From NCBI RefSeq assembly GCF_000691805.2, contig NZ_DF820487.1:1-64000 (forward strand): 64,000 bases of DNA, read 5' to 3'. The notes under the pieces were generated by a model. That model did not search any database, had not been told where the DNA came from, and was given only the letters and a program-made list of their open reading frames with translations. Positions 1-64,000 of the stretch are shown piece by piece. The translations under genes were made by a program, and so were the position numbers. The DNA comes from Weissella oryzae SG25 (GTDB taxonomy: Bacteria; Bacillota; Bacilli; Lactobacillales; Lactobacillaceae). Each line of letters starts with the position of its first letter. The stretch's first letter is position 1.

Positions 1-1
1 G

Positions 2-112
2 GATAGATTAAGCGGTAAATTTGAGCAACTTGAACATACTACTGATGAGCGATTGGATAATCATGAGAAGCGTATTTATGCACTAGAATTTAAGGAAGGT
101 GAACATGAATAA
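2..112 (+). CDS. Partial small phage protein, C-terminal end
   Basis: Only the last 36 codons are inside the window; the start lies upstream. The fragment is charged and heptad-like (repeated Leu with Glu/His/Arg between), suggesting a short coiled coil with no membrane segment. Its stop at 110-112 overlaps the start of the holin gene, the arrangement typical of the tail/lysis junction of Siphoviridae-type prophages, where a small protein precedes the holin. I do not recognise a family. The overlap with holin and endolysin indicates one lysis operon. Confidence 0.6.
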   Translation, partial: DRLSGKFEQLEHTTDERLDNHEKRIYALEFKEGEHE

Positions 113-320
113 AATTGAATTTGCATCAGTCGCTACAACAGTTCTTACTGCATTAGCGACTTTTTATTTAGCCGTTGCTAAGATTTGGAATTTACCGTTT
201 GGTGAAGAAGTGTCAAACACTATTTACGCAGTTGTGGCAATGATTGCATCTATTTTGGGTGGTTCAACCATTGGTAAAATTTCAAAGCGGAATCAAGATA
301 AGGAGAAAGCAAGTGAATAA
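105..320 (+). CDS. Phage holin
   Basis: Small 71-residue membrane protein predicted to form the lysis pore that times release of the endolysin. Two hydrophobic segments are visible (about residues 6-26 and 37-57) separated by a short turn containing LPFGEE, followed by a Lys/Arg-rich tail; this pattern matches the phage_holin_5-type family in Gram-positive phages (LPxGEEV turn). The ATG at 105 is preceded by AAGGAAGG at 92-99, so I prefer it to the in-frame GTG at 99. The end overlaps the endolysin start by 8 bases, so the two are translationally coupled. Confidence 0.85.
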   Translation: MNKIEFASVATTVLTALATFYLAVAKIWNLPFGEEVSNTIYAVVAMIASILGGSTIGKISKRNQDKEKASE

Positions 321-1386
321 ATTTAAAATTTTGGCTGTTGCGACTGCAACGGCCTTTTTGTTTGCAGGTGGAATGGCTGTTACTAATGATTCGGTTCATG
401 CGGATAGTTACGGTACAGATGTAAGCAGCCACCAAGGTAATTATTTAGCTGATAACTGGGACTTTGCTATTGTGAAGTCTACAGAAGGAACAAGTTACAC
501 AAATCCATATATGTATAGTCAATCTCTTGAGACTCAACAAAAAGGAAAACATTTAGGCTATTACCATTACCTACGGTCTGATACCGATGTGATCGCACAA
601 GCTCATTACTTTGTTAATTCACTGAGTGCAGCGGATATTGCAAATCCTGATGTAACCTTGTGGTTAGACTTTGAAGAGGGAGCAGTTGACGGTAATCACT
701 TCACAGGAAACGAGCCAAAGCAATTCATGGACGAGGTACAACAACTTACAGGCAAAAAGGTTGGTATCTATACTAGTTACTTCTTTGCTAAGGGAGCAAA
801 TGGCCGGTTTGACTGGTCAGATATTGCAGACCATCCACTTTGGGTAGCCTTTTATCCGTATATGGGGAACACAACATTGACTCCTGAAATTAAGGAATGG
901 GCTGAAAATCAAATGTTAAACATTCCTTGGTGGAATAAAGTAAGCTTTTACCAATATGGAGATGGTGGCGGTTATGATTGGGACTACTTATATGGCAATT
1001 GGTCGGAATTAACAGGCTCAACCGGCAATGGAGCTAACGATAATAGTTCAATTACTCAACCAAACACAAACAAAACTGATACGGTTTCATTGGACGGTGT
1101 ATATGTAGTTGATTCATGGAAGACCTACAACAGTGCTTGGTACGCCCGTAATGATGATATGAGTATTCCAGTAGCCGACTATAACAACGACATTCCAGTT
1201 CAAAGTATGACGTTAACTGACCGCTATGGTAATGCATTGAGCAATCAAGTAGCACAAGGTAACAACGGACTAATGGAGTACTTTACGTTGAATGATAACT
1301 ATAAGGTGCTTAGCCGTGTAGGTAATTCAATTGAGATTGAAATGAACGGTGAACCGGTTTGGTTGAAGCTTGCGTATGTTAAGTAG
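313..1386 (+). CDS. Phage endolysin, secreted GH25 lysozyme
   Basis: 357-residue cell-wall hydrolase cleaving the MurNAc-GlcNAc glycan bond. Start is GTG at 313, preceded by AAGGAGAAAG. An N-terminal signal sequence (about residues 1-28, hydrophobic core then SVHADS) indicates Sec export, as in some Oenococcus and Lactobacillus phage lysins; the holin may then act on membrane potential rather than as the exit route. The GH25 domain spans about residues 29-225, with the catalytic signature DVSSHQG near its start and WLDFEE in the middle (Asp/Glu acid pair). A low-complexity Asn/Thr linker (about 238-258) joins a C-terminal domain of about 95 residues, probably wall-binding, that I cannot assign. 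Confidence 0.92.
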   Translation: MNKFKILAVATATAFLFAGGMAVTNDSVHADSYGTDVSSHQGNYLADNWDFAIVKSTEGTSYTNPYMYSQSLETQQKGKHLGYYHYLRSDTDVIAQAHYFVNSLSAADIANPDVTLWLDFEEGAVDGNHFTGNEPKQFMDEVQQLTGKKVGIYTSYFFAKGANGRFDWSDIADHPLWVAFYPYMGNTTLTPEIKEWAENQMLNIPWWNKVSFYQYGDGGGYDWDYLYGNWSELTGSTGNGANDNSSITQPNTNKTDTVSLDGVYVVDSWKTYNSAWYARNDDMSIPVADYNNDIPVQSMTLTDRYGNALSNQVAQGNNGLMEYFTLNDNYKVLSRVGNSIEIEMNGEPVWLKLAYVK

Positions 1387-1438
1387 TAGAATTTAATTGT
1401 AAAAAAAGAAAGGATAATCCTTCTTTCGATTTCATATT

Positions 1439-1491
1439 AAAGCCTCACTAGGTAGATTAATTTCTACTTAGTGAGGCTTTTTTATTTTTAT
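1439..1491 (+). terminator. Rho-independent terminator of the lysis operon
   Basis: The stem AAAGCCTCACTAGGTAGA pairs with TCTACTTAGTGAGGCTTT across a short loop and is followed by a T-rich tract. It lies between the endolysin and the convergent small reverse-strand gene, and its 3' end touches that gene's stop, so it may serve both directions. Confidence 0.85.
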
Positions 1492-1703
1492 TCTAAAATA
1501 ATTTTCGAAACTTCTTTTTTAACCAAGTTAGCAGCATTTTTAAATTTGTTATTACTATCAGTAGTTTTTGATTTTAAAGCTGTGCTGCGTTCAAAATGGA
1601 ATCCTTCTGGCTTAATCCCTGGATGGTAAAAAAGTACAAACGGAATTATGGCTATAATAGTCCCCAAAAGGATATTAGATGAAATAAATTTAAACTGCTT
1701 CAT
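1488..1703 (-). CDS. Small membrane protein, possible prophage moron
   Basis: 71 residues, unrecognised. The N-terminus contains one hydrophobic segment (about residues 7-26) followed by a charged Lys/Ser/Thr-rich tail, i.e. a signal-anchored or secreted small protein. On the reverse strand GTGAGGACC precedes the ATG by about 8 bases, a usable ribosome binding site. It is convergent with the lysis operon and lies between lysis genes and the attachment junction, the usual position of lysogenic-conversion (moron) genes. The upstream sequence is very AT-rich with several TATAAT-like boxes, so an independent promoter is likely. Coding status is supported by RBS and topology only. Confidence 0.5.
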   Translation of the reverse strand: MKQFKFISSNILLGTIIAIIPFVLFYHPGIKPEGFHFERSTALKSKTTDSNNKFKNAANLVKKEVSKIILE

Positions 1704-2038
1704 TATAAAAAGGTCCTCACAAACAATTCTCTCTCAAATAAATATTATATTTAGATAATATAATTGAACTTAATTGATATTGTTTGAATTCAACATGAAG
1801 TTTTTATGAATTAGAAATTCTAATAAAATTCATAAAAAAACGCCATTCAAGATAGAATGACGACATTATTCGATGAGGGTTATTTTATAAACTACACATA
1901 TAATGGGTAGAGTTTGAATTTTTAATATGTTTCATATGTTTTCTTACTTACAAAAAGTAGTGAGTCCCGTAGTGAGTCCTTTGCATAATACAACGGATTT
2001 CGATGTTGATATATCGGCGTTTAGAGGTACAAAGATGT
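1704..2038. other. Non-coding right end of the prophage
   Basis: About 335 bases, strongly AT-rich, with no convincing gene. It holds an AT-rich inverted repeat (TTTTTATGAATT at 1801-1812 with AATTCATAAAAA at 1827-1838), a small hairpin CATTC/GAATG near 1845-1860, and the direct repeats described separately. A short frame at 1927-2175 crosses the junction and is probably not a gene. Confidence 0.6.
1958..1979 (+). repeat. Tandem TAGTGAGTCC direct repeats near the att junction
   Basis: TAGTGAGTCC occurs at 1958-1967 and again at 1970-1979, spaced 12 bases start to start, about 60-80 bases from the point where chromosomal homology resumes. Paired short direct repeats at this distance are typical of arm-type binding sites for tyrosine integrases in phage attP regions. 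The assignment is by position and pattern only. Confidence 0.45.
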
Positions 2039-2060
2039 GTTGCCGCAGAACGCAACCCAA
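2025..2060. other. Candidate prophage attachment site (attR)
   Basis: Glycosyltransferase-like protein sequence starts abruptly around 2039 (the VAAERNPID stretch), while upstream sequence is AT-rich phage DNA. The preceding in-frame codons do not resemble this enzyme family. The core repeat must lie at or near this transition, but the left end of the prophage is outside the window, so its exact limits cannot be read. Confidence 0.5.
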
Positions 2061-2566
2061 TCGATGTATTGGAGATTATTGCCCGGGTCAAAAACATAGT
2101 ACCGGATGTAACTTTGGACTTTTATGGCTATGCTTCACCAGTCGAAGTTCAAAAGGAAGTCGAAGAGCGGGTTAAAGCCCTCGGTCTTGAAGAAGTTGTT
2201 ACCTTCAAGGGGTATCAAACTGATGATGTCTTGGGACCAGCTTTGGATCAAGCTAAGGCCTTGCTTTCAGTTTCAAAGGGTGAAGGCTTTGGGATGCACA
2301 TTCTTGAGGCCATGTCCCACGGTGTCCCAGTGGTGGCCTATAAGGTTAAATATGGGGTAAACGAGCTAGTCCAAGCAGGCGTTAGCGGTAAAGTTGTCCC
2401 ATATGCCGCTGTAGATACGGCCGTTAAAGCCTTAGTGGAAGTTTTGCAGGGCAATTTAGAACAATCAACCTATGATTACGCGCAAAACTTTAACCAAGCA
2501 GCGGCTTGGCAACAGTGGTTAAATACAAAGCAAATGATTAATAACATTTTTGCGAAGGAGAACTAG
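2039..2566 (+). pseudogene. 3' remnant of a TagE/GtfA-type glycosyltransferase
   Basis: About 175 residues of the C-terminal half of a GT4-type (GT-B fold) glycosyltransferase. It retains the nucleotide-sugar binding region, including the EGFGMHILEA segment (E-x7-E motif) and HGVPVVAY. The N-terminal acceptor domain and the start of the Rossmann region are missing because the prophage junction lies at about 2039. No ribosome binding site suits the in-frame ATG at 2003, which lies in phage-derived DNA. The stop is 2 bases before the next glycosyltransferase gene, so the two were a coupled pair. Paired genes of this type (e.g. L. plantarum gtfA/gtfB, formerly tagE5/tagE6) glycosylate adhesins; wall teichoic acid glucosylation is the alternative. 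Confidence 0.8.
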
Positions 2567-2568
2567 AA

Positions 2569-4176
2569 ATGCTATTTTTTCTAAATTCAAGTTTTAATGA
2601 GAAGAACTCAGGAATTGAACATGCGCAACTAAAGCGGGCGCAACTTTTCCGGGCGCACCAAGAACCTTTTAAGTTGGTCTTTCGTGAGTGGAATCCAAAT
2701 CTGCACCATTTCTTAAATGATAATGGGGTCAGTGACGATGAAACCTTGGCGATGTTTGATTACTTCCAAAAGGCGACTGCCGTTGAGGAAAAGGTAATTC
2801 AAGTTGAAGATCTCGATTTTGGGGTTGATAATTTATCATATCAACTAGAAGATCAATATTCACGCTTCTTAGTTTTCCGTGAGCAACAATTGATTGCCCG
2901 GGTACGGTTCATGGCCAATGACCCAATTCGCCGGGTAAGTGCAGTCGAGTTATTTGATGCTTATGGTAACCTATACTGTGTTGATTTCTATGATTCACGT
3001 GGTTTTTTGAGCCTATCACAGTGGTATACGCCTGATAACAAGATTGGTACAGAAGTTTGGTACGATACGGCGGGGCGCGTGGTTTTGGAAACCTTTAACT
3101 GCCTTGATGCCAATAACACCTTGCAAAAGACCGGTTGGCGGTTGATTGAACCAGACGGTGGTATCTATGTTTTCTCAAATATTGATGAATTAACTTTGCA
3201 TTTCTACAATGCCATTAATGAGGATTACTGGAATGCAGAGAGTGCCAATATCTTTATCATTGACCGGACTCACGTTGGTGATTGGGCGCTCCGGCATCTA
3301 ACCCGACCAGCTTATACAGTTTTGCATTTGCATAATTCACATGCGGGTGATGCGCAGGACACAATGAACTCAGTGCTAAATAATTTCTATGAGTACGGGC
3401 TTACGAATGCCAATGCTTATGATGCGATTATCTCAGCAACTAAGAAGCAAACCGCTGATGTAAAAAAGCGCTTTGAGCCTAAGTGCAAGTTGTATACAAT
3501 CTCCGTTGGAGTGGTGCCAGATGACGTCATTAACGAACCACGGGTTAAGATGAGTGATCGAAAGCCACATTCAGTTGCCGTTACCATGCGAATTGCCCAT
3601 GACAAGCGGGTTCACCACATGATGGAAGCAATTGCGATTGCCCGGCAGACGGTTCCAGACATTACCCTGGACTACTTTGGGTATGTTGACCATAGCAATG
3701 AAGATGCAGCCCAGAAGGCAATTGATGAGGTAGCTAGTCGCTATCCAGATTTGAAGACCTGGGCAACGGGACACGAGTACGCGGATGCAGCCGGAGTGGC
3801 TGAAGCGCAACGAACCCATCAAGTTTATCTTTTGGCTTCAATGATGGAAGGCTTTAATTTGGCCATGATGGAAGCTTATGCACACGGTATGGTTGGTGTG
3901 ACTTATGACGTCAATTATGGGCCAAATGAGTTAACTGTTGACGGCAAGAATGGGTACATTGTACCCTTCGAAGACATTAATGCGATGGCTGAAAAGTTGG
4001 TTGAACTATTTACCGATGATGCGAAGTTGCAAAAAATGTCAGACGCCTCGTATGAACTCTCAAAGCGTTTCTCTGAAGAAGCTGTTTGGGAAGAGTGGAC
4101 GAAGTTGTTGAAAGACGCTAAGCGTAAGAAGTTGGTTTACCGTGAGCCAGTTAATACTGGTTTGATACAAGGATAG
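2569..4176 (+). CDS. TagE/TarM/GtfA-family glycosyltransferase
   Basis: 535-residue cytoplasmic glycosyltransferase. The start ATG follows AAGGAGAACTAG. Residues about 100-200 form the beta-rich inserted domain typical of the TagE/TarM/GtfA group (DUF1975-like: repeated aromatic strands such as DAYGNLYCVDFYD). Residues 240-515 form the GT-B catalytic half, with HLHNSH, VTMRIAHDKR, and the E-x7-E segment MMEGFNLAMMEA followed by NYGPNE. Because the E-x7-E is intact this partner may itself be catalytic. Its gene partner directly upstream is truncated by the prophage, so it has probably lost its native promoter and its heteromer partner. Substrate could be Ser-rich surface protein or teichoic acid; the pair arrangement favours protein glycosylation. 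Confidence 0.85.
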   Translation: MLFFLNSSFNEKNSGIEHAQLKRAQLFRAHQEPFKLVFREWNPNLHHFLNDNGVSDDETLAMFDYFQKATAVEEKVIQVEDLDFGVDNLSYQLEDQYSRFLVFREQQLIARVRFMANDPIRRVSAVELFDAYGNLYCVDFYDSRGFLSLSQWYTPDNKIGTEVWYDTAGRVVLETFNCLDANNTLQKTGWRLIEPDGGIYVFSNIDELTLHFYNAINEDYWNAESANIFIIDRTHVGDWALRHLTRPAYTVLHLHNSHAGDAQDTMNSVLNNFYEYGLTNANAYDAIISATKKQTADVKKRFEPKCKLYTISVGVVPDDVINEPRVKMSDRKPHSVAVTMRIAHDKRVHHMMEAIAIARQTVPDITLDYFGYVDHSNEDAAQKAIDEVASRYPDLKTWATGHEYADAAGVAEAQRTHQVYLLASMMEGFNLAMMEAYAHGMVGVTYDVNYGPNELTVDGKNGYIVPFEDINAMAEKLVELFTDDAKLQKMSDASYELSKRFSEEAVWEEWTKLLKDAKRKKLVYREPVNTGLIQG

Positions 4177-4184
4177 AAAAATTA

Positions 4185-4217
4185 AAATCGTTGGCTATTT
4201 AGCTAACGATTTTTTTA
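4185..4217 (+). terminator. Terminator after the glycosyltransferase pair
   Basis: AAATCGTT pairs with AACGATTT, the stem continues through GGCT/AGCT, and a run of seven Ts follows. Confidence 0.85.
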
Positions 4218-4277
4218 ACCAACTTATTTATTAGTTGATAAATCCCTTTTGTTGATTAGGGCGGCTTTTAGTTCATA

Positions 4278-4286
4278 TGGTATAAT
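4278..4286 (+). promoter_or_regulatory. Extended -10 promoter of the phosphoglucomutase gene
   Basis: TGGTATAAT is a perfect extended -10 (TGn plus TATAAT) located 33 bases before the gene start; no good -35 box at 17 bases, consistent with an extended -10 promoter. Confidence 0.7.
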
Positions 4287-4319
4287 AAAAGCAAATTTAT
4301 CTGAAATGGAGACACGTTA

Positions 4320-6035
4320 ATGCCTTGGAAAGATGTTTATCAAGCATGGCTAGATGAGCCAAAGATGCCCAGTGCTCTAGCAGCTGAGTTACGTTCAATG
4401 GATGCAGCAACCCAAGAGGATGCTTTTTACCAACCACTATCATTTGGAACTGCTGGGATGCGGGGCCTATTAGGGGCTGGAATTAACCGGATGAATATTT
4501 TTACGGTACGTCAAGCTACAGAGGGTCTTGCACGGTTGATGGACTTGCAAGCAGCCGATGTTAAGACACGAGGCGTTGTGATTTCTTATGACTCACGGCA
4601 TTTCTCACAAGATTTTGCTTATGAAGCAGCGGGGGTTTTGGCAGCACATGGCATTAAGGCTTATGTTTTTGAAAGCCTACGGCCAACGCCAGAGTTGTCA
4701 TTTGCGGTGCGTTACTTGCATACTTATGCCGGAATTATGATTACAGCTTCACACAACCCTAAAGAATACAATGGTTACAAGATTTATGGTGAAGATGGTG
4801 GGCAAATGCCACCTAAAGAATCAGATATTGTAACAGCTTCAATCCGTGAAGCTGACATGTTTAATGTCAAAGCTGAATCAATTGAAGCGATGAAGGCAGC
4901 AAACTTGCTTGAAGTTATTGGTGATGCGGTTGATCAAGCCTATTTGGCCGAAATTAAGACCGTAACAATTAATCAAGCATTGATTGATACTGTTGGTAAG
5001 GATATGAAGTTGGTTTATTCACCACTGCATGGTACTGGTGCGAAGATTGCTGGTGCTGCCTTGCATAATGCCGGTTTTGAACAAGTTACGATTGTTCCTG
5101 AGCAAGCAGAACCAGATGGTGATTTTCCAACGGTCAAGCTACCAAATCCTGAAGACCATGCTGCTTTGGCAATGGGAATTGATTTAGCCAAGCGCGAAGG
5201 TGCTGATGTTGTTATTGCGGTTGACCCAGATGCCGATCGAATGGGAACAGCTGTTCGGATGCCAACTGGTGACTATCAGTTGTTGACTGGAAATCAAATT
5301 GGTGCAATTTTGCTTAACTATATTTTGACTGCTAAGCAAGCTGATCACACTTTGCCCACTAATGGTGCCTTAGTGAAGTCAATCGTGTCATCAGAATTTG
5401 CAACTGCGATTGCAGCTAACCTTGGTGTGACGACTGTCAATGTTTTGACTGGATTTAAATACATTGCTGAGCAAATTCAACACTATGAGGATACTAATGA
5501 ACATACCTTCCTCTTCGGTTTTGAGGAGTCATATGGTTATTTGGTCAAAGGCTTTGTTCGCGACAAGGATTCAGTCCAAGTAACTGTCTTATTGGCTGAA
5601 GTTGCTGCTTACTATAAGTCACTTGGTATGACTCTTTATGATGGCCTCCAAGAACTCTTTGAAAAGTATGGCTACTATGTTGAAAAGACTAATTCATTGA
5701 CCTTTGCTGGTATTGATGGTGCCGACAAGATTGCTGAACTAATGGCTAAGTTTAGGACAAATATGCCAACTGAATTTGGTGGCGTTGCAGTTGTAAAGTT
5801 GGAAGACTTTGCTAGTCAGCTTGAAATTGACTTAACTAATCAAGCAGAGCAGCCATTGATCTTGCCTAAGGCGAATGTGCTTAAGTATTGGTTGAGTGAT
5901 GGTTCATGGGTTGCCGTTCGGCCTTCAGGAACTGAGCCTAAGATTAAATTCTATATTGGAACTAAGGGTGAAAGCGCCCTTGCTGCTGATGAAGAATTAG
6001 CTGCAATCGAAGCTTCAATTAATGCTTATCTATAA
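4320..6035 (+). CDS. pgcA: Phosphoglucomutase / phosphomannomutase (alpha-D-phosphohexomutase)
   Basis: 571-residue cytoplasmic enzyme interconverting glucose 1-phosphate and glucose 6-phosphate, feeding UDP-glucose for wall polymers and protein or teichoic acid glycosylation. Motifs of the alpha-D-phosphohexomutase superfamily appear in order: the phosphoserine loop TASHNPKEYNGYK near residue 142, the metal-binding DPDADRMG near 304, the sugar-specificity loop GFEESYGY near 401, and the phosphate-binding RPSGTEPKIKFY near 535. Length matches the Firmicutes PgcA group. It has its own promoter and terminator, so it is monocistronic. Confidence 0.95.
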   Translation: MPWKDVYQAWLDEPKMPSALAAELRSMDAATQEDAFYQPLSFGTAGMRGLLGAGINRMNIFTVRQATEGLARLMDLQAADVKTRGVVISYDSRHFSQDFAYEAAGVLAAHGIKAYVFESLRPTPELSFAVRYLHTYAGIMITASHNPKEYNGYKIYGEDGGQMPPKESDIVTASIREADMFNVKAESIEAMKAANLLEVIGDAVDQAYLAEIKTVTINQALIDTVGKDMKLVYSPLHGTGAKIAGAALHNAGFEQVTIVPEQAEPDGDFPTVKLPNPEDHAALAMGIDLAKREGADVVIAVDPDADRMGTAVRMPTGDYQLLTGNQIGAILLNYILTAKQADHTLPTNGALVKSIVSSEFATAIAANLGVTTVNVLTGFKYIAEQIQHYEDTNEHTFLFGFEESYGYLVKGFVRDKDSVQVTVLLAEVAAYYKSLGMTLYDGLQELFEKYGYYVEKTNSLTFAGIDGADKIAELMAKFRTNMPTEFGGVAVVKLEDFASQLEIDLTNQAEQPLILPKANVLKYWLSDGSWVAVRPSGTEPKIKFYIGTKGESALAADEELAAIEASINAYL

Positions 6036-6054
6036 GCTGTAATCGTCAATTAAA

Positions 6055-6088
6055 AAAGAGCGGGATATTAGTTTGTCCGGCTCTTTTT
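6055..6088 (+). terminator. Terminator after phosphoglucomutase
   Basis: AAAGAGC pairs with GCTCTTT, with one mismatch then GGA/TCC, followed by Ts. Confidence 0.75.
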
Positions 6089-6133
6089 ACTTAGTGCTAA
6101 TTTTATTCAAAGTCAGATAGGGAGATAAAGCGG

Positions 6134-7294
6134 ATGGGTTATCAATTTTTACAACCTTTTACGTTGGCAAATGGCCGTCAAGTTAAAAATCATATTATTA
6201 TGCCACCAACAACATTGCGTTCATCCTTTGCAACGGGGGAAGTGACCGAGGCAGAACTACGGTATTATCAACTACGGTCGGCTGGCCCGGGCATGGTAAT
6301 TACGGAAATGGCTTATGTTTCAGCACCAGCACAAAGTTATACGGGGCAAATTGGGGCGGACAGTGATGATAAAATTCCCGGTCTAAAGCGCTTAGCACAA
6401 ACCATTCAAAATCAAGGTGCACTGGCAATTTTACAGCTATCATTTGGTGGTCGGATTGCTGACCCAGCTGCGGTTCCGCATGAGGATGTTCTTGGCCCAT
6501 CCAATCTTGTTAGTCACCAAGCTGGTATGGCGGTACCGCGGGCAATGACGGAAAATGAAATTTTGGATAGTATCCTTGCCTTTGGACAGGCAACTCGCCG
6601 GGCGTATGAGGCGGGTTTTGATGGTGTCGAAATTCATGGTGCCAATATGTATTTATTGCAACAATTCTTCTCAGCGCATGCAAATGACCGTGATGATGAA
6701 TGGGGTGGGGATGAAAATGCCCGGATGCGCTATGGATTAGCGGTGTTAGATGAAGTAATTAAGATTCGTAATCAGTATGCGGATACAGATTTTATTATTG
6801 GTTATCGTCAATCACCAGAGGAATCAACGCCGGTTGGTATCCGGCATCCAGCAGCTTTGCGGATGGCACAAGAAATAATCAAACGTCCGATTGCCTATTT
6901 CCACTTGTCCCTCAAAGATGCCTTTCAAAGCCCCTTCATGGACCGCGAAGACTCGGAACCACTGTATGCTAAATATCTACATTTGTTAGGCGATATTCCG
7001 CTGATTGTTGCGGGACTTTTGCGGACACCAGCCCAGGTTGAACAGCTAGTAACTGCTGGGGTGGCTGGTGCTGCACTGGGTCGTGAATTAATTGTTGAAC
7101 CTAATTGGGTACAAAAAGTTGTGACTGCTGACGAAAAGGGGCTTCATTATGCTTTGTCACCAAGTGATATGAATTTATTAGCGATTCCAGCTCCTTTGCA
7201 AGAGTGGTTGTTGACCCGTTTTAAAAAAGGCTTAGTGGTATCAACGGATGCGGCCTTTAATCTTGAAGAACCTTGGAAATATTATCGAGAATAA
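6134..7294 (+). CDS. NADH:flavin oxidoreductase (old yellow enzyme family)
   Basis: 386-residue FMN-dependent TIM-barrel oxidoreductase. The family signature is clear: the start of the barrel (GYQFLQPFTLANGRQVKNHIIM), an active-site segment EIHGANMYLLQQFFSAHAN followed by DDEWGG near residues 165-198, and the FMN phosphate-binding region near GLLRTPAQVEQL. The ATG follows AGGGAGATAAAG. Family members reduce activated C=C bonds of enones using NAD(P)H; the physiological substrate cannot be told from sequence. It stands alone. Confidence 0.9.
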   Translation: MGYQFLQPFTLANGRQVKNHIIMPPTTLRSSFATGEVTEAELRYYQLRSAGPGMVITEMAYVSAPAQSYTGQIGADSDDKIPGLKRLAQTIQNQGALAILQLSFGGRIADPAAVPHEDVLGPSNLVSHQAGMAVPRAMTENEILDSILAFGQATRRAYEAGFDGVEIHGANMYLLQQFFSAHANDRDDEWGGDENARMRYGLAVLDEVIKIRNQYADTDFIIGYRQSPEESTPVGIRHPAALRMAQEIIKRPIAYFHLSLKDAFQSPFMDREDSEPLYAKYLHLLGDIPLIVAGLLRTPAQVEQLVTAGVAGAALGRELIVEPNWVQKVVTADEKGLHYALSPSDMNLLAIPAPLQEWLLTRFKKGLVVSTDAAFNLEEPWKYYRE

Positions 7295-7300
7295 AAATAC

Positions 7301-7344
7301 GAATTTAGGAATATCACCGAAAGTGCCTAAAATTCTGTTATGAT
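7301..7344 (+). promoter_or_regulatory. Hairpin and extended -10 upstream of lemA
   Basis: GAATTTAGG (7301-7309) is nearly complementary to CCTAAAATTC (7326-7335), and an extended -10 TGTTATGAT (7336-7344) follows at once. The hairpin lacks a T-run, so it is either a weak terminator of the oxidoreductase gene or an operator next to the lemA promoter. Confidence 0.4.
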
Positions 7345-7374
7345 TTATAGTAAGACATTTGAAGGGAGTAATTT

Positions 7375-7947
7375 ATGACTATTCTAATTATCGTAGCAAT
7401 TGTAATCGTTTTAGCCGTCTTATGGGTTTCAATCTATAACGGGCTTGTAAAATCACGTATGTATACCACTGAGGCATGGAGCCAAATTGATGTACAATTG
7501 AAGCGTCGAAATGATTTAATTCCAAACTTGTTAGAAACCGTGAAGGGCTATGCGCGTTTTGAACAAGGAACTTTGGAAAAAGTTATTGGTTTACGTAACC
7601 AATTGATGAACGTACCAACTGGTGCTGATCCTAAGCAAACGATGGAGATTTCTGACCAACTAACAGCTGGTTTAAAGTCAATTTTTGCAGTCGGTGAAGC
7701 CTATCCAGATTTGAAGGCTTCAAATCAATACAATAAGTTGATGGAAGAGCTATCTAATACTGAAAACAAAATTGCCTACTCACGCCAACTATTCAACACG
7801 GCAACGGCCAATTACAATATGAAGTTGCAGAGTTTTCCAACAAATATTGTGGCCGGTGTGCACGGCTTCAAGCCTAGTGAGTTCTTGACTACACCAGCTG
7901 AAGAAAAAGCAGTGCCTGATATTTCTTTTAATGATGAGGGTATGTAA
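7375..7947 (+). CDS. lemA: LemA family protein
   Basis: 190 residues. One N-terminal membrane helix (about residues 2-22) followed by a cytoplasmic or exposed helical domain with the conserved LemA pattern: [24 protein letters not shown], then [19 protein letters not shown], and the C-terminal NFPTNIVAG-like [18 protein letters not shown]. The biochemical role is not established for the family. It sits 17 bases before htpX; a lemA-htpX pair is conserved in lactic acid bacteria and implies a joint role in membrane protein quality control. Confidence 0.93.
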
Positions 7948-7964
7948 AGGATTGGAGGGAAGCA

Positions 7965-8858
7965 ATGTTATTTGAGCAGATTGCGCGCAACAAACGTAAA
8001 ACTGTCCTACTTTTCTTTGGTTTCTTCTTATTCGTTGCTTTAGTTGGTGCTGCTTTAGGTTATTTCATCTGGCGTTCAGCGCAAACCGGGGTTATTATCG
8101 CTCTAATCATTGGCTTAGTGTATGCGGGCTATATGTTTAGTCAGTCGACCGAGGTCGTCATGGCGATGAACCATGCCAAAGAAATTACTAGTGCTGAGCA
8201 AGCACCAGAATTATGGCATATTGTAGAAGACATGGCTTTGGTTGCACAGGTGCCAATGCCGCGGGTTTTTATCATTGATGATGCCAGCCCAAATGCCTTT
8301 GCGACGGGGAATAACCCACAACACGCAGCGGTAGCGGCCACTGCTGGGATAATTCAACGCTTGAATCGGGCTGAATTAGAAGCGGTGATGGCCCATGAAA
8401 TGACTCACGTAAGAAACTATGATATTCGCTTACAGACTTTAGCGGTTGCTTTATCATCAGCGATTGCTTTGCTGGCTAATTTGGGTACTAATTTTTGGTT
8501 CTTTGGTGGTTCGAATCGCGATAATCGCAATAATGGTAATAACATTGTTGCTTTAGTGTTTTCGCTACTAGTTCTAGTTTTAGCACCTTTAGCAGCAACA
8601 ATGGTCCAAATGGCGATTTCAAGAAATCGTGAGTATTTGGCTGACGCGGGTGCAGTTGAGTTGACACGTAACCCAGAAGCAATGATTAGTGCTTTAGAAA
8701 AAATTTCGACCAGTGAGCCGATGGATGAAGAAAATGTTGCGCCAGCTAGTGCTGCCTTATACATTTCTAATCCTTTGGCTAGCGAGAAAAAGATGGCTTC
8801 GCTATTCGATAGTCATCCGCCAATTGATAAAAGAATTGAAGCAATTCGTAAGCTTTAA
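7965..8858 (+). CDS. htpX: Membrane zinc metalloprotease HtpX
   Basis: 297-residue M48-family membrane protease that degrades misfolded membrane proteins. Two membrane helices lie at about residues 17-37 and 40-60, with two further hydrophobic segments near 160-180 and 195-215. The zinc motif HEMTH is near residue 144, followed by the third ligand region [14 protein letters not shown] near 222, where Glu is the ligand. GGAGGG precedes the ATG. Co-transcribed with lemA. Confidence 0.95.
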
Positions 8859-8862
8859 ACTT

Positions 8863-8920
8863 AAAAGTTTGTACAAATATTTATGATCCTGGATTGTAAT
8901 ATATTTGTACAAACTTTTTT
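8863..8920 (+). terminator. Perfect 18-base inverted repeat after htpX
   Basis: AAAAGTTTGTACAAATAT (8863-8880) and its exact complement (8901-8918) are separated by 20 bases and followed by TTAGTT. It can act as a terminator, but each arm also contains the self-complementary TTTGTACAAA, so two protein-binding half-sites are an alternative reading. Confidence 0.65.
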
Positions 8921-8987
8921 AGTTAATTTACGATTTGCAAGGTGTTATACTTGACTACATGAGAAAAAGTAGTAAAGGGGATTGGCT

Positions 8988-10022
8988 ATGGACTATATTG
9001 TGCGCTTCTTAAAGCGCGATGACGTACAACTATATGCGACGCTGTTTTTTTTAATCGCATTGATTTTTATTTTTCATGAGATGATTTCAATGATTTTATT
9101 GTTGATTATCTTTTCATACTTAGCGATTCAAGCTAGTGACCAAATTACTAAAAAAACTGGTTTACCTTATCCATTAGCGGTAATTGCGACCTACTTATTG
9201 GTCTTAGGCCTATTAATCTTAGCAATCGATTATATTTTCCCGGTACTTTATAATCAAGCAATTTTAATTCCCAATGCGATAGCTAAGGGATTGCGAGAGT
9301 ATCCGGTTTTGGCAGATTATGCAACCGATTTAGCAAAAAAGTTAGACATAGTCAAAGAAGTTAGCTCTAATTGGCAGACCTGGGCAAGTCAATTGCTCCA
9401 CACAGTTGGAGTGCTTAGCAATGTGACCTTAATGGTGTTATTATCAGTCTTTATGTCCTTTATTTTTGCTCTAACACGGTTTAGAATCGATAAGTTTGGC
9501 CGTCAGTTTTTAACTTCAAACCATCCTAAATTGTTTAAAAATATCTATTTTCTGACATCAAAGTTCATTGCACATCTTGGAGCAGTTGTTGAGGTCCAAT
9601 TAAAAATTACAATAATTAATACGATTTTAACGGTGATTGGCTTACTCTTTATTGGGCTACCTAGTCCTTTTGTTATGGGAGTAATTGTCTTTATCCTAGG
9701 TTTTGTGCCAGTTGCTGGTGTATTGATCTCAATTATTCCATTATCAATGATGGCCTTTGTAACAGGGGGCGTTTGGATGTTTGTTGAGGTTTTGATTTTA
9801 ATTATCCTCATTCATTCATTTGAATCATATTTCTTGCATCCTCGTTTAATGGCCGGTCGTACGCACTTACCAATTTTTGTAACCTTTGTAACCTTAATTG
9901 TGATGGAGCGATTGCTTGGGGCCTGGGGCTTGATTGTCGGTGTGCCGATAGTATCTTATTTCCTTGATATTTTAGGGGTGCAAGCGATGCGGGTTCGGGT
10001 CAACCAACCAAATAATAACTAA
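8988..10022 (+). CDS. AI-2E family transporter (UPF0118/PerM)
   Basis: 344-residue polytopic membrane protein. Strongly hydrophobic segments occur throughout, with the family arrangement: two or three N-terminal helices, a soluble stretch around residues 95-140 (lysines, EVSSNWQTW), then about five helices ending in the SFESYFLHPRLMAGRTHLP region characteristic of this family. ATG at 8988 is seven bases after AAAGGGG and is preferred to the TTG at 8982. Members have been linked to AI-2 export or Na+/H+ exchange; the substrate here is unknown. It is followed immediately by a repair methyltransferase gene. Confidence 0.88.
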   Translation: MDYIVRFLKRDDVQLYATLFFLIALIFIFHEMISMILLLIIFSYLAIQASDQITKKTGLPYPLAVIATYLLVLGLLILAIDYIFPVLYNQAILIPNAIAKGLREYPVLADYATDLAKKLDIVKEVSSNWQTWASQLLHTVGVLSNVTLMVLLSVFMSFIFALTRFRIDKFGRQFLTSNHPKLFKNIYFLTSKFIAHLGAVVEVQLKITIINTILTVIGLLFIGLPSPFVMGVIVFILGFVPVAGVLISIIPLSMMAFVTGGVWMFVEVLILIILIHSFESYFLHPRLMAGRTHLPIFVTFVTLIVMERLLGAWGLIVGVPIVSYFLDILGVQAMRVRVNQPNNN

Positions 10023-10037
10023 GTGAGGTCGGGCAAG

Positions 10038-10511
10038 ATGCAAGTAGAGCAGTATCCATTTTTAAGCGGGCAAATCACTTTGTTTTATTCAAAACAAGGC
10101 CTAAAATTTGTTAGTCTAGCCGCAGAACCTTTACTTGAATATACAAATTGGTTTGAGCCAGCTACTTTTACCTTTGCAACGGAAGTACAGTATGCAAAAT
10201 TAGTGCAAGCATACTTAAATCATCAAGCCTTACCTGATTTTACAGTCGATTGGCAGGGTACCAAGCTACAAGAAGCAGTTTGGCAGTATTTAAGAAGGGC
10301 ACCTTCAAATAAAACCCTGACCTATTCACAATTAGCGACAGCACTAGGTTATCCGCAGGCAGTTAGAGCGGTAGCTTCAGCAGTTGGTAAAAATCCAATC
10401 CTAGTCTTATTGGCTTGTCATCGCATCTTGCTTAAGGATGGCAGTATCGGTCAATACCGCGCCGGCGTGACTTGGAAGCGTGAGTTGTTAGCCTTTGAGG
10501 GCTTAATTTAA
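10038..10511 (+). CDS. ogt: Methylated-DNA--protein-cysteine methyltransferase
   Basis: 157-residue suicide repair protein that transfers methyl groups from O6-methylguanine to its own cysteine. The active site is LLACHRIL (A-C-H-R instead of the commoner P-C-H-R; the Cys, His and Arg are kept). The helix-turn-helix recognition region TYSQLATALGYPQAVRAVASAVGKNP precedes it. ATG 10038 is placed about nine bases after a GTGAGG box and fits family starts; GTG 10023 is the alternative. It lies 15 bases after the exporter gene, so both are co-transcribed. Confidence 0.9.
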   Translation: MQVEQYPFLSGQITLFYSKQGLKFVSLAAEPLLEYTNWFEPATFTFATEVQYAKLVQAYLNHQALPDFTVDWQGTKLQEAVWQYLRRAPSNKTLTYSQLATALGYPQAVRAVASAVGKNPILVLLACHRILLKDGSIGQYRAGVTWKRELLAFEGLI

Positions 10512-10517
10512 GTTATG

Positions 10518-10548
10518 AAAAAAACCACCATTTTAAATGGTGGTTTTT
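10518..10548. terminator. Bidirectional terminator
   Basis: AAAAACCACCATTT pairs perfectly with AAATGGTGGTTTTT around a minimal loop; A- and T-runs on both sides serve the convergent ogt and hemolysin III genes. Confidence 0.9.
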
Positions 10549-10555
10549 GTTTGCC

Positions 10556-11227
10556 TTAGTGACCAATGAATAGCATCGAAAAGAGCGATATATACATTAA
10601 AGTTGCGCCTCCAAGGACAAAGAGGTGCCAAAAGACATGCCCCATGGGAATTTTAGGAAAGAGATAAACCATGGCACCTAAAGAGTAAGTGACCCCACCA
10701 GCTAGGAGGGTATTAAAGGCGAAGGGGGTCAGCGTTTGATGTAATTGAGGGAAAGCCATCACAATTAGCCATCCCATGATTAGATAGATACCAGTAGAAA
10801 GCCAAGGCCAGCGCCCCAAAAAGCGTAAGTCATAGATGATACCGGCTACACTTAGGAAGGCGATTATGCCCCAAATTGTCCAGCCAACTACTTTTGGCAT
10901 GAAGAGCCAAGTATAGGGGGTATAAGAACCTAAGATAACTAGGTAAATACCTGAATGGTCAAGAAATTGGAAGATTTTTACGGCACGTGTAAAGATGAGT
11001 GCATGGAATAGCGTTGAGGCTAACAAAAAAATGATAATTGAGGCAGCATAGATACTAAGTGCGGTGATTGTTAAGGGACTTTGTTTGGTGATAACAGCTA
11101 AGACTAACATCAAAGTAGCTGCTGAAACGGCAACTAAAGCACCAAGGCCATGGGTGACACTGTTTAAAATTTCATAGATAATTTGGTAGGTTCGGCTAGA
11201 CCGAAAATTACTTTTAGGCATAATCAC
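10556..11227 (-). CDS. Hemolysin III family (PAQR-type) membrane protein
   Basis: 223 residues with seven hydrophobic segments, the HlyIII/TrhA topology. Conserved metal-site histidines are visible: HGLGA near residue 25, the LFHALIF segment near 71, LDHSGIYLVILGSYTPY near 92-108, and HVFWHLFVLGG near the C-terminus. GTG at 11227 is chosen because GGAGGTG lies 6-7 bases upstream on this strand. Despite the name, bacterial homologues act in membrane energetics and lipid homeostasis; haemolysis is not implied. Divergent from valS, with overlapping promoters. Confidence 0.9.
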   Translation of the reverse strand: MIMPKSNFRSSRTYQIIYEILNSVTHGLGALVAVSAATLMLVLAVITKQSPLTITALSIYAASIIIFLLASTLFHALIFTRAVKIFQFLDHSGIYLVILGSYTPYTWLFMPKVVGWTIWGIIAFLSVAGIIYDLRFLGRWPWLSTGIYLIMGWLIVMAFPQLHQTLTPFAFNTLLAGGVTYSLGAMVYLFPKIPMGHVFWHLFVLGGATLMYISLFSMLFIGH

Positions 11228-11254
11228 AATTAAACACCTCCGTCATTTTTAAAT

Positions 11255-11305
11255 ATCATAACGCTATCTACTAGTTTTGTAAACTAGTAGATAGCGTATT
11301 ATAAA
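11255..11305. promoter_or_regulatory. Divergent promoters of hlyIII and valS sharing a palindrome
   Basis: Forward: -35 TTGTAA (11277-11282), 17-base spacer, -10 TATAAA (11300-11305), leading into the T-box. Reverse: -35 TTTACA (11278-11283 on the other strand), 17-base spacer, -10 TATGAT (11255-11260), leading to hemolysin III. The two -35 boxes overlap at the centre of a perfect inverted repeat. Confidence 0.65.
11261..11297. repeat. Perfect 17-base inverted repeat
   Basis: ACGCTATCTACTAGTTT at 11261-11277 is exactly complementary to AAACTAGTAGATAGCGT at 11281-11297, with a TGT centre. Neither side carries a T-run, so it is not an obvious terminator. It fills the spacers of both divergent promoters, which suggests an operator. 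Confidence 0.85.
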
Positions 11306-11610
11306 ACCAAAAAAGGCGCTTAGGCCTATTGCATTTAATTATATTTAACCGTAAAATTATGACATGGCATTGCATTAGAGAGTATCTATAAAGACGACTT
11401 TAGCGAGTACATGGTTGGTGAGAATGTATGCGGCTTTATTTGAGAAGGTAGCTAATGGGCTGTGTTGGTGAATTAAGTGAGTAGCCACACCGTGTAAAAC
11501 GCGTTAAGTTTTTAATGAGATGGGGCTTTGACCTCAATTCAGGTGGTACCGCGAGTTAATTAGTCGCCCTGTTTATCTATGAATATAGATGAACGGGGCT
11601 TTTTATTTGT
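11306..11610 (+). ncRNA. T-box riboswitch for valS
   Basis: Leader RNA that senses uncharged tRNA-Val. The T-box AGGTGGTACCGCG is at 11541-11553; its TGG pairs with the tRNA CCA end and the following T suits a discriminator A. A Stem I terminal loop resembling GGTGAGAATG is near 11417. A valine codon GTA at 11448-11450 in GAGAAGGTAGC is a candidate specifier. The terminator runs from GCCC at 11566 to GGGGC at 11599 (with ATCTAT/ATAGAT near the loop) followed by TTTTT. The T-box overlaps the antiterminator alternative. Specifier identity is inference; the class is clear. Confidence 0.9.
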
Positions 11611-11631
11611 TTTAGTGGAAATGAGGATAAT

Positions 11632-14289
11632 ATGCGCGAAATAGAAATGCCGGGAAAGTATAATCCAGCGGCGGTTGAAGCAGGTCGCTATGATAAGTGG
11701 GTGCAAGAGGGACGTTTTAAGCCATCAGGTAATGCTAAGGCACGGCCTTATTCAATTGTAATTCCACCACCAAACGTTACTGGTAAGCTGCACTTAGGGC
11801 ATGCTTGGGATACAACTTTGCAAGATATGCTAATTCGTCAAAAGCGGATGCAGGGCTTTGATACAGTTTGGGTACCTGGAATGGACCATGCTGGAATTGC
11901 AACTCAAGCTAAAGTTGAGCAACGTTTGGCTGAAGAAGGTGTATCACGTTATGATTTAGGTCGAGAAAAATTTGTTGAGCAAGTTTGGGACTGGAAGAAT
12001 GAATACGCAAGTACCATTAAAGCGCAATGGGGAAAGCTTGGCTTGTCATTAGACTATGACCGCGAACGCTTTACGCTTGATGAAGGTTTATCTGAGGCGG
12101 TGCGTAAGGTCTTTGTGACCCTGTATCAAAAAGATTTAATTTATCGTGGTGAGTACATCATTAATTGGGACCCGAAGGCGCGTACCGCTTTATCTGACAT
12201 CGAGGTTATTTATAAGGATGTTGAAGGAGCCTTTTACCATGTTAAGTATCCATTTACCGATGGTACGACTTTGGATGGTAAAGACTACATTGAAATTGCA
12301 ACAACACGTCCAGAAACCATGTTTGGTGATGTTGCCGTGGCCGTAAACCCAAACGACCCCCGTTATCAAAGTATTATTGGTAAGACGATTAAGGTGCCCT
12401 TGGTTGAACGTGAGATTCCGGTGATTGCTGATGAGTATGTCGAGATGGACTTTGGAACTGGCATGGTTAAGATAACACCAGCACATGATCCAAATGATTT
12501 TGAAGTTGGTAATCGGCATAACCTTGAGCGTATCAACACCATGAACGAAGATGGCTCAATGAATGAGCGTGCTGGTAAGTATGTTGGTATGGATCGGGAT
12601 GATGCACGTAAAGCCATTGTCGCTGATTTAACTGATGCTGGTTGGATGCTTGAGGTAGAACCTTATACCCATTCAGTTGGTCATTCAGAACGTACGGGTG
12701 TTGTGGTTGAAGCCCGGCTATCAACCCAGTGGTTTGTAAAGATGAAGCCATTGGCTGAGCAAGCTTTGGCCATGCAGGCTTCAGAAGACCGGGTTGATTT
12801 TTATCCACCACGGTTTGAAGATACCTTTACTCGTTGGATGGATAACATTCATGATTGGGTTATTTCACGGCAACTTTGGTGGGGTCACCAGATTCCAGCC
12901 TGGTATCATAAGACAACTGGTGAAATGTATGTCGGTATGGAAGCACCAAGTGACCCTGAAAATTGGACGCAAGACTCTGATGTCCTAGATACTTGGTTCT
13001 CATCAGCCCTTTGGCCTTTTACTACCATGGGTTGGCCCGATGAAAATTCAGCTGACTACCAACGCTATTTCCCAACCAACACATTGGTAACGGGTTATGA
13101 CATTATCTTCTTCTGGGTGGCCCGGATGATGTTCCAATCAAAGGAATTTACTGGTCGCCGTCCCTTTAAGAATGTTTTGATTCATGGTTTAATTCGTGAT
13201 GAAGAAGGCCGTAAGATGTCAAAGTCATTGGGAAATGGAATTGACCCAATGGACGTGATTGAGAAATACGGGGCTGACGCCTTGCGCTGGTTCTTGGCTA
13301 CTGGTTCAACGCCGGGGCTAGATGTGCGTTTCTCTTATACAAAGATGGACGCAGCTTGGAACTTTATCAATAAAATCTGGAACGCTTCACGTTATGTCAT
13401 TATGAATTTGACGGATACAACGAGCAGCGCCCAACCAGAATTGGCTAACTTATCATTGGCCGATAAGTGGATTTTGTCACGTTTGACGGCAACAATTGAT
13501 TCAGTTGAGAAAAACTTTGATAAGTTTGAATTTGGTGAAGCCGGACGTGCACTTTATAATTTCATCTGGAATGATTTTGCTGACTGGTACATCGAGATGA
13601 CTAAGGAAACCTTGAATGGTGATAATGAGGCCGCTAAAGCAGTTGTGCAAAATGTCTTAGCTTACGTCTTGGATCAAACGCTCCGCCTTTTGCACCCAAT
13701 TATGCCGTTCGTGACCGAAGAAATTTGGCTTACTATGCCGCATGAAGGTGATTCTTTGGTTAGTGCCGCTTACCCAGTTGTCAATGAAGCTTATCGTAAT
13801 CCAGCCGCCGAGGCAGATTTCCAAAGCCTAATCGACTTAATCAAAGCAGTGCGGACAATTCGGACGGAAGCCAATGCACCAATGTCAACGGCAATTGATG
13901 TGATGATTAAGACTGATGATGCAAAGCTACAAGCAATCTTCAATGCCAACGCTGACTATATCAACCGGTTTGTTAAGCCAAAGCAGTTGTTAATTGGTGC
14001 GGATATCGTTGCACCTAAGTTAGCAATGACTCAAGTGATTTCTGGGGCGGAGGTAATTGTGCCTTTGGCTGAGTTGATTGATTTAGATGAAGAAATCGTT
14101 CGCTTACAAGGTGAAATTAAGAAGTTTGCGGGTGAAGTTAAGCGTGGTCAGGGCAAGCTTGGCAATGAAAAGTTTGTTAATAACGCGCCAGCAGCTGTGG
14201 TTGCTGAAGAAAAAACGAAGCTAGCTGACTGGGAAGCTAAATTAGCAGCAACTGAGGCTCGTTTAGCAGAATTAAAAGCAGCTAAGTAG
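11632..14289 (+). CDS. valS: Valyl-tRNA synthetase
   Basis: 885-residue class I aminoacyl-tRNA synthetase charging tRNA-Val. HIGH signature is [15 protein letters not shown] near residue 44, the editing domain follows (residues about 190-360, with [17 protein letters not shown] and [21 protein letters not shown]), and KMSKS is [11 protein letters not shown] near residue 525. The C-terminus carries the ValRS coiled-coil (about residues 815-885, [12 protein letters not shown] onward). GAGGATAA precedes the ATG. Regulated by the T-box leader and ended by its own terminator. Confidence 0.98.
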
Positions 14290-14316
14290 TTAGTGGCAAA
14301 TATTGTGAATTAAAAA

Positions 14317-14360
14317 AAAGCTACGCTAGGTTTAAAATATGACTTAGCGTAGCTTTTATT
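14317..14360 (+). terminator. Terminator after valS
   Basis: AAAAGCTACGCTA pairs with TAGCGTAGCTTTT across a 16-base loop. Confidence 0.85.
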
Positions 14361-14458
14361 TGGCTAAAGTTTGATGGAGTTGGTCAGGTTGAAAGCCTTT
14401 TACTTGGCTGCTAAAACCCGTATAATTACTTAAGGAATACTTACTAGGAGGCGTTAGA

Positions 14459-14683
14459 ATGGTCGCACGGGGAGAAACTTTTACAAATGAGCAGTTTGGG
14501 CAGTTAATTGCGCAAAATACACCGATTAAAGAAGCAAACGCGAAATGGGTTAAAGATACCTTATTAAAGACCTATCGTTTGTTGCCAGATCAAGGCCATA
14601 AGTGGTCGCAAAAAAGAATTGAGCGCTTCTTATTTGAATTGGCCTTTGTAAAGCCAGAAGAGATTGATTGGACGTTAAAATAA
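14459..14683 (+). CDS. Small hypothetical protein in front of folC
   Basis: 74 residues, soluble, basic, no signal or membrane segment; I do not recognise it. It is mostly predicted helical with a central Trp/Lys-rich stretch (HKWSQKRIERFLFELAF). AGGAGG lies about eight bases upstream of the ATG. Its TAA overlaps the ATG of folC by one base (TAATG), so the two are translationally coupled. Confidence 0.75.
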   Translation: MVARGETFTNEQFGQLIAQNTPIKEANAKWVKDTLLKTYRLLPDQGHKWSQKRIERFLFELAFVKPEEIDWTLK

Positions 14684-15987
14684 TGATTAAAACCTATGCG
14701 GAAGCAATTAATTTTATCCATGGACGTAGTAAGTGGAAGAAGACCCCAAGTTTTCAAAGAATTGAGACGTTGCTTGCCCGCTTAGGTAATCCGCACCTAC
14801 AAGCACAATATGTGCATATAACTGGTACAAATGGTAAGGGCTCAACGAGTAAGATGCTAGCGCAAATATTGCGGCAGGCAAATTTATCGGTGGGCCTTTT
14901 CACATCACCATATATTATGCGCTTTAATGAGCGAATCCAAGACGATGCCGGACCAATTAGGGATGAACGTTTGTTAGCATTGATGCAAGAAATTGCCCCA
15001 GTGGTCAGCCAGCTTGATCAAGAAGGTGTTGATGCGGGACCAACCGAGTTTGAAACACTAACCGCCTTAATGTTTCTATATTTTGCGCGCTATCCGGTTG
15101 ACGTAGTGATTTTAGAAGTTGGGATTGGTGGTTTGTGGGACACAACAAATGTTGTTCCAGCCAGCAACAAATTGGCTACTGCAATTACTTCAATTAGTTA
15201 TGACCATCAGAAAATACTAGGCAAGACTTTGGCGGAAATTACCACGCAAAAGGTTGGGATTTTACGGCGAGGTGTGCCGCTTGTCTTAGGGACTTTACCA
15301 GCTGAAGCCCAGAGTGTTGTGAATTTAGCCATTGAGAAACTTAATTTGGAAGCTGCGTGGTTGGGTCACGATTTCTTTAGTCGCCAGGTGGGTCAAGAAC
15401 ATGGGCAGCAGTTAATTGATTTTCAAGGTCGTAATCATTTTAGACTGTTACCGTTAAATCTACAGGGAAGCTTTCAAGTAGCAAATGCCGGCGTTGCCCT
15501 GCGACTTGCTGAAATTGTATTAGCCAAATATAAACTTGAATTAACTGAGAACCAAGTAATCAATGCCTTGAGCACAGTTAGTTGGCCAGCCCGGTTTGAA
15601 ACACTAAAAAAACAACCCCAATTAATTATTGATGGGGCCCACAATGTAGCCGGGGTCGAACAATTAGCACAGACAATTAGAGAAAATTTCGCTGAGCAGC
15701 CGATTCAGGTAATTTTTGGCGCCTTAACGGATAAAGAGTATCGAGCAATGTTACAAATTTTAGTTAAGTTACCGCAAGTTCAGTTAGCGGTAGCAGAATT
15801 TCAAGCACCAGGGAGCCGCCAAGCGGTTAGTGCACCAAAATTAGATGACGATGCAGCTTTAGCAAATATTCTAGTTTACCCGGATTGGCGGACGGCGCTG
15901 GCGGCAACTAAACCCGACCAGCCAACAATTATTACGGGTTCGCTATATTTTGTCTCCGAAGTACGAGCTGGTGTATTTATCGGCTGA
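14683..15987 (+). CDS. folC: Folylpolyglutamate synthase / dihydrofolate synthase
   Basis: 434-residue Mur-ligase-like enzyme adding glutamates to folates. P-loop TGTNGKGSTSK is near residue 48; the folate loop region FTSPYIMRFNERIQ follows, then the metal-binding EVGIGGLWDTTN, and the C-terminal ligase domain with DGAHNVAGVEQL near 319. ATG 14683 overlaps the previous stop and is preferred to a TTG at 14668. The neighbours do not form a folate operon, so this is the stand-alone enzyme needed to retain folates. Confidence 0.94.
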   Translation: MIKTYAEAINFIHGRSKWKKTPSFQRIETLLARLGNPHLQAQYVHITGTNGKGSTSKMLAQILRQANLSVGLFTSPYIMRFNERIQDDAGPIRDERLLALMQEIAPVVSQLDQEGVDAGPTEFETLTALMFLYFARYPVDVVILEVGIGGLWDTTNVVPASNKLATAITSISYDHQKILGKTLAEITTQKVGILRRGVPLVLGTLPAEAQSVVNLAIEKLNLEAAWLGHDFFSRQVGQEHGQQLIDFQGRNHFRLLPLNLQGSFQVANAGVALRLAEIVLAKYKLELTENQVINALSTVSWPARFETLKKQPQLIIDGAHNVAGVEQLAQTIRENFAEQPIQVIFGALTDKEYRAMLQILVKLPQVQLAVAEFQAPGSRQAVSAPKLDDDAALANILVYPDWRTALAATKPDQPTIITGSLYFVSEVRAGVFIG

Positions 15988-16001
15988 TTGGTAGTTTTTC
16001 G

Positions 16002-16037
16002 TGTTATACTGGTGGGGCATGGACGTCGCAAAGTCCA
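16002..16037 (+). promoter_or_regulatory. Extended -10 promoter and leader hairpin of rlmD
   Basis: TGTTATACT (16002-16010) is an extended -10. Downstream TGGAC (16020-16024) and GTCCA (16033-16037) form a short hairpin just before the AAGGAG ribosome binding site, which could modulate translation. Confidence 0.5.
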
Positions 16038-16053
16038 ATATAAGGAGAAATTT

Positions 16054-17424
16054 ATGAAGAGCAAAGCCCCCGTTATTAAGAATCAAGAATTCGAGGCAGA
16101 AGTTGTCGACTTAACCTATCAAGGTTTAGGTGTTGTAAAATTTGAAGATTTTCCAATCTTTGTAGTCAACGCAATTCCTGGTGAAGTGGTTAAAGTTGGG
16201 ATTACCAAAGTACAAAAGAATTTTGCTTTTGGTCGCGTGATTAAGCGTTTGAAAGATTCGCCTAATCGTAATCATGATGTTGACCAAGATGCAATTATCA
16301 CGGGAATTGCCCCCTTGGCAAACCTAAAGTACGATGCACAACTAGAGTACAAGCAGAATCAAATTGCTGAATTATTCAAAAAGCAGCACGTTGAGGCTGA
16401 AATTGCGCCAACAATCGGCATGGACAATCCGGTCGGCTATCGTAATAAGGCCCAAATTCCAGTGCGTGAAGTGAAGGGTGAATTGACAACTGGTTTTTAC
16501 CGCCGTAATTCACACAACCTTGTCCCAATTGAAGATTATTATATTCAAGATCCTGAGATTGATAAGGCAATCATCGTCGTACGTGATATTTTGCGAAAGT
16601 ACCATGTGCCAGCCTATGATGAGTTTAAGCACCAAGGCGTAATCCGGACAGTAATGGTACGACGTGGTTATTATAGCCATGAAATGATGGTTGTTTTGGT
16701 CACCCGTACCAAGAAGCTACAGTTGGTTGACGAAATTGTTCGTGAAATCACTGATGCACTCCCAGAGGTTAAGTCAATTATCCAAAATATCAACCCAGCT
16801 AAGACGAATGTCATCATGGGAACTGAAAATAATGTTTTGTGGGGTAATAAGACCATCAAGGATACGCTCTTTGGTAAGCAGTTCGAGATTGGCCCACTAT
16901 CATTCTATCAAGTTAACCCACAGACAACGGAGCAACTATATAAGTTAGCTGCTCAAAAGGCTGAGTTAAAGGCTGATGATTTGGTAATCGATGCTTATTC
17001 TGGAATTGGTACGATTTCTTTGACGATTGCTGAACAGGTTCGCGAAGTGCTCGGTGTGGAAATTATCGAAGGTGCCGTTGAAGATGCTAAGCGTAATGCA
17101 AAGCTAAACGGTATCAAAAATGTGCGCTTTACCTTAGGGAAGGCCGAAGAGCAAATGGTCGCTTGGCAAGAAGCCGAAGTGCAACCGGATGTGATTTTCG
17201 TTGATCCACCACGTAAGGGGTTGACCCCAGAACTAATTGATGCCGCAACTGCGATGGCACCAGCAAAGTTGGTTTATATTAGCTGTAATCCAGCAACTTT
17301 GGTTCGGGATGCAGCCCAAATTATTGAAAATGGTTATCATATAAAGGGTGAGGTTCAACCAGTGGACCAATTCCCACAAACAACCCATATTGAATCAGTG
17401 ACGGTGTTTGAAAAGAATGCCTAA
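16054..17424 (+). CDS. rlmD: 23S rRNA (uracil-5-)-methyltransferase, RumA/RlmD family
   Basis: 456-residue SAM-dependent RNA methyltransferase. It has an N-terminal TRAM RNA-binding domain (about residues 8-65, DLTYQGLGVVKFEDFPIFV), a middle domain, and the methyltransferase core with DAYSGIGTISL (SAM site), DPPRKGL near 390 and the catalytic cysteine segment YISCNPATLVRD near 410. Start ATG 16054 follows AAGGAG. Firmicutes members of this family modify U747 and/or U1939; which site cannot be told from sequence. Confidence 0.92.
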   Translation: MKSKAPVIKNQEFEAEVVDLTYQGLGVVKFEDFPIFVVNAIPGEVVKVGITKVQKNFAFGRVIKRLKDSPNRNHDVDQDAIITGIAPLANLKYDAQLEYKQNQIAELFKKQHVEAEIAPTIGMDNPVGYRNKAQIPVREVKGELTTGFYRRNSHNLVPIEDYYIQDPEIDKAIIVVRDILRKYHVPAYDEFKHQGVIRTVMVRRGYYSHEMMVVLVTRTKKLQLVDEIVREITDALPEVKSIIQNINPAKTNVIMGTENNVLWGNKTIKDTLFGKQFEIGPLSFYQVNPQTTEQLYKLAAQKAELKADDLVIDAYSGIGTISLTIAEQVREVLGVEIIEGAVEDAKRNAKLNGIKNVRFTLGKAEEQMVAWQEAEVQPDVIFVDPPRKGLTPELIDAATAMAPAKLVYISCNPATLVRDAAQIIENGYHIKGEVQPVDQFPQTTHIESVTVFEKNA

Positions 17425-17437
17425 GAGGAGGTTCTAC

Positions 17438-18433
17438 ATGACTTTGAAACTTGGCATAATTGGCACAAATTGGATTACTAAGATGTTTGTTGAAGCCGCG
17501 TATCTTTCTGGTGAATATGAACTAAAGTCGGTTTATTCGCGACATTTTGAGACGGGTAAGGCCTTTGCTGATGATTTTGTTGGTGAAACAGCGGTCTTCA
17601 CAGATTTGAATGATATGTTGACGAGCGGGATTGATGTTGTTTATATTGCATCACCAAATAGTTTACATTTTTTGCAAGCAGCCATCGCAATTCGCAATGG
17701 GGTGCACATCATTGTTGAGAAATCAGCCTTTGCAAACACAAACGAGTTTGAAAAAATATATGCCTTATTACGTGAAAACCCAAAGGTGCGTTTCTTTGAA
17801 GCAGCCCGGCACATTCATCAGGCTAATTTTAAAGTTATTGAAGAACAAATTGCGCAGATGGCGCATATTTCTGGTGCAACCTTCGTATATGAGAAGTATT
17901 CATCACGTTTTGATGCCTACTTAGCTGGTGAAGAGCCCAATGTATTAAACCCTAAGTTTGCAGCGGGTGCTTTGACTGATTTGGGTGTTTATCCACTCTA
18001 TGCAGCAATTAAGTTATTTGGGCTACCACAAAGTCAGCACTACTTTGCAACGCGGTTGCGTAATGGTGGGGATGGACGTGGTGTTGCAATTTTACGTTAC
18101 GCAGACTTTGACGTAACTTTGATTTTTGGTAAGCAAGCGAATTCATATTTGCATTCAGAAATTCTAGGGTTACGTGATACAATTTTGATTTCTAATATCG
18201 CTGAGTTAGAAGAAGTCAAATACAACGATGGACAAGGTCAGGAGCAAGTGATTTCAGGCTTGGCACCGGCTAATCCAATGGTTCAAGAAGCCCAAGTTTT
18301 TGCTGATATGATAAATCATCCAGTTGAAACCAAGGCAGAGTACGAAGACTTACTAATGTTGAGTCAGCGCGTTAATTTGGTGTTAACTGCTTTGCGGGCT
18401 GATGCCGGAATTGTCTTTCCAGCTGACAAATAA
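17438..18433 (+). CDS. Gfo/Idh/MocA family oxidoreductase
   Basis: 331-residue NAD(P)-dependent dehydrogenase. N-terminal Rossmann fold with GIIGTNWIT (glycine-rich loop), the sequence YIASPNSLHF and the EKSAF segment (E-K-P-x-A variant, with Ser for Pro) near residues 93-98; the C-terminal alpha/beta domain contains DLGVYPLYA. ATG 17438 follows AGAGGAGG and lies 13 bases after rlmD. The family acts on sugars, inositols and trans-dihydrodiols; the substrate is not deducible. Confidence 0.9.
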   Translation: MTLKLGIIGTNWITKMFVEAAYLSGEYELKSVYSRHFETGKAFADDFVGETAVFTDLNDMLTSGIDVVYIASPNSLHFLQAAIAIRNGVHIIVEKSAFANTNEFEKIYALLRENPKVRFFEAARHIHQANFKVIEEQIAQMAHISGATFVYEKYSSRFDAYLAGEEPNVLNPKFAAGALTDLGVYPLYAAIKLFGLPQSQHYFATRLRNGGDGRGVAILRYADFDVTLIFGKQANSYLHSEILGLRDTILISNIAELEEVKYNDGQGQEQVISGLAPANPMVQEAQVFADMINHPVETKAEYEDLLMLSQRVNLVLTALRADAGIVFPADK

Positions 18434-18461
18434 GGGCAGTGACATAGGATAATAAGTTAAG

Positions 18462-18510
18462 TTAAGGGTCGGATGATGTTAATTCTATTTAGCAATCATC
18501 TGACCCTTAA
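18462..18510 (+). repeat. Imperfect inverted repeat after the oxidoreductase
   Basis: TTAAGGGTCGGATGAT pairs with ATCATCTGACCCTTAA with a single G-T position, around a 17-base loop. No T-run follows, so it is either a weak terminator or a leader structure upstream of the helicase gene. Confidence 0.5.
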
Positions 18511-18591
18511 TACATAGCAATTTTATTAGTTTAGCTAGTAGAATCAGAACTGTTTAGTCAATGGTTCGGCTAAGAAGATAAGGAGACAAAT

Positions 18592-19944
18592 ATGGACGAA
18601 CGCTTCGAAACACATTTAACATCAGTGGGGATTACCGAACTGACGCCAATTCAAAGGGCTACTGCAACGGCCTTAGCTGAGGGTCAATCAATTAATGCCT
18701 TGGCGCCAACTGGGACGGGTAAGACTTTGGCCTTTGTTTGGCCCCTACTGCCGCGTTTGACTGCTGATGACGGGGAGCAACTTTTAGTCTTAGCACCCTC
18801 ACAAGAATTAGCGATGCAAACAACCCGCGTAATGCGTGAGTGGGCGGCGCTACTTGGGTTACGCGTATTATCAATTACAGGTGGAGCAAACGTTAAAAAT
18901 CAGTTAGACCGCTTAAAGAAGCATCCTGAGATTTTAGTTGGAACACCAGGCCGGGTAGCTGAGTTAGTGGCTAGTGGGAAGTTAAAATTACAGCGAATTA
19001 AGACTCTGATTTTAGATGAAGCAGATATTTTGTTACAAGAAGAAACAGCTAATCAAATTGACCAAGTTTGGGATGTAATTGATGATGCTGATGTTCAGGT
19101 GGCTTTGTTTGGGGCGACTGACCTTGACCCAAGTGTTGCTGCAGGCCTCTTTGATCGTGATTTTGTCCAAATCGACCAACGTGATGTACCAATTCCGAGT
19201 GCAATTGAACATGAATTTTGGCTAACTGCAACGGATCAACGTGCCAAGCGGCTACGGCAATTAGCAGCGCAAAAGAAATTCCAAGCAATGGTATTCTTTA
19301 ATACAACTAAGCAATTAAAGATTACGGCATCTTATCTTGCCCATGAACATGTAGCCATGGCAACCTTAGTGCGTGGTGACTCATCATCAACACGGCAAAA
19401 GTCATTAGAAGATTTTCGTAAGGGCAAGGCTAAATTCTTATTGACGACAGACGTAGCAGCCCGAGGACTTGATATTACGGACCTTTCAGCGGTAATCAAT
19501 TTTGATTTACCACGGGATGGTGAAACTTATACACACCGGGCTGGACGAACTGGTCGTATGGGTAAGGTTGGTCAAGTAATTTCCTTTGGTAATGACCACG
19601 ATTTGCGTGACCTACGACGAAAAGTTGCGGTTGAAATTAATTTGACTGGTAAACCCGGGCAAAGAAATCAACAAAATGAACGCGCAGAGGTTGTAACTGA
19701 TACGACCAGTTCAGTTGAAGCACCAACCAAGCCAGCAACAAATTCAAGTAAGGTAAGTGCTGATACGGCAACCAAGCCAAGAAAAATTGTGCTTGGCGGT
19801 CAAAATAAAAAGAAGGCAACTAAGCGGTCAAAACCAGTGGTTGAGCAAGTTAGCCGCGAAGAACGTTTTGAAAAAGAAAAGCAGGCTAAACGGAAACACT
19901 CAAAGAATAAAGGTAAGCCCAAACGCTTTAGTCAAGCCGACTAG
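18592..19944 (+). CDS. DEAD-box RNA helicase
   Basis: 450-residue ATP-dependent RNA helicase. Motifs in order: Q motif (ELTPIQRATA), Walker A APTGTGKT, GG and TPGR (VGTPGR), LDEAD, motif III as FGATD (Gly in place of the usual Ser of SAT), and the C-terminal HRAGRTGRMG. Residues about 365-450 form a Lys/Arg-rich disordered tail likely to bind RNA. Similar in size to Firmicutes CshB/YfmL helicases in ribosome assembly and cold adaptation. GGAGAC precedes the ATG. Confidence 0.93.
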   Translation: MDERFETHLTSVGITELTPIQRATATALAEGQSINALAPTGTGKTLAFVWPLLPRLTADDGEQLLVLAPSQELAMQTTRVMREWAALLGLRVLSITGGANVKNQLDRLKKHPEILVGTPGRVAELVASGKLKLQRIKTLILDEADILLQEETANQIDQVWDVIDDADVQVALFGATDLDPSVAAGLFDRDFVQIDQRDVPIPSAIEHEFWLTATDQRAKRLRQLAAQKKFQAMVFFNTTKQLKITASYLAHEHVAMATLVRGDSSSTRQKSLEDFRKGKAKFLLTTDVAARGLDITDLSAVINFDLPRDGETYTHRAGRTGRMGKVGQVISFGNDHDLRDLRRKVAVEINLTGKPGQRNQQNERAEVVTDTTSSVEAPTKPATNSSKVSADTATKPRKIVLGGQNKKKATKRSKPVVEQVSREERFEKEKQAKRKHSKNKGKPKRFSQAD

Positions 19945-20092
19945 AAAAAGGCTTACGAGTTTATTCAAGATATGTGTAGACAATTGTAAGTTAAGGTCAT
20001 AGAATAGAACGTTGAGTGTTTGTAATAACTTTTGTGAACAGACATTAATCCTTTATGGGATTGTCTAAATTTTAATTATTAGGAGTGAAATA

Positions 20093-21928
20093 ATGTGGCG
20101 CTTTCTTAAGCGAGTTTTGATTGGAAAACCGCTCAAAACTTTGGACGAAGGTGGTCAGCACTTGAATCGTTTCAAGGCGTTGGCACTTTTGTCACCGGAT
20201 GCTTTGTCATCCGTTGCGTATGGACCAGAACAAGTAACAATTGCGCTGTTTGCAGTTAGTGCATTAACGCTTTGGATGCAAATTCCAATTGCAATTCTTG
20301 TTTTGGTACTTTTGGCAGCGATTACCTTTTCTTATCAGCAAATTATCCATGCCTATCCTGGTGGTGGTGGAGCTTACATGGTTTCATCAGAAAACTGGGG
20401 TAAGCGGGCTGGCTTAGTTGCTGGTGGTTCGCTACTAGTTGATTATATGTTGACGGTTGCCGTTTCCGTTTCCTCAGGAATGGACGCAATTGCAGCTGCG
20501 ATTCCGGGTCTGCGACCTTACTCAATTTTAATCTCAATCTTAATTATCTTAGGGCTAATGGTGATTAACCTTCGAGGTGTGCGGGAGTCAGCAACATTCT
20601 TGATGATTCCGGTCTATCTCTTTATCCTTACCATTGCCATTATGTTGGTTGTCGGTTTGTATAATGTTGCAACGGGTGCAGTACCATATATGGCAACGGC
20701 CCATATTGGTCAATCAGCTGGTGGCATTTCAATTGTTTTGTTCCTACGAGCATTCTCAAGTGGTTCATCTTCATTGACCGGAGTTGAAGCAATTTCAAAT
20801 GCCGTTCCTAACTTTAAGGAACCTAAGGCCAAAAACGCAGCAGGTACCTTGTTGATGATGTCAGCAATCCTTGGCTTCTTCTTTGCTGGAATTACCTTCT
20901 TGTCATATTATTATGGTATCGTACCTAAAAATGATACGACGGTTTTGGCCCAAATTACTGAGCGGACCTTTAATGGTCGTGGGGTAGCCTTCTACATTAT
21001 TCAGTTATCGACCGCTTTGATTTTGGCCGTGGCTGCAAATACTGGTTTTTCAGCTTTCCCACAGCTTGCCTTTAATTTAGCTAAAGATAAGTTCATGCCC
21101 CATAGTTATATGGATAAGGGTGACCGGTTAGGCTACTCAAATGGAATTATTTCTTTGGCGGTCGGCGCAATCATCTTGATTTTTATTTTCAATGGTTCAG
21201 TTGAAGAATTGATACCACTATATGCGGTTGGTGTTTTCACACCGTTCACATTGAGTCAATCAGGAATGATTATTCATTGGAATCGTCTGCGTGGTGCGCA
21301 TTGGCAGTTTAAGGCAATGATTAACTTTATTGGTGCTGCAATTTCTGGCTTGTTAGTCGTGACTTTATTCTGGTTACACTTCCAATCTGCTTGGCCTTAC
21401 TTGATTTTGATGCCGATTATGGCCTTAGTCTTTACAAAGATTAACCACCATTATCAAATGGTTGCTAAGCAATTACGGGTAATTTCACAAGAGCCAATCA
21501 AGCGGCATCATTATGATGGTGCAACAGTTGTTGTTTTGGTATCAAACTTGACCAAGGTTACTGCTCAAGCAGTTGACTATGCCCAATCAATTGGTGATCG
21601 GGTATTAGCAATGCACGTATCTTTTGATTCGAATCCGGCTAAGGAGCACCGTTTGGGTGTTGAATTTAAAGATGAATTCCCAGATGTACGCTATGTGGAT
21701 ATTCATTCATCTTATCGTTCAATTACTGAACCTGCGAGCCGTTTCGTTGATGAAATTGCTAAGGGTGCTCAAGAGCGGAACCATTCTTTGACAATCTTGA
21801 TTCCACAGTTTGTGCCAAGAAAGAGTTGGCAGCATGCCTTGCATAATCAAAATTCGTTACGCTTACGGGCTGCTTTGAGTCGACGAAATGTAACGGTTTC
21901 GACTTATTACTTCCACCTAGAAGAGTAG
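20093..21928 (+). CDS. APC-superfamily amino acid/cation permease
   Basis: 611-residue membrane transporter with about 12 hydrophobic segments in the first 455 residues and a cytoplasmic C-terminal domain of about 150 residues (KRHHYDGATVVVLVSNLTK onward). The N-terminal pattern GKPLKTLDEGGQHLNRFKAL then SPDALSSVAYGPEQ and the GGGAYM motif are typical of the long APC permeases of Firmicutes. Substrate is not determined by sequence. Own terminator; upstream 148 bases contain AT-rich sequence and an AGGAGTG ribosome binding site but no clear riboswitch. Confidence 0.88.
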   Translation: MWRFLKRVLIGKPLKTLDEGGQHLNRFKALALLSPDALSSVAYGPEQVTIALFAVSALTLWMQIPIAILVLVLLAAITFSYQQIIHAYPGGGGAYMVSSENWGKRAGLVAGGSLLVDYMLTVAVSVSSGMDAIAAAIPGLRPYSILISILIILGLMVINLRGVRESATFLMIPVYLFILTIAIMLVVGLYNVATGAVPYMATAHIGQSAGGISIVLFLRAFSSGSSSLTGVEAISNAVPNFKEPKAKNAAGTLLMMSAILGFFFAGITFLSYYYGIVPKNDTTVLAQITERTFNGRGVAFYIIQLSTALILAVAANTGFSAFPQLAFNLAKDKFMPHSYMDKGDRLGYSNGIISLAVGAIILIFIFNGSVEELIPLYAVGVFTPFTLSQSGMIIHWNRLRGAHWQFKAMINFIGAAISGLLVVTLFWLHFQSAWPYLILMPIMALVFTKINHHYQMVAKQLRVISQEPIKRHHYDGATVVVLVSNLTKVTAQAVDYAQSIGDRVLAMHVSFDSNPAKEHRLGVEFKDEFPDVRYVDIHSSYRSITEPASRFVDEIAKGAQERNHSLTILIPQFVPRKSWQHALHNQNSLRLRAALSRRNVTVSTYYFHLEE

Positions 21929-21966
21929 TTAATTGATTCGTTTAGGTTAATAATCTGTAAAATACT

Positions 21967-21999
21967 AAGAGTGAGCTCAACTTGAGCTTGCTCTTTTTT
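21967..21999 (+). terminator. Terminator after the APC permease
   Basis: AAGAGTGAGCTCAA pairs with TTGAGCTTGCTCTT and is followed by a T-run. Confidence 0.85.
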
Positions 22000-22041
22000 G
22001 TTGGGTGTATTAGTGCGTTAATAAGACTGAAGATATTGTAC

Positions 22042-22080
22042 TTGATATCTGTACAACTATAGTGATATAATTGTTGTACA
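22042..22080 (+). promoter_or_regulatory. Promoter and autoregulatory operator of the toxin-antitoxin pair
   Basis: -35 TTGATA (22042-22047), an 18-base spacer, -10 TATAAT (22066-22071). The inverted repeat TGTACAAC (22050-22057) and GTTGTACA (22073-22080) brackets the -10, the expected layout for repression by the antitoxin or the complex. YefM family operators also centre on a TGTACA-type palindrome. Confidence 0.75.
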
Positions 22081-22097
22081 AGAAGGAGGTACGAGTT

Positions 22098-22358
22098 ATG
22101 CAGCAAGCTTTTACACCGTCAAACGCACGGCAAAACTTTTTTGCCATCTTACGTGATACTGCTACTGAACACCGGCCTATTATTATTCAACAAAAAGATG
22201 AAAATTTAGACGCTGTCATTATTAATCGTAAAGATTATGAAGCGATGGAAGAAACCATGGCTTTGATGATGAACGGACAGTTACAAGATGCGCTAGAACG
22301 CGAGAAAAATTCAGTTGGGGTTACGAATATCGATGATATCGATTGGGATAACCTATAA
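22098..22358 (+). CDS. Antitoxin, YefM/Phd family
   Basis: 86-residue antitoxin. The N-terminal DNA-binding fold has the YefM pattern (ARQNFFAILRDTATEHRPIIIQQKDENLDAVIINRKDYEAMEET as separate conserved blocks), and the acidic C-terminal tail (DDIDWDNL) is the toxin-neutralising part. ATG 22098 lies eight bases after AAGGAGG. The stop overlaps the toxin ATG by one base, giving the coupled antitoxin-first order. It should repress its own promoter at the palindrome described. Confidence 0.92.
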   Translation: MQQAFTPSNARQNFFAILRDTATEHRPIIIQQKDENLDAVIINRKDYEAMEETMALMMNGQLQDALEREKNSVGVTNIDDIDWDNL

Positions 22359-22624
22359 TGGCCAATTTTGAAGTTGTGATTGAAAATTCAGCAAAACTTG
22401 ATTTGAAAAAAATAGGCAAAGCCAATTTGAAAAGTCAGTTTCTAAAAGTTGTTGAACAATTAAAAGATGACCCCTTTAAAATTAATCAGCGATTCGAAAA
22501 ATTAAAGCCCCCAGTTGAAGGTAAATACTCACGTAGAATTAATGGACAGCATCGAGTTGTCTATAAAGTTAATCAAGCAAATAAGCAGGTAGTAATTTTG
22601 TCTGATTATGGCCATTATGAATGA
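22358..22624 (+). CDS. mRNA interferase toxin, Txe/YoeB family
   Basis: 88-residue ribosome-dependent endoribonuclease of the RelE fold. Family signature at the C-terminal half: GKYSRRINGQHRVVYKV followed by VVILSDYGHYE, where the Arg, His and terminal Tyr positions correspond to YoeB active-site residues. The core LKPPVEGKYSRR is typical. All recognised catalytic positions are intact, so the toxin is probably active and held by the antitoxin. Confidence 0.92.
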   Translation: MANFEVVIENSAKLDLKKIGKANLKSQFLKVVEQLKDDPFKINQRFEKLKPPVEGKYSRRINGQHRVVYKVNQANKQVVILSDYGHYE

Positions 22625-22630
22625 CGATTG

Positions 22631-22672
22631 AAAGCCGTTTACTGCGATTTGAATAGCAGTAAATGGCTTTTT
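22631..22672 (+). terminator. Terminator after the toxin gene
   Basis: AAAGCCGTTTACTGC pairs with GCAGTAAATGGCTTT with one G-T pair and is followed by Ts. Confidence 0.85.
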
Positions 22673-22825
22673 ATGTTTGACTAATTAGCTTTGCTGGAAT
22701 TGATTGATAAGTGAGGGGCTTTTGACAAGTAAGTGCGTGTTAATGCACGTTAGTATAAAGGTGTTCAAATTAACGATTGAAAAAGATTGTTAAAGGAACA
22801 ATAAATTGACTATTGGAGGGAGCTT

Positions 22826-23680
22826 ATGAATATTATTGATATGCGTGAATCTTGGGGGCAACAATGGGAAAGTGCTGGTCGTAGCGATTACCCAATTAAG
22901 ATGATCGTGATTCATGGAATGGCAACAACACAAGCAGACTTGTTTCCAAAGGCTTGGGATGAGTCGGGAGTATCAGCACACTATGGTGTGAAGGATGAGC
23001 GGGTTGAACTTTATGTTGCACCAGAAGATACAGCTTGGCATGCCGGCAATTGGAGTGTTAATTTACGTTCAATTGGGGTTGAACATTTAAATAGCACTGG
23101 TGCACCAACCTGGGAGTTTTCTAAGGCAACCCTAGCTAGCTCAGTTAAATTTATTGCATCACTAATTAAGAAGTATGGGCTATCGGTGAATGATGTGCAT
23201 ATGCACCAAGAGTTTACGCCAACGGAATGTCCCCAATCATTAGCAAAACCAGCAGCCTGGCAGGCATATTTAAAGCGCATTGCTGCTTTAACTGGAGATA
23301 CTGTTAAGTATGAAACCAAGCTAGCACCAAATGGAAAATTTAGTGAGTTGGTGATTAAGAAGATGCAAACGGTACTAGGTTTGCCAGCTGATGGTGTGAT
23401 TAGTTCACAACCATTGTCAAATCAGGCCAATTTTGATAACGATCAAGGATTTGATTTTGTTCCTGATGCACAGGCACAAGGTTCAGCGACTGTCCGGGTA
23501 ATGCAAAAAGGTTTAGGGTTAGCTGTAGATGGTTTCTTTGATTCAAAGCTAGTATTGGCTTTGCAAAATCGCTATGAATTAGCTGATAATCTTGAAGGAC
23601 GTGTGACTAAGAAGTTTATCACTAATTTGCAGGCACAATTAAATACAAATTTAGAGACCTTCACAGGTTCTTTGAAGTAA
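22826..23680 (+). CDS. N-acetylmuramoyl-L-alanine amidase, phage-lysin-like
   Basis: 284 residues. The N-terminal amidase_2/PGRP-type zinc domain (about residues 20-150) contains the zinc ligand segments IVIHGMATT, AWHAG and HQEFTPTECPQS, plus GVSAHYGV. The C-terminal half has two short similar modules (KMQTVLGLPADGVISS and VMQKGLGLAVDGFFDS), matching peptidoglycan-binding domain type repeats. There is no signal peptide, as in phage lysins that rely on a holin, yet no holin or phage gene is adjacent. GGAGGG precedes the ATG. Function as wall hydrolase is secure; physiological role is not. Confidence 0.88.
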   Translation: MNIIDMRESWGQQWESAGRSDYPIKMIVIHGMATTQADLFPKAWDESGVSAHYGVKDERVELYVAPEDTAWHAGNWSVNLRSIGVEHLNSTGAPTWEFSKATLASSVKFIASLIKKYGLSVNDVHMHQEFTPTECPQSLAKPAAWQAYLKRIAALTGDTVKYETKLAPNGKFSELVIKKMQTVLGLPADGVISSQPLSNQANFDNDQGFDFVPDAQAQGSATVRVMQKGLGLAVDGFFDSKLVLALQNRYELADNLEGRVTKKFITNLQAQLNTNLETFTGSLK

Positions 23681-23694
23681 AGAAATAAAATAAA

Positions 23695-23729
23695 GCTCAG
23701 GTGTCTTTAATAAAGTTCCTGAGTTTTTT
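23695..23729 (+). terminator. Terminator after the amidase
   Basis: GCTCAGG and CCTGAG arms followed by TTTTTT. Confidence 0.75.
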
Positions 23730-23859
23730 GAATTAAGAAACTGCACAGCCATACATCTAGAAAATCTGACGTAAATCATTGTCTTTTCTTGGTTAATTGT
23801 GTTTTACTGGAATTTACTTTAACATTAAGAAAGTGATTATATTGAGAGGATGCGAAATT

Positions 23860-24843
23860 ATGGACTACACAATAGAGGATTTTCGCCAAGCCTTGCAGGA
23901 TGTTCGGCGGCGTGTGCATGCCGGTGAATTACTTGATAGTTTAGGAACTGAATTAGGTCGCTTGTTGGATGAGCTTGATTATGATCAGCCAACACCAGTC
24001 AGTCAATTAAATGAAAAAGAACTAGATAAAATTCAAAAGCTGTTGGCAGATAAACAAGCTGAATTAGGAACAGAAGGTGGTACACAGCTTGAAGATGCAG
24101 AACTGATTGCAATTTTAAGTGGTCTAAGGCAAACAGATCCAAAGTTACGCGATCAAGGTGTTTTTTTCTTTATTACGGATGCCTTACAACATGGTGTTTT
24201 TTCACAAAGACAGCTGCTATTAATGACACGGTATTTGCTACAGGATAACGTATTGTTTTCCCATATAACTGAGGAAGAGAATGATGGCATTTTTATGCGC
24301 TCATTCACAGTTTTCCTACTCTCAATGCTTAACTATGCTAATCGTAATCAGGCGCAGGATGTTTTCGGTGACCAACTGCGTGAAGCTATGATTCAACAGG
24401 TAGCCCTCTACTTAGCTTTGGAACGGGATTATCGGGGCTTCGTGGGCGAAAAAGGCTGGGCACACACCTTTATGCACATTGCAAATCTTCTTGATGAGCT
24501 AACCGCCGATGTAAATGTGTTGCGGGCTGATAAGTTATTCTTATTGACCTTATTAGTTGAGCGGCTTAAGCGTTTGGATGGGCCACTCGTTATGGGGGAA
24601 AACCAACGAATAGCAGCCTATATCACACATATTGTTAATATGAATGACCTTTATGCTAATTATTTTTTGAAGGTCTTGAAACAATGGCGACAAGAATTGA
24701 CGCGGCGGCCACAACCAACAACTGAGGCCGAATGGCATCAATTTTATAATCAAATGCGCATATTCCAAGCACTACTGTTACGTAAAAACCTACCAAGTGA
24801 CATTTATGACTATCTGAATGAGGCGCGAAACTTTTTAGCCTAA
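23860..24843 (+). CDS. DUF2785 domain protein
   Basis: 327-residue soluble, largely helical protein. The central GEKGWAHTFMHIANLLDEL segment is the conserved signature of DUF2785, whose function is unknown. AGAGGATG precedes the ATG. It has its own terminator and no informative neighbours. Confidence 0.75.
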   Translation: MDYTIEDFRQALQDVRRRVHAGELLDSLGTELGRLLDELDYDQPTPVSQLNEKELDKIQKLLADKQAELGTEGGTQLEDAELIAILSGLRQTDPKLRDQGVFFFITDALQHGVFSQRQLLLMTRYLLQDNVLFSHITEEENDGIFMRSFTVFLLSMLNYANRNQAQDVFGDQLREAMIQQVALYLALERDYRGFVGEKGWAHTFMHIANLLDELTADVNVLRADKLFLLTLLVERLKRLDGPLVMGENQRIAAYITHIVNMNDLYANYFLKVLKQWRQELTRRPQPTTEAEWHQFYNQMRIFQALLLRKNLPSDIYDYLNEARNFLA

Positions 24844-24880
24844 TTAGAAAAAAGTTCACAATGTAAATATATAAGTTTAG

Positions 24881-24907
24881 ACCAGCGATAATATCGTTGG
24901 TTTTTTT
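24881..24907 (+). terminator. Terminator after the DUF2785 gene
   Basis: ACCAGCGAT pairs with ATCGTTGGT (one G-T) and is followed by a run of Ts. Confidence 0.8.
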
Positions 24908-25421
24908 GTTTTTACTAAGGTTAAGGTGCAATGTACTTTAAAAAAGTGACACAAAATAGTAAGGATTTGAAATTTGAGTATATTACTTGAATATTTTAAA
25001 TCCTTGGCATGAAAAAATTGTTTTGTATAAATTGTTTGTCTTTTCCTGAATTCAACCATACAGGTTTTTAAGTGGATTTTGCCTTTAAAGCTTTTTAAGT
25101 TGGTGATGTAAGCGCTATATCAATTAGCAAGTGTTTTACTAGCTTAGGCAGGTTTTTAATCATTTAAAACAACTGATTTAAAAATCCGATAAGTAGTATT
25201 TTACGAAGCAAATATTAATTAATTAATATAGATAATTATAATACCTTTTATATTTTTATATAAATGGTTAAATCCAAAGTATCAATTGATTTATCAGGAT
25301 TTGAGTTTTGAAATTCCCCGGAAATTGTTTTGTGGTATATAATTACAAGGTATATATTTTGCATTTAAATTTGCAAAAAAGTTTCAAATGAGAGCGTTAA
25401 TGAGAGAAAGAGGCACCCTCA
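24908..25421 (+). promoter_or_regulatory. Long AT-rich regulatory region of the giant adhesin
   Basis: About 510 bases without a gene. A TATAAT box lies near 25338-25343 about 80 bases before the start, without a good -35. An inverted repeat TTTTGCA/TGCAAAA (25357-25378) follows in the leader. A cre-like site lies upstream at 25107-25120. The ribosome binding site before the adhesin is weak (AGAAAGAGG about 12 bases upstream). Confidence 0.5.
25107..25120 (+). promoter_or_regulatory. cre-like site upstream of the adhesin
   Basis: TGTAAGCGCTATAT matches the catabolite-response consensus TGWAANCGNTNWCA at 12 of 14 positions, missing only the last two. It is about 300 bases upstream of the adhesin, so direct control is uncertain. 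Confidence 0.35.
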
Positions 25422-28400
25422 ATGAAAGATAATCCAAAAGTTCAAGCGTTAATTCATAAAGATATTTTCAAACACACCCATTTTAGAGCCTGGAAAAAGG
25501 GGAAGCATTGGTTGTATGCTTCCGCTTTGTTACCCATGGCAGCGGTCGGCATGTTAACAATTACAACACCAACTGCATCAGCAGATACAACGCCACCAAC
25601 CGTAGATACTAATTCGGCGGCGAGTGCAGTCAGTTCGGGTAGTAGCGTAAGTTCGTCACAGGCGAGTTCAGCAGTCAGTGCTAGCAGTAGTGTCGCAGTG
25701 AGTTCCAATGCGTCGGTTGCGCCGGCGGGTGAACAAATTATTACGCCAGGTACAAGCAATTCTTCAGCGGCTGCGAATTCTTCTTATGCTGCTAATGCGC
25801 TGTCGAGTAATACAACAACCGTTAGTAGTTCAACAGTAACTACTACGAGCAGTGCGGCTGATGGGACGGTGCAGATGTTGAGCAGCGCATCATCAAATCA
25901 AATGGACTATGTTGTTCAAAATAGTGCAATTGATATGACATCTGCTGCATCATTTTCAGGGACGTTTACCGCTACTACGAACCAGGCTTCATCATATGGA
26001 AATGGCTTTGGGTTTGTTTTGGTCCCAGAAACAGCGAGTGAAATTGCCAGTAATGTGGCTAATAATTCAGTTGGTGCACAGATAACCGCAACGGTGACCT
26101 ATCCGCAAGCCGGTGGTTATGGAATTGGCGGCATGGCTGATGCTGTTTTCATTGGGCATGATGCTTATTTAGGTGCAATGGATGGTGCAACCCTCTTTAC
26201 TTATGCCAATGCTGCTAATGCAGTTATTCGGACCACAAATGCAAGTGGCTCATTAGTGGGAACCGCGATGACCACCAATGCAGCGCCAACTAGTAGCCAA
26301 TATGTTGGCTCAGCTACCGGTGATTACGGTGTCCAATCTGGTAGTTCTTATATAGTTAAAGAATTAATCAGTGTCACCTGGACGCCAACTAAGGTTAATG
26401 CTGACGGAACTGTGACTGGCACGCTAGTTTATACTGTGACACCAATCAATGCGGTGACCGGTTTGGCTGGTACGCCAATTACGATTACCCAAACAAATGT
26501 CACGGTTTATAAGACCATGACGTTGGCGGCAGTGGCCGATGGGGGCACAATTGCGTCTGTTTCGTACAGCTATACCCCAGGGACAATCTCGGCAACTAAG
26601 GGAACTAGTCCAGTTGCGGTCAACTATGTTGATGCAAATGGAAATCAGATTGCAGCCCCTGCAACAATTACAGCAAACATTGGAGATACGGTTCGCGTCG
26701 TAAATGGTGACTTAACGCCGACAGCTGGTGATGCCTATGATTATGCAGCGCCAAGCATTGCAGGATATACCTTTGCTGCGGCTACGGCCACTACGGTACA
26801 AAATAATATTACTAGTTCTGCCGCAACCGCAGCTAACAACACAATTATTGTCACTTATACTATTTCGGCTGATGCGGCCGCTAATTCGGCTGCAAACCAA
26901 GCGGCCAGTGCGGTGGCTTATGCTGCTAGTGCCGCTGCGGCGGCCAGTTCAGCCGTGGCTACTTTAAATGCGCAATCAACAGCGAATAGTCAAATTGCTA
27001 GTATGGTCGCTGCTGTCAATTCAATGTCCGCCGCAGTTGCGGCTGCTAGTGCCGCAATTGCTGGTAATGATAAAACTGCTTATTATGGTGGATTAACTTG
27101 GAATACTGCTAGTGGGGTGGTGGCTTCTGATGCAACAGTTATCACGAGTATGACGGCTTCTTTGGCAGCAATCACTGCTAAATTAACTTCCGCTACGGCC
27201 GCAATTTCAGCCGCAGCTGCAATGAATAGTGCGGCAGCGAGTGCCGCTTCACAAGCGAGTGGTCAATCTTCGGCGGCTTCAGTGGCTGCTAGTATTGCGG
27301 ATAGTGCTCAAAATATCGCTAATAGTTACGCGCAAGCGGGGAATACTGCTTTAGCTAGTTCAGCGGTAGCAGTTGTAACTGCACAAACTTCGCTAGCGAT
27401 TCAAGATATTGCTAATGCAGCAAGTTATACTGTTGTGGCTTCAAGTTATAACGTTGCAGCAAACAGTTACGCAACGACTGCTAGTAGTTATGTGGCTGCT
27501 TATGTTGGATCATTAGCTCAGGCATCAAGCGCTACGGCTACGGCTGCCTATGTGACAACCAATGCAGCAACGATGTCAACGGCGATGACCGCCCAAAGCC
27601 AAGCCTTCACTAACTTTGCCAATTCAAGCGCTGCAGATAATAGTGCTGTTAGTTTGGTAAGTTCACAGAACTTAGTGACGAGTACCAATGCTAGTCAAGC
27701 TAACTCAAATGCTAAGTCAGCGGCTTCTTATGCAGCAGCTTGGCCTAGTGACCAAGCTTTAGCAAGTGAGAATGCAGTGGTTATAACCCAAACAAGCCTA
27801 GCTAATAGTGCTGCTAGTACAACTGCTAGCGCCGCCAGCCAAGCTAGCTCAGCAATTGCTACAGCATCATCATTAGCAGCGGCGGTTGATAGTATGACCA
27901 GTGCGGCAATTCTTGCAGCGGCACATAATACTAGTGATAACAACAGTGGTGCAGTTACAGCGGCTAGTCAGGCTTCATCAGCCGCACTCGCTTACAGCCT
28001 GGCTGTATCAACAGCAATTAGTGCTGAGGCTGTTGCAAGTTCAGCAATGTTAGTTGGAAGTTCGGCGGCCTCACTGGCAGCTTCTACGACCACATTAATG
28101 TCTTATACAGCTACTTCAGATTATTTCAAATCATACGCAAGTTCATTGACGAGCTCGGCCAATGCTGCTATTAGCAGCATGGCAGTAACTTCAGCAATGG
28201 TAGCATCAAATAACACAGCCCTGTCTTCCGCAGCGACAAACATCAGTTCTTTAGCTGCTTATAACACGGCGGTTGGTTCAATGTCAGCGGCAACCAATTC
28301 TGATGTTGCTTTGGCTTCAAGTGCGAGCGCAGCTGTAAGTACGGCTGTTAAGCAAATGTCTAATGCAACCTATTATGAAAGCTTGGCAATTGTTGATGTC

Positions 28401-31400
28401 CTGGCAGCGTCTACAACGGCTAGCAATGCTTTAAGTATGGTGGTTGCTGGTAATCTAAGTGGGGCTGCTAGTGCTGCGTCCGCTTTGAGTTCACAAAGTT
28501 CTGCGACTTCAATTGCTGCATCTTTGGCGGTGCTTTCAGCTGCGAGCGTAAGTGCCATGGCCGCAACGATTTCAACCGCAGTCAACACTTTGAATACCGC
28601 GGTTTCAAATGCCAGTGCTGCTAATGCGGCTGCACAAGCGATGAATTCAATGAAAAACATCGTCAATGCAGCTAGTTCAGAAGCATCATTAACGAGTATG
28701 GCCGCAAGTAATGCCACAGTGGCTAATAACTACATTTCAAGTACGGCTAATATTTTGCAAGCTTTGGCGGGTTATACACCTTCGACGGCTAGTTTAGCTG
28801 TCAGCACAGCAACAAGCGTTGTGGCAACTGACTCAAATGTAAGTATTCTGGCCGCCAATACTGCGGTAAATAGCTTGTATAACCTAACTGTTAGTGCTGC
28901 TTCTGCCGCCGCAGTTGCCGCTGCAACGGCTAGTTCAGCCGCTAATGCGATTAGTAATGGTTCAACGTCACCTTCATATGCAATCTTCACTTCATTAGCT
29001 AATTTAGAATCATCAGCCTTAGCCGCTAATAACATTGCGGCCGCTTCATCGTATGCAGTCCTGATGAGTTCGGCCTTAAATTCCGCCAATAGTTTGGTGG
29101 CAACTGTTTCAAACGCGACAAGTACCACGGCTAGCTTGGCAATCGTAGCTAGTTTGGCAACTTCGCAGGCTTGGAATTATACCAATGCAATGTCCGCTGC
29201 CGCTTTGGCTGATAGTAGTAATGCTTCGGTTGCGGTTGCAACCCAATCAGCAGCGTCGGTTTATACTTCGTTATCAACAAAGGCGAGTGCAGCTAATAGT
29301 TCGGCTTCACTAGCAGTTTCGATTGCTAGCGTTGCCGTATCAGAAGCCGCGGCCTATCCAACTAATAGTCTATTGGCCAACATTGCCAGTTCAACTGCCA
29401 GTCTGGCCCAAAATGCTGTTTCAAATGCCAGCAATACAGCTTCAATGGTTAACACTGAAATTGGCTATGCTGGTAATGTGGTGACAGCCTCATCAGCAGT
29501 TGCGTCAGACACCGCCGCTGCATTAAGTTATGCCGCAATTGGTGATTATTCAGATGCTTCTTTGGCTCAAGTAGCGGCGTCGGCGGATGCTTCCTTGGTC
29601 GCTAGCCAGTTGAATGTTTTCACCTTGAATTTTGCATGGATTATTGCAAATGATGTAGTTTCAACTTGGGCGCAGACTGCCGCAAATGATGATCAAACAT
29701 CAGCGGCCTCATTGGCAGCAGGCGTTTTGAGTGCGAGTGCTGCTGGATCAAGTGCATCATTGGCTAGATCTGCGGCAAGCGCTACGAGCGTTGTCGCTTC
29801 GAGTGCTAAGAGCGATTTGACAGTGGCCAGCGCTGCATCAACTAACACAAGTAGTTATGCCAGTCTGGTTAACAGTATTGTGGCGCAAAATCCAGCGAAT
29901 GTAAGCATGGCCCAAGCTGCTAGCAGTATCGCTGGTGACTTAGCAACTACTAAGAGTGCTAAGACAGTGGCTAGTGGGGCAAGTAGTCAGGCTACTAGTG
30001 CTTACTTAGACGCATCAAGTGCGGCCTCGATGGCACAATCTTATGCGCTAGCAGCACAAAATCAAGCTAATGCTGGGTCAAATTCATCAGCAGCAATTAG
30101 CGCTTCGCTGGCGGCATCATATGCAAGCATTGCTAGTGCTGATTTGATAATTGCCAACAGTCAAGAAAGTATTGCCGCTAGCGCTGCTAGTTTGGCAAAT
30201 AGTGCAATGCTTGATGCAAGTAGCCAGGCAAGTAATATTGCCTATGGTGTGCAATTACGGGCCAGTGCCAATACAGCCGCAACGAGTGCAACCAGTGCGG
30301 CGAGTGCGGCAAGTTCAAATGCAAGTCAGTTAGCCGGTGTTAATCAAAGTACCGCTAGCATGGATGCTAGCACAGATAATACTAATTTAGCCGCTAGTAT
30401 CGTGGCAACCGCATATCCAAACAATGCAAGTATGATAACGTTGGTAAGTAATGCCGCCAGTGTGCTGGCCAGCCTTGCGCAAAGTGCGGCTAGCTTAACG
30501 GCTAGTTATGCGAATACAGGGGACAATGTAGACGCAGCTAGTGCTGCCAGTGCGGCTGCATCATATGCAACCTTGGCGCTGAGTGATTCAGCTGTGGCCG
30601 GTAGCGCCTTAGCACAAGCTAACAGTGCCGCCAGTGCGGCAAGTTCAGCTAATGCTGTGGTGATGCAAAATTCAACCGCAATTACCTTGCTAAAGACAAC
30701 ACTTGATACTAATAGCACTACGAGCGCTGCTTTGACTGTTGTTAGTCAGGCCAATACTGATTTGAACAGTGCTAGTGGTGCAGTGGCAAATGCTAATACA
30801 GTTATTAGTAACGCTAATATGGCTACTAATTCAGCCAATACGGTTGTTAGTGATTATGCCAATGCTTATCCAACTGATGCGAACTTAGCTTCATTAGCAG
30901 CAAAGACCGTGAGTGCGGCAAGTACAACCGCCAGCGCATTAAGCACAGTTGCCAGCGCTGCAAGCTTAATTGCGAGCGCATCAAGTGCAACTGCAAGCTT
31001 ATCAGCTGCGATTAATACGACATCGTTAGCATTAAGTAGTGCTTTGGCTGCTGGTGATGTATTAGCTGCAAGTAGTTATGCTAGTGCAATCACAAGTTAT
31101 GCAACCACAATCGCGACTGATGATAGTTTGGCAAGTAGCACCGCTGGCCTAGCAAATAGCGCTATGTTGGTTGCTACAAGTGCTAGTACTGTGGCTGCTG
31201 GTGCGCAAAGTCAGGCAACAATTTTGGCTAGTGGAGACTCAGCCGCCGTGGCTGCATCTAGTGCGGCCAGCCTAGCAAGCAGTGCCGCACCAGCAACAAA
31301 TCTGCTGGCTAGTTCGATAGCCGCAGATGTAACAACGGCTAAGAGTACTGCCAGTGTTACCGATTCTTTAGCTAATTCTTTGGCTAGTGCCGCTAGCCTT

Positions 31401-34400
31401 TATGGTAGCAATAATGCTTCAATTGCCAGTGCAGCAAGTGTGGCAACGAGTGCTGCACAGGTAGCTGATACGGCTTTGACACTGGCAAATTCTGCCAATG
31501 CAATTGCAAGTAGTTATGCCATTGATGCAACCAATGCTGCGAGTGCTGCTAACAGCGCCGCGGTACTGGCAAGCAGTTATGCAAGCTTAGGTGATGCAAA
31601 TCAAGCCGCTAGTGCGGCACAAGTAGCGGCAAGTTATGCTAATAACGCTTTGAATGATTTGAGTGGAGCCAGTTCAGCTGCAAACGTAGCAAGTGATGCA
31701 ACTGTAACCCTTAGTTCGGCTAATGTGACTGCTACAAGTGCAACCAGCGTCGCTGATTCATTAATCGGTCCTTTAGCGCTTAACTTAGCATCAGCTGCGC
31801 AGGTACAATCTTTGGCAAATAGTATTACGGCAAATATAAACACAGCTGATAGTTTAGCCGCGGCTGCCTTAGCATTGAGTGGGGCTGTAAATTCGGCTGC
31901 AAGTACAGCAACAAGTGCCAATAGTTTAATTGCATCAGCCACTAGTCTTAATAGTGACTTTACGGCAACGGCTAGTACCGCCAATAGTTTGGCCGATGTT
32001 GCCGCAACGGCTACAAGTAGTTATACGGATACGGCAACGCTTAGTTCCTTAACGGCTTGGACTGACGGTACGAGCGTAGCAAGTATGCAAGCACAAATGG
32101 CCACTTATGCAAGTGATGCCCAGAGTGCGGCAATTGCGGGCGATACAGCGACTGTTAATAGTGATTTAGCAGCTGCGCAAAGTTTGGCAATTGCCATTTC
32201 AAATAGTGCCAGTGGAATTACAAGTTTGGCATCAGCTGCCCAGTCGAATGCAACGGTTGCGATTAGTACGGCTAACACGTTGCAAAGCCTGGCGACTTCA
32301 GTTAATGATAGTTTGACCCAATCATTGATTGCAGCTGAAATTGCAGCTGCTTCAACTGCGGCAGCGACTGGTGATAGTGCGCTGGCAAATAGTGCAACAA
32401 CCGTAGCTAATTCACTGGCAGGTTCGCAGGCCAATTCAACTGCAGTGAGTGCAGTTGATGTAACTTCTGTGGCTGCTGATACTAATCAAAGCCACGCAAC
32501 GGTTGCTGATTCAAATGCCCTAGCAACAAGTTTATTGGCAAGTAGCGTGGTTAATACAGCTAACACGATTAGTACGATTGCCGCGAATAATCCAGCTAAT
32601 ACTAGTTTGGCTTCAACGGCTAGCGTTGCAAGTGTGATTGCGCAACAAGCAAGCACGGCCGCAGTACAAGCTAGTTCAGCTGCTCAGCAAGCTGATTTGG
32701 CCAATAGTGTTGCAAGTAGTGATTCAATGATTGCAAGCAGTGCCGCAGATGTTGCAAGTAGCGCTAATGCTATTTTGAGTTCAGCAACTGATGTGGTTGA
32801 TAGTGCCTATTTAGCAGTCTTAAGTGGTAATAGCGCTTTGACTAGTGCAACCACGACCGGCGATTCGACAGCAATCAGCGCCGCCAACGCACAGGCCACG
32901 CTAGATTCAGCTACCTTGGCCAGCGCAAGTAATGTTGCATCAAGTGCAACTATCGTAGCAGTTAGTGCAGCAAGCGTGGCTTCATTAGCGGCTAGCGAGG
33001 CCAGCTCGGCTGTGAGTCTTGCTACGACGGCCACAGCGATAATTAGTAGTGCAACTAGTGTTGTTGCGAGTGCAGCAAGCGCAATTGATTCAGCTAACAC
33101 AACCGCTAATGCAATTTTAGTTAGTCAAGCGGCTAGTCAAGCTGATACGGCAGCCAACCTAACTAATACTGCCAATAGCGCCGCTAGTGTGGCAGGAATC
33201 AATAGTTCGCAGGCAGCTAGTGCCCAAGTCATCACGAGCCAGGCTGCTAGCACGGCCCTGAGTATTGCTAGTGCTTATCCAGCGGATACTAGCTTGGCTG
33301 ATGCGGCAGCGATTGCGGTTAGTGCCGCAAATACTGCGAATAGTAGTGCTAGTTTGGCAAGTAGTGCGGCTAGTGTTGCTAGTGCAGAAGCAGGCGTGGT
33401 AAGTAGCGCAATTGAGGAGGCAAGTAGTGCCACCAGTGCAGCCGATAGTTTGAATACGGCGGTTAGTGCTGCGGTAAGCAATGCAGCTAGTTTAGCTAAT
33501 CAAGCCAGTGCTAACCTAACTGATAGCACCGCAGCAACGCTAGCCAGTGCTGCTGCAAGTAATGCTAACTCATTAGCCCAGAGTGCGAGTGTTGTTACGG
33601 CTTCCTTGGCAAGTGTGGCACAAAGCGCAGCTGCTACTGCTGACACCGCTAATGCTTTGGCAAGTAGTGCTAATTCATTAGCACAAAGCGCCGCTAGTGT
33701 TGCAAGTAGTACAGCAGTTGTGGCGGCGGCAGCCCAAGATACGACCGCTTCCTTGGCTGGCAGTTATGCAGTGTCGATGGCAGATGTGCTTGCAAGTACA
33801 GCTGCGGATAATGCCCAAAATGCTAGTGTAACGGCAACGAATGTTGATGCAATTACAAGTACGGCTGTGGATGAGAATGCCAGCGCTAGTTTAGCGACCA
33901 GCGATGCCTTATCACAGGTGACAAATCTACCAGATAATAGTCTGCTTGCAAGTGCAGCTAGTGATGCAACTAGCGCTAATAGCATCGTAAACAGTGCAAC
34001 AGACACAATTATGACAGCTGATAGCGTTGCTAATTCTGCCGCTCTAGCAGCTGATACGGCAGCAGCCAATGCAAGTTCTGCCGCTGCACAAGCTGCAAGT
34101 TTCGTGGCGGCTGGGGATAATCAGGCTGCTTCAAGCGCAGCGGCCAATGCGAATAGTTACGCAGATGCAGCCATCAGTGATAATGCACTAGCATCAAGTG
34201 CTTTAAGTACAGCAAGTTCAGCCGCAATTGCTTTGACGTCAGCAACTAGTGTGGCAACCAGTGCTGCCAGTCTTGCCGATAGTGTCGCCAACTCATTCTT
34301 AGCTAGTCAGGCAATGCAAGCAGCTGACCAAGCAACGAGCAATGCAACAGTTACCAATCAGCTGGCTAGCACAGCAGTTGATGCCGCTAATGCAACAAGT

Positions 34401-36632
34401 AGTGCTGCCCAGCTGGTTACTTCAAACGCTAATGATGTGACCTCAATTGCAAATGACTACAGTGATAATGCAAGTTTGACCTCACTAACCAATTTGGTGA
34501 CAGGGGATGAGGCCCTGGCCGATTCAGCGACAAGTTTAGCAAATAGTGCTGCCAGCACGGCTACTTTAGCTACTTCAAATGCACAACTAGATGCTAGCTT
34601 AGCGAATAGTGCGGCAAGTTTGGCTGATAGTTATGCCAATGCGGGTGATACGGCCTCAGCTTCAAGTGCAGCGGTAATTGCAACTAGTTATGCAAATATG
34701 ACCAGTAGTGAATTAAGTACTGCCTCAGATGCTAATGCAGTTGCTAATAGTTTGGCTGTGGTGGCCAGTTCATTAGCCAGCGAAACCAGTAGTGCTTTGA
34801 GTTTGGCAAACTCATTAGCAACAAGTGAGTTGACGAGTATTGTAAGTGCAAATGTGAATACGGCAAGTAATGCCACTAATGCTGTCAATACAATTACAAC
34901 GGCCACTAGTAGTTTGGTCAGTGACATGGATAGTAGTGTGACCTTGGCTAATACGGCAGCTTCGACAGCAGTGGCTGATGCAAGTGCCTATCCAGTTGAT
35001 TTCAGCCTATCATCAGTCGCTGCAACGGCCGTTAGTGCCAATGCAGTGGCAAATAGCGCCGCGAATGCAGTAAGTACAGCAGTTGATACCGCAAATTCAA
35101 TGGCGCAGTTGGCCAATAGTGCGGCTGATATTGCTAACAGTGGTGAAAAAACTTTGCTTAGTGATTTAGCAGCTGGCAATTCTGCGGCTGCTAGCAGCGA
35201 TGCTGCTTTGATTAGCTCTGCGGCAAGTACGGCAAGTAGTGCCGCCGTTGCAGCAAGCAACGCTTTGGTTTTGGTTAGCTATGCAGCGAGTGTTGCAAGC
35301 AGTGCAGCCAGTGCAGCTCAACAGGCTGCTAGTCTTGCGGATTCGATGGCCGCCATTGATGCTACGCAAACTAGTGTCGTCTACAATGCGGATAGTAATG
35401 CCGCGATGGTAAATAATTACGCAGCGGCTGCTAGTTCTATGGGTGATACAGCCAATAGTGCGGCCAGCCTAACAGCGGTGATTGGCAGTGAACTTGCTAG
35501 CCAAGCGGCCATCGTGCCCGATGATACGGTCATAGCTTCATTAGCTCAAGCAGTTTCTTCGGCAACGGCTGACGCAAATAGTGCGGTACAGGCAGTATCG
35601 AGTGGCAGCGCTTTGATTAGTTCAGCCGCTAGTGATGCAACAGTACAGGCAAGTATTGCTGATAGTGCTTCGGCTGCGGCACAAAGCTATGCCGTAGCTG
35701 GTAATGCTAGTTCAGCCGCTAGCGCACAAAGTGTAGCAATTCAAGCAACCAGTCAAGTGGCTGCTGATGTCGTCTTTGCACAAAGTGTAGTTACAACAGT
35801 TGCGAATGCAGCGGCGGGGGCAACTTCGGCCTCAGCCTTAGCGCAGAGTGCCTTAGCGGCAGCAGCATCAGAAACTGCGAACATTTTGGCCAGTGATACA
35901 TCGCTTGCACAGATTAAAGCTGGGGTGGCCGCAAGTCAGGCAACAACTTATCCAACCGATACAGCTTTGAGTTTAGCGGCAAGTGCAACCGTTAGTTTGG
36001 CGCAAACAGTTGCTAGTTATGCTACAGATGGTGACTTAGCCGCGGCAAGCAGTGCAATGGTAGCCACAAATAGTGCAGCGCTAGTCGCAGAATCATTGGC
36101 AATCAATGATACTTATCTCAATGCTTCGACTGCTGTTAGTGCGGCCTCAGCCGCAGCTGATACAGCTAACTCAACGGTTACCAATGCAACAACGATTAGT
36201 GTAAGTACGGTTTCACAAGCTGCAGCAGCTAGCACGGCTGCAACCCAAGCAAGTGAAACCGCACAAACTGTACTTTCGGATGCAATCCTTTATCCAAATG
36301 ATAGTAGCTTGGCCAGTGCGGCTGACGCTGCCAGCTCAGCTGCTTTAGTAGCCAATTCAGCCGCACAAGTTGCTAGTTCAGCCGCCAATGTTGTAGGGAC
36401 TGCTTTGACCAGCGCAACTAGTGCCGCATCAGTCGCTAATTCAGCGACTGTGATTGCTGAGTCAGCAGCGAGTGTGGCAGCCAGCGCTAATAGCGTGGCG
36501 GCAATTGCAACTTCAAATGGTGAATATGCAATTGCTTTGAGTGCCGCCCAAGTTGCAAATAATGCTTCTAGTATTGCGGCGAGTGCGAATAGTGTTGCTA
36601 CGAGTAACTTGCTAGCGCGGCTACGGTTGTAA
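25422..36632 (+). CDS. Giant Ser/Ala-rich adhesin with KxYKxGKxW-type signal, frameshifted
   Basis: As written this encodes 3,736 residues ending in an out-of-frame tail (NLLARLRL); one missing base near 36610 separates it from its wall-anchor region. Residues 1-55 form an accessory-Sec-type signal (FRAWKKGKHW then a hydrophobic stretch ending ASA). Residues 56-155 are a short Ser-rich linker. Residues about 157-385 resemble an L-type lectin-like domain (GNGFGFVLVP, GIGGMADAVFIGHDAYLG). Residues about 395-482 resemble a MucBP domain (VNYVDANGNQIAAP, IAGYTFAAA). The rest is Ser/Ala/Thr/Asn-rich, mostly AGT-, GCT- and GCA-coded, with hidden periodicity. Likely a glycosylated surface adhesin in host or biofilm attachment. 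Confidence 0.85.
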   Translation: MKDNPKVQALIHKDIFKHTHFRAWKKGKHWLYASALLPMAAVGMLTITTPTASADTTPPTVDTNSAASAVSSGSSVSSSQASSAVSASSSVAVSSNASVAPAGEQIITPGTSNSSAAANSSYAANALSSNTTTVSSSTVTTTSSAADGTVQMLSSASSNQMDYVVQNSAIDMTSAASFSGTFTATTNQASSYGNGFGFVLVPETASEIASNVANNSVGAQITATVTYPQAGGYGIGGMADAVFIGHDAYLGAMDGATLFTYANAANAVIRTTNASGSLVGTAMTTNAAPTSSQYVGSATGDYGVQSGSSYIVKELISVTWTPTKVNADGTVTGTLVYTVTPINAVTGLAGTPITITQTNVTVYKTMTLAAVADGGTIASVSYSYTPGTISATKGTSPVAVNYVDANGNQIAAPATITANIGDTVRVVNGDLTPTAGDAYDYAAPSIAGYTFAAATATTVQNNITSSAATAANNTIIVTYTISADAAANSAANQAASAVAYAASAAAAASSAVATLNAQSTANSQIASMVAAVNSMSAAVAAASAAIAGNDKTAYYGGLTWNTASGVVASDATVITSMTASLAAITAKLTSATAAISAAAAMNSAAASAASQASGQSSAASVAASIADSAQNIANSYAQAGNTALASSAVAVVTAQTSLAIQDIANAASYTVVASSYNVAANSYATTASSYVAAYVGSLAQASSATATAAYVTTNAATMSTAMTAQSQAFTNFANSSAADNSAVSLVSSQNLVTSTNASQANSNAKSAASYAAAWPSDQALASENAVVITQTSLANSAASTTASAASQASSAIATASSLAAAVDSMTSAAILAAAHNTSDNNSGAVTAASQASSAALAYSLAVSTAISAEAVASSAMLVGSSAASLAASTTTLMSYTATSDYFKSYASSLTSSANAAISSMAVTSAMVASNNTALSSAATNISSLAAYNTAVGSMSAATNSDVALASSASAAVSTAVKQMSNATYYESLAIVDVLAASTTASNALSMVVAGNLSGAASAASALSSQSSATSIAASLAVLSAASVSAMAATISTAVNTLNTAVSNASAANAAAQAMNSMKNIVNAASSEASLTSMAASNATVANNYISSTANILQALAGYTPSTASLAVSTATSVVATDSNVSILAANTAVNSLYNLTVSAASAAAVAAATASSAANAISNGSTSPSYAIFTSLANLESSALAANNIAAASSYAVLMSSALNSANSLVATVSNATSTTASLAIVASLATSQAWNYTNAMSAAALADSSNASVAVATQSAASVYTSLSTKASAANSSASLAVSIASVAVSEAAAYPTNSLLANIASSTASLAQNAVSNASNTASMVNTEIGYAGNVVTASSAVASDTAAALSYAAIGDYSDASLAQVAASADASLVASQLNVFTLNFAWIIANDVVSTWAQTAANDDQTSAASLAAGVLSASAAGSSASLARSAASATSVVASSAKSDLTVASAASTNTSSYASLVNSIVAQNPANVSMAQAASSIAGDLATTKSAKTVASGASSQATSAYLDASSAASMAQSYALAAQNQANAGSNSSAAISASLAASYASIASADLIIANSQESIAASAASLANSAMLDASSQASNIAYGVQLRASANTAATSATSAASAASSNASQLAGVNQSTASMDASTDNTNLAASIVATAYPNNASMITLVSNAASVLASLAQSAASLTASYANTGDNVDAASAASAAASYATLALSDSAVAGSALAQANSAASAASSANAVVMQNSTAITLLKTTLDTNSTTSAALTVVSQANTDLNSASGAVANANTVISNANMATNSANTVVSDYANAYPTDANLASLAAKTVSAASTTASALSTVASAASLIASASSATASLSAAINTTSLALSSALAAGDVLAASSYASAITSYATTIATDDSLASSTAGLANSAMLVATSASTVAAGAQSQATILASGDSAAVAASSAASLASSAAPATNLLASSIAADVTTAKSTASVTDSLANSLASAASLYGSNNASIASAASVATSAAQVADTALTLANSANAIASSYAIDATNAASAANSAAVLASSYASLGDANQAASAAQVAASYANNALNDLSGASSAANVASDATVTLSSANVTATSATSVADSLIGPLALNLASAAQVQSLANSITANINTADSLAAAALALSGAVNSAASTATSANSLIASATSLNSDFTATASTANSLADVAATATSSYTDTATLSSLTAWTDGTSVASMQAQMATYASDAQSAAIAGDTATVNSDLAAAQSLAIAISNSASGITSLASAAQSNATVAISTANTLQSLATSVNDSLTQSLIAAEIAAASTAAATGDSALANSATTVANSLAGSQANSTAVSAVDVTSVAADTNQSHATVADSNALATSLLASSVVNTANTISTIAANNPANTSLASTASVASVIAQQASTAAVQASSAAQQADLANSVASSDSMIASSAADVASSANAILSSATDVVDSAYLAVLSGNSALTSATTTGDSTAISAANAQATLDSATLASASNVASSATIVAVSAASVASLAASEASSAVSLATTATAIISSATSVVASAASAIDSANTTANAILVSQAASQADTAANLTNTANSAASVAGINSSQAASAQVITSQAASTALSIASAYPADTSLADAAAIAVSAANTANSSASLASSAASVASAEAGVVSSAIEEASSATSAADSLNTAVSAAVSNAASLANQASANLTDSTAATLASAAASNANSLAQSASVVTASLASVAQSAAATADTANALASSANSLAQSAASVASSTAVVAAAAQDTTASLAGSYAVSMADVLASTAADNAQNASVTATNVDAITSTAVDENASASLATSDALSQVTNLPDNSLLASAASDATSANSIVNSATDTIMTADSVANSAALAADTAAANASSAAAQAASFVAAGDNQAASSAAANANSYADAAISDNALASSALSTASSAAIALTSATSVATSAASLADSVANSFLASQAMQAADQATSNATVTNQLASTAVDAANATSSAAQLVTSNANDVTSIANDYSDNASLTSLTNLVTGDEALADSATSLANSAASTATLATSNAQLDASLANSAASLADSYANAGDTASASSAAVIATSYANMTSSELSTASDANAVANSLAVVASSLASETSSALSLANSLATSELTSIVSANVNTASNATNAVNTITTATSSLVSDMDSSVTLANTAASTAVADASAYPVDFSLSSVAATAVSANAVANSAANAVSTAVDTANSMAQLANSAADIANSGEKTLLSDLAAGNSAAASSDAALISSAASTASSAAVAASNALVLVSYAASVASSAASAAQQAASLADSMAAIDATQTSVVYNADSNAAMVNNYAAAASSMGDTANSAASLTAVIGSELASQAAIVPDDTVIASLAQAVSSATADANSAVQAVSSGSALISSAASDATVQASIADSASAAAQSYAVAGNASSAASAQSVAIQATSQVAADVVFAQSVVTTVANAAAGATSASALAQSALAAAASETANILASDTSLAQIKAGVAASQATTYPTDTALSLAASATVSLAQTVASYATDGDLAAASSAMVATNSAALVAESLAINDTYLNASTAVSAASAAADTANSTVTNATTISVSTVSQAAAASTAATQASETAQTVLSDAILYPNDSSLASAADAASSAALVANSAAQVASSAANVVGTALTSATSAASVANSATVIAESAASVAASANSVAAIATSNGEYAIALSAAQVANNASSIAASANSVATSNLLARLRL

Positions 36633-36900
36633 CCTCAGCCACAGATATTGCCAATTCAGCCGCATTTGTTGCCACGAGTGCTGGTTCAGTTGCCAATTCG
36701 TTGACAAATGCGAATGCGATTGCTGGTACAACGGCGGCCAATAGCACGGCCAGCTTAGCCGCCGTAACAGCTAATAGCTTAGCTAACAGTATGGTGGACC
36801 AGAGCAATGTGGCGACTGCCAATGCAGTTGCCGCTAGATCAGCAGCCAGTGTTGCTAATCAGGCAACCGCAACAATTAGTTCATTAACAAATGCTTATCC
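27741..36900 (+). repeat. Degenerate repeat of about 177 residues within the adhesin
   Basis: A motif of the form (A)(Y/N/W)P-x-D/N-x-SLA recurs with its first aromatic position encoded at 27741, 28260, 28773, 29355, 29889, 30414, 30867, 31401, 32058, 32589, 33276, 33927, 34458, 34989, 35514, 35949, 36291 and 36896. Some copies are degenerate (e.g. 28260, 31401, 32058, 33927, 35514). Nine of the 17 intervals are 171-178 residues. A second motif, SYAxAGDxxxASSA, often follows the first by about 57-59 residues (e.g. 29527, 31578, 34098, 34629, 35688). DNA identity between copies is low, so these are old protein repeats and not recent tandem duplications. Confidence 0.75.
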
Positions 36901-37855
36901 AACGGATAGTGGTTTTGCAAGTTTGAATAGCATTGCAAGTAGCGCTGCAAATACTGCCAATGTTGCTTTGAGTCTAGCGCAGACAGCTGAAAACACGTTG
37001 ACCAGCGCTACTAGTATTGCCACTAGCGCCGCGAGTGTTGCAATGTCAGCGGCTAACCTAGCAGATTCAGCGGCTCAAATTGTAGCGAGTGCCCAAAGTG
37101 CTACTGCTAGTGCTTTGGCAGCTGGTGATAGTGCCGCAGAACTTAGTTACGGTGCCTTGGTAAGTTCGGCTGCTGCGGTTGTTTCAAATGCCAGTGCCAT
37201 TGCTGCGAGTGCTGACAGTACTGTGGCAAGTGCCGCCGCTGCTGCCACTAGCGCACTTGACACACTTGCTTCAGCGACAAGTACTGCTTTGACTAGTGCT
37301 TTTGCGCTAGCGCAAAGTGATTCAGCCGCTCAGTCAAATGCGGCTCCAACGACGAGTACGAGTGATGCAAACACATCAAGTACGCAGACTAGTAGCAATT
37401 CAATGAGTAGTAATGTAGGAGTAAGCGATAGTCTAGCTACCAATGACGATAGTGGGAAAGCACCGGCAGTAACTGAGGTGAATTCACAAACGCCAGTGGC
37501 GGAAGCTGGAATTATCAGTGAATCAAGTGGACATCGAATTTGGGTCGAAGCTTTGAAACTGCTTCATCTAGGTAAGGGAAATGCAAGTGCAACCGTTACG
37601 ACTAGTACCGCAGCACAAACTAGCTCCGCTGCAAATGAAGCGGCTAGTTCGGCTAATTCAGCAAGCAAAGTCGCAACGAGCTCTGATAATACTGACCATA
37701 AGCTTACTAAGGCTGTAGGTCAGGAGAATCTTGGTAAGACCGACGATCTGCAAAAAGATGCAACAATTGCAGCTGAGGCTGCGGTAGCAGTTGCGGCCGG
37801 TTCTTGCTGGATGATTGCAGCTAAGCGGCGTAAGAAGAAAGCAGAGGACGACTAA
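36611..37855 (+). pseudogene. C-terminal, wall-anchor part of the adhesin, shifted out of frame
   Basis: The reading frame from 36611 continues the same Ser/Ala-rich sequence (ASAATVVTSATDIANSAA) without interruption from the previous frame, then a last SYP-like repeat, an acidic Ser/Thr linker, and a C-terminus with LGKTDD, a hydrophobic helix (AAEAAVAVAAGSCWMIAA) and a basic tail KRRKKK. This is the layout of a sortase signal but with LGKTD in place of LPxTG. Inserting one base after TT at 36609-36610 (TTG GCT AGC, a codon run common in this gene) restores a single frame of 4,144 codons. It has no start of its own. Confidence 0.8.
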
Positions 37856-37915
37856 AAAATTGCGATGAAATGCGCAGTGTAAATTGATTAGTGTGTCGTT
37901 TTAAATAATAAGTTT

Positions 37916-37952
37916 AAAAATATCCGTTTGCGCTTTGCAGACGGGTATTTTT
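37916..37952 (+). terminator. Terminator after the adhesin
   Basis: AAAAATATCCGTTTGC pairs with GCAGACGGGTATTTTT with two G-T pairs and ends in Ts. Confidence 0.85.
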
Positions 37953-37999
37953 ACTTGGGAAGGCCTATTGGTTTATATACACAAGTCAGGCGAATTGTA

Positions 38000-38008
38000 T
38001 GCTATACT
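38000..38008 (+). promoter_or_regulatory. Extended -10 promoter of ddl
   Basis: TGCTATACT, 38 bases upstream of the ATG, is an extended -10 element. Confidence 0.6.
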
Positions 38009-38046
38009 AAAGGCTAAGACAAAATCGAATTGACAGGAGCTAAACA

Positions 38047-39186
38047 ATGTCAGAAAAATTAAATATTGCTCTATTTTTTGGTGGAAATTCTTCAGAACAT
38101 GATGTTTCAAAGCGTTCTGCTCGTAATATCTACGATGCAATGGATAAAGACCGGTACAATGTAACGGTGTTTTTAATTTCTAAAGCTGGTTACCTTATGG
38201 GTAAGGACCTTTCTTGGGCGGTATTTGAAGGGGCTGATGAGGATCCGTTAGTTAGTGCAGCAATGGCCGAAGTTGATTTGCACGACCCATTGGCACCAAT
38301 TGCTGCCTTAGCTGAGATGAAAGATATTGATTTATTCTATCCGGTTGTACACGGTAATCTAGGCGAAGATGGAACATTACAAGCTTTGTTTAGAATCCTA
38401 CAAAAACCTTTTATTGGTGCAGGTACCGCAGCATCAGCGCTATCATTTGATAAAGATTTGACCAAGCGTATTTTGAACCAAGCTGGTATTCGTAATACTC
38501 AGTACGTCCTTTTGACGGATCAAAATAAGGATGCTTATAGCTATGAAACATTAGTAGCAGAGTTAGGGACTGAGGTGCTCTTTGTTAAGGCTGCCAAGCA
38601 GGGGTCTTCGGTCGGAATTCATCGAGTAACTAATGAACAGGAATATCAAAAGGGATTAGCCGATGCTTTCCAATATGATTACAAGGTATTGGTCGAAGCT
38701 GGCTTAAACCAACCACGCGAAGTCTTTATTTCCATCTTGGGTAATGAGCAACCACGCGCATCAAAGATTGGTGGAATTGTGCTACCAGATAAAGATGGTT
38801 GGTATGATTATGAGAATAAGTTCGTTGATGCCTCTGGTATGACCTTTGAGTTACCCGCAATTTTGGAGCCAGCTTTAGCAGCAGAAATTACTCAAATGGC
38901 CTTGGATGCCTATAAAGCTTTGGGCTTGGTCGGTTTAACGCGGATGGACTTTATGCTTGATGCCGATGGCGTACCATACTTAGGGGAACCAAATACTTTA
39001 CCTGGCTTTACAAATATTTCTTTGTACCCACAAATGTGGGAAGTTTCAGGATTGTCATACACAAAGTTGATTGATGCAATTATTGAGTATGCAATTGCTG
39101 AATTTGACCGTAATTCAAAATTATCTTATGATTTTGTGGCACTTGGTGAAGAAAAAGTGGGCCATAAAGAATATAACGAAGCTTAA
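38047..39186 (+). CDS. ddl: D-alanine--D-alanine (D-lactate-type) ligase
   Basis: 379-residue ATP-grasp enzyme that makes the terminal dipeptide or depsipeptide of peptidoglycan. N-terminal FFGGNSSEHDVSKRSA, ATP-grasp core with VKAAKQGSSVG, and the C-terminal GLTRMDFMLDADGVPYLGEPNTLPGF as separate conserved blocks. The omega-loop reads WYDYENKF with Phe at residue 259 (codon 38821-38823), where D-Ala-D-Ala-forming enzymes such as E. coli DdlB have Tyr216. Phe at this position defines the Leuconostoc/Lactobacillus-type ligase that makes D-Ala-D-Lac and underlies intrinsic vancomycin resistance. AGGAGC precedes the ATG. Confidence 0.95.
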   Translation: MSEKLNIALFFGGNSSEHDVSKRSARNIYDAMDKDRYNVTVFLISKAGYLMGKDLSWAVFEGADEDPLVSAAMAEVDLHDPLAPIAALAEMKDIDLFYPVVHGNLGEDGTLQALFRILQKPFIGAGTAASALSFDKDLTKRILNQAGIRNTQYVLLTDQNKDAYSYETLVAELGTEVLFVKAAKQGSSVGIHRVTNEQEYQKGLADAFQYDYKVLVEAGLNQPREVFISILGNEQPRASKIGGIVLPDKDGWYDYENKFVDASGMTFELPAILEPALAAEITQMALDAYKALGLVGLTRMDFMLDADGVPYLGEPNTLPGFTNISLYPQMWEVSGLSYTKLIDAIIEYAIAEFDRNSKLSYDFVALGEEKVGHKEYNEA

Positions 39187-39198
39187 ATAATTTAAAGC

Positions 39199-39279
39199 AA
39201 AACTATCATTTCACAAAAAATGAACTTAGTTGCGTCTTTAAGGCGACCTAGGAAAAGATGTGAAAGTGATAGTTTTTAT
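39199..39279 (+). terminator. Long-loop terminator after ddl
   Basis: AAAACTATCATTTCACA pairs with TGTGAAAGTGATAGTTTTT with a one-base bulge. The loop is about 45 bases and may hold a small inner hairpin. Confidence 0.6.
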
Positions 39280-39354
39280 TTGGTTTGTTTTACTTTGTGT
39301 TTGTAAGATAATTTGCGTATAATATAAGAGACAAATTATAAAGGAAGAGTGTGC

Positions 39355-39882
39355 ATGACTGACAAGTTTACACCAACTTGGATGGTGACAGCCATTTACA
39401 AGTTGACCCCCGAACAGCTGAAGTCACAAGGAATTAAAGCAGTTTTAACTGACTTAGATAACACCTTAATTGCCTGGAATAACCCAGATGGCACTAGCGA
39501 ATTACATGAATGGCTACACGCAATGCGTAAGGCCGGTATACCAGTAATGATTGTTTCAAATAATTCTGCTAGTCGGATTAAGCGCGTAGCTAATCCATTA
39601 AACTTACCATTCGTTGCCCGGGCATTAAAACCGATGGTACGTGGCTTGAATGCGGCAGTAAAAGAACTAGGCCTAAAAAAATCAGAAGTTGTAATGGTTG
39701 GTGATCAATTAATAACGGATGTATGGTCTGCCCATAACTATGGGATTCGCTCGATTTTAGTTAAACCATTGATTGAAACCGATCAGTGGAATACCCAAAT
39801 CAATCGCTTTTTTGAAAAAGGAATAAAAAAAGCAATGTTAGCAGCAAACCCAGATTTAACTTGGAGGAATGAGCTTGATTAG
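39355..39882 (+). CDS. yqeG: HAD-family phosphatase, YqeG
   Basis: 175-residue HAD IIIA-type phosphatase. The catalytic DxD motif appears as LTDLDNTLIAW near residue 29; SNN near 66 and the MVGDQLITDV segment near 118 complete the HAD set. ATG 39355 is seven bases after AAGGAAGAG. It overlaps yqeH by 14 bases, starting the conserved yqeG-M cluster. Biological substrate is unknown; the cluster links it to ribosome assembly and NAD synthesis. Confidence 0.93.
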   Translation: MTDKFTPTWMVTAIYKLTPEQLKSQGIKAVLTDLDNTLIAWNNPDGTSELHEWLHAMRKAGIPVMIVSNNSASRIKRVANPLNLPFVARALKPMVRGLNAAVKELGLKKSEVVMVGDQLITDVWSAHNYGIRSILVKPLIETDQWNTQINRFFEKGIKKAMLAANPDLTWRNELD

Positions 39883-41017
39883 TGAGTTAGAAGTACAAAA
39901 ATATCTTGATGAAGGGCTACGCTGTATTGGCTGTGGTGCTCTAATTCAAACAACTGATAAGACGGCAGCTGGGTATACACCCATGTCAGCTTTGATTAAA
40001 GGCCTAGAAAATGGTGAGGTTTTGGATCAACGTTGCTTCCGTTTACGTAATTATAACGAAATTCAGCCGGTTTCTTTAACGGATGATGATTTCCGCCGGA
40101 TGCTAACCCAAATTTCAGCGACCGATTCTTTGGTAGTGTATGTTGTTGATGTTTTTGATTTTTCAGGTTCTTTGATTCCTGGATTACATCGTTTTGTTGG
40201 TGATAATCCAATCTTATTGGTTGGTAATAAGATTGATATTCTACCAAAGTCTTTGAAACAATCAAAGATTAAAGATTGGATTCGTCAACAGGCAAATATT
40301 GCTGGTTTACGACCAATGGATATTGCCTTAACCTCAGGAAAGAGTGGGGCTGATGTACCAGCTTTATTGGCATTAATTGAAAAATACCGTAAGGGACGGT
40401 CAGTCTACGTAGTTGGTGTGACTAATGTCGGAAAGTCAACTTTAATCAATCAAATTATCAAGTATGTAACTGGTGAGAAAAAGGATGTAATTACTACATC
40501 GCGCTTCCCGGGTACTACTTTAGACCGTATCGAAATTCCTTTTGATGATGAAACTTTTATCATTGATACACCAGGAATTATTCACCAAGATCAAATTGCG
40601 CATTACTTAACTGCGCAAGATTTAAAGTATGTAGCGCCACAAAAAGAAATTAAGCCACGAACTTATCAATTAAACGATGAGCAAAGCTTATTTTTCGGGG
40701 CACTTGCTCGTTTTGATTATATCCAAGGTCCACGGACTGGAATTACGACTTATTTTGAAAATAATTTGATGATTCATCGGACAAAATCAGAAAATGCGGA
40801 TGCATTTTATGCTAAGCATGCTGGTGAACTACTAGCACCACCAACAACTGAAAACTTGGCAAGTTTGCCAAAGTTAGTTCGACATGAGTATAAGATTACC
40901 GAAAAGTCAGATCTTGTGATTGATGGGCTTGGTTGGATTACTGTACCGGCAAATGTTGTAATCGCCGGGTGGGCCCCTGAAGGGGTTTCCGTTTTAATTA
41001 GAAAGGCAATGATTTAA
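39869..41017 (+). CDS. yqeH: Ribosome biogenesis GTPase YqeH
   Basis: 382-residue circularly permuted GTPase needed for 30S assembly. The N-terminal zinc finger begins RCIGCGALIQ; its second half reads LDQRCFRL, where homologues such as B. subtilis YqeH have CQRC, so the third ligand Cys is Asp53 here. GTPase motifs follow in permuted order: NKID (G4), TSGKSG (G5 region), then the P-loop GVTNVGKST near 184 and DTPG near 234. GGAGG precedes the ATG. The ATG lies inside the end of yqeG. Confidence 0.95.
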   Translation: MSLISELEVQKYLDEGLRCIGCGALIQTTDKTAAGYTPMSALIKGLENGEVLDQRCFRLRNYNEIQPVSLTDDDFRRMLTQISATDSLVVYVVDVFDFSGSLIPGLHRFVGDNPILLVGNKIDILPKSLKQSKIKDWIRQQANIAGLRPMDIALTSGKSGADVPALLALIEKYRKGRSVYVVGVTNVGKSTLINQIIKYVTGEKKDVITTSRFPGTTLDRIEIPFDDETFIIDTPGIIHQDQIAHYLTAQDLKYVAPQKEIKPRTYQLNDEQSLFFGALARFDYIQGPRTGITTYFENNLMIHRTKSENADAFYAKHAGELLAPPTTENLASLPKLVRHEYKITEKSDLVIDGLGWITVPANVVIAGWAPEGVSVLIRKAMI

Positions 41018-41331
41018 TGATTACTTTACGCGGCAAACAAAAACGCTTTTTACGGGCTGAGGCACACGCGATGCGCCCACTATTTAATATTGGTAAGCAA
41101 GGACTAACCGAAAATTGGTTAGATCAATTGGCAAGTGCCATTGATAAACGTGAATTGTTTAAGGTAGCGATTCTTCAAAATTCTGATGTTGAAGTAGCTG
41201 AAGCAAAGAATTTTATTGAGGAAAACAGTGATATTCAAGTAGTACAAACAATTGGCCATACTTTGGTTTTGTTTGGTGAATCTAAAGATCTTGAGAACCG
41301 AAAAATTTCAGCCCAGGTTCAAAATATTTAA
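41017..41331 (+). CDS. yhbY: RNA-binding CRM-domain protein YhbY
   Basis: 104-residue CRM (YhbY) domain protein associated with the 50S subunit. The family pattern LRGKQKRFLRAEAH then FNIGKQGLT and the closing IGHTLVLFG are clear. Starts in the TAATG overlap with yqeH. Confidence 0.95.
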   Translation: MITLRGKQKRFLRAEAHAMRPLFNIGKQGLTENWLDQLASAIDKRELFKVAILQNSDVEVAEAKNFIEENSDIQVVQTIGHTLVLFGESKDLENRKISAQVQNI

Positions 41332-41355
41332 TTAGAATTAGCTGGAGGAAGTGAG

Positions 41356-41985
41356 ATGGTAAGTTCACTAAAAGCACAAGTACAAACTAAGGTTGAATTT
41401 GACTTTACTGGTGAGAAAAAGCGTATAGGTATCTTAGGGGGAACCTTTAATCCACCACACTTAGGCCATCTGCTAATTGCAGAACAGGTTGCTAATGTGT
41501 TGGATTTGGATATGGTGATGTTTATGCCTAATGCAATGCCACCTCATATTGATCCTAAAGTGGCATTAGATCCAAGGCACCGGGCTAGTATGGTACAAGC
41601 TGCGATTGCTGGTAATAGTCGTTTTGCACTTGAGCTTTTAGAGGTACAACGCGGGGGGAAAAGTTACACTTTCAATACAATGTTGCAGTTAAAATTGGAA
41701 CATCCTAATTATGAATATTATTTTATAATTGGCGCTGACGAAGTAAACTATTTGACAAAATGGTATCGAATTGATGATTTACTCAAGTTAGTACATTTTG
41801 TTGGAGTTAATCGTCCAGGGCAAGTGGTTCGGACTAATTATCCGGTTAATTTTGTAACAGTTACTGATATTGGCATTTCCTCAACAGATATTCGACAACG
41901 GTTGCAGCGGGGGCAAAGTATTCGGTACTTAGTACCGGATATGGTGGCAGCATATATTTTTGAGAATGGACTTTATTTAAAATGA
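41356..41985 (+). CDS. nadD: Nicotinate-nucleotide adenylyltransferase
   Basis: 209-residue enzyme forming deamido-NAD from nicotinate mononucleotide and ATP. The nucleotidyltransferase motif GGTFNPPHLGHLLIAEQ lies near residue 29 and ISSTDIRQRL near 173. About 20 extra residues precede the core. GGAGG precedes the ATG. Overlaps yqeK by four bases. Confidence 0.95.
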   Translation: MVSSLKAQVQTKVEFDFTGEKKRIGILGGTFNPPHLGHLLIAEQVANVLDLDMVMFMPNAMPPHIDPKVALDPRHRASMVQAAIAGNSRFALELLEVQRGGKSYTFNTMLQLKLEHPNYEYYFIIGADEVNYLTKWYRIDDLLKLVHFVGVNRPGQVVRTNYPVNFVTVTDIGISSTDIRQRLQRGQSIRYLVPDMVAAYIFENGLYLK

Positions 41986-42572
41986 CGGAAATTAATTATC
42001 AAATGAACATTTTTGCGGGGAACCGTAATGATTTATTAGAGAAAATTAAGGCAGCAATGTCAGTAAAACGCTATGAGCACGTGTTAAGAGTAGAGACAAT
42101 GGCTTTACAATTAGCTGAAAAGTGGGGTGTGCCAGCTGAAATAGCGTCAATTGCGGCTTTGGTTCATGATTATGCTAAAGAACGCTCAGATGGTGACTTT
42201 TTAACTGTTATACGAGAAAAGCAACTTAGTCCAACTTTGATTCCTTGGGGTAATAACATTTGGCATGGTATTGTCGGGGCTGAGATGATTAAAGATGATT
42301 TAAAAATTATGCATGAAGATATTTTAGATGCCGTGCGTAACCACACGACTGGTGCAGTGTACATGTCTAAGTTAAGCCAAATAATTTACATGGCAGATTA
42401 CATTGAAGTTGGTCGCGAATTTCCAGGTGTTGCGGAAGTTCGGGCACTTGCTTTTGAAGATTTAGCTGCTAGCGTTGGTTGGCAAACGCGTCATACCTTA
42501 AGCTATTTAATTGATAAACAGGTGCCGGTATATCCAGGCACTTTAGAAACCTACAATACATGGAGTATATAA
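41982..42572 (+). CDS. yqeK: HD-domain bis(5'-nucleosyl)-tetraphosphatase YqeK
   Basis: 196-residue HD-superfamily hydrolase that splits Ap4A symmetrically. Metal ligands are seen in YEHVLRVE (His), ALVHDYAKE (HD) and WHGIVGAEM / RNHTTG downstream. It starts in ATGA overlapping nadD and ends in TAATG with rsfS, so tightly coupled. The first residues (TEINYQMNIF) are poorly conserved; a second in-frame ATG at 42003 is a possible start. Confidence 0.93.
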   Translation: MTEINYQMNIFAGNRNDLLEKIKAAMSVKRYEHVLRVETMALQLAEKWGVPAEIASIAALVHDYAKERSDGDFLTVIREKQLSPTLIPWGNNIWHGIVGAEMIKDDLKIMHEDILDAVRNHTTGAVYMSKLSQIIYMADYIEVGREFPGVAEVRALAFEDLAASVGWQTRHTLSYLIDKQVPVYPGTLETYNTWSI

Positions 42573-42937
42573 TGACATTAGAAGAAACCCTAGAAATTGC
42601 TGTTAAAGCGGCTGATGCAAAACGTGCTGAAAACATCATTGCTTTAGATATTCATGAAGTAAGCCTAGTAGCTGATACTTTTTTGATTATGGATGCACCA
42701 ACTAACCGCCAAGTTTTGGCAATTGTTGATGAAATTGAAGATAAATTGGCTGAAGCTGGGATCGAATTACGGCGTCATGAAGGACGTAATGAAGCCGAGT
42801 GGGTCCTCCTTGATTTTGGTGACCTTATGGTTCATGTTTTCAAGACGGATGCCCGTCAATTCTATAACCTAGAAAAGCTTTGGAGTGAGGCGCCTGAACA
42901 AGCAATCGATCAATGGTTGGTTAAGGAAGAGTTGTAA
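42572..42937 (+). CDS. rsfS: Ribosome silencing factor RsfS
   Basis: 121-residue factor that binds ribosomal protein uL14 and blocks subunit joining during nutrient limitation. Conserved blocks: DIHEVSLVADTFLIMDAPTNRQV and EGRNEAEWVLLDFGDLMVHVF, ending in FYNLEKLW. ATG 42572 is preceded by GGAG six bases upstream, better than the in-frame ATG at 42560. Confidence 0.95.
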   Translation: MTLEETLEIAVKAADAKRAENIIALDIHEVSLVADTFLIMDAPTNRQVLAIVDEIEDKLAEAGIELRRHEGRNEAEWVLLDFGDLMVHVFKTDARQFYNLEKLWSEAPEQAIDQWLVKEEL

Positions 42938-43683
42938 TGAATTACACAACCTTTGCTAAGCTATATGATGAACTTTTTGACCAGAGCGCTTATGAAGATT
43001 GGCTAACTTATACGGTGGCAACTGTAAAGAGTCCACAAGGTCCACTTTTGGAACTTGCTGGTGGGGCTGGCCGGTTAGCAATTATGTTAAAGCAGGCTGG
43101 TTTTCCAGATGTTACTGTCTTTGATTTGTCGGAAGAAATGCTAACTTTAGCCGCACAACATGCAGATGAAGCGGACATTGAATTGCCATTAATTGTTGGT
43201 GATATGCGGGAATGGTCAGATTATACGGCAAAATTTGCCACAATTACGTCCTTTGCGGATTCTTTCAATTATCTGGCCAATGAGGCTGAGTTATTAGCAG
43301 CATTTAAACAAGTTGCTGACCACTTAGTCGATCAAGGACAATTTGTTTTTGATGTAATCACGCCATATCAAACTGATGTAGTCTACCCAGGCTATATGTA
43401 TAATTGGCATGACGACGAACGAGCTTTCATGTGGTCTTCTTATGGCGTTGAAGCCGCGCAGCATACGGTTGAGCACGAATTGACGTTCTTTGTTTATCAA
43501 AATGAACTAGATGCTTTTCAACAAGTCCAAGAAATTCATACAGAGCGCACCTACGAGCTTGAACAATATAAAAACTTGCTAGCAGCGGCAGGCTTTACGG
43601 ATATTGAAGTAACAGCAGATTTTGGAAAACAGGCACCTGATGCAAAGACAACTCGTTGGTTCTTTAACGCAAAAAAGAAGTAG
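42937..43683 (+). CDS. yqeM: SAM-dependent methyltransferase, YqeM
   Basis: 248-residue class I methyltransferase. SAM-binding LLELAGGAGRLAIML near residue 32 and VFDLSEEML near 60, with FDSFNYL-like FADSFNYL near 107. Overlaps rsfS stop by one base. Last gene of the yqe block; substrate unknown. Confidence 0.88.
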   Translation: MNYTTFAKLYDELFDQSAYEDWLTYTVATVKSPQGPLLELAGGAGRLAIMLKQAGFPDVTVFDLSEEMLTLAAQHADEADIELPLIVGDMREWSDYTAKFATITSFADSFNYLANEAELLAAFKQVADHLVDQGQFVFDVITPYQTDVVYPGYMYNWHDDERAFMWSSYGVEAAQHTVEHELTFFVYQNELDAFQQVQEIHTERTYELEQYKNLLAAAGFTDIEVTADFGKQAPDAKTTRWFFNAKKK

Positions 43684-43695
43684 AAAAGGTGACAG

Positions 43696-44874
43696 ATGGA
43701 GGCAGTCGGTTTAATAACAGAATACAATCCTTTCCATAATGGTCATATTCATCATTTACAAACAGCCAAAAAAGCAAGTGGTGCTGATGTTGTGATTGCA
43801 ATTATGAGTGGTAATTTTGTTCAACGTGGCGAGCCAGCCATCGTTGATAAATGGATACGAGCTGACACTGCCCTGCAAGCGGGAGTTGATATTGTACTTG
43901 AACTACCTTTTCAATATGCTGTACAAGCAGCGCATATTTTTGCTAAAGGGGCAGTTCAAAGTTTAGCAGCAATGCAAGTTAAAACTTTAGTTTTTGGTGC
44001 TGAGCATGCTGAACTTGATTTTCTAACCTTAGCTAAGCAAGCAAAAGATAGTTTGCAAGCAAGTCAAAAATTTACTTCCTTTAATGAAACCTATGCAACT
44101 AGTTTTAACCAAGTAATTTATGAGCAAACGGGTATTAAAATTCAACAGCCTAATGATATGCTTGCTTTTGCCTACGCAACAGCAATTAATGACCTAGGAC
44201 TAACTGAACAGATTCAGTTGCAACCGATTCAGCGGATTAAAGCGGGCTATCATGACCAAAAAATTCAAGATAAAACGATTGCATCGGCGTCAGCATTGCG
44301 AGCATTAGTTGAAACAGGCAAAGTAGCGGAATTAGCTAATTACCTACCTGAAAGCCTGGCTAAGGAATTAGCGTTAGGCGGTCAGGTGGAACCATTTATG
44401 GATTTTTGGTTTGATTATCTTAAATATAAGGTTTTAACGACGCCGGTCGCAGAGTTAGAAAAAATCTACCAATTAGGTGATGGTTTGGCTTATCGTCTAA
44501 AAAAGATGCTTACAATTTCGATTAGTTGGTCCGAATTTCAACAAGCTTTTAAAAGCAAACGTTATACTTGGGCGCGGCTACAACGAACTTTATTATATGT
44601 TTTATTAAACATAACGACTGAAGAAATGATGGATGCTTGGCAGACACCTTATTTACGAATATTAGGCACTACTGTAAGCGGTCGTCAGTATCTTAAGCAG
44701 GAACGTGAGAACATCACTTTACCGGTAATTAATCGGGTGACGAAAGCTGATGTGCATGGTCGTTTGAAATTAGATATTCGTGCTGGACAAGTTTATCAGC
44801 AAATGAGTAAACCATATGCCCAGAAATTGGAGCAGGATTTCAAAAGACAAGCATTATTGATAAAAGGGGAATGA
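43696..44874 (+). CDS. tmcAL: tRNA(Met) cytidine acetate ligase
   Basis: 392-residue enzyme (formerly YlbM) making N4-acetylcytidine at the wobble position of elongator tRNA-Met from acetate and ATP. N-terminal nucleotidyltransferase motif GLITEYNPFHNGHIHH and the MSGNFVQRGEPA block are diagnostic. 12 bases after yqeM. Confidence 0.93.
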   Translation: MEAVGLITEYNPFHNGHIHHLQTAKKASGADVVIAIMSGNFVQRGEPAIVDKWIRADTALQAGVDIVLELPFQYAVQAAHIFAKGAVQSLAAMQVKTLVFGAEHAELDFLTLAKQAKDSLQASQKFTSFNETYATSFNQVIYEQTGIKIQQPNDMLAFAYATAINDLGLTEQIQLQPIQRIKAGYHDQKIQDKTIASASALRALVETGKVAELANYLPESLAKELALGGQVEPFMDFWFDYLKYKVLTTPVAELEKIYQLGDGLAYRLKKMLTISISWSEFQQAFKSKRYTWARLQRTLLYVLLNITTEEMMDAWQTPYLRILGTTVSGRQYLKQERENITLPVINRVTKADVHGRLKLDIRAGQVYQQMSKPYAQKLEQDFKRQALLIKGE

Positions 44875-44879
44875 GTACA

Positions 44880-45428
44880 ATGCTGAAATGGCAATTTAGC
44901 GAATTAGCGAAGTATCGAGAAGAAGCTTTTCCGTTTAAAGAAACGGTCAATTTACAAGAGACATTCAAAAAAGATTTTGGCGATTTAATTATTGATGCAA
45001 GTCCACTTGAAGTAACTGGCTTTGCGCAAGCGGACCAAACCGATATCATCGTGCATGCACAAGTTAAAGGGACACTGCAAGTACCGTCATCACGTTCTTT
45101 GACACCAGTAGAGTTACCAGTTGATTTTGCAATTGACGAGGTATACTTACAGGATGCAGGACACGAAGAAAAGTACGAACTTGAAGATTCGGTCATGCTA
45201 GTTGAGGATGGTGTCATCGACTTTTTGCAGGCAGTAATTGAATTCACCGTTTTACAAGTACCTTTGCAAATTTTAGCTGATGAAGATGTAAGCGCACCAC
45301 TACCAGCCGGTGAGGGTTGGGCTGTTTTAACTGAGGATGATTTTGCAAAGCAACAAGTTGAAGAGCCAGAAAGTACCAACACGCCATTAGCTGGTTTAAA
45401 GGGCTTGTTTGATTCAGATAAAAATTAG
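44880..45428 (+). CDS. yceD: YceD/DUF177 family protein
   Basis: 182-residue DUF177 protein, linked in most bacteria to 23S rRNA maturation and the rpmF gene. Conserved central part includes EVTGFAQ and VKGTLQVPSSRSLTPVELP-like pieces and an acidic stretch. No rpmF follows here; a terminator ends the cluster. ATG 44880 is chosen because AAAGGGG lies 10 bases upstream, while it abuts the ATG at 44871. Confidence 0.85.
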   Translation: MLKWQFSELAKYREEAFPFKETVNLQETFKKDFGDLIIDASPLEVTGFAQADQTDIIVHAQVKGTLQVPSSRSLTPVELPVDFAIDEVYLQDAGHEEKYELEDSVMLVEDGVIDFLQAVIEFTVLQVPLQILADEDVSAPLPAGEGWAVLTEDDFAKQQVEEPESTNTPLAGLKGLFDSDKN

Positions 45429-45436
45429 TCTTGATG

Positions 45437-45471
45437 AACGTTCGCTGAATTCTTTTCAGTGAGCGTTTTTT
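45437..45471 (+). terminator. Terminator of the yqe cluster
   Basis: AACGTTCGCTGAA pairs with TTCAGTGAGCGTT with two mismatches and is followed by Ts. Confidence 0.8.
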
Positions 45472-45578
45472 AGTTAGAATTAGACTAGCTCTATTAATTA
45501 TTCTTTTAAATCGCTAAAATAAAATTAATTAAGCAAAAATAGTTATTTGTGCTTTTAAAAATTAAGGTGAGGAAAATA

Positions 45579-48185
45579 ATGGCAAAAAATAAAGAAACGC
45601 CAATGATGCAGCAATATAATGCAATAAAGAAAAATTATCCAGATGCCTTCCTGTTTTACCGGTTAGGCGATTTTTACGAATTATTTAACGATGATGCAAT
45701 TTTGGGGTCACAATTGCTCGAATTAACCTTGACGCAACGTAACAAGAATTCAGTAAACCCAATACCAATGGCGGGAGTGCCTCATCATGCAGCTCAAAAT
45801 TACATTGATATTTTAGTTGATAAAGGTTATAAAGTAGCCGTTGTTGAGCAAATGGAGAATCCAGCTGAGGCAGAAGGCATGGTACGCCGTGATGTAATTC
45901 AACTAGTCACGCCGGGAACTCGGATGTCAACTTCTGTTAGCGGTGCAAAAGAGAATAATTATCTAGTGTCAATCGCTCAAGCTGGCGCTGGTCAATTTGG
46001 CTTAGCCTATTCAGACCTTTCAACTGGTGAATTAAAGGTCACAACTGCGGTCAGTGTAAACACAGTTTTAAATGAATTAAGTCGTTTGGAAACCAAAGAA
46101 GTCGTTACGACAACTAATCTACCAGCTGATTTGCAAGCCAATTTAACTAGTTTAGGAATTTTAATTTCTTATCAACGTGAGTTAAATAGTAATGCTGAGA
46201 TTTCGTATTTACGACAAAAAATTGAAAAAGCCGAGCAATTAGCAGCACTTGATACGTTACTAAGTTATTTATTTACCACGCAAAAACGCTCTTTAGACCA
46301 TTTGCAAGTTGCCCAAGCCTACGCCATATCACAGTATTTAAAGCTAGATCGTAATTCACGTGCTAATCTTGAATTAACGCTAAATTTACGCACGCAAAAA
46401 CGTTCTGGGACACTCTTGTGGTTGTTAGATCATACCATGACAGCAATGGGTGGTCGGGCACTTAAACAGTGGTTAGAGCTGCCACTTTTGGATCGAGCAA
46501 CGCTAGAACATCGTTATGATAAAATTGGCGAACTAAATCGTGAATTTTTTGGCCGGGATGCATTGCAAACAGCTTTAAAACAAGTTTACGATTTAGAACG
46601 ATTGGTTGGTCGAGTTGCTTACGGAACGGCCAATGGTCGTGACTTGTTACAACTGCGAAATTCACTTCGGCAAGTACCAGATATTATGGTTACACTTGGA
46701 AACTTTGACGCAGCGATTTTTGGCGATTTATTAGCTCGGTTAGACCCAGTAACAGATATTGAAAAGCTTATTAGCCAAGCCATTACAGAAGAGCCACCAA
46801 TTTCGGTTACAGATGGTGGGGTAATTCGGGATAGTTATAATTCGCGACTAGATACTTATCGGGATGTGATGAAACATGGCAAGCAATGGTTGGCTGAAAT
46901 GGAAGCCAAAGAGCGTCAAGTAACTGGTATATCATCGCTTAAAATTGGTTTTAATAAGGTTTTTGGTTACTATATTGAGGTTACGAAGGCAAACATTCCA
47001 CGTTTAGACCCAACACGTTACACCAGAAAGCAGACCTTGGCTAATGCTGAGCGGTTTACAACTCCTGAGTTAAAAAAACGTGAAGAGCAGATTTTAGAGG
47101 CTGAGGCCAAGTCAAGCGAGTTAGAATATCAATTATTTACGCAAGTACGTGACCAAATTAAGCAAAATATTGAACGACTGCAAAAATTAGCTGCTACCTT
47201 AGCTGAGCTCGATGTTCTACAATCACTAGCCACAGTGGCTGAGGCAGAACAATTTGTACGACCAGAACTTGTTGATGAACATGAACTTAAAATTGTTGAT
47301 GGTCGTCACCCAGTTGTTGAAAAGGTTTTGGGTCAACAAAGTTATGTAGCTAATGATGTTACAATGACTGCTAATGATACAATTTTATTGATTACAGGCC
47401 CTAATATGTCGGGAAAGTCAACTTATATGCGACAGCTTGCACTAACGGTTGTAATGGCGCAAATTGGCTCCTATGTACCTGCAAAGTCAGCTTCATTACC
47501 AATTTTTGATCAAATTTTCACCCGGATTGGGGCAGCAGATGATTTGATTTCTGGTAACTCGACTTTTATGGTTGAGATGGCAGAAGCAAATACAGCATTG
47601 CAACAAGCAACTGCTAATTCATTAATACTTTTTGATGAATTAGGTCGGGGAACAGCGACATATGATGGTATGGCCTTAGCCCAAGCAATTATTGAATATG
47701 TACATAACAATGTCCATGCTAAGACATTGTTCTCAACGCATTATCATGAATTGACCGCCCTTGAAGCAGAGTTAGCAGAACTTAAAAATGTGCATGTAGG
47801 AGCTACGGAGGAAGATGGTAATTTAGTCTTTTCACATCGTGTTTTGCCAGGACCGGCTGATCAAAGTTATGGAATTAATGTCGCTAAATTGGCTGGCTTA
47901 CCTGCAAGTTTGATTAAACGGGCTGATACAATTTTGGCCCGTTTAGAGGCGCATGATTCTAATGTTGATTTAACCAGTGCATTGGCAGAGCCAGTATCTG
48001 ATTTGCCAGTGAAAACACCTAGCTCAACTGATGACGAACAACTAGATTTGTTTGCAACAGCACCATTAGATGCTAATACGCAAACAGTTTTAGATGCTCT
48101 AAAGGCCTTGAATCTTGCGACAACAACGCCGCTTGATGCTATGTTAAAAGTACAAAATTGGCAAGATAAGTTAAAAAATAGTTAA
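45579..48185 (+). CDS. mutS: DNA mismatch repair protein MutS
   Basis: 868-residue mismatch sensor ATPase. Mismatch-binding [11 protein letters not shown] lies near residue 26, Walker [10 protein letters not shown] near 608, and Walker [13 protein letters not shown] near 685, with the FSTHYHELT signature after it. GGTGAGG precedes ATG 45579, preferred to an upstream in-frame TTG/GTG-type start. Upstream intergenic DNA is AT-rich. mutL follows by 12 bases. Confidence 0.97.
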
Positions 48186-48197
48186 AGGGGGGTACTA

Positions 48198-50213
48198 ATG
48201 GCAGATATTCATGAATTGTCAGCGATTTTAGCTGATCAAATTGCAGCTGGTGAAGTGATTGAACGGCCTGCATCAGTAGTTAAGGAATTAGTTGAAAATG
48301 CAATCGATGCCAATGCTAGTAAAATTGATGTTTTGGTTGAAGAGGCGGGAATTAAGACCATTACGGTGATTGATGACGGTGACGGAATTGAAGCTGGGCA
48401 AGTAACTCGTGCCTTCCTACGGCATGCAACGTCAAAAATAACTGACCGTAACGATTTATTTCGTGTCCATTCACTAGGCTTTCGGGGCGAGGCCTTACCG
48501 TCAATTGCTTCAGTGGCTGATGTCATTTTAAAAAGTGCAACAGCAGGAGCTGAACAGGGAAAGCTAGTACACTATCGTGGTGGTAGCCTGCTAGAGGAGA
48601 GCGGAACCGATGCTCGAAAAGGAACTTCAATCACAGTAAAAGATTTGTTTTTTAATACACCAGCGCGGCTAAAGTATCTAAAATCACAGCAAACTGAATT
48701 GGCGCAGATTGTTGATATTATTAATCGTTTGGCGCTAAGTTATCCCGAGATTGCTTTTCGCTTAGTACATAACGATAAAGCAGTGACCAGTTCAGTTGGC
48801 AATGGCAATATTCAACAGGTACTGGCGGCCATTTATGGTGTGCAACAAGCACGAAAGATGTTAGCGATTCAAGCGGAGGATGCTGACTTTAAAGTGACTG
48901 GATATGTTTCTTTACCTGAACTAACCAGAGCGAGTCGAAATTATATCTCAGTCTTAATTAATGGGCGTTATATTAAAAACTATCAGTTGACAAAGGCCTT
49001 AATCAAAGGTTATGGTTCAAAATTAATGGTCGGTCGTTTTCCAATGGCAGTTTTAGCAATTGAAATGGACCCATTATTAGTTGATGTCAACGTTCATCCA
49101 CAAAAACAAGAAGTGCGACTATCTAAAGAAACGCAATTAATGGACTTAATTGAAACAGCGGTAAAAGAACGCTTGCAAACGGAAAATTTAATTCCAAATG
49201 CTTATGATAATTATATGGGTGCAAAGCAAGAGACCCAGAATGAAGCTGACCAACCCTTCATTATGCAGTTGAATGATATATCACAACAACGCCAAGCTGT
49301 CTTTGTAAGTCCGACTAGTGAGTTTGGAGAATCAAATACAAGTTTGCATGATAAAACAAGCAATCAGACGCCTCTAGCAGATGTTGATTTAACTGAATTT
49401 GCAGATTTGGCGCACAAGCCACTGGAAATCCATGCAGAAGCAGATTTGCATGCTAGCGAATTGCAGGCCTTTGCAGCTCGTTATGCTCATTCAGAGAACC
49501 TTACACCATTTAATGAAGGTGGTACACCTTTTGCTGGTAGTCAAGCTCAATTAGACTTTGATAAGCAAACGAAGCGTGATGGCCAAGAACGCTTCCCATT
49601 ATTAAGCTATATTGGGCAAATGCACGGTACCTTTTTGTTTGCACAGGCAGAAGATGGTCTATATTTAGTCGATCAACATGCGGCGCAAGAACGGGTTAAA
49701 TATGAGTATTATCGTGATGAAATTGGACGCCAAGGGCAAGAATTACAACAATTTTTAGTACCAATTATTTTAGAATATGCGCCAGTTGATATTATCAAAA
49801 TTCAGGCGCATCAAGCGGAATTAAATGCGGTTGGAATTAATCTTGAGCCTTTTGACGATAAGTCGTTGATAATTCGCGAACACCCAGCTTGGTTTATTGC
49901 TGGTCAAGAAGAAAGCACGGTTCGTGAAATGGTTGATTGGATTTTACGAGAAGGTCAGATGACAGTAGCTGATTTCCGTGAGCGTACGGCAATTATGATG
50001 GCATGTAAACGTTCTATTAAGGCTAATCATGCTTTGAATGACTTCGAGGCGCGCGGCTTATTGGAACAATTGGCTAAGAGTGAAAATCCGTTTAATTGCC
50101 CGCATGGCCGTCCAGTTGTGGTAACATTTTCTTTGATTGATATGGAAAAAATGTTTAAACGGATTCAAGATTCCCACGGTTCATGGGTTGAATATGATAA
50201 TCATCCGTTTTAA
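48198..50213 (+). CDS. mutL: DNA mismatch repair protein MutL
   Basis: 671-residue GHKL ATPase that couples mismatch recognition to excision. N-terminal KELVENAIDA, DDGDGI and LGFRGEALPSI motifs are intact. The C-terminal dimerisation/endonuclease domain includes LVDQHAAQERVKYE and the closing ACKRSIKANHAL and CPHGRPV segments, which correspond to zinc-site motifs of endonuclease-active MutL (QHAxxERxxYE, ACxxA-like, CPHGRP). Co-transcribed with mutS. Confidence 0.97.
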   Translation: MADIHELSAILADQIAAGEVIERPASVVKELVENAIDANASKIDVLVEEAGIKTITVIDDGDGIEAGQVTRAFLRHATSKITDRNDLFRVHSLGFRGEALPSIASVADVILKSATAGAEQGKLVHYRGGSLLEESGTDARKGTSITVKDLFFNTPARLKYLKSQQTELAQIVDIINRLALSYPEIAFRLVHNDKAVTSSVGNGNIQQVLAAIYGVQQARKMLAIQAEDADFKVTGYVSLPELTRASRNYISVLINGRYIKNYQLTKALIKGYGSKLMVGRFPMAVLAIEMDPLLVDVNVHPQKQEVRLSKETQLMDLIETAVKERLQTENLIPNAYDNYMGAKQETQNEADQPFIMQLNDISQQRQAVFVSPTSEFGESNTSLHDKTSNQTPLADVDLTEFADLAHKPLEIHAEADLHASELQAFAARYAHSENLTPFNEGGTPFAGSQAQLDFDKQTKRDGQERFPLLSYIGQMHGTFLFAQAEDGLYLVDQHAAQERVKYEYYRDEIGRQGQELQQFLVPIILEYAPVDIIKIQAHQAELNAVGINLEPFDDKSLIIREHPAWFIAGQEESTVREMVDWILREGQMTVADFRERTAIMMACKRSIKANHALNDFEARGLLEQLAKSENPFNCPHGRPVVVTFSLIDMEKMFKRIQDSHGSWVEYDNHPF

Positions 50214-50239
50214 GCCGAAAGTAGATAGGGGGGAATAGG

Positions 50240-50692
50240 GTGCGAGCACTTGTTTTATATGCGACAATCACAGGTAATAATGAGGATGTTGCGGATGAAA
50301 TTATCAAAAACTTTCAAAGCCACGGTGTAGAAGTGACAAAAGAAGATATCATCAACGCTGACCCATATGACTTACAGGCAGCCACAAATGATATTGTGGT
50401 GGTAGTACCATATACCTTTGATAAAGGTTCCTTACCAGATGAAGCGCTAGATTTTTATGAAGATTTAGCAATGGTTGATTTACATGGTCAAATTTTTGGG
50501 GTTGCTGGTTCGGGAGATGTGTTTTATGGTGCAGATTTTGCTAAAGCTGTTGATAAATTTGAAGCTCAGTTTATCAAAGCAGGAGCAAGCCAAGGCGCTC
50601 CTAGCGTACGGGTAAATTTGAGCCCCAATACGACTGCTAAAGCAGAATTAAAGCAGTTTACCGACACCTTAATTGCCAGAGTAGTTAAATAA
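50240..50692 (+). CDS. Flavodoxin
   Basis: 150-residue FMN electron carrier. The FMN phosphate loop is YATITGNNEDVAD at residue 7 and a second loop GVAGSGDVFYG near 93. Start is GTG at 50240; the upstream stretch is G-rich (AGGGGGG), giving a ribosome binding site. It follows mutL by 26 bases and may be co-transcribed. Confidence 0.85.
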   Translation: MRALVLYATITGNNEDVADEIIKNFQSHGVEVTKEDIINADPYDLQAATNDIVVVVPYTFDKGSLPDEALDFYEDLAMVDLHGQIFGVAGSGDVFYGADFAKAVDKFEAQFIKAGASQGAPSVRVNLSPNTTAKAELKQFTDTLIARVVK

Positions 50693-50798
50693 TATAAAAA
50701 CACAGTGAAAACGCTACAAAGAAAATCGGCAATACTGGGAAAATAATGTTGAATAATATAAGTTTTCTTAGAAAGAACGACTAAATTTGCTTAAAAGG

Positions 50799-50828
50799 TT
50801 GTATTTTTCTTGATAGTATTAGTATAAT
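50799..50828 (+). promoter_or_regulatory. Promoter of the HU gene
   Basis: -35 TTGTAT (50799-50804), an 18-base spacer, -10 TATAAT (50823-50828), close before the HU gene. Confidence 0.7.
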
Positions 50829-50858
50829 AAGGCTACAAACATGAAAGAGGTATTTAAC

Positions 50859-51140
50859 ATGAGTTTGTCAAAGGCAGAATTTGTTGCAAAAGTTTCAGAC
50901 AAGACAGAATTGACTAAGAAAGATTCTGAAAAGGCAGTAAACGCCTTCTTGGAGACAATCCAAGAGACTATGGTTGCTGGCGAGACAGTTTCATTCGTTG
51001 GTTTCGGTTCATTCGAAGTTCGTGAGCGTGCTGCCCGTAAGGGACGTAACCCACAAACTGGTGAAGAAATCGAAATTGCTGCATCAAAGGTTCCAGCATT
51101 CAAGCCTGGAAAGTCATTGAAGGACGCAGTTAACAAGTAA
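50859..51140 (+). CDS. hup: DNA-binding protein HU
   Basis: 93-residue histone-like protein that bends DNA and compacts the nucleoid. The DNA-binding arm [21 protein letters not shown] is complete and includes the conserved Arg-rich tip and the intercalating proline. AAAGAGG lies eight bases before ATG 50859; an upstream in-frame ATG at 50841 lacks a ribosome binding site. Confidence 0.97.
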
Positions 51141-51159
51141 GCGATTCGTTTACAAATTT

Positions 51160-51191
51160 GGACCGGACCGTTTTGGGTTCAGTCTTTTTTT
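51160..51191 (+). terminator. Terminator after hup
   Basis: GACCGGACC pairs with GGTTCAGTC through several G-T pairs and is followed by a T-run. Confidence 0.65.
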
Positions 51192-51208
51192 ATTTAGGGA
51201 GCAGATTG

Positions 51209-51553
51209 ATGGCCTTTGAAAAAATTGTTAAAGTTACTGGCGATGAGCAAACCTATGCTTTTAACCCAGCTTTAAAAAAATATGCTTTGAGTGATACCGG
51301 TTTTATTCAAAATAACGCTGGTGCTTATGTAATGCAACGGGCTTTAGAACCAAGTAAAGGCCTGGCACATTCAATTAAATTAAAGGTAGTGATTAATAAA
51401 GAGTTGACGGGAATGAAGATTAAAACCGTTAATTCAAGCGGTACTGCGATAGTTGATATTTTTAAGTTGGCTCAAAAAGATCCTGAATTGATCGAACTAT
51501 ATCATTTTTACTTACAAGAATTGATTGAGCGTGAAATCATAATGATTAAGTAA
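51209..51553 (+). CDS. DUF1831 family protein
   Basis: 114-residue soluble protein matching DUF1831 of lactobacilli: MAFEKIVKVTGDEQTY start, KYALSDTGFIQNN, and the VVINKELTGMKIKTVN block. Function is unknown for the family; a role near cysteine desulfurase genes has been noted in relatives but none is adjacent here. AGGGAGC precedes the ATG. Confidence 0.8.
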   Translation: MAFEKIVKVTGDEQTYAFNPALKKYALSDTGFIQNNAGAYVMQRALEPSKGLAHSIKLKVVINKELTGMKIKTVNSSGTAIVDIFKLAQKDPELIELYHFYLQELIEREIIMIK

Positions 51554-51573
51554 GATAATTTAATCGACAAATG

Positions 51574-51623
51574 AAAATCGCTTTAAAACGGCAAATATTT
51601 TTTGCTGTTTTAAAGCGATTTTT
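51574..51623. terminator. Strong bidirectional terminator
   Basis: AAAATCGCTTTAAAACGGC pairs with GCTGTTTTAAAGCGATTTT with one G-T position; A-run and T-run on both sides. It separates the DUF1831 gene from the convergent nrdI. Confidence 0.9.
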
Positions 51624-51630
51624 TTATAGA

Positions 51631-52095
51631 TTAGTCTTTTTGAGTGCTTAGGTATTCTTTTTGCCTTGTAACTAAAGCGTTAAAAATCCTTTTTACATCT
51701 TGATCATTGCCCCGCAATTCATAATCCCCAATTAGGGGAGCATTAAAAATTTCTGCGTAACGACGTGCAGTTAGGACATATTGTACGTTAAAATTTTTAT
51801 TACCTGAACCAACAACCCCAATCAATTGGTCAGCGTTATTTTGGTAGCTAAGTTGTTCATGAAGTGGATTAGTCATAATCTCCTTGACCCCATTATCAAT
51901 TCCATTACCACCATCCAGATAAGTAGGAACAAGCACAAAATAAGGCGTTGTTTCAATCGAATCAAAGCTAGCATCAGTAATTTCTTTCGCTTCAATTTGT
52001 ATAGAAGTATCAAGTTGTTGACCATAAGCCTGTAATTTTTTTATAAAATGACGTGTGTTACCACCAAGTGAAATGTATAAAATCCGAACGATCAT
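51631..52095 (-). CDS. nrdI: Ribonucleotide reductase assembly flavoprotein NrdI
   Basis: 154-residue flavodoxin-like protein that activates the dimanganese cofactor of class Ib NrdF. The FMN loop LGGNTRHFIKKL and the VVGSGNKNFNVQY segment are conserved. The start is the ATG at 52095 on this strand, six bases after GGGG; upstream in-frame ATGs lack a ribosome binding site. It is divergent from nrdH-nrdE-nrdF, unlike the usual nrdHIEF order. Confidence 0.92.
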   Translation of the reverse strand: MIVRILYISLGGNTRHFIKKLQAYGQQLDTSIQIEAKEITDASFDSIETTPYFVLVPTYLDGGNGIDNGVKEIMTNPLHEQLSYQNNADQLIGVVGSGNKNFNVQYVLTARRYAEIFNAPLIGDYELRGNDQDVKRIFNALVTRQKEYLSTQKD

Positions 52096-52430
52096 ATTAA
52101 ACCCCATACTTATGAATTGTATCACGAAGATATCTAGTTATTAATAAAGATTACGCTAGTTGACATTGCATTGCAACAGGGACATAAAGCATAATTTTTG
52201 AGTAAAATATCCACATTTTTTTTTAAATGAAGATAAGTCAGTAACGACAAGGCTTGTGTTAAAGTTAGCTAACGGAAAGTTATTTTAATTCTTGTAAAGT
52301 AAATGAAATAATCATCATAAACCCTTATATATCAAGCTTTAAGCCGAAAATTTTAAAATTTGCATTCTGTTATATTCACTGGTAAACTCATGACAGGGTT
52401 TTTAATTAGATGACTAAGTGAGGTGTCGAT
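52096..52430. promoter_or_regulatory. Divergent nrdI / nrdHEF control region
   Basis: 335 bases without a gene. It holds TTGACA at about 52160 with a possible -10 CATAAA 17 bases on, a palindrome TTGCATTGCAA just after it, and an extended -10 TGTTATATT at about 52368 nearer to nrdH. No clear NrdR box (ACACwATATwGTGT) could be found. Confidence 0.5.
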
Positions 52431-52667
52431 ATGACTAATATAACTGTATTTACAAAAGATAACTGCATTCAGTGCAAGATGACAAAAAAGACATTAGAAC
52501 AATATGGTATTTCCTTTGAGGAACGTAATGTTTCTCAGGATGCTGAGGCCTTAAAATTTCTAAAGGGACAAGGGTACCAATCAGTTCCCGTTGTGATGGC
52601 ACAAGACTTTGAACCGATTAACGGTTTTAGACCTGATTTGCTGGCTACTTTGATGGAAGCAATTTAA
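52431..52667 (+). CDS. nrdH: Glutaredoxin-like NrdH-redoxin
   Basis: 78-residue thioredoxin-fold electron donor for class Ib ribonucleotide reductase. CIQCKM is the redox CxxC near residue 12; SVPVVMA is the cis-proline loop and GFRPDLL the NrdH-specific tail. AAGTGAGGTG precedes the ATG. Confidence 0.95.
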   Translation: MTNITVFTKDNCIQCKMTKKTLEQYGISFEERNVSQDAEALKFLKGQGYQSVPVVMAQDFEPINGFRPDLLATLMEAI

Positions 52668-52683
52668 ATTATACAAACATTGC

Positions 52684-52731
52684 TCTCAAAGAATCGGTGC
52701 AATTTTCGTGAAATTCCGCTTTACTTTGAGA
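52684..52731 (+). other. Hairpin in the nrdH-nrdE intergenic leader
   Basis: TCTCAAAG (52684-52691) pairs with CTTTGAGA (52724-52731), enclosing CGG/CCG and AATTT/AAATT helices. It ends just before the nrdE ribosome binding site (GAGGG) and has no T-run, so it may control nrdE translation or mRNA processing. Confidence 0.55.
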
Positions 52732-52750
52732 ACAGGAACCGAGGGAATAT

Positions 52751-54922
52751 ATGTCTTTATCAACGCTTGATACTAATAAAGTGACTTATTTTGATTTAAA
52801 TAATCAAGTCAACATACCATTGAATGGTAGCATTCAATTACAAAAGGATGACGAGGCGCTTGCCGCCTTTATTGCTGAAAACGTGCAACCAAATACGAAA
52901 AGCTTTAGTAGTTTAGCTGACCGTGTATCTTATATGCTGACAAATGATTTTTGGGATGCAAAGACAATCGAGCAATATGATTTTACTTTTATCGAGCGCT
53001 TGTTTAAATTTTTAGCTGATGCCAATTTCCAATTTAAATCTTTTATGGCAGCATATAAGTTTTATGCTCAATATGCTCTAAAAACTAATGATGGTGATTG
53101 GTATTTAGAGAGCTATACCGATCGTGTAGCAATTAATGCCTTGTTTTATGCAGCTGGTGACGAAAAACTAGCATTACAGTTGGCTGATGAGATGGTGCAT
53201 CAACGTTATCAACCAGCAACACCATCATTTTTAAATGCCGGACGTTCGCGGCGGGGTGAACTAGTCTCATGTTTTATCCTGCAAAGCACTGATGATATGA
53301 ATTCGATTGGTCGGACGATTAACTCAGCCTTACAACTATCGAAGATTGGTGGCGGTGTTGGAATTAATCTTTCTAATTTACGGGAAGCAGGTTCAACAAT
53401 CAAAGGGATAGCAAATGCTGCTTCTGGAGTTGTGCCAGTTATGAAACTTTTGGAAGACTCATTCTCATATTCAAATCAAATGGGGCAACGTAATGGAGCC
53501 GGAGTAGCTTATTTATCAATTTTTCATCCAGATATTATGGAGTTCTTTGCCACGAAAAAGGAAAATGCGGATGAAAAAATCCGGGTAAAAACGCTTTCTT
53601 TGGGAATTACTGTTCCAGATAAGTTCTATGACTTAATACGTTGGAATGCAGATATGTTTTTGTTCTCACCTTACGACGTTGAACGCGAGTATGGCCAGCC
53701 TTTTAATTACGTTGATATTACGGCGGAATATGACAATATGGTGGCTAACGAAAATATTCGCAAGAAGAAGGTTCGGGCACGTGATATTGAAAATGAAATT
53801 TCAAAGTTACAACAAGAATCAGGTTATCCATATATCATTAATATCGACACGGTCAATCGGGCAAATCCAATTGCCGGTAAGGTAATCTCATCAAATCTAT
53901 GCTCAGAGATTTTACAAGTTCAGCGACCTTCAACGATCAATAATCGACAAGAGTATACGATTTTGGGTACGGATGTATCATGTAATCTAGGCTCAACTAA
54001 TATTGTGAATTTGATGGAAACGCCAGATTTTGAACAATCCGTTACAGCAATGGTTAAGGCTTTAACTTTCGTATCAAATAGTTCACAGTTAGATATTGTT
54101 CCTAGTGTACAAAACGGTAATAATGAGCTGCATGCAATTGGTTTAGGTGCAATGGGCTTACATGCTTTCTTTGCTAAGAATCAGATGATGTATGGTGATG
54201 CTGAAGCGCTTGATTTTACCAATGCTTACTTCTTAATGCTCAACTACTATACGCTTAAAGCTTCAAATCAAATCGCAATCGAGCGTGGTGAAAGTTTTGT
54301 TGGCTTTGCCGATTCAGATTATGCGTCAGGAAGTTACTTTGATAAATATGTAGAACAAGATTGGCAACCTAAGACGGCTAAGGTGCAAGCAATTTTTGCT
54401 AAGCATCATTTCCCTGATCAAGCTGATTGGGCCGCCTTGAAGGCATCAATTATGGAACATGGCATTTATAATGCCTATCGGATGGCAATTGCACCGACTG
54501 GTTCGATTTCTTACATTAATGATGCAACTGCATCATTACAGCCAATTGTTAATCGAATTGAAGAACGTCAAGAAAAGAAAATCGGTAAGATTTACTATCC
54601 AGCACCATACCTAAGTAATGAAACTTTGCCATATTATCAATCGGCTTATGATATTGATATGCGTCGTGTTGTTGATGTTTACGCGACCGCTCAACAGCAC
54701 ATTGATCAAGGAATGGCAATGACTTTCTTTATGCGTGCAACACTCCCCGCAGACTTGTACGAATGGAAAATTGGTCATACAAATAAGATGACAACACGTG
54801 ACTTAAATATCTTACGGTTGTATGCTTATAATAAGGGCGTGAAATCAATTTATTACGTACGTACTTATACAGATGATATGGAAGAGTTTGGCGTAAATGA
54901 ATGCGAATCTTGCTCGATTTAG
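52751..54922 (+). CDS. nrdE: Class Ib ribonucleotide reductase, catalytic subunit
   Basis: 723-residue subunit that reduces ribonucleoside diphosphates to deoxy forms. Conserved blocks: FLNAGRSRRGELVSCFI (first active-site Cys), NLREAGSTIKG, SSNLCSEILQ, and the C-terminal redox pair CESCSI. The family signature APTGSISYINDATASLQP is near residue 580. Forms the R1 partner of NrdF. Confidence 0.96.
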   Translation: MSLSTLDTNKVTYFDLNNQVNIPLNGSIQLQKDDEALAAFIAENVQPNTKSFSSLADRVSYMLTNDFWDAKTIEQYDFTFIERLFKFLADANFQFKSFMAAYKFYAQYALKTNDGDWYLESYTDRVAINALFYAAGDEKLALQLADEMVHQRYQPATPSFLNAGRSRRGELVSCFILQSTDDMNSIGRTINSALQLSKIGGGVGINLSNLREAGSTIKGIANAASGVVPVMKLLEDSFSYSNQMGQRNGAGVAYLSIFHPDIMEFFATKKENADEKIRVKTLSLGITVPDKFYDLIRWNADMFLFSPYDVEREYGQPFNYVDITAEYDNMVANENIRKKKVRARDIENEISKLQQESGYPYIINIDTVNRANPIAGKVISSNLCSEILQVQRPSTINNRQEYTILGTDVSCNLGSTNIVNLMETPDFEQSVTAMVKALTFVSNSSQLDIVPSVQNGNNELHAIGLGAMGLHAFFAKNQMMYGDAEALDFTNAYFLMLNYYTLKASNQIAIERGESFVGFADSDYASGSYFDKYVEQDWQPKTAKVQAIFAKHHFPDQADWAALKASIMEHGIYNAYRMAIAPTGSISYINDATASLQPIVNRIEERQEKKIGKIYYPAPYLSNETLPYYQSAYDIDMRRVVDVYATAQQHIDQGMAMTFFMRATLPADLYEWKIGHTNKMTTRDLNILRLYAYNKGVKSIYYVRTYTDDMEEFGVNECESCSI

Positions 54923-55075
54923 AGAAGATGAGTCAGAGTACAGCATAGAGCAATAATTCGCGTACGATTGATGGTAAGTTGACTTAACCTGAACATGAGT
55001 TATTTGTTTTTTGCATAGCTAAGATAACTAGGGATTTTAGTTTTGTACGGAGTGGAGAAAAAGAGGATTGTTTAA

Positions 55076-56041
55076 ATGAGTGATAATTATATTGCAATCA
55101 ACTGGAATGCAATTGAAGATGCAATAGATAAAGCAACGTGGGAAAAGTTGACTGAGCAGTTTTGGCTCGATACACGAATTCCACTTTCAAATGATTTGGA
55201 TGATTGGCGGACTCTCAGTACTGCCGAAAAAGACTTAGTGGGTAAAGTTTTTGGTGGGTTGACTCTGCTTGATACTTTGCAATCACAAGATGGAATGGCC
55301 TCTTTGAAGGCGTCGGTACGGACTCAACATGAAGAAGCAGTCTTAAATAACATTCAATTCATGGAGTCAGTTCATGCTAAGTCATACTCTTCAATATTTG
55401 AGACCTTGAATCAACCGGCCGAAATTGATGAGATTTTTGCTTGGACAAATTCAAACGAGTTTTTACAATATAAAGCCCAACGGATTGAAAAGATTTATGC
55501 CGAAGGCACACCTTTGCAAAAGAAAATTGCGTCTGTCTTTTTGGAAACCTTCTTATTTTACTCAGGATTCTATACACCACTATATTATTTAGGTCACAAT
55601 AAATTGAACAACGTTGCCGAAATAATTAAATTAATTTTGCGTGATGAATCAGTTCATGGAACTTATATTGGTTACAAGTTCCAACGTGGTTTGGCTGAAT
55701 TACCAGAGACGGAACAAGAAGCATTAAAGACGTGGATGTATGATTTGCTAATGGATTTGTATAGCAATGAAACGAACTTTACTCACGCAATTTATGATGA
55801 AGTGGGTTGGTCTGAGTCAGTATTGACCTTCTTACGCTACAATGCCAATAAGGCTTTAATGAACCTTGGTCAAGACCCACTATTCCCAGATACTGCGGAT
55901 GATGTTAACCCAGTAGTGATGAATGGAATTTCAACGACAACTTCAAATCATGACTTCTTTTCACAAGTTGGTAATGGTTATCGCTTAGGTGAGTTGGAGA
56001 CAATGGAAGATGCCGATTATAACTATGGTATTGATAATTAA
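55076..56041 (+). CDS. nrdF: Class Ib ribonucleotide reductase, radical subunit
   Basis: 321-residue ferritin-like subunit carrying the metal-tyrosyl radical. Metal ligands appear in QFMESVHAKSYS (E and H), FLETFLFYSGFY and RDESVHGTYIG. GAGGATTG precedes the ATG. 153 bases after nrdE, where a small hairpin (near 54973) occurs; the set may have internal promoters. Confidence 0.96.
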   Translation: MSDNYIAINWNAIEDAIDKATWEKLTEQFWLDTRIPLSNDLDDWRTLSTAEKDLVGKVFGGLTLLDTLQSQDGMASLKASVRTQHEEAVLNNIQFMESVHAKSYSSIFETLNQPAEIDEIFAWTNSNEFLQYKAQRIEKIYAEGTPLQKKIASVFLETFLFYSGFYTPLYYLGHNKLNNVAEIIKLILRDESVHGTYIGYKFQRGLAELPETEQEALKTWMYDLLMDLYSNETNFTHAIYDEVGWSESVLTFLRYNANKALMNLGQDPLFPDTADDVNPVVMNGISTTTSNHDFFSQVGNGYRLGELETMEDADYNYGIDN

Positions 56042-56050
56042 TTAAAAGGG

Positions 56051-56079
56051 TTGACAAAGTAAATTAGAGCGTTTATCAT
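56051..56079 (+). promoter_or_regulatory. Promoter of the Trp leader and transporter operon
   Basis: -35 TTGACA (56051-56056), 17-base spacer, -10 TATCAT (56074-56079); transcription would begin about 35 bases before the leader peptide start. Confidence 0.8.
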
Positions 56080-56121
56080 TTAGCTCATAGAAATTTATTA
56101 AAGATTTAACAGGAGATTATT

Positions 56122-56166
56122 ATGAGTAAGCATATTTCACAATTAAATGGTTGGTGGCGCCGTTAA
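56122..56166 (+). CDS. Trp attenuator leader peptide
   Basis: Fourteen codons (MSKHISQLNGWWRR) preceded by AGGAG at 56111-56115, an optimal ribosome binding site. Consecutive Trp-Trp codons (56152-56157) followed by Arg-Arg sit inside the first hairpin. A leader this short, with tandem Trp codons, immediately upstream of hairpins and a terminator, is the classical arrangement for ribosome-stalling attenuation. It is too short to be an enzyme. Confidence 0.85.
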   Translation: MSKHISQLNGWWRR

Positions 56167-56299
56167 CACGGCCGGACTGTGAAATAAGCAGATTCGGTAC
56201 GTGCTCTTTTTAGAGCTCGCATATCGAATCTGTGCTGACATAAGGATTTCTTGAGAGGTCTGCACGGATACGTGCAGACCTTTTTGTTTTGTCTGCACG
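56134..56299 (+). promoter_or_regulatory. Transcription attenuator of the transporter operon
   Basis: Consecutive structures can be drawn. (1) ATTTCACA (56134-56141) with TGTGAAAT (56178-56185), enclosing the Trp codons and an inner hairpin GCCGT/ACGGC. (2) AGCAGATTCG (56187-56196) with CGAATC-TG-TGCT (56225-56236). (3) A perfect terminator GGTCTGCACG (56257-56266) with CGTGCAGACC (56271-56280) then TTTTT. An alternative pairing, GTGCTGAC (56232-56239) with GTCTGCAC (56258-56265), would block the terminator and compete with structure 2. A further GTCTGCACG copy at 56291-56299 could also compete for the terminator's 3' arm. Stalling at Trp codons would shift the balance; the exact logic is inferred. 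Confidence 0.8.
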
Positions 56300-56328
56300 T
56301 AAATTTATCTAAGCTTAGGAGAAGCGTT

Positions 56329-57315
56329 ATGAACAAGAAGATTGTAGGAACTTTAGCAGTAATTGTAGCCGTTTTAGCTGGTGCCGGTATTTATTCAGGG
56401 GTTAATGCTCAAAAGGCTAAGGTGCCAACCGTTGGCGTCTTGCAATTTATGTCACACCCCGCCTTGGATCAAATCTATAGCGGAATTAAAGTTGGGTTAG
56501 CTGATTCTGGCTATAAAGTAGGCAAGGATGTGAAAATTGATTTTCAAAATGCCCAAGGAGATCAGAGCAATCTAAAAACAATGTCAACGAAGTTTGCTAA
56601 TGAAAAAGCAAATGTTTCAGTTGGAATTGCTACTCCAGCCGCAATTGCCGTAGCAAATACAGTTACTAGTAAGCCTGTGATTTTCTCGGCTTCAACCAAT
56701 CCAATTGGTGCAAAATTAGTTAAGTCATATAGCCACCCAGGTGGTAATGTTAGCGGTGTTTCTGACCAAGCTCCATTGGCTGCTCAATTAAAGATGATGA
56801 AGACTTTCATGCCTGATTTAAAGACGCTAGGAATTATTTATACTTCATCCGATGATTCAGCAACCACTGAAGCAAAAAAGATGGCTAGTTTAGCAAAAGC
56901 CGCTGGTATCGAAGTTAAGGAATACACGATTGCTTCTTCAAATGATTTGAATCAAACATCACTACAAATGGTTAATAATAACAACGTGCAAGCCGTCTTC
57001 GTACCAACTGATAACACTATTGCAGGAGCCTTCACAACGCTATTGAAAAATACCGATAATGCAAAGGTACCAGTATTCCCAACGGTTGATACGATGGTAA
57101 AGCAGGGCGGTGTTGCTGCTGAATCAATTAACGAAAAAGAAATTGGTGTTAAGACTGGTGAGATGATTGCCCAAGTCTTAAAGGGTAAGCAACCAGGCAA
57201 GATGCCAGTTGAATTTATGAAAAAGGGTAATTTGGTAATTAATAAAGCCGAAGCAAACAAGCTTGGTTTGACAATTCCAAATGAATACAACAAGGCAAAG
57301 ATTGTAGGAGAGTAA
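56329..57315 (+). CDS. trpX: Tryptophan ABC transporter substrate-binding protein
   Basis: 328-residue type-I periplasmic-binding-fold protein of the ABC_sub_bind (PF04392) group. N-terminal hydrophobic segment (about residues 5-24) but no lipobox cysteine, so it is anchored by an uncleaved helix or secreted. Conserved blocks: VGVLQFMSHPALDQ, STNPIGAKLV, SGVSD and FVPTDNT. AGGAGAAG precedes ATG 56329. The Trp-Trp leader upstream supports tryptophan or a precursor as substrate. First gene of a three-gene importer. Confidence 0.88.
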   Translation: MNKKIVGTLAVIVAVLAGAGIYSGVNAQKAKVPTVGVLQFMSHPALDQIYSGIKVGLADSGYKVGKDVKIDFQNAQGDQSNLKTMSTKFANEKANVSVGIATPAAIAVANTVTSKPVIFSASTNPIGAKLVKSYSHPGGNVSGVSDQAPLAAQLKMMKTFMPDLKTLGIIYTSSDDSATTEAKKMASLAKAAGIEVKEYTIASSNDLNQTSLQMVNNNNVQAVFVPTDNTIAGAFTTLLKNTDNAKVPVFPTVDTMVKQGGVAAESINEKEIGVKTGEMIAQVLKGKQPGKMPVEFMKKGNLVINKAEANKLGLTIPNEYNKAKIVGE

Positions 57316-57316
57316 G

Positions 57317-58219
57317 ATGCAGTTAATTATTTCAGCAATTGGGCAAGGCCTACTTTGGGCGACATTGGGGATTGGTTTATTTCTAACCTTTCGAATTTTA
57401 GATTTTCCAGATATGACAGTTGAAGGAACCTTTCCGCTTGGTGCGGCTACAGGCGTTACTTTAATTGCGCAAGGGATGAATCCCTTGTTAGCTAGTCTGC
57501 TGGCAGCCTTAGCGGGGGCCCTTGCTGGTCTAGTAACTGGTTTACTTTACACTAAAGGAAAAGTGCCAATTCTCTTAGCCGGAATTTTAACGATGACGGC
57601 AATTTATTCAATTAATCTCCGGATTATGGGGCAGGCTAATCGATCATTATTAGGCGTTCAAACGATTTTTTCTGGCTTAGGTTTAGACAAGCTACCACCT
57701 AATTATGCCGCCGTCCTAATCGGAACCGTTGTCATTGCGATTATCACAATCTTAGTTGCAATCTTTTTACAGACAGAACTAGGTCAAGCCTTTATCGTTA
57801 CTGGTGATAACAGGACGATGGCTCGCTCATTAGGGATTAATACTGATAGTATGACAATTTTGGGGCTAATGATTTCAAATGCTTTAATTGCTTTTGCCGG
57901 TTCACTTGTGGCACAAAATAATGGTTTTGCCGATGTAAACATGGGAATTGGCATTATCGTGGTTGCACTAGCTTCAATTATTATTGGTGAGGTTAGTTAT
58001 CCGGGTAACTTATCAATAACTAATCGCTTAATCACGATTATTATCGGCTCGATTCTATATCGTTTTGTTCTAGTGATTGTCTTAGCAATTGGCTTCTCAG
58101 CTAATGACTTAAACTTATTTAGCGCGGTAATTCTTGGCCTAGCCTTGATTTTGCCACAGCTACGTAAATTTTTCCGTTTGGAAAGCATTATTAAAAGAGG
58201 GGTGAATAGCCATGACTGA
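57317..58219 (+). CDS. trpY: ABC transporter permease, TrpY
   Basis: 300-residue membrane permease with about eight hydrophobic segments; motif LDFPDMTVEGTFPLGAA near residue 30 is typical of the permeases paired with PF04392 binding proteins. TGDNRTMARSLGI near residue 158 is the coupling-helix EAA-like loop. Overlaps the ATPase gene by eight bases. Confidence 0.88.
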   Translation: MQLIISAIGQGLLWATLGIGLFLTFRILDFPDMTVEGTFPLGAATGVTLIAQGMNPLLASLLAALAGALAGLVTGLLYTKGKVPILLAGILTMTAIYSINLRIMGQANRSLLGVQTIFSGLGLDKLPPNYAAVLIGTVVIAIITILVAIFLQTELGQAFIVTGDNRTMARSLGINTDSMTILGLMISNALIAFAGSLVAQNNGFADVNMGIGIIVVALASIIIGEVSYPGNLSITNRLITIIIGSILYRFVLVIVLAIGFSANDLNLFSAVILGLALILPQLRKFFRLESIIKRGVNSHD

Positions 58220-58982
58220 AATTGATGTAGCCTTAATTGATGCGACCGTAACTGTAAATGCTGGCCTAAGCAATGAAAAAAATATTCTTGACCATGTTTC
58301 TTTAGAATTGGCGGCGGGTGATTTTGTTTCAGTATTGGGCTCAAATGGTGCTGGAAAATCGACCCTCTTTAATGTAATTGCAGGAACCTTACCGCTAACA
58401 GGTGGCGAAATTCATTTAGGTGGGATTAATGTAACGCATTTATCAGAGACTGAACGAACAAAGTATCTGTCGCGGGTCTTTCAAGATCCTAAGTTAGGGA
58501 CGGCACCGCGGATGACTGTTGCTGAAAATCTATTATTGGCTGAAAGGCGTGGTCAAAGGCGCCGGTTACGTAACCGAAATTTGACTAAAGCGAAATTAGC
58601 CGAGTATGGTCAATTAACTGCTAAAATGGGTAACGGTTTGGATAGTCGGTTGAGTATGGCAACTGGTGATTTATCTGGTGGTCAAAGGCAAGCCTTATCT
58701 TTTCTAATGGCTACGCAAAGTCAGCCCAAGGTGTTGTTGCTAGATGAACACACCGCAGCGCTGGACCCAAAGACCTCAGCTCAATTAATGCAAATTACCG
58801 ATCAAAGTATTAAGGCTGCTAATTTGACGGCATTAATGATTACGCATGACTTAACAGATGCCCTAGAATATGGAAATCGGTTATTGATTATTGCAGATGG
58901 TAAGGTTGCTTTAGATGTAAGTGGTGCGGTTAAAAATAAATTAACCGTCACAGATTTATTAACTTATTTTAACCGCTATTAA
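58212..58982 (+). CDS. trpZ: ABC transporter ATPase, TrpZ
   Basis: 256-residue nucleotide-binding subunit. Walker A GSNGAGKST near residue 43, signature GDLSGGQRQALSF near 153, Walker B VLLLDEHTAALDP near 173 (His in place of the usual Pro in the D-E-P), and H-loop ITHD. Last gene; followed by a perfect terminator. Confidence 0.92.
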   Translation: MTEIDVALIDATVTVNAGLSNEKNILDHVSLELAAGDFVSVLGSNGAGKSTLFNVIAGTLPLTGGEIHLGGINVTHLSETERTKYLSRVFQDPKLGTAPRMTVAENLLLAERRGQRRRLRNRNLTKAKLAEYGQLTAKMGNGLDSRLSMATGDLSGGQRQALSFLMATQSQPKVLLLDEHTAALDPKTSAQLMQITDQSIKAANLTALMITHDLTDALEYGNRLLIIADGKVALDVSGAVKNKLTVTDLLTYFNRY

Positions 58983-59000
58983 AGTACGTCTCAAATATGA

Positions 59001-59038
59001 AGACTGTCTGAAATTAATTTCAGACAGTCTTTGTTTTT
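59001..59038 (+). terminator. Terminator of the transporter operon
   Basis: AGACTGTCTGAAA pairs perfectly with TTTCAGACAGTCT around TTAA, followed by TTGTTTTT. Confidence 0.9.
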
Positions 59039-59165
59039 TAAAGATAAAGACTTTAAAAACTATGAAGGATAGTTTATTATTTAATAATTGCAATGTGCTT
59101 TTTGCATTTAGAATTAAATTAGCGTAGATTTAACTGTTAGAATAAATTAGTTAGGTAGGGGTAGA

Positions 59166-59534
59166 ATGCAATATTGGAGACGCATATTAGCAGTTGGCTT
59201 TGGTGGCTTCTTTGGTGGGGCGTTGCGCGAGGCCATTGAATTATGGATGGCTGGGCCATTTCCGTGGGGAACAATCGTGATCAATTTAGTTGGTACCTTT
59301 ATTTCGGCTTTTTTGGTCATTCTTTTTGCGCATAAAATTGGTGTCGGACAAATAACATCTGATTTTGTTTTGGTTGGTATCTTAGGGGCCTTTACCACTT
59401 TTTCAACTGCCATCCTCGACATGGTAAAGCTTGGTCATATCTGGCCAGCACTAATGTATTTTGTAATTACCTTGTTAGGGGGCCTAGTTGTAGTAATTTT
59501 CGCCCGTAATCTAGCGCGAAAGGTGGTTGCTTAA
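59166..59534 (+). CDS. crcB1: Fluoride exporter CrcB/Fluc, first subunit
   Basis: 122-residue four-helix membrane protein. GGALREAI near residue 18, the pore-lining NLVGTF near 42 and the TTFSTA motif near 75 are family hallmarks. Fluc channels are antiparallel dimers, so two adjacent homologues point to a heterodimer. No fluoride riboswitch is visible upstream. AGGTAGGGG precedes the ATG. Confidence 0.92.
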   Translation: MQYWRRILAVGFGGFFGGALREAIELWMAGPFPWGTIVINLVGTFISAFLVILFAHKIGVGQITSDFVLVGILGAFTTFSTAILDMVKLGHIWPALMYFVITLLGGLVVVIFARNLARKVVA

Positions 59535-59903
59535 ATGCAATTAATATTATTGGCCGGTTTTGGAGCAATTTTCGGTTCGATTCTACGATTTTTACTCTTA
59601 GAATTAGGTGAACGTTATTTTGGTGAGGCAGCTAGCTGGATGGTTATGATTATTAACCTCAGTGCTTCATTTTTGATTGGAATTGCTTTTGCCTTACATT
59701 TGCAGTCTAGTATGAATGTTTTTTGGGCAACCGGTATTCTAGGGGGATATTCAACTTTTTCAGCACCAATTGTTGAATTAGCCGATGCCTTTGAACGTAA
59801 TGAACGTGGCGATCGGACCTTGATTGAAATTAAGACCCTTATCGCCTTTTTTGGGGGCTTAGTAATGTTATTTTTGGGGATTATTGTAGCAAAAACTTTC
59901 TAA
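59535..59903 (+). CDS. crcB2: Fluoride exporter CrcB/Fluc, second subunit
   Basis: 122-residue homologue starting right after the first stop. SILRFLLLE and the IINLSASF segment (Ser-Ala in place of the usual Val-Gly after Asn-Leu) with YSTFSAP near 75 give the same fold; charge distribution of the loops differs from the first subunit, fitting opposite insertion. Forms a heterodimer with crcB1. Confidence 0.9.
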   Translation: MQLILLAGFGAIFGSILRFLLLELGERYFGEAASWMVMIINLSASFLIGIAFALHLQSSMNVFWATGILGGYSTFSAPIVELADAFERNERGDRTLIEIKTLIAFFGGLVMLFLGIIVAKTF

Positions 59904-59927
59904 AAATAAATACAATGAGGTATAAGC

Positions 59928-60794
59928 ATGTCAAAAATTGCAGTACTCACGAATAGTTCAAGTTACTTAACAGCAGCAGAATTAAATCGTTTGGATATTA
60001 AAACATTCCCTGATGTTGTGATGATGGGCGCAACGGAGTATTTTGAAGGGATTAGTTGGCAAAGTCAAATTGAATTTTATCAATTTCAGCAAACGGCTAA
60101 GCCAGCTTTGACAACTTCACAAGTAGCGATTGGTGTAATTGATGAATATTTACATGAGCTAGCCAAGGCGGGCTATACGGATGTAATTTTTGTCGCAATT
60201 TCGGCTGGAATTTCTGGGTTAGTATCAAGTTTAACTGCCTTGGCAAATGAAGTGCCAATTAAACTGCATGTTTGGGATACAAAGATTGCTGCCAGAGGGG
60301 CTGGTAATCAAGCTCTACTAGCAGCTGAGCTCGTGCATGCGAACAAACCGGTGGAAGAGATTCTTACGCAGTTGGCAGTCTTACGGGCTTCGACGGATGT
60401 TCGTTTTGTTGTTGATGATATTAAACATCTACAACGAACGGGACGGCTATCAAATGGGGCAGCACTACTAGGTTCATTATTAAATATCAAACCGATGCTT
60501 ACTTTTGATGATGGTAAGATTATTGCCATTGGTAAAGAACGCCAAATGACGCGTGCATGGAAAAAAATCCAAGAAAATTTGAATACGGTAATTGCAACGG
60601 TTGACTATCCGCTCAGAGTAACAATTTTAGATGCGAATAATCCAAAATTGGCGGAGCGTTGGATTGCTGAATTAACAGCCATGGCACCAGATTTGATAAT
60701 TGAACATTCAATTATCGGACCATACATTGGTGTCCATACTGGTGAAAAGGCAATGGGTGTCATCTGGGCACGTGATTATCAATCATTGGTTTAA
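59928..60794 (+). CDS. DegV family fatty-acid-binding protein
   Basis: 288-residue DegV protein; members bind fatty acids and present them to fatty acid kinase (FakB). Conserved blocks: TNSSSYL near residue 9, TSQVAIG near 61, FVAISAGISG near 86, and DDIKHLQRTGRLSNG near 163. No fakA is nearby. AATGAGGTATAAGC precedes the ATG. Own terminator. Confidence 0.92.
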   Translation: MSKIAVLTNSSSYLTAAELNRLDIKTFPDVVMMGATEYFEGISWQSQIEFYQFQQTAKPALTTSQVAIGVIDEYLHELAKAGYTDVIFVAISAGISGLVSSLTALANEVPIKLHVWDTKIAARGAGNQALLAAELVHANKPVEEILTQLAVLRASTDVRFVVDDIKHLQRTGRLSNGAALLGSLLNIKPMLTFDDGKIIAIGKERQMTRAWKKIQENLNTVIATVDYPLRVTILDANNPKLAERWIAELTAMAPDLIIEHSIIGPYIGVHTGEKAMGVIWARDYQSLV

Positions 60795-60800
60795 AAAATT

Positions 60801-60837
60801 AAAAGCGAGCATGTCTACAAAGACATGCTCGCTTTTT
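60801..60837. terminator. Bidirectional terminator
   Basis: AAAAGCGAGCATGTCT pairs perfectly with AGACATGCTCGCTTTT; serves the DegV gene and the convergent VOC gene. Confidence 0.92.
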
Positions 60838-60842
60838 AGGAC

Positions 60843-61184
60843 TTATTTATTTGCAATTACTTCGATGTGATTACCTTCAAAATCATCTAAGTGGAATGTT
60901 ACGTGCTTACCATCTGCACTTTCTGTAACGGGTGCACTTTGTTGTACATAATAATTAATGAGATGCTTTTCAACTGTGCTTTCATGATCACGCACAACTA
61001 CCGTTACCGTAATTGGCTCAGCTTCAACTTCATCAAAGACGATTGCTTCTTGGTTAAAAAAGAGGTGCCGGTCCTCATGCTCACCGAATTCAGTTGGTAA
61101 ATCGAAAACCTCCCGGTAAAAACGAACAGCTCGACCAAGATTTTTACTAGGAATATATTTGGGACTAAACTTACGCACACGCAT
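60843..61184 (-). CDS. VOC (glyoxalase/dioxygenase) superfamily protein
   Basis: 113-residue protein with a vicinal-oxygen-chelate fold: SKNLGRAVRFYREVFDLP at the start, FHLDDFEGNHIEVIANK at the end (metal-ligand Glu in the last strand). Single-domain members act as dimers in glyoxalase-like chemistry or antibiotic resistance; substrate unknown. GAAAGAAGG lies six bases upstream of the ATG. Confidence 0.85.
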   Translation of the reverse strand: MRVRKFSPKYIPSKNLGRAVRFYREVFDLPTEFGEHEDRHLFFNQEAIVFDEVEAEPITVTVVVRDHESTVEKHLINYYVQQSAPVTESADGKHVTFHLDDFEGNHIEVIANK

Positions 61185-61234
61185 AAAAAACCTTCTTTCA
61201 AAAACAATTAGTATGATTATACCGCTTTACATTC

Positions 61235-61249
61235 TAGAGTGACACTCTA
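61235..61249. promoter_or_regulatory. Palindromic operator between VOC and RadC-like genes
   Basis: TAGAGTGACACTCTA is a perfect 7+1+7 palindrome in the 92-base divergent gap. On the reverse strand a TATAAT box lies 14 bases downstream of it (about 61216-61221). It looks like a regulator binding site; no regulator gene is adjacent. Confidence 0.5.
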
Positions 61250-61276
61250 TCTTGTTAAGTATAAGGGGGTGTTAAG

Positions 61277-61711
61277 ATGGAAATGATAAAATCGGTGCAA
61301 CAGCTTGGTCAAATTATGGTTAATAAAATTGGAACTGCGGTTCAAGAAGAATGTTGGGTTGTCGGCCTTTCAACTCAAATGGCAGTTTTAATCATGCAAA
61401 GAGTTGCCTTAGGGAGTGTTGACCATGTAGACGTGCAACCACGTGATATTTTTCGACCGTTAATTGCGATGAATGTCTACGGTTTTGTGCTTATCCATAA
61501 TCACCCAAGTAATAATTTAAACCTGTCGGAAAATGATGAAAAATTTAAGATTCAAATTGAAATTTGTAGTAAAATTATACAATGTCATTTTCTAGATTTT
61601 ATCGTAGTTACCCGCCAAGAATTTATTAGTCAGCGTTCGATTAATCGAATGCCACAAATTTCCTTGGCTGAGGTAATCCTGCCATTTACGGACTCAGTAG
61701 GGCTGTGCTAA
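61277..61711 (+). CDS. RadC-like JAMM-domain protein lacking the N-terminal domain
   Basis: 144 residues, about two thirds the length of ordinary RadC (about 220). The metalloprotease-like JAMM motif is intact: HNHPSNNLNLSEND near residue 73, which is H-x-H-P-S-(x5)-L-S-x-x-D. The N-terminal helix-hairpin-helix (DNA-binding) domain of RadC is absent; a start at 61277 has AAGGGGGTG upstream. radC next to mreB is conserved in lactic acid bacteria, so this is the RadC of the locus, shortened. Despite its name RadC is not shown to repair DNA. Confidence 0.8.
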   Translation: MEMIKSVQQLGQIMVNKIGTAVQEECWVVGLSTQMAVLIMQRVALGSVDHVDVQPRDIFRPLIAMNVYGFVLIHNHPSNNLNLSENDEKFKIQIEICSKIIQCHFLDFIVVTRQEFISQRSINRMPQISLAEVILPFTDSVGLC

Positions 61712-61809
61712 AATTAAAGGGATATGTTCAATTGCTTTTTTAAAATCTTAAAAACTTGTAATAGATAAACTCAAATAAAATATTCAAAGAAGGAAAAGGG
61801 ATAAATACT

Positions 61810-62811
61810 GTGTTCTCATTTGGAAGTCGAAATGTTGGTATTGATTTAGGTACTGCAAATACGCTCGTTTATATTGAAGGAAAAGGGATTGTTTTGCGTG
61901 AGCCATCTGTGGTTGCCCGTAACACAAGAACCGACGAAGTTGTTGCGGTTGGGGAAGCCGCAAAAGAGATGCTTGGTCGTACGCCAGGATCAATCAAAGC
62001 CATTCGTCCAATGCGTGATGGTGTGATTGCTGACTACGAAACAACTGTGGCAATGCTTAAGTATTATTTGAACAAGGCGTTGGGCAATGGCCGGACAAAT
62101 CCGAAGGTTGTAATTGGTGTGCCTTCTGGCGTAACCGCTGTGGAACGTCGGGCAGTAACTGATGCTGCTCGGGTTGCTGGGGCTAAGGATGCCTTCGTGA
62201 TTGAAGAGCCATTTGCCGCAGCTGTCGGAGCTGGTTTGCCAGTCATGGAGCCAACTGGTTCAATGGTTGTAGACATGGGTGGTGGAACAACTGATGTTGC
62301 GACAATCTCATTGGGTGGAATCGTGTCTTCACGATCAATTCGGATGGCTGGTGACCGGCTTGATGATGCAATTATGACTTATATCCGCCAAAACTACTCA
62401 GTTTTGATTGGTGAACAATCAGCTGAGCGCCTAAAGATGGAAATTGGTTCAGCAAACTTAGAGTTGGCTAAGGATATGGATGGCGCTACGATTCGTGGAC
62501 GTGACCTAGTAACTGGTTTACCAAAGACAATCGAAGTAACCGCTTTTGATGTTGCTGATGCGATTAAAGATGTGATTGCTGAGATTATTGTGGCAATTAA
62601 GGAGACTCTTGAAGAGACATCACCTGAAATTGCAGCTGATGTGATTGATCATGGAATTATTTTAACTGGTGGGGGAGCACTTTTGCACCATATCGATGAA
62701 GTGATTGCCGATGCAACCAAAGTTCCGGTCTTTATTGCGACTGAGCCGCTTGATGCTGTCGTTTTGGGAACGGGTGAAATCTTAAAGTCAATCGACGTTT
62801 TGAACAATTAA
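61810..62811 (+). CDS. mreB: Rod-shape determining protein MreB
   Basis: 333-residue actin homologue that positions lateral wall synthesis. Phosphate-1 loop [12 protein letters not shown] at residue 10, [16 protein letters not shown] near 157 and TGGGALL near 285 form the actin ATPase core. Start is GTG at 61810 with AAGGAAAAGG 10 bases upstream. Presence of mreB with mreC implies rod or coccobacillary growth capability. Confidence 0.96.
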
Positions 62812-62824
62812 GATAGCTTTGGTG

Positions 62825-62858
62825 GCGCATCACATATTAGATGTGATGCGCTTTTCTT
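62825..62858 (+). terminator. Terminator after mreB
   Basis: GCGCATCACAT pairs with ATGTGATGCGC around ATTAG and is followed by TTTTCTT. It separates mreB from mreC, so mreC needs partial read-through or its own promoter. Confidence 0.8.
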
Positions 62859-62916
62859 AAAGAAAAGATGCTGACTTAATCGGAAATAAAATTAGTCGTG
62901 AACGAAGGGAGTTATA

Positions 62917-63768
62917 ATGAAAAATCCATTTTCTTCACGTCGTTTGGTGATTGCAGTAATAATTGCGATTTTAACAATTGCAATTATTACGATTAGTTCA
63001 AATGCCCGCAATTCAAAGGCAGAACCTTCGTTGCCAAGTCGAGTATTATCAGACATTACTGGCTGGACAGCTCAGGTGGTTGGAACGCCAGTTAAAGCCC
63101 TGACGACGAGTGTGGCGTCGGTTCAACAATTGTTGAATACTTATCAAGAAAATGAAAAGTTGACAACTCGAATTGATGAACTAGCACAAGCTAAGGTTCA
63201 GTTGCAAACCTTGCAAGCTGAAAATAAAGCACTTAAGAACCAATTGAACTTAGATTCAACTTTGACCGACTTTAAAGTTGTGAATGCAGTTGTAATTTCG
63301 CGTTCACCATCAAATTGGCAGTCACAAATTATTATTAATAAAGGGACTGATGCTGGTTTGAAGCGTAATATGTCGGTGATGGGTTCTGGTGGCTTGGTTG
63401 GTCGGATTGTGCAAGTTAATACGACTAATTCTAAAGTAGAATTGATTTCTGACAATAGCCAGACAGCTAACCGCTTTGCAATTCGAGTAGCAACTAGCAA
63501 TGGTGAGGTTGTTGATGGAATCATCTCTGGTTTTAATCAGACAAAAAATGAAATTATTATGAGCAACATTACATCACAAACTGAAGTGAAAAAGGGTGAT
63601 ATGGTTACAACATCTGGCTTAGGTGGGGTAACGCCATCTGGTTTGTATGTGGGTAAGGTTGATGCTGTTACTAAGGATGAGGGCGGAGTTTCAAAGCAAA
63701 TTTTGATTAAGCCAGCAACTGACTTTAATAACATCCCAGTTGTGTCCGTGGCAATTCCACAATCATAA
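62917..63768 (+). CDS. mreC: Rod-shape determining protein MreC
   Basis: 283-residue membrane-anchored elongasome scaffold. N-terminal membrane helix (about residues 9-27), a coiled coil (about residues 68-112) with TRIDELAQAKVQLQTLQAEN, and the double beta-barrel domain with NKGTDAGLKRNMSV and SGLGGVTPSGLYVGKV. AAGGGAG precedes the ATG. mreD is not visible. Confidence 0.94.
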   Translation: MKNPFSSRRLVIAVIIAILTIAIITISSNARNSKAEPSLPSRVLSDITGWTAQVVGTPVKALTTSVASVQQLLNTYQENEKLTTRIDELAQAKVQLQTLQAENKALKNQLNLDSTLTDFKVVNAVVISRSPSNWQSQIIINKGTDAGLKRNMSVMGSGGLVGRIVQVNTTNSKVELISDNSQTANRFAIRVATSNGEVVDGIISGFNQTKNEIIMSNITSQTEVKKGDMVTTSGLGGVTPSGLYVGKVDAVTKDEGGVSKQILIKPATDFNNIPVVSVAIPQS

Positions 63769-63779
63769 TAGAGAAAAAT

Positions 63780-63823
63780 AAGCCCGACCGATTAGCTTGA
63801 ACTAATTGGTCGGGCTTATTTTT
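63780..63823. terminator. Bidirectional terminator
   Basis: AAGCCCGACCGATTAG pairs with TAATTGGTCGGGCTT with one G-T; serves mreC and the convergent carbonic anhydrase gene. Confidence 0.85.
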
Positions 63824-64000
63824 ATTCGTGATAAAGAATTGGACGGTCATTAAGTGGTTGAAGGTCACGATTATTCTTAGCTGCAAGGCCTTCCAAGAAA
63901 GCTAGTTGTTCTTGGCTTAAAGTAACTGGGTCTTTAATAACGTACCATTCAACATCTTCGGTTAAAGGTGGCGTTGTTAATGAGCCTAGGTAGTGATAAT
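63822..64000 (-). CDS. Alpha-carbonic anhydrase, C-terminal fragment
   Basis: Last 58 residues of a gene entering the window on the reverse strand. SLTTPPLTEDVEW and NNRDLQPLNDRPI match the alpha-carbonic anhydrase C-terminus (family patterns SLTTPPCTE and NNRPxQPLNGR); the substrate-pocket Thr of the first motif is kept and the Cys of the family PPC is Leu. The protein would supply bicarbonate. The window cuts off the metal-binding half, so activity cannot be judged. Confidence 0.8.
   Translation of the reverse strand, partial: YHYLGSLTTPPLTEDVEWYVIKDPVTLSQEQLAFLEGLAAKNNRDLQPLNDRPILYHE

Follow-up and report, generated by a model that had tools for sequence, protein, structure and literature searches.

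The sequence analysed here is a 64,000-nucleotide stretch of Weissella oryzae SG25 (referred to as the window), in which a short leader reading frame precedes three genes for an ABC importer. The elements that bear on the expression of the importer are as follows.

56051-56079, plus strand: probable promoter, TTGACA-17-TATCAT, 11 of 12 matches
56111-56115, plus strand: ribosome binding site AGGAG, serving the leader frame, from the sequence
56122-56166, plus strand: leader frame, MSKHISQLNGWWRR followed by a stop codon, 14 codons, Trp codons at 56152-56157
56329-57315, plus strand: trpX, substrate-binding protein (NCBIfam NF041285, TrpX equivalog; PF04392)
57317-58219, plus strand: trpY, permease (PF02653)
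58212-58982, plus strand: trpZ, ATP-binding protein (PF00005)

Reading downstream from nrdF, one meets TTGACA-17-TATCAT, AGGAG and then the leader frame, whose DNA is ATG AGT AAG CAT ATT TCA CAA TTA AAT GGT TGG TGG CGC CGT TAA; 162 nt separate its stop codon from the trpX ATG at 56329, a start that was read by eye. The 14-codon frame with its WWRR, the AGGAG site, the nested hairpins and the terminator had all been described in an initial annotation made from the sequence, and each is present where it had been placed. As promoter-grade sites are expected by chance at 1.4 against the one found, only the strength and the placement of the site speak for a promoter; a promoter-like site (at least 9 matches) occurs at most 120 nt upstream in 14 of 26 leaders of the genus. 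The three-gene importer that the same annotation saw downstream is likewise there, and its proposal that the importer handles tryptophan gains from the TrpX protein, which passes the NCBIfam equivalog model with 432 bits against a cut-off of 390 (searched as 56332-57312). The leader is a short reading frame with a ribosome site, and its codons include those for tryptophan, which is what the operon supplies. None of 28 genus genomes contains an anthranilate synthase over the family cut-off, with weaker hits in 20, and import is therefore probably the main source of tryptophan in the genus. Beyond the importer, at 59166-59903 of the window, two small reading frames stand in tandem, which may represent a CrcB-type membrane pair.

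The leader is conserved throughout nearly all of the genus. The nearest relative in our searches (G001) is 87% identical over most of the leader query and 89% in TrpX, and while TrpX is present in 28 of 28 genus genomes, the leader is present in 27. Twenty-six leaders were found by the letters TGGTGG, so that both Trp codons are given by the search; in all 26 an ATG lies exactly ten codons before these letters and a stop two codons after them, every frame having 14 codons of the form xxxxxx[QNK][LSF]N[GSNL]WWR[RSFI] before the stop. The Asn, the first Arg and both (searched-for) Trp residues are kept in 26 of 26, codons 2-6 vary, and a second ATG lies beside the start in L031, L046, L051 and L054. 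A lack of conserved Trp codons in related leaders, which would have spoken against the initial annotation, is thus not what the genus leaders display. The 27th genome, G004 (66% complete), has the leader and pieces of trpX in a rearranged form. By eye, L037 (in G019, 99% complete) is the sole genus case in which trpX has no leader frame, and the stretch upstream of it keeps a terminator-like hairpin. Second TrpX-like genes, 46% identical, occur in G013 and G025 (L057, L058) and have no WW leader.

The RNA of 56122-56299 folds at −73.3 kcal/mol, compared with −45.6 (sd 4.0) for shuffled sequences (z −6.9; 0 of 200 as low), and it can be divided into six segments.

56130-56141, plus strand: leader strand (segment 1), which by folding can pair with 56178-56189
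56167-56181, plus strand: segment A, directly 3' of the leader stop codon; partner B
56189-56203, plus strand: segment B; partner A (antiterminating state) or C (terminating state)
56220-56239, plus strand: segment C; partner B, or D through 56228-56239 with 56258-56269
56253-56269, plus strand: segment D; partner C (as 3' arm of the antiterminator) or E (as 5' arm of the terminator)
56271-56284, T-rich tail to 56289, plus strand: segment E, 3' arm of the terminator

The terminator (56253-56284) has 14 pairs and a T-rich tail, with one found against 0.2 expected, and no third hairpin follows D:E in the window. The pairing of 56232-56239 with 56258-56265, noted in the initial annotation as a possible antiterminator, is real and belongs to the longer helix 56228-56239/56258-56269, in which we counted by eye 11 pairs and one U-U mismatch. 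What that annotation did not include is the A:B pairing, the link from the antiterminator to the ribosome. The six segments can form either three stems (1:A, B:C and D:E) or two (A:B and C:D), a chain of the his type.

Folding of 23 genus sequences shows how these alternatives would respond to a ribosome. In these computations A was considered covered when the first 12 nt after the stop codon were removed, and the RNA either was whole or ended at D, before E. With the RNA ended at D and A free, 19 of 23 sequences have more A:B than B:C pairing (the exceptions are L039, L048, L049 and L052). With A covered, B:C exceeds A:B in all 23, and D:E forms in all 23 once E is present. When the leader carries no ribosome, pairing of the leader strand with A is seen in 22 of 23 (at least 4.8 expected pairs in these 22), yet A:B still exceeds B:C in L047, L050 and L051. 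Control sequences in which only A was shuffled have a mean A:B of 0.3 expected pairs, as opposed to 10.2 for the real sequences, and a C:D shift of −0.6, as opposed to 6.3. The flip goes beyond the A-shuffled controls at 0.05 in 21 of 23 sequences for A:B, 20 of 23 for C:D and 21 of 23 for B:C, the window among them; the C:D shift does not reach this level in L039, L051 and L052, and is small in L048 (0.6 pairs) and L049 (1.2 pairs). By computation, then, a terminator and a mutually exclusive antiterminator are coupled to the position of the ribosome.

Moving the ribosome edge along the window RNA places the flip. When the first base left free lies 39-48 nt from the ATG, 7.2-8.3 pairs are expected for A:B and 7.2-8.7 for C:D, and with this base at 51-57 nt the values are 0.1-1.0 and 2.4-3.3; B:C is retained with the edge at 33-36, and at 60-69 C:D climbs back to 4.7-8.7 because the cut approaches B. 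The flip falls between 45 and 51 nt in the mean of the 23 sequences, and between 48 and 51 in the window. From E. coli ribosome footprints, a ribosome with Trp codon 11 or 12 in its A site has its edge at about 42-45, and one at the stop codon at about 54-57, so the place of the flip agrees with what is expected for ribosomes at the Trp codons versus the stop codon. If the whole RNA is taken to equilibrium, the window prefers the terminator even where A is left free. The choice must therefore be kinetic and made before E is transcribed, in line with the current view of other attenuators.

The covariation search in related genomes that the initial annotation had proposed was carried out on an alignment (A1) of 23 of the 26 genus leaders, the near-identical copies L033, L034 and L036 being dropped, and compared with 500 shuffles that ignore the relatedness of the rows. 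In B:C and D:E together 91.2% of cells pair and 19 of 29 pairs are changed on both sides, with a score reached by 0 of 500 shuffles. For A:B the values are 85.0% and 8 of 15 pairs, the count being reached by 2 of 500 shuffles and the score by none. C:D alone pairs in 78.4% of cells with 5 of 11 pairs changed, and here the percentage is reached in 51 of the 500 shuffles, the pair count in 273 and the score in 69. A:B and C:D combined also exceed the shuffles, which is because of A:B, and all values drop when the partner is slid by 1-3 columns. Thus A:B, B:C and D:E covary in the 23 leaders, and the pairing of C with D is conserved with no covariation beyond the shuffles.

Leaders of this kind extend well outside Weissella. 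We examined 80 titled trpX loci of the Lactobacillaceae type, the best of 440, a sample that favours close relatives; 19 of the 80 are from the genus, and 79 have at least 300 nt upstream. An ATG frame of 10-20 codons with Trp in the last six and a ribosome site occurs at 69 of these 79 loci, compared with 2.1 expected from shuffles, and without the demand for a ribosome site the figures are 74 and 15.9. The initial annotation described an attenuator in a lactic acid bacterium, and although the kind of element is borne out, its confinement to one bacterium is not. Among the 74 leaders (one of which, L140, is probably the wrong frame) 48 have one Trp and 26 have two, the last Trp lies 2-4 codons before the stop, and the commonest ends are W-Q-S-R (26) and W-R-R (15). 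Of the 79 loci, L117, L126, L129, L133 and L141 have no such frame; by eye, trpX lies close behind another reading frame in the first four of these. Twenty of 49 leaders outside the genus have an identical run of 15 bases, TGGCAAAGCCGGTAA, able to pair downstream, and a pattern match finds a candidate helix between the leader stop region and a stretch after C at 24 of 49 loci. By eye, an intact trpX is missing from the few hundred bases after two leaders, L192 (QLNSSWQSR) and L193 (QLNHSWQSR), and in L193 a reverse transcriptase-like reading follows.

A covariance model of the genus leaders has matches at E 0.001 in 122 of 301 genomes of the family, spread over 25 of 40 genera, some of these matches being weak and away from trpX. 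With the limit set to 1e-5, 5 of 148 genomes of the order have a match, every one of them in Lactobacillaceae; since other Lactobacillaceae also go unmatched at this level, absence outside the family says little. A genome-wide search for the pair GCCGGTAA and TGCCGG was not specific enough, with matches in 37 of 201 genomes and several hits looking like coding sequence. An early family-wide test of the switch, on 65 of the 68 loci with leader and terminator, yielded an average shift of 2.3 pairs, compared with 0.05 for shuffles, and the shift exceeded 2 in 30 of the 65; it does not serve as proof, since a later hairpin was often taken as the terminator. L096-L100, L102 and Lentilactobacillus loci such as L110 have a third hairpin with a T-run after D:E, the 5' arm of which could take E as its partner; this would add two segments and keep the parity. 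An E:F test for such longer chains was mixed: 13 of 44 loci fall below 0.05, and the W. paramesenteroides group has six loci, all at or below 0.05 but from close relatives.

The same layout is also found with other codons. In the genus labelled g9, six loci in four genomes (L191, L199, L200, L277, L278 and L280) have leaders with N-I-R-L-R-S-[RQ]. L191 precedes a family-3 binding protein (PF00497), as do L200, L277, L278 and L280 by likeness of the first residues, and L199 precedes a family-5 binding protein (PF00496); our guess is that the amino acid sensed by the R-L-R-S-R leaders is arginine. Outside the window but in the same genome, on the minus strand of G000:C2:70611-70792, lies a candidate leader (L237) reading MFKSNVTLHHHLHR before its stop codon, with a ribosome site and a terminator; its H-H-H-L-H precedes a basic amino-acid antiporter (TIGR00905, over cut-off). 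The nearest other copies in its genus are at most 60% identical, and the five reading frames around it include nothing that explains a His leader. For five g9 leaders and L237, covering A (12 nt) lowers the upstream pairing of D beyond the A-shuffled controls at 0.05 in four of the six, among them L237 (p 0.04), at 0.06 in L278 and not in L191 (0.47). The notion that every hit of the RNA model is an attenuator was rejected, as a hit in G000:C12 with 34.5 bits has no leader frame, and therefore the 36-bit score of L237 does not by itself carry the His case.

Considering these data, we regard the Weissella leader as very probably a transcription attenuator coupled to the ribosome, through which the importer is produced when charged tRNA-Trp runs short. 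The translation-coupled attenuator of the initial annotation is supported by the conserved Trp codons, the covarying alternative helices (C:D by itself excepted) and the TrpX family model; the chain of segments is to be corrected to the six-segment his type. From the computed features, namely the reading frame, its conservation, the mutually exclusive helices and the place of the flip, we infer stalling, the decision of the polymerase and a response to tryptophan. When charged tRNA-Trp is scarce, the ribosome would pause at the two Trp codons and leave A free, A would pair with B, and C would become available for D, so that no terminator would form and trpXYZ would be transcribed. When tryptophan is plentiful, a ribosome at the stop codon would cover A, and B:C followed by D:E would end transcription. 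Were the leader untranslated, segment 1 could mask part of A, which would favour termination too.

That the hairpin is an ordinary terminator behind a chance reading frame, giving constitutive partial termination with no sensing, is very unlikely: intergenic terminators are common, but the late-Trp frames at 69 of 79 loci (best 80 of 440), the covariation and the computed flip all argue against it. Trp genes in Firmicutes are usually controlled by a T-box or TRAP, and one of these or another known Trp riboregulator might act here as well. A scan of all 4227 Rfam families at gathering scores finds a single family in the window, the T-box, whose one match (104.8 bits) is at 11361-11574, upstream of valS, and the Trp leader family, which we take to be RF00513, has no match at its gathering score. 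The source genome has 12 T-box (RF00230) hits, three of them over the gathering score. By family models the genes that follow are methionine synthase, valS, pheS, thrS, tyrS, ileS (a cut piece, below its cut-off), alaS, glyQ and hisS, along with two transporter-like proteins below cut-offs and one protein without a match; none of the genes named is a Trp gene. None of the 12 lies at the trpX leader, where a T-box domain would have contradicted the initial annotation, and no T-box at gathering score is present in 18 whole trpX loci (of 61 outside the genus). The TRAP gene, found in a B. subtilis control, is present in 0 of 28 genus genomes, and nowhere in the leader do three KAG triplets follow one another at a spacing of 2 nt. 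Control by a known riboregulator is thus extremely unlikely, even though the available text of PMC9382623 places a T-box before trpX in Streptococcus suis.

A further alternative is that the peptide itself is the sensor, free tryptophan causing the completed leader peptide to halt its ribosome at the stop codon, where the ribosome would cover A and favour the terminator. Such nascent-peptide sensing of tryptophan has a precedent in TnaC and would act in the same direction. In its favour, conservation in the genus goes beyond Trp (mostly Q-L-N-x-W-W-R), and the single Trp of 48 of 74 leaders (best 80 of 440 loci) is little for a starvation sensor. On the other hand, the TGGCAAAGCCGGTAA shared by 20 of 49 leaders outside the genus is able to pair downstream, so the RNA may be what is kept, and codon sensing accounts better for the two Trp codons in the genus and for leaders with different codons upstream of other transporters. 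On balance we consider peptide sensing improbable, and attenuation through the Trp codons the better account of the Weissella leader.

Taken together, the observations would fit a broader reading, to which we give about an even chance. A homologous, new family of attenuators would replace the T-box for Trp import in many Lactobacillaceae; one Trp codon would usually be enough, the chain would be lengthened in some lineages with the same logic, and the module would be adapted to other amino acids by a change of codons (R-L-R-S-R in front of other ABC importers, H-H-H-L-H in front of an antiporter of this genome), making it a codon-programmable cassette. A leader-peptide attenuator across a much-studied family of food bacteria would alter the T-box and TRAP picture of Trp sensing in Firmicutes, and it would tie TrpXYZ to tryptophan on independent grounds. 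It would also offer a set of natural variants, alike in their RNA chain but differing in codons, in sequence and in the number of segments, on which the minimum of sensor codons and the logic of long chains could be tested directly.

The survey of Lopatovskaya et al. 2010, cited in PMC4833913, may already list such leaders. In the literature searched, from which subscription journals were mostly absent, we found no report of a Trp leader peptide in Lactobacillaceae among the titles, abstracts and passages listed, which is weak evidence of novelty; the available portions of PMC9413887, PMC9382623, PMC2494555, PMC2965389, PMC1262725, PMC10989985 and PMC4833913 do not contain one. Expression of S. 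suis trpX, according to the text available, rises when tryptophan is limited (PMC9382623), and although the gene family is the same, its T-box binds tRNA directly and has no leader peptide. Leader-peptide attenuators in Firmicutes, as far as the available texts describe them, include those of hisS/hisZ in bacilli (PMC2965389), of the his operons in the B. cereus group, in C. difficile relatives and in Erysipelotrichales (PMC9413887) and of ilv in S. aureus (PMC5794164); some of them replace T-boxes, but they concern other amino acids and other lineages.

The trpL leader of E. coli resembles the Weissella leader in its 14 codons, its tandem Trp followed by Arg and 12 identical bases, window 56149-56160 being GGTTGGTGGCGC, the same bases as the trpL codons for Gly-Trp-Trp-Arg (a sequence found annotated as trpL). 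It differs in preceding biosynthesis genes, and the Weissella leader has no Rfam Trp leader match. The likeness in GWWR is probably convergence, because most other trpX leaders end in W-Q-S-R and the like. Moreover, trpL has four segments. The closer parallel in architecture is hisL of E. coli, where six segments likewise form three stems, the last being the terminator, or two alternative stems; the available text of PMC10989985 describes these as AB, CD and EF versus BC and DE, chosen by the position of the ribosome on a short leader. The present leader differs from hisL in its Trp codons, its importer operon and its occurrence in Lactobacillaceae. The proposed mechanism belongs to an established kind, the his type, and occurs here in a new setting; its breadth and variation are what seems new.
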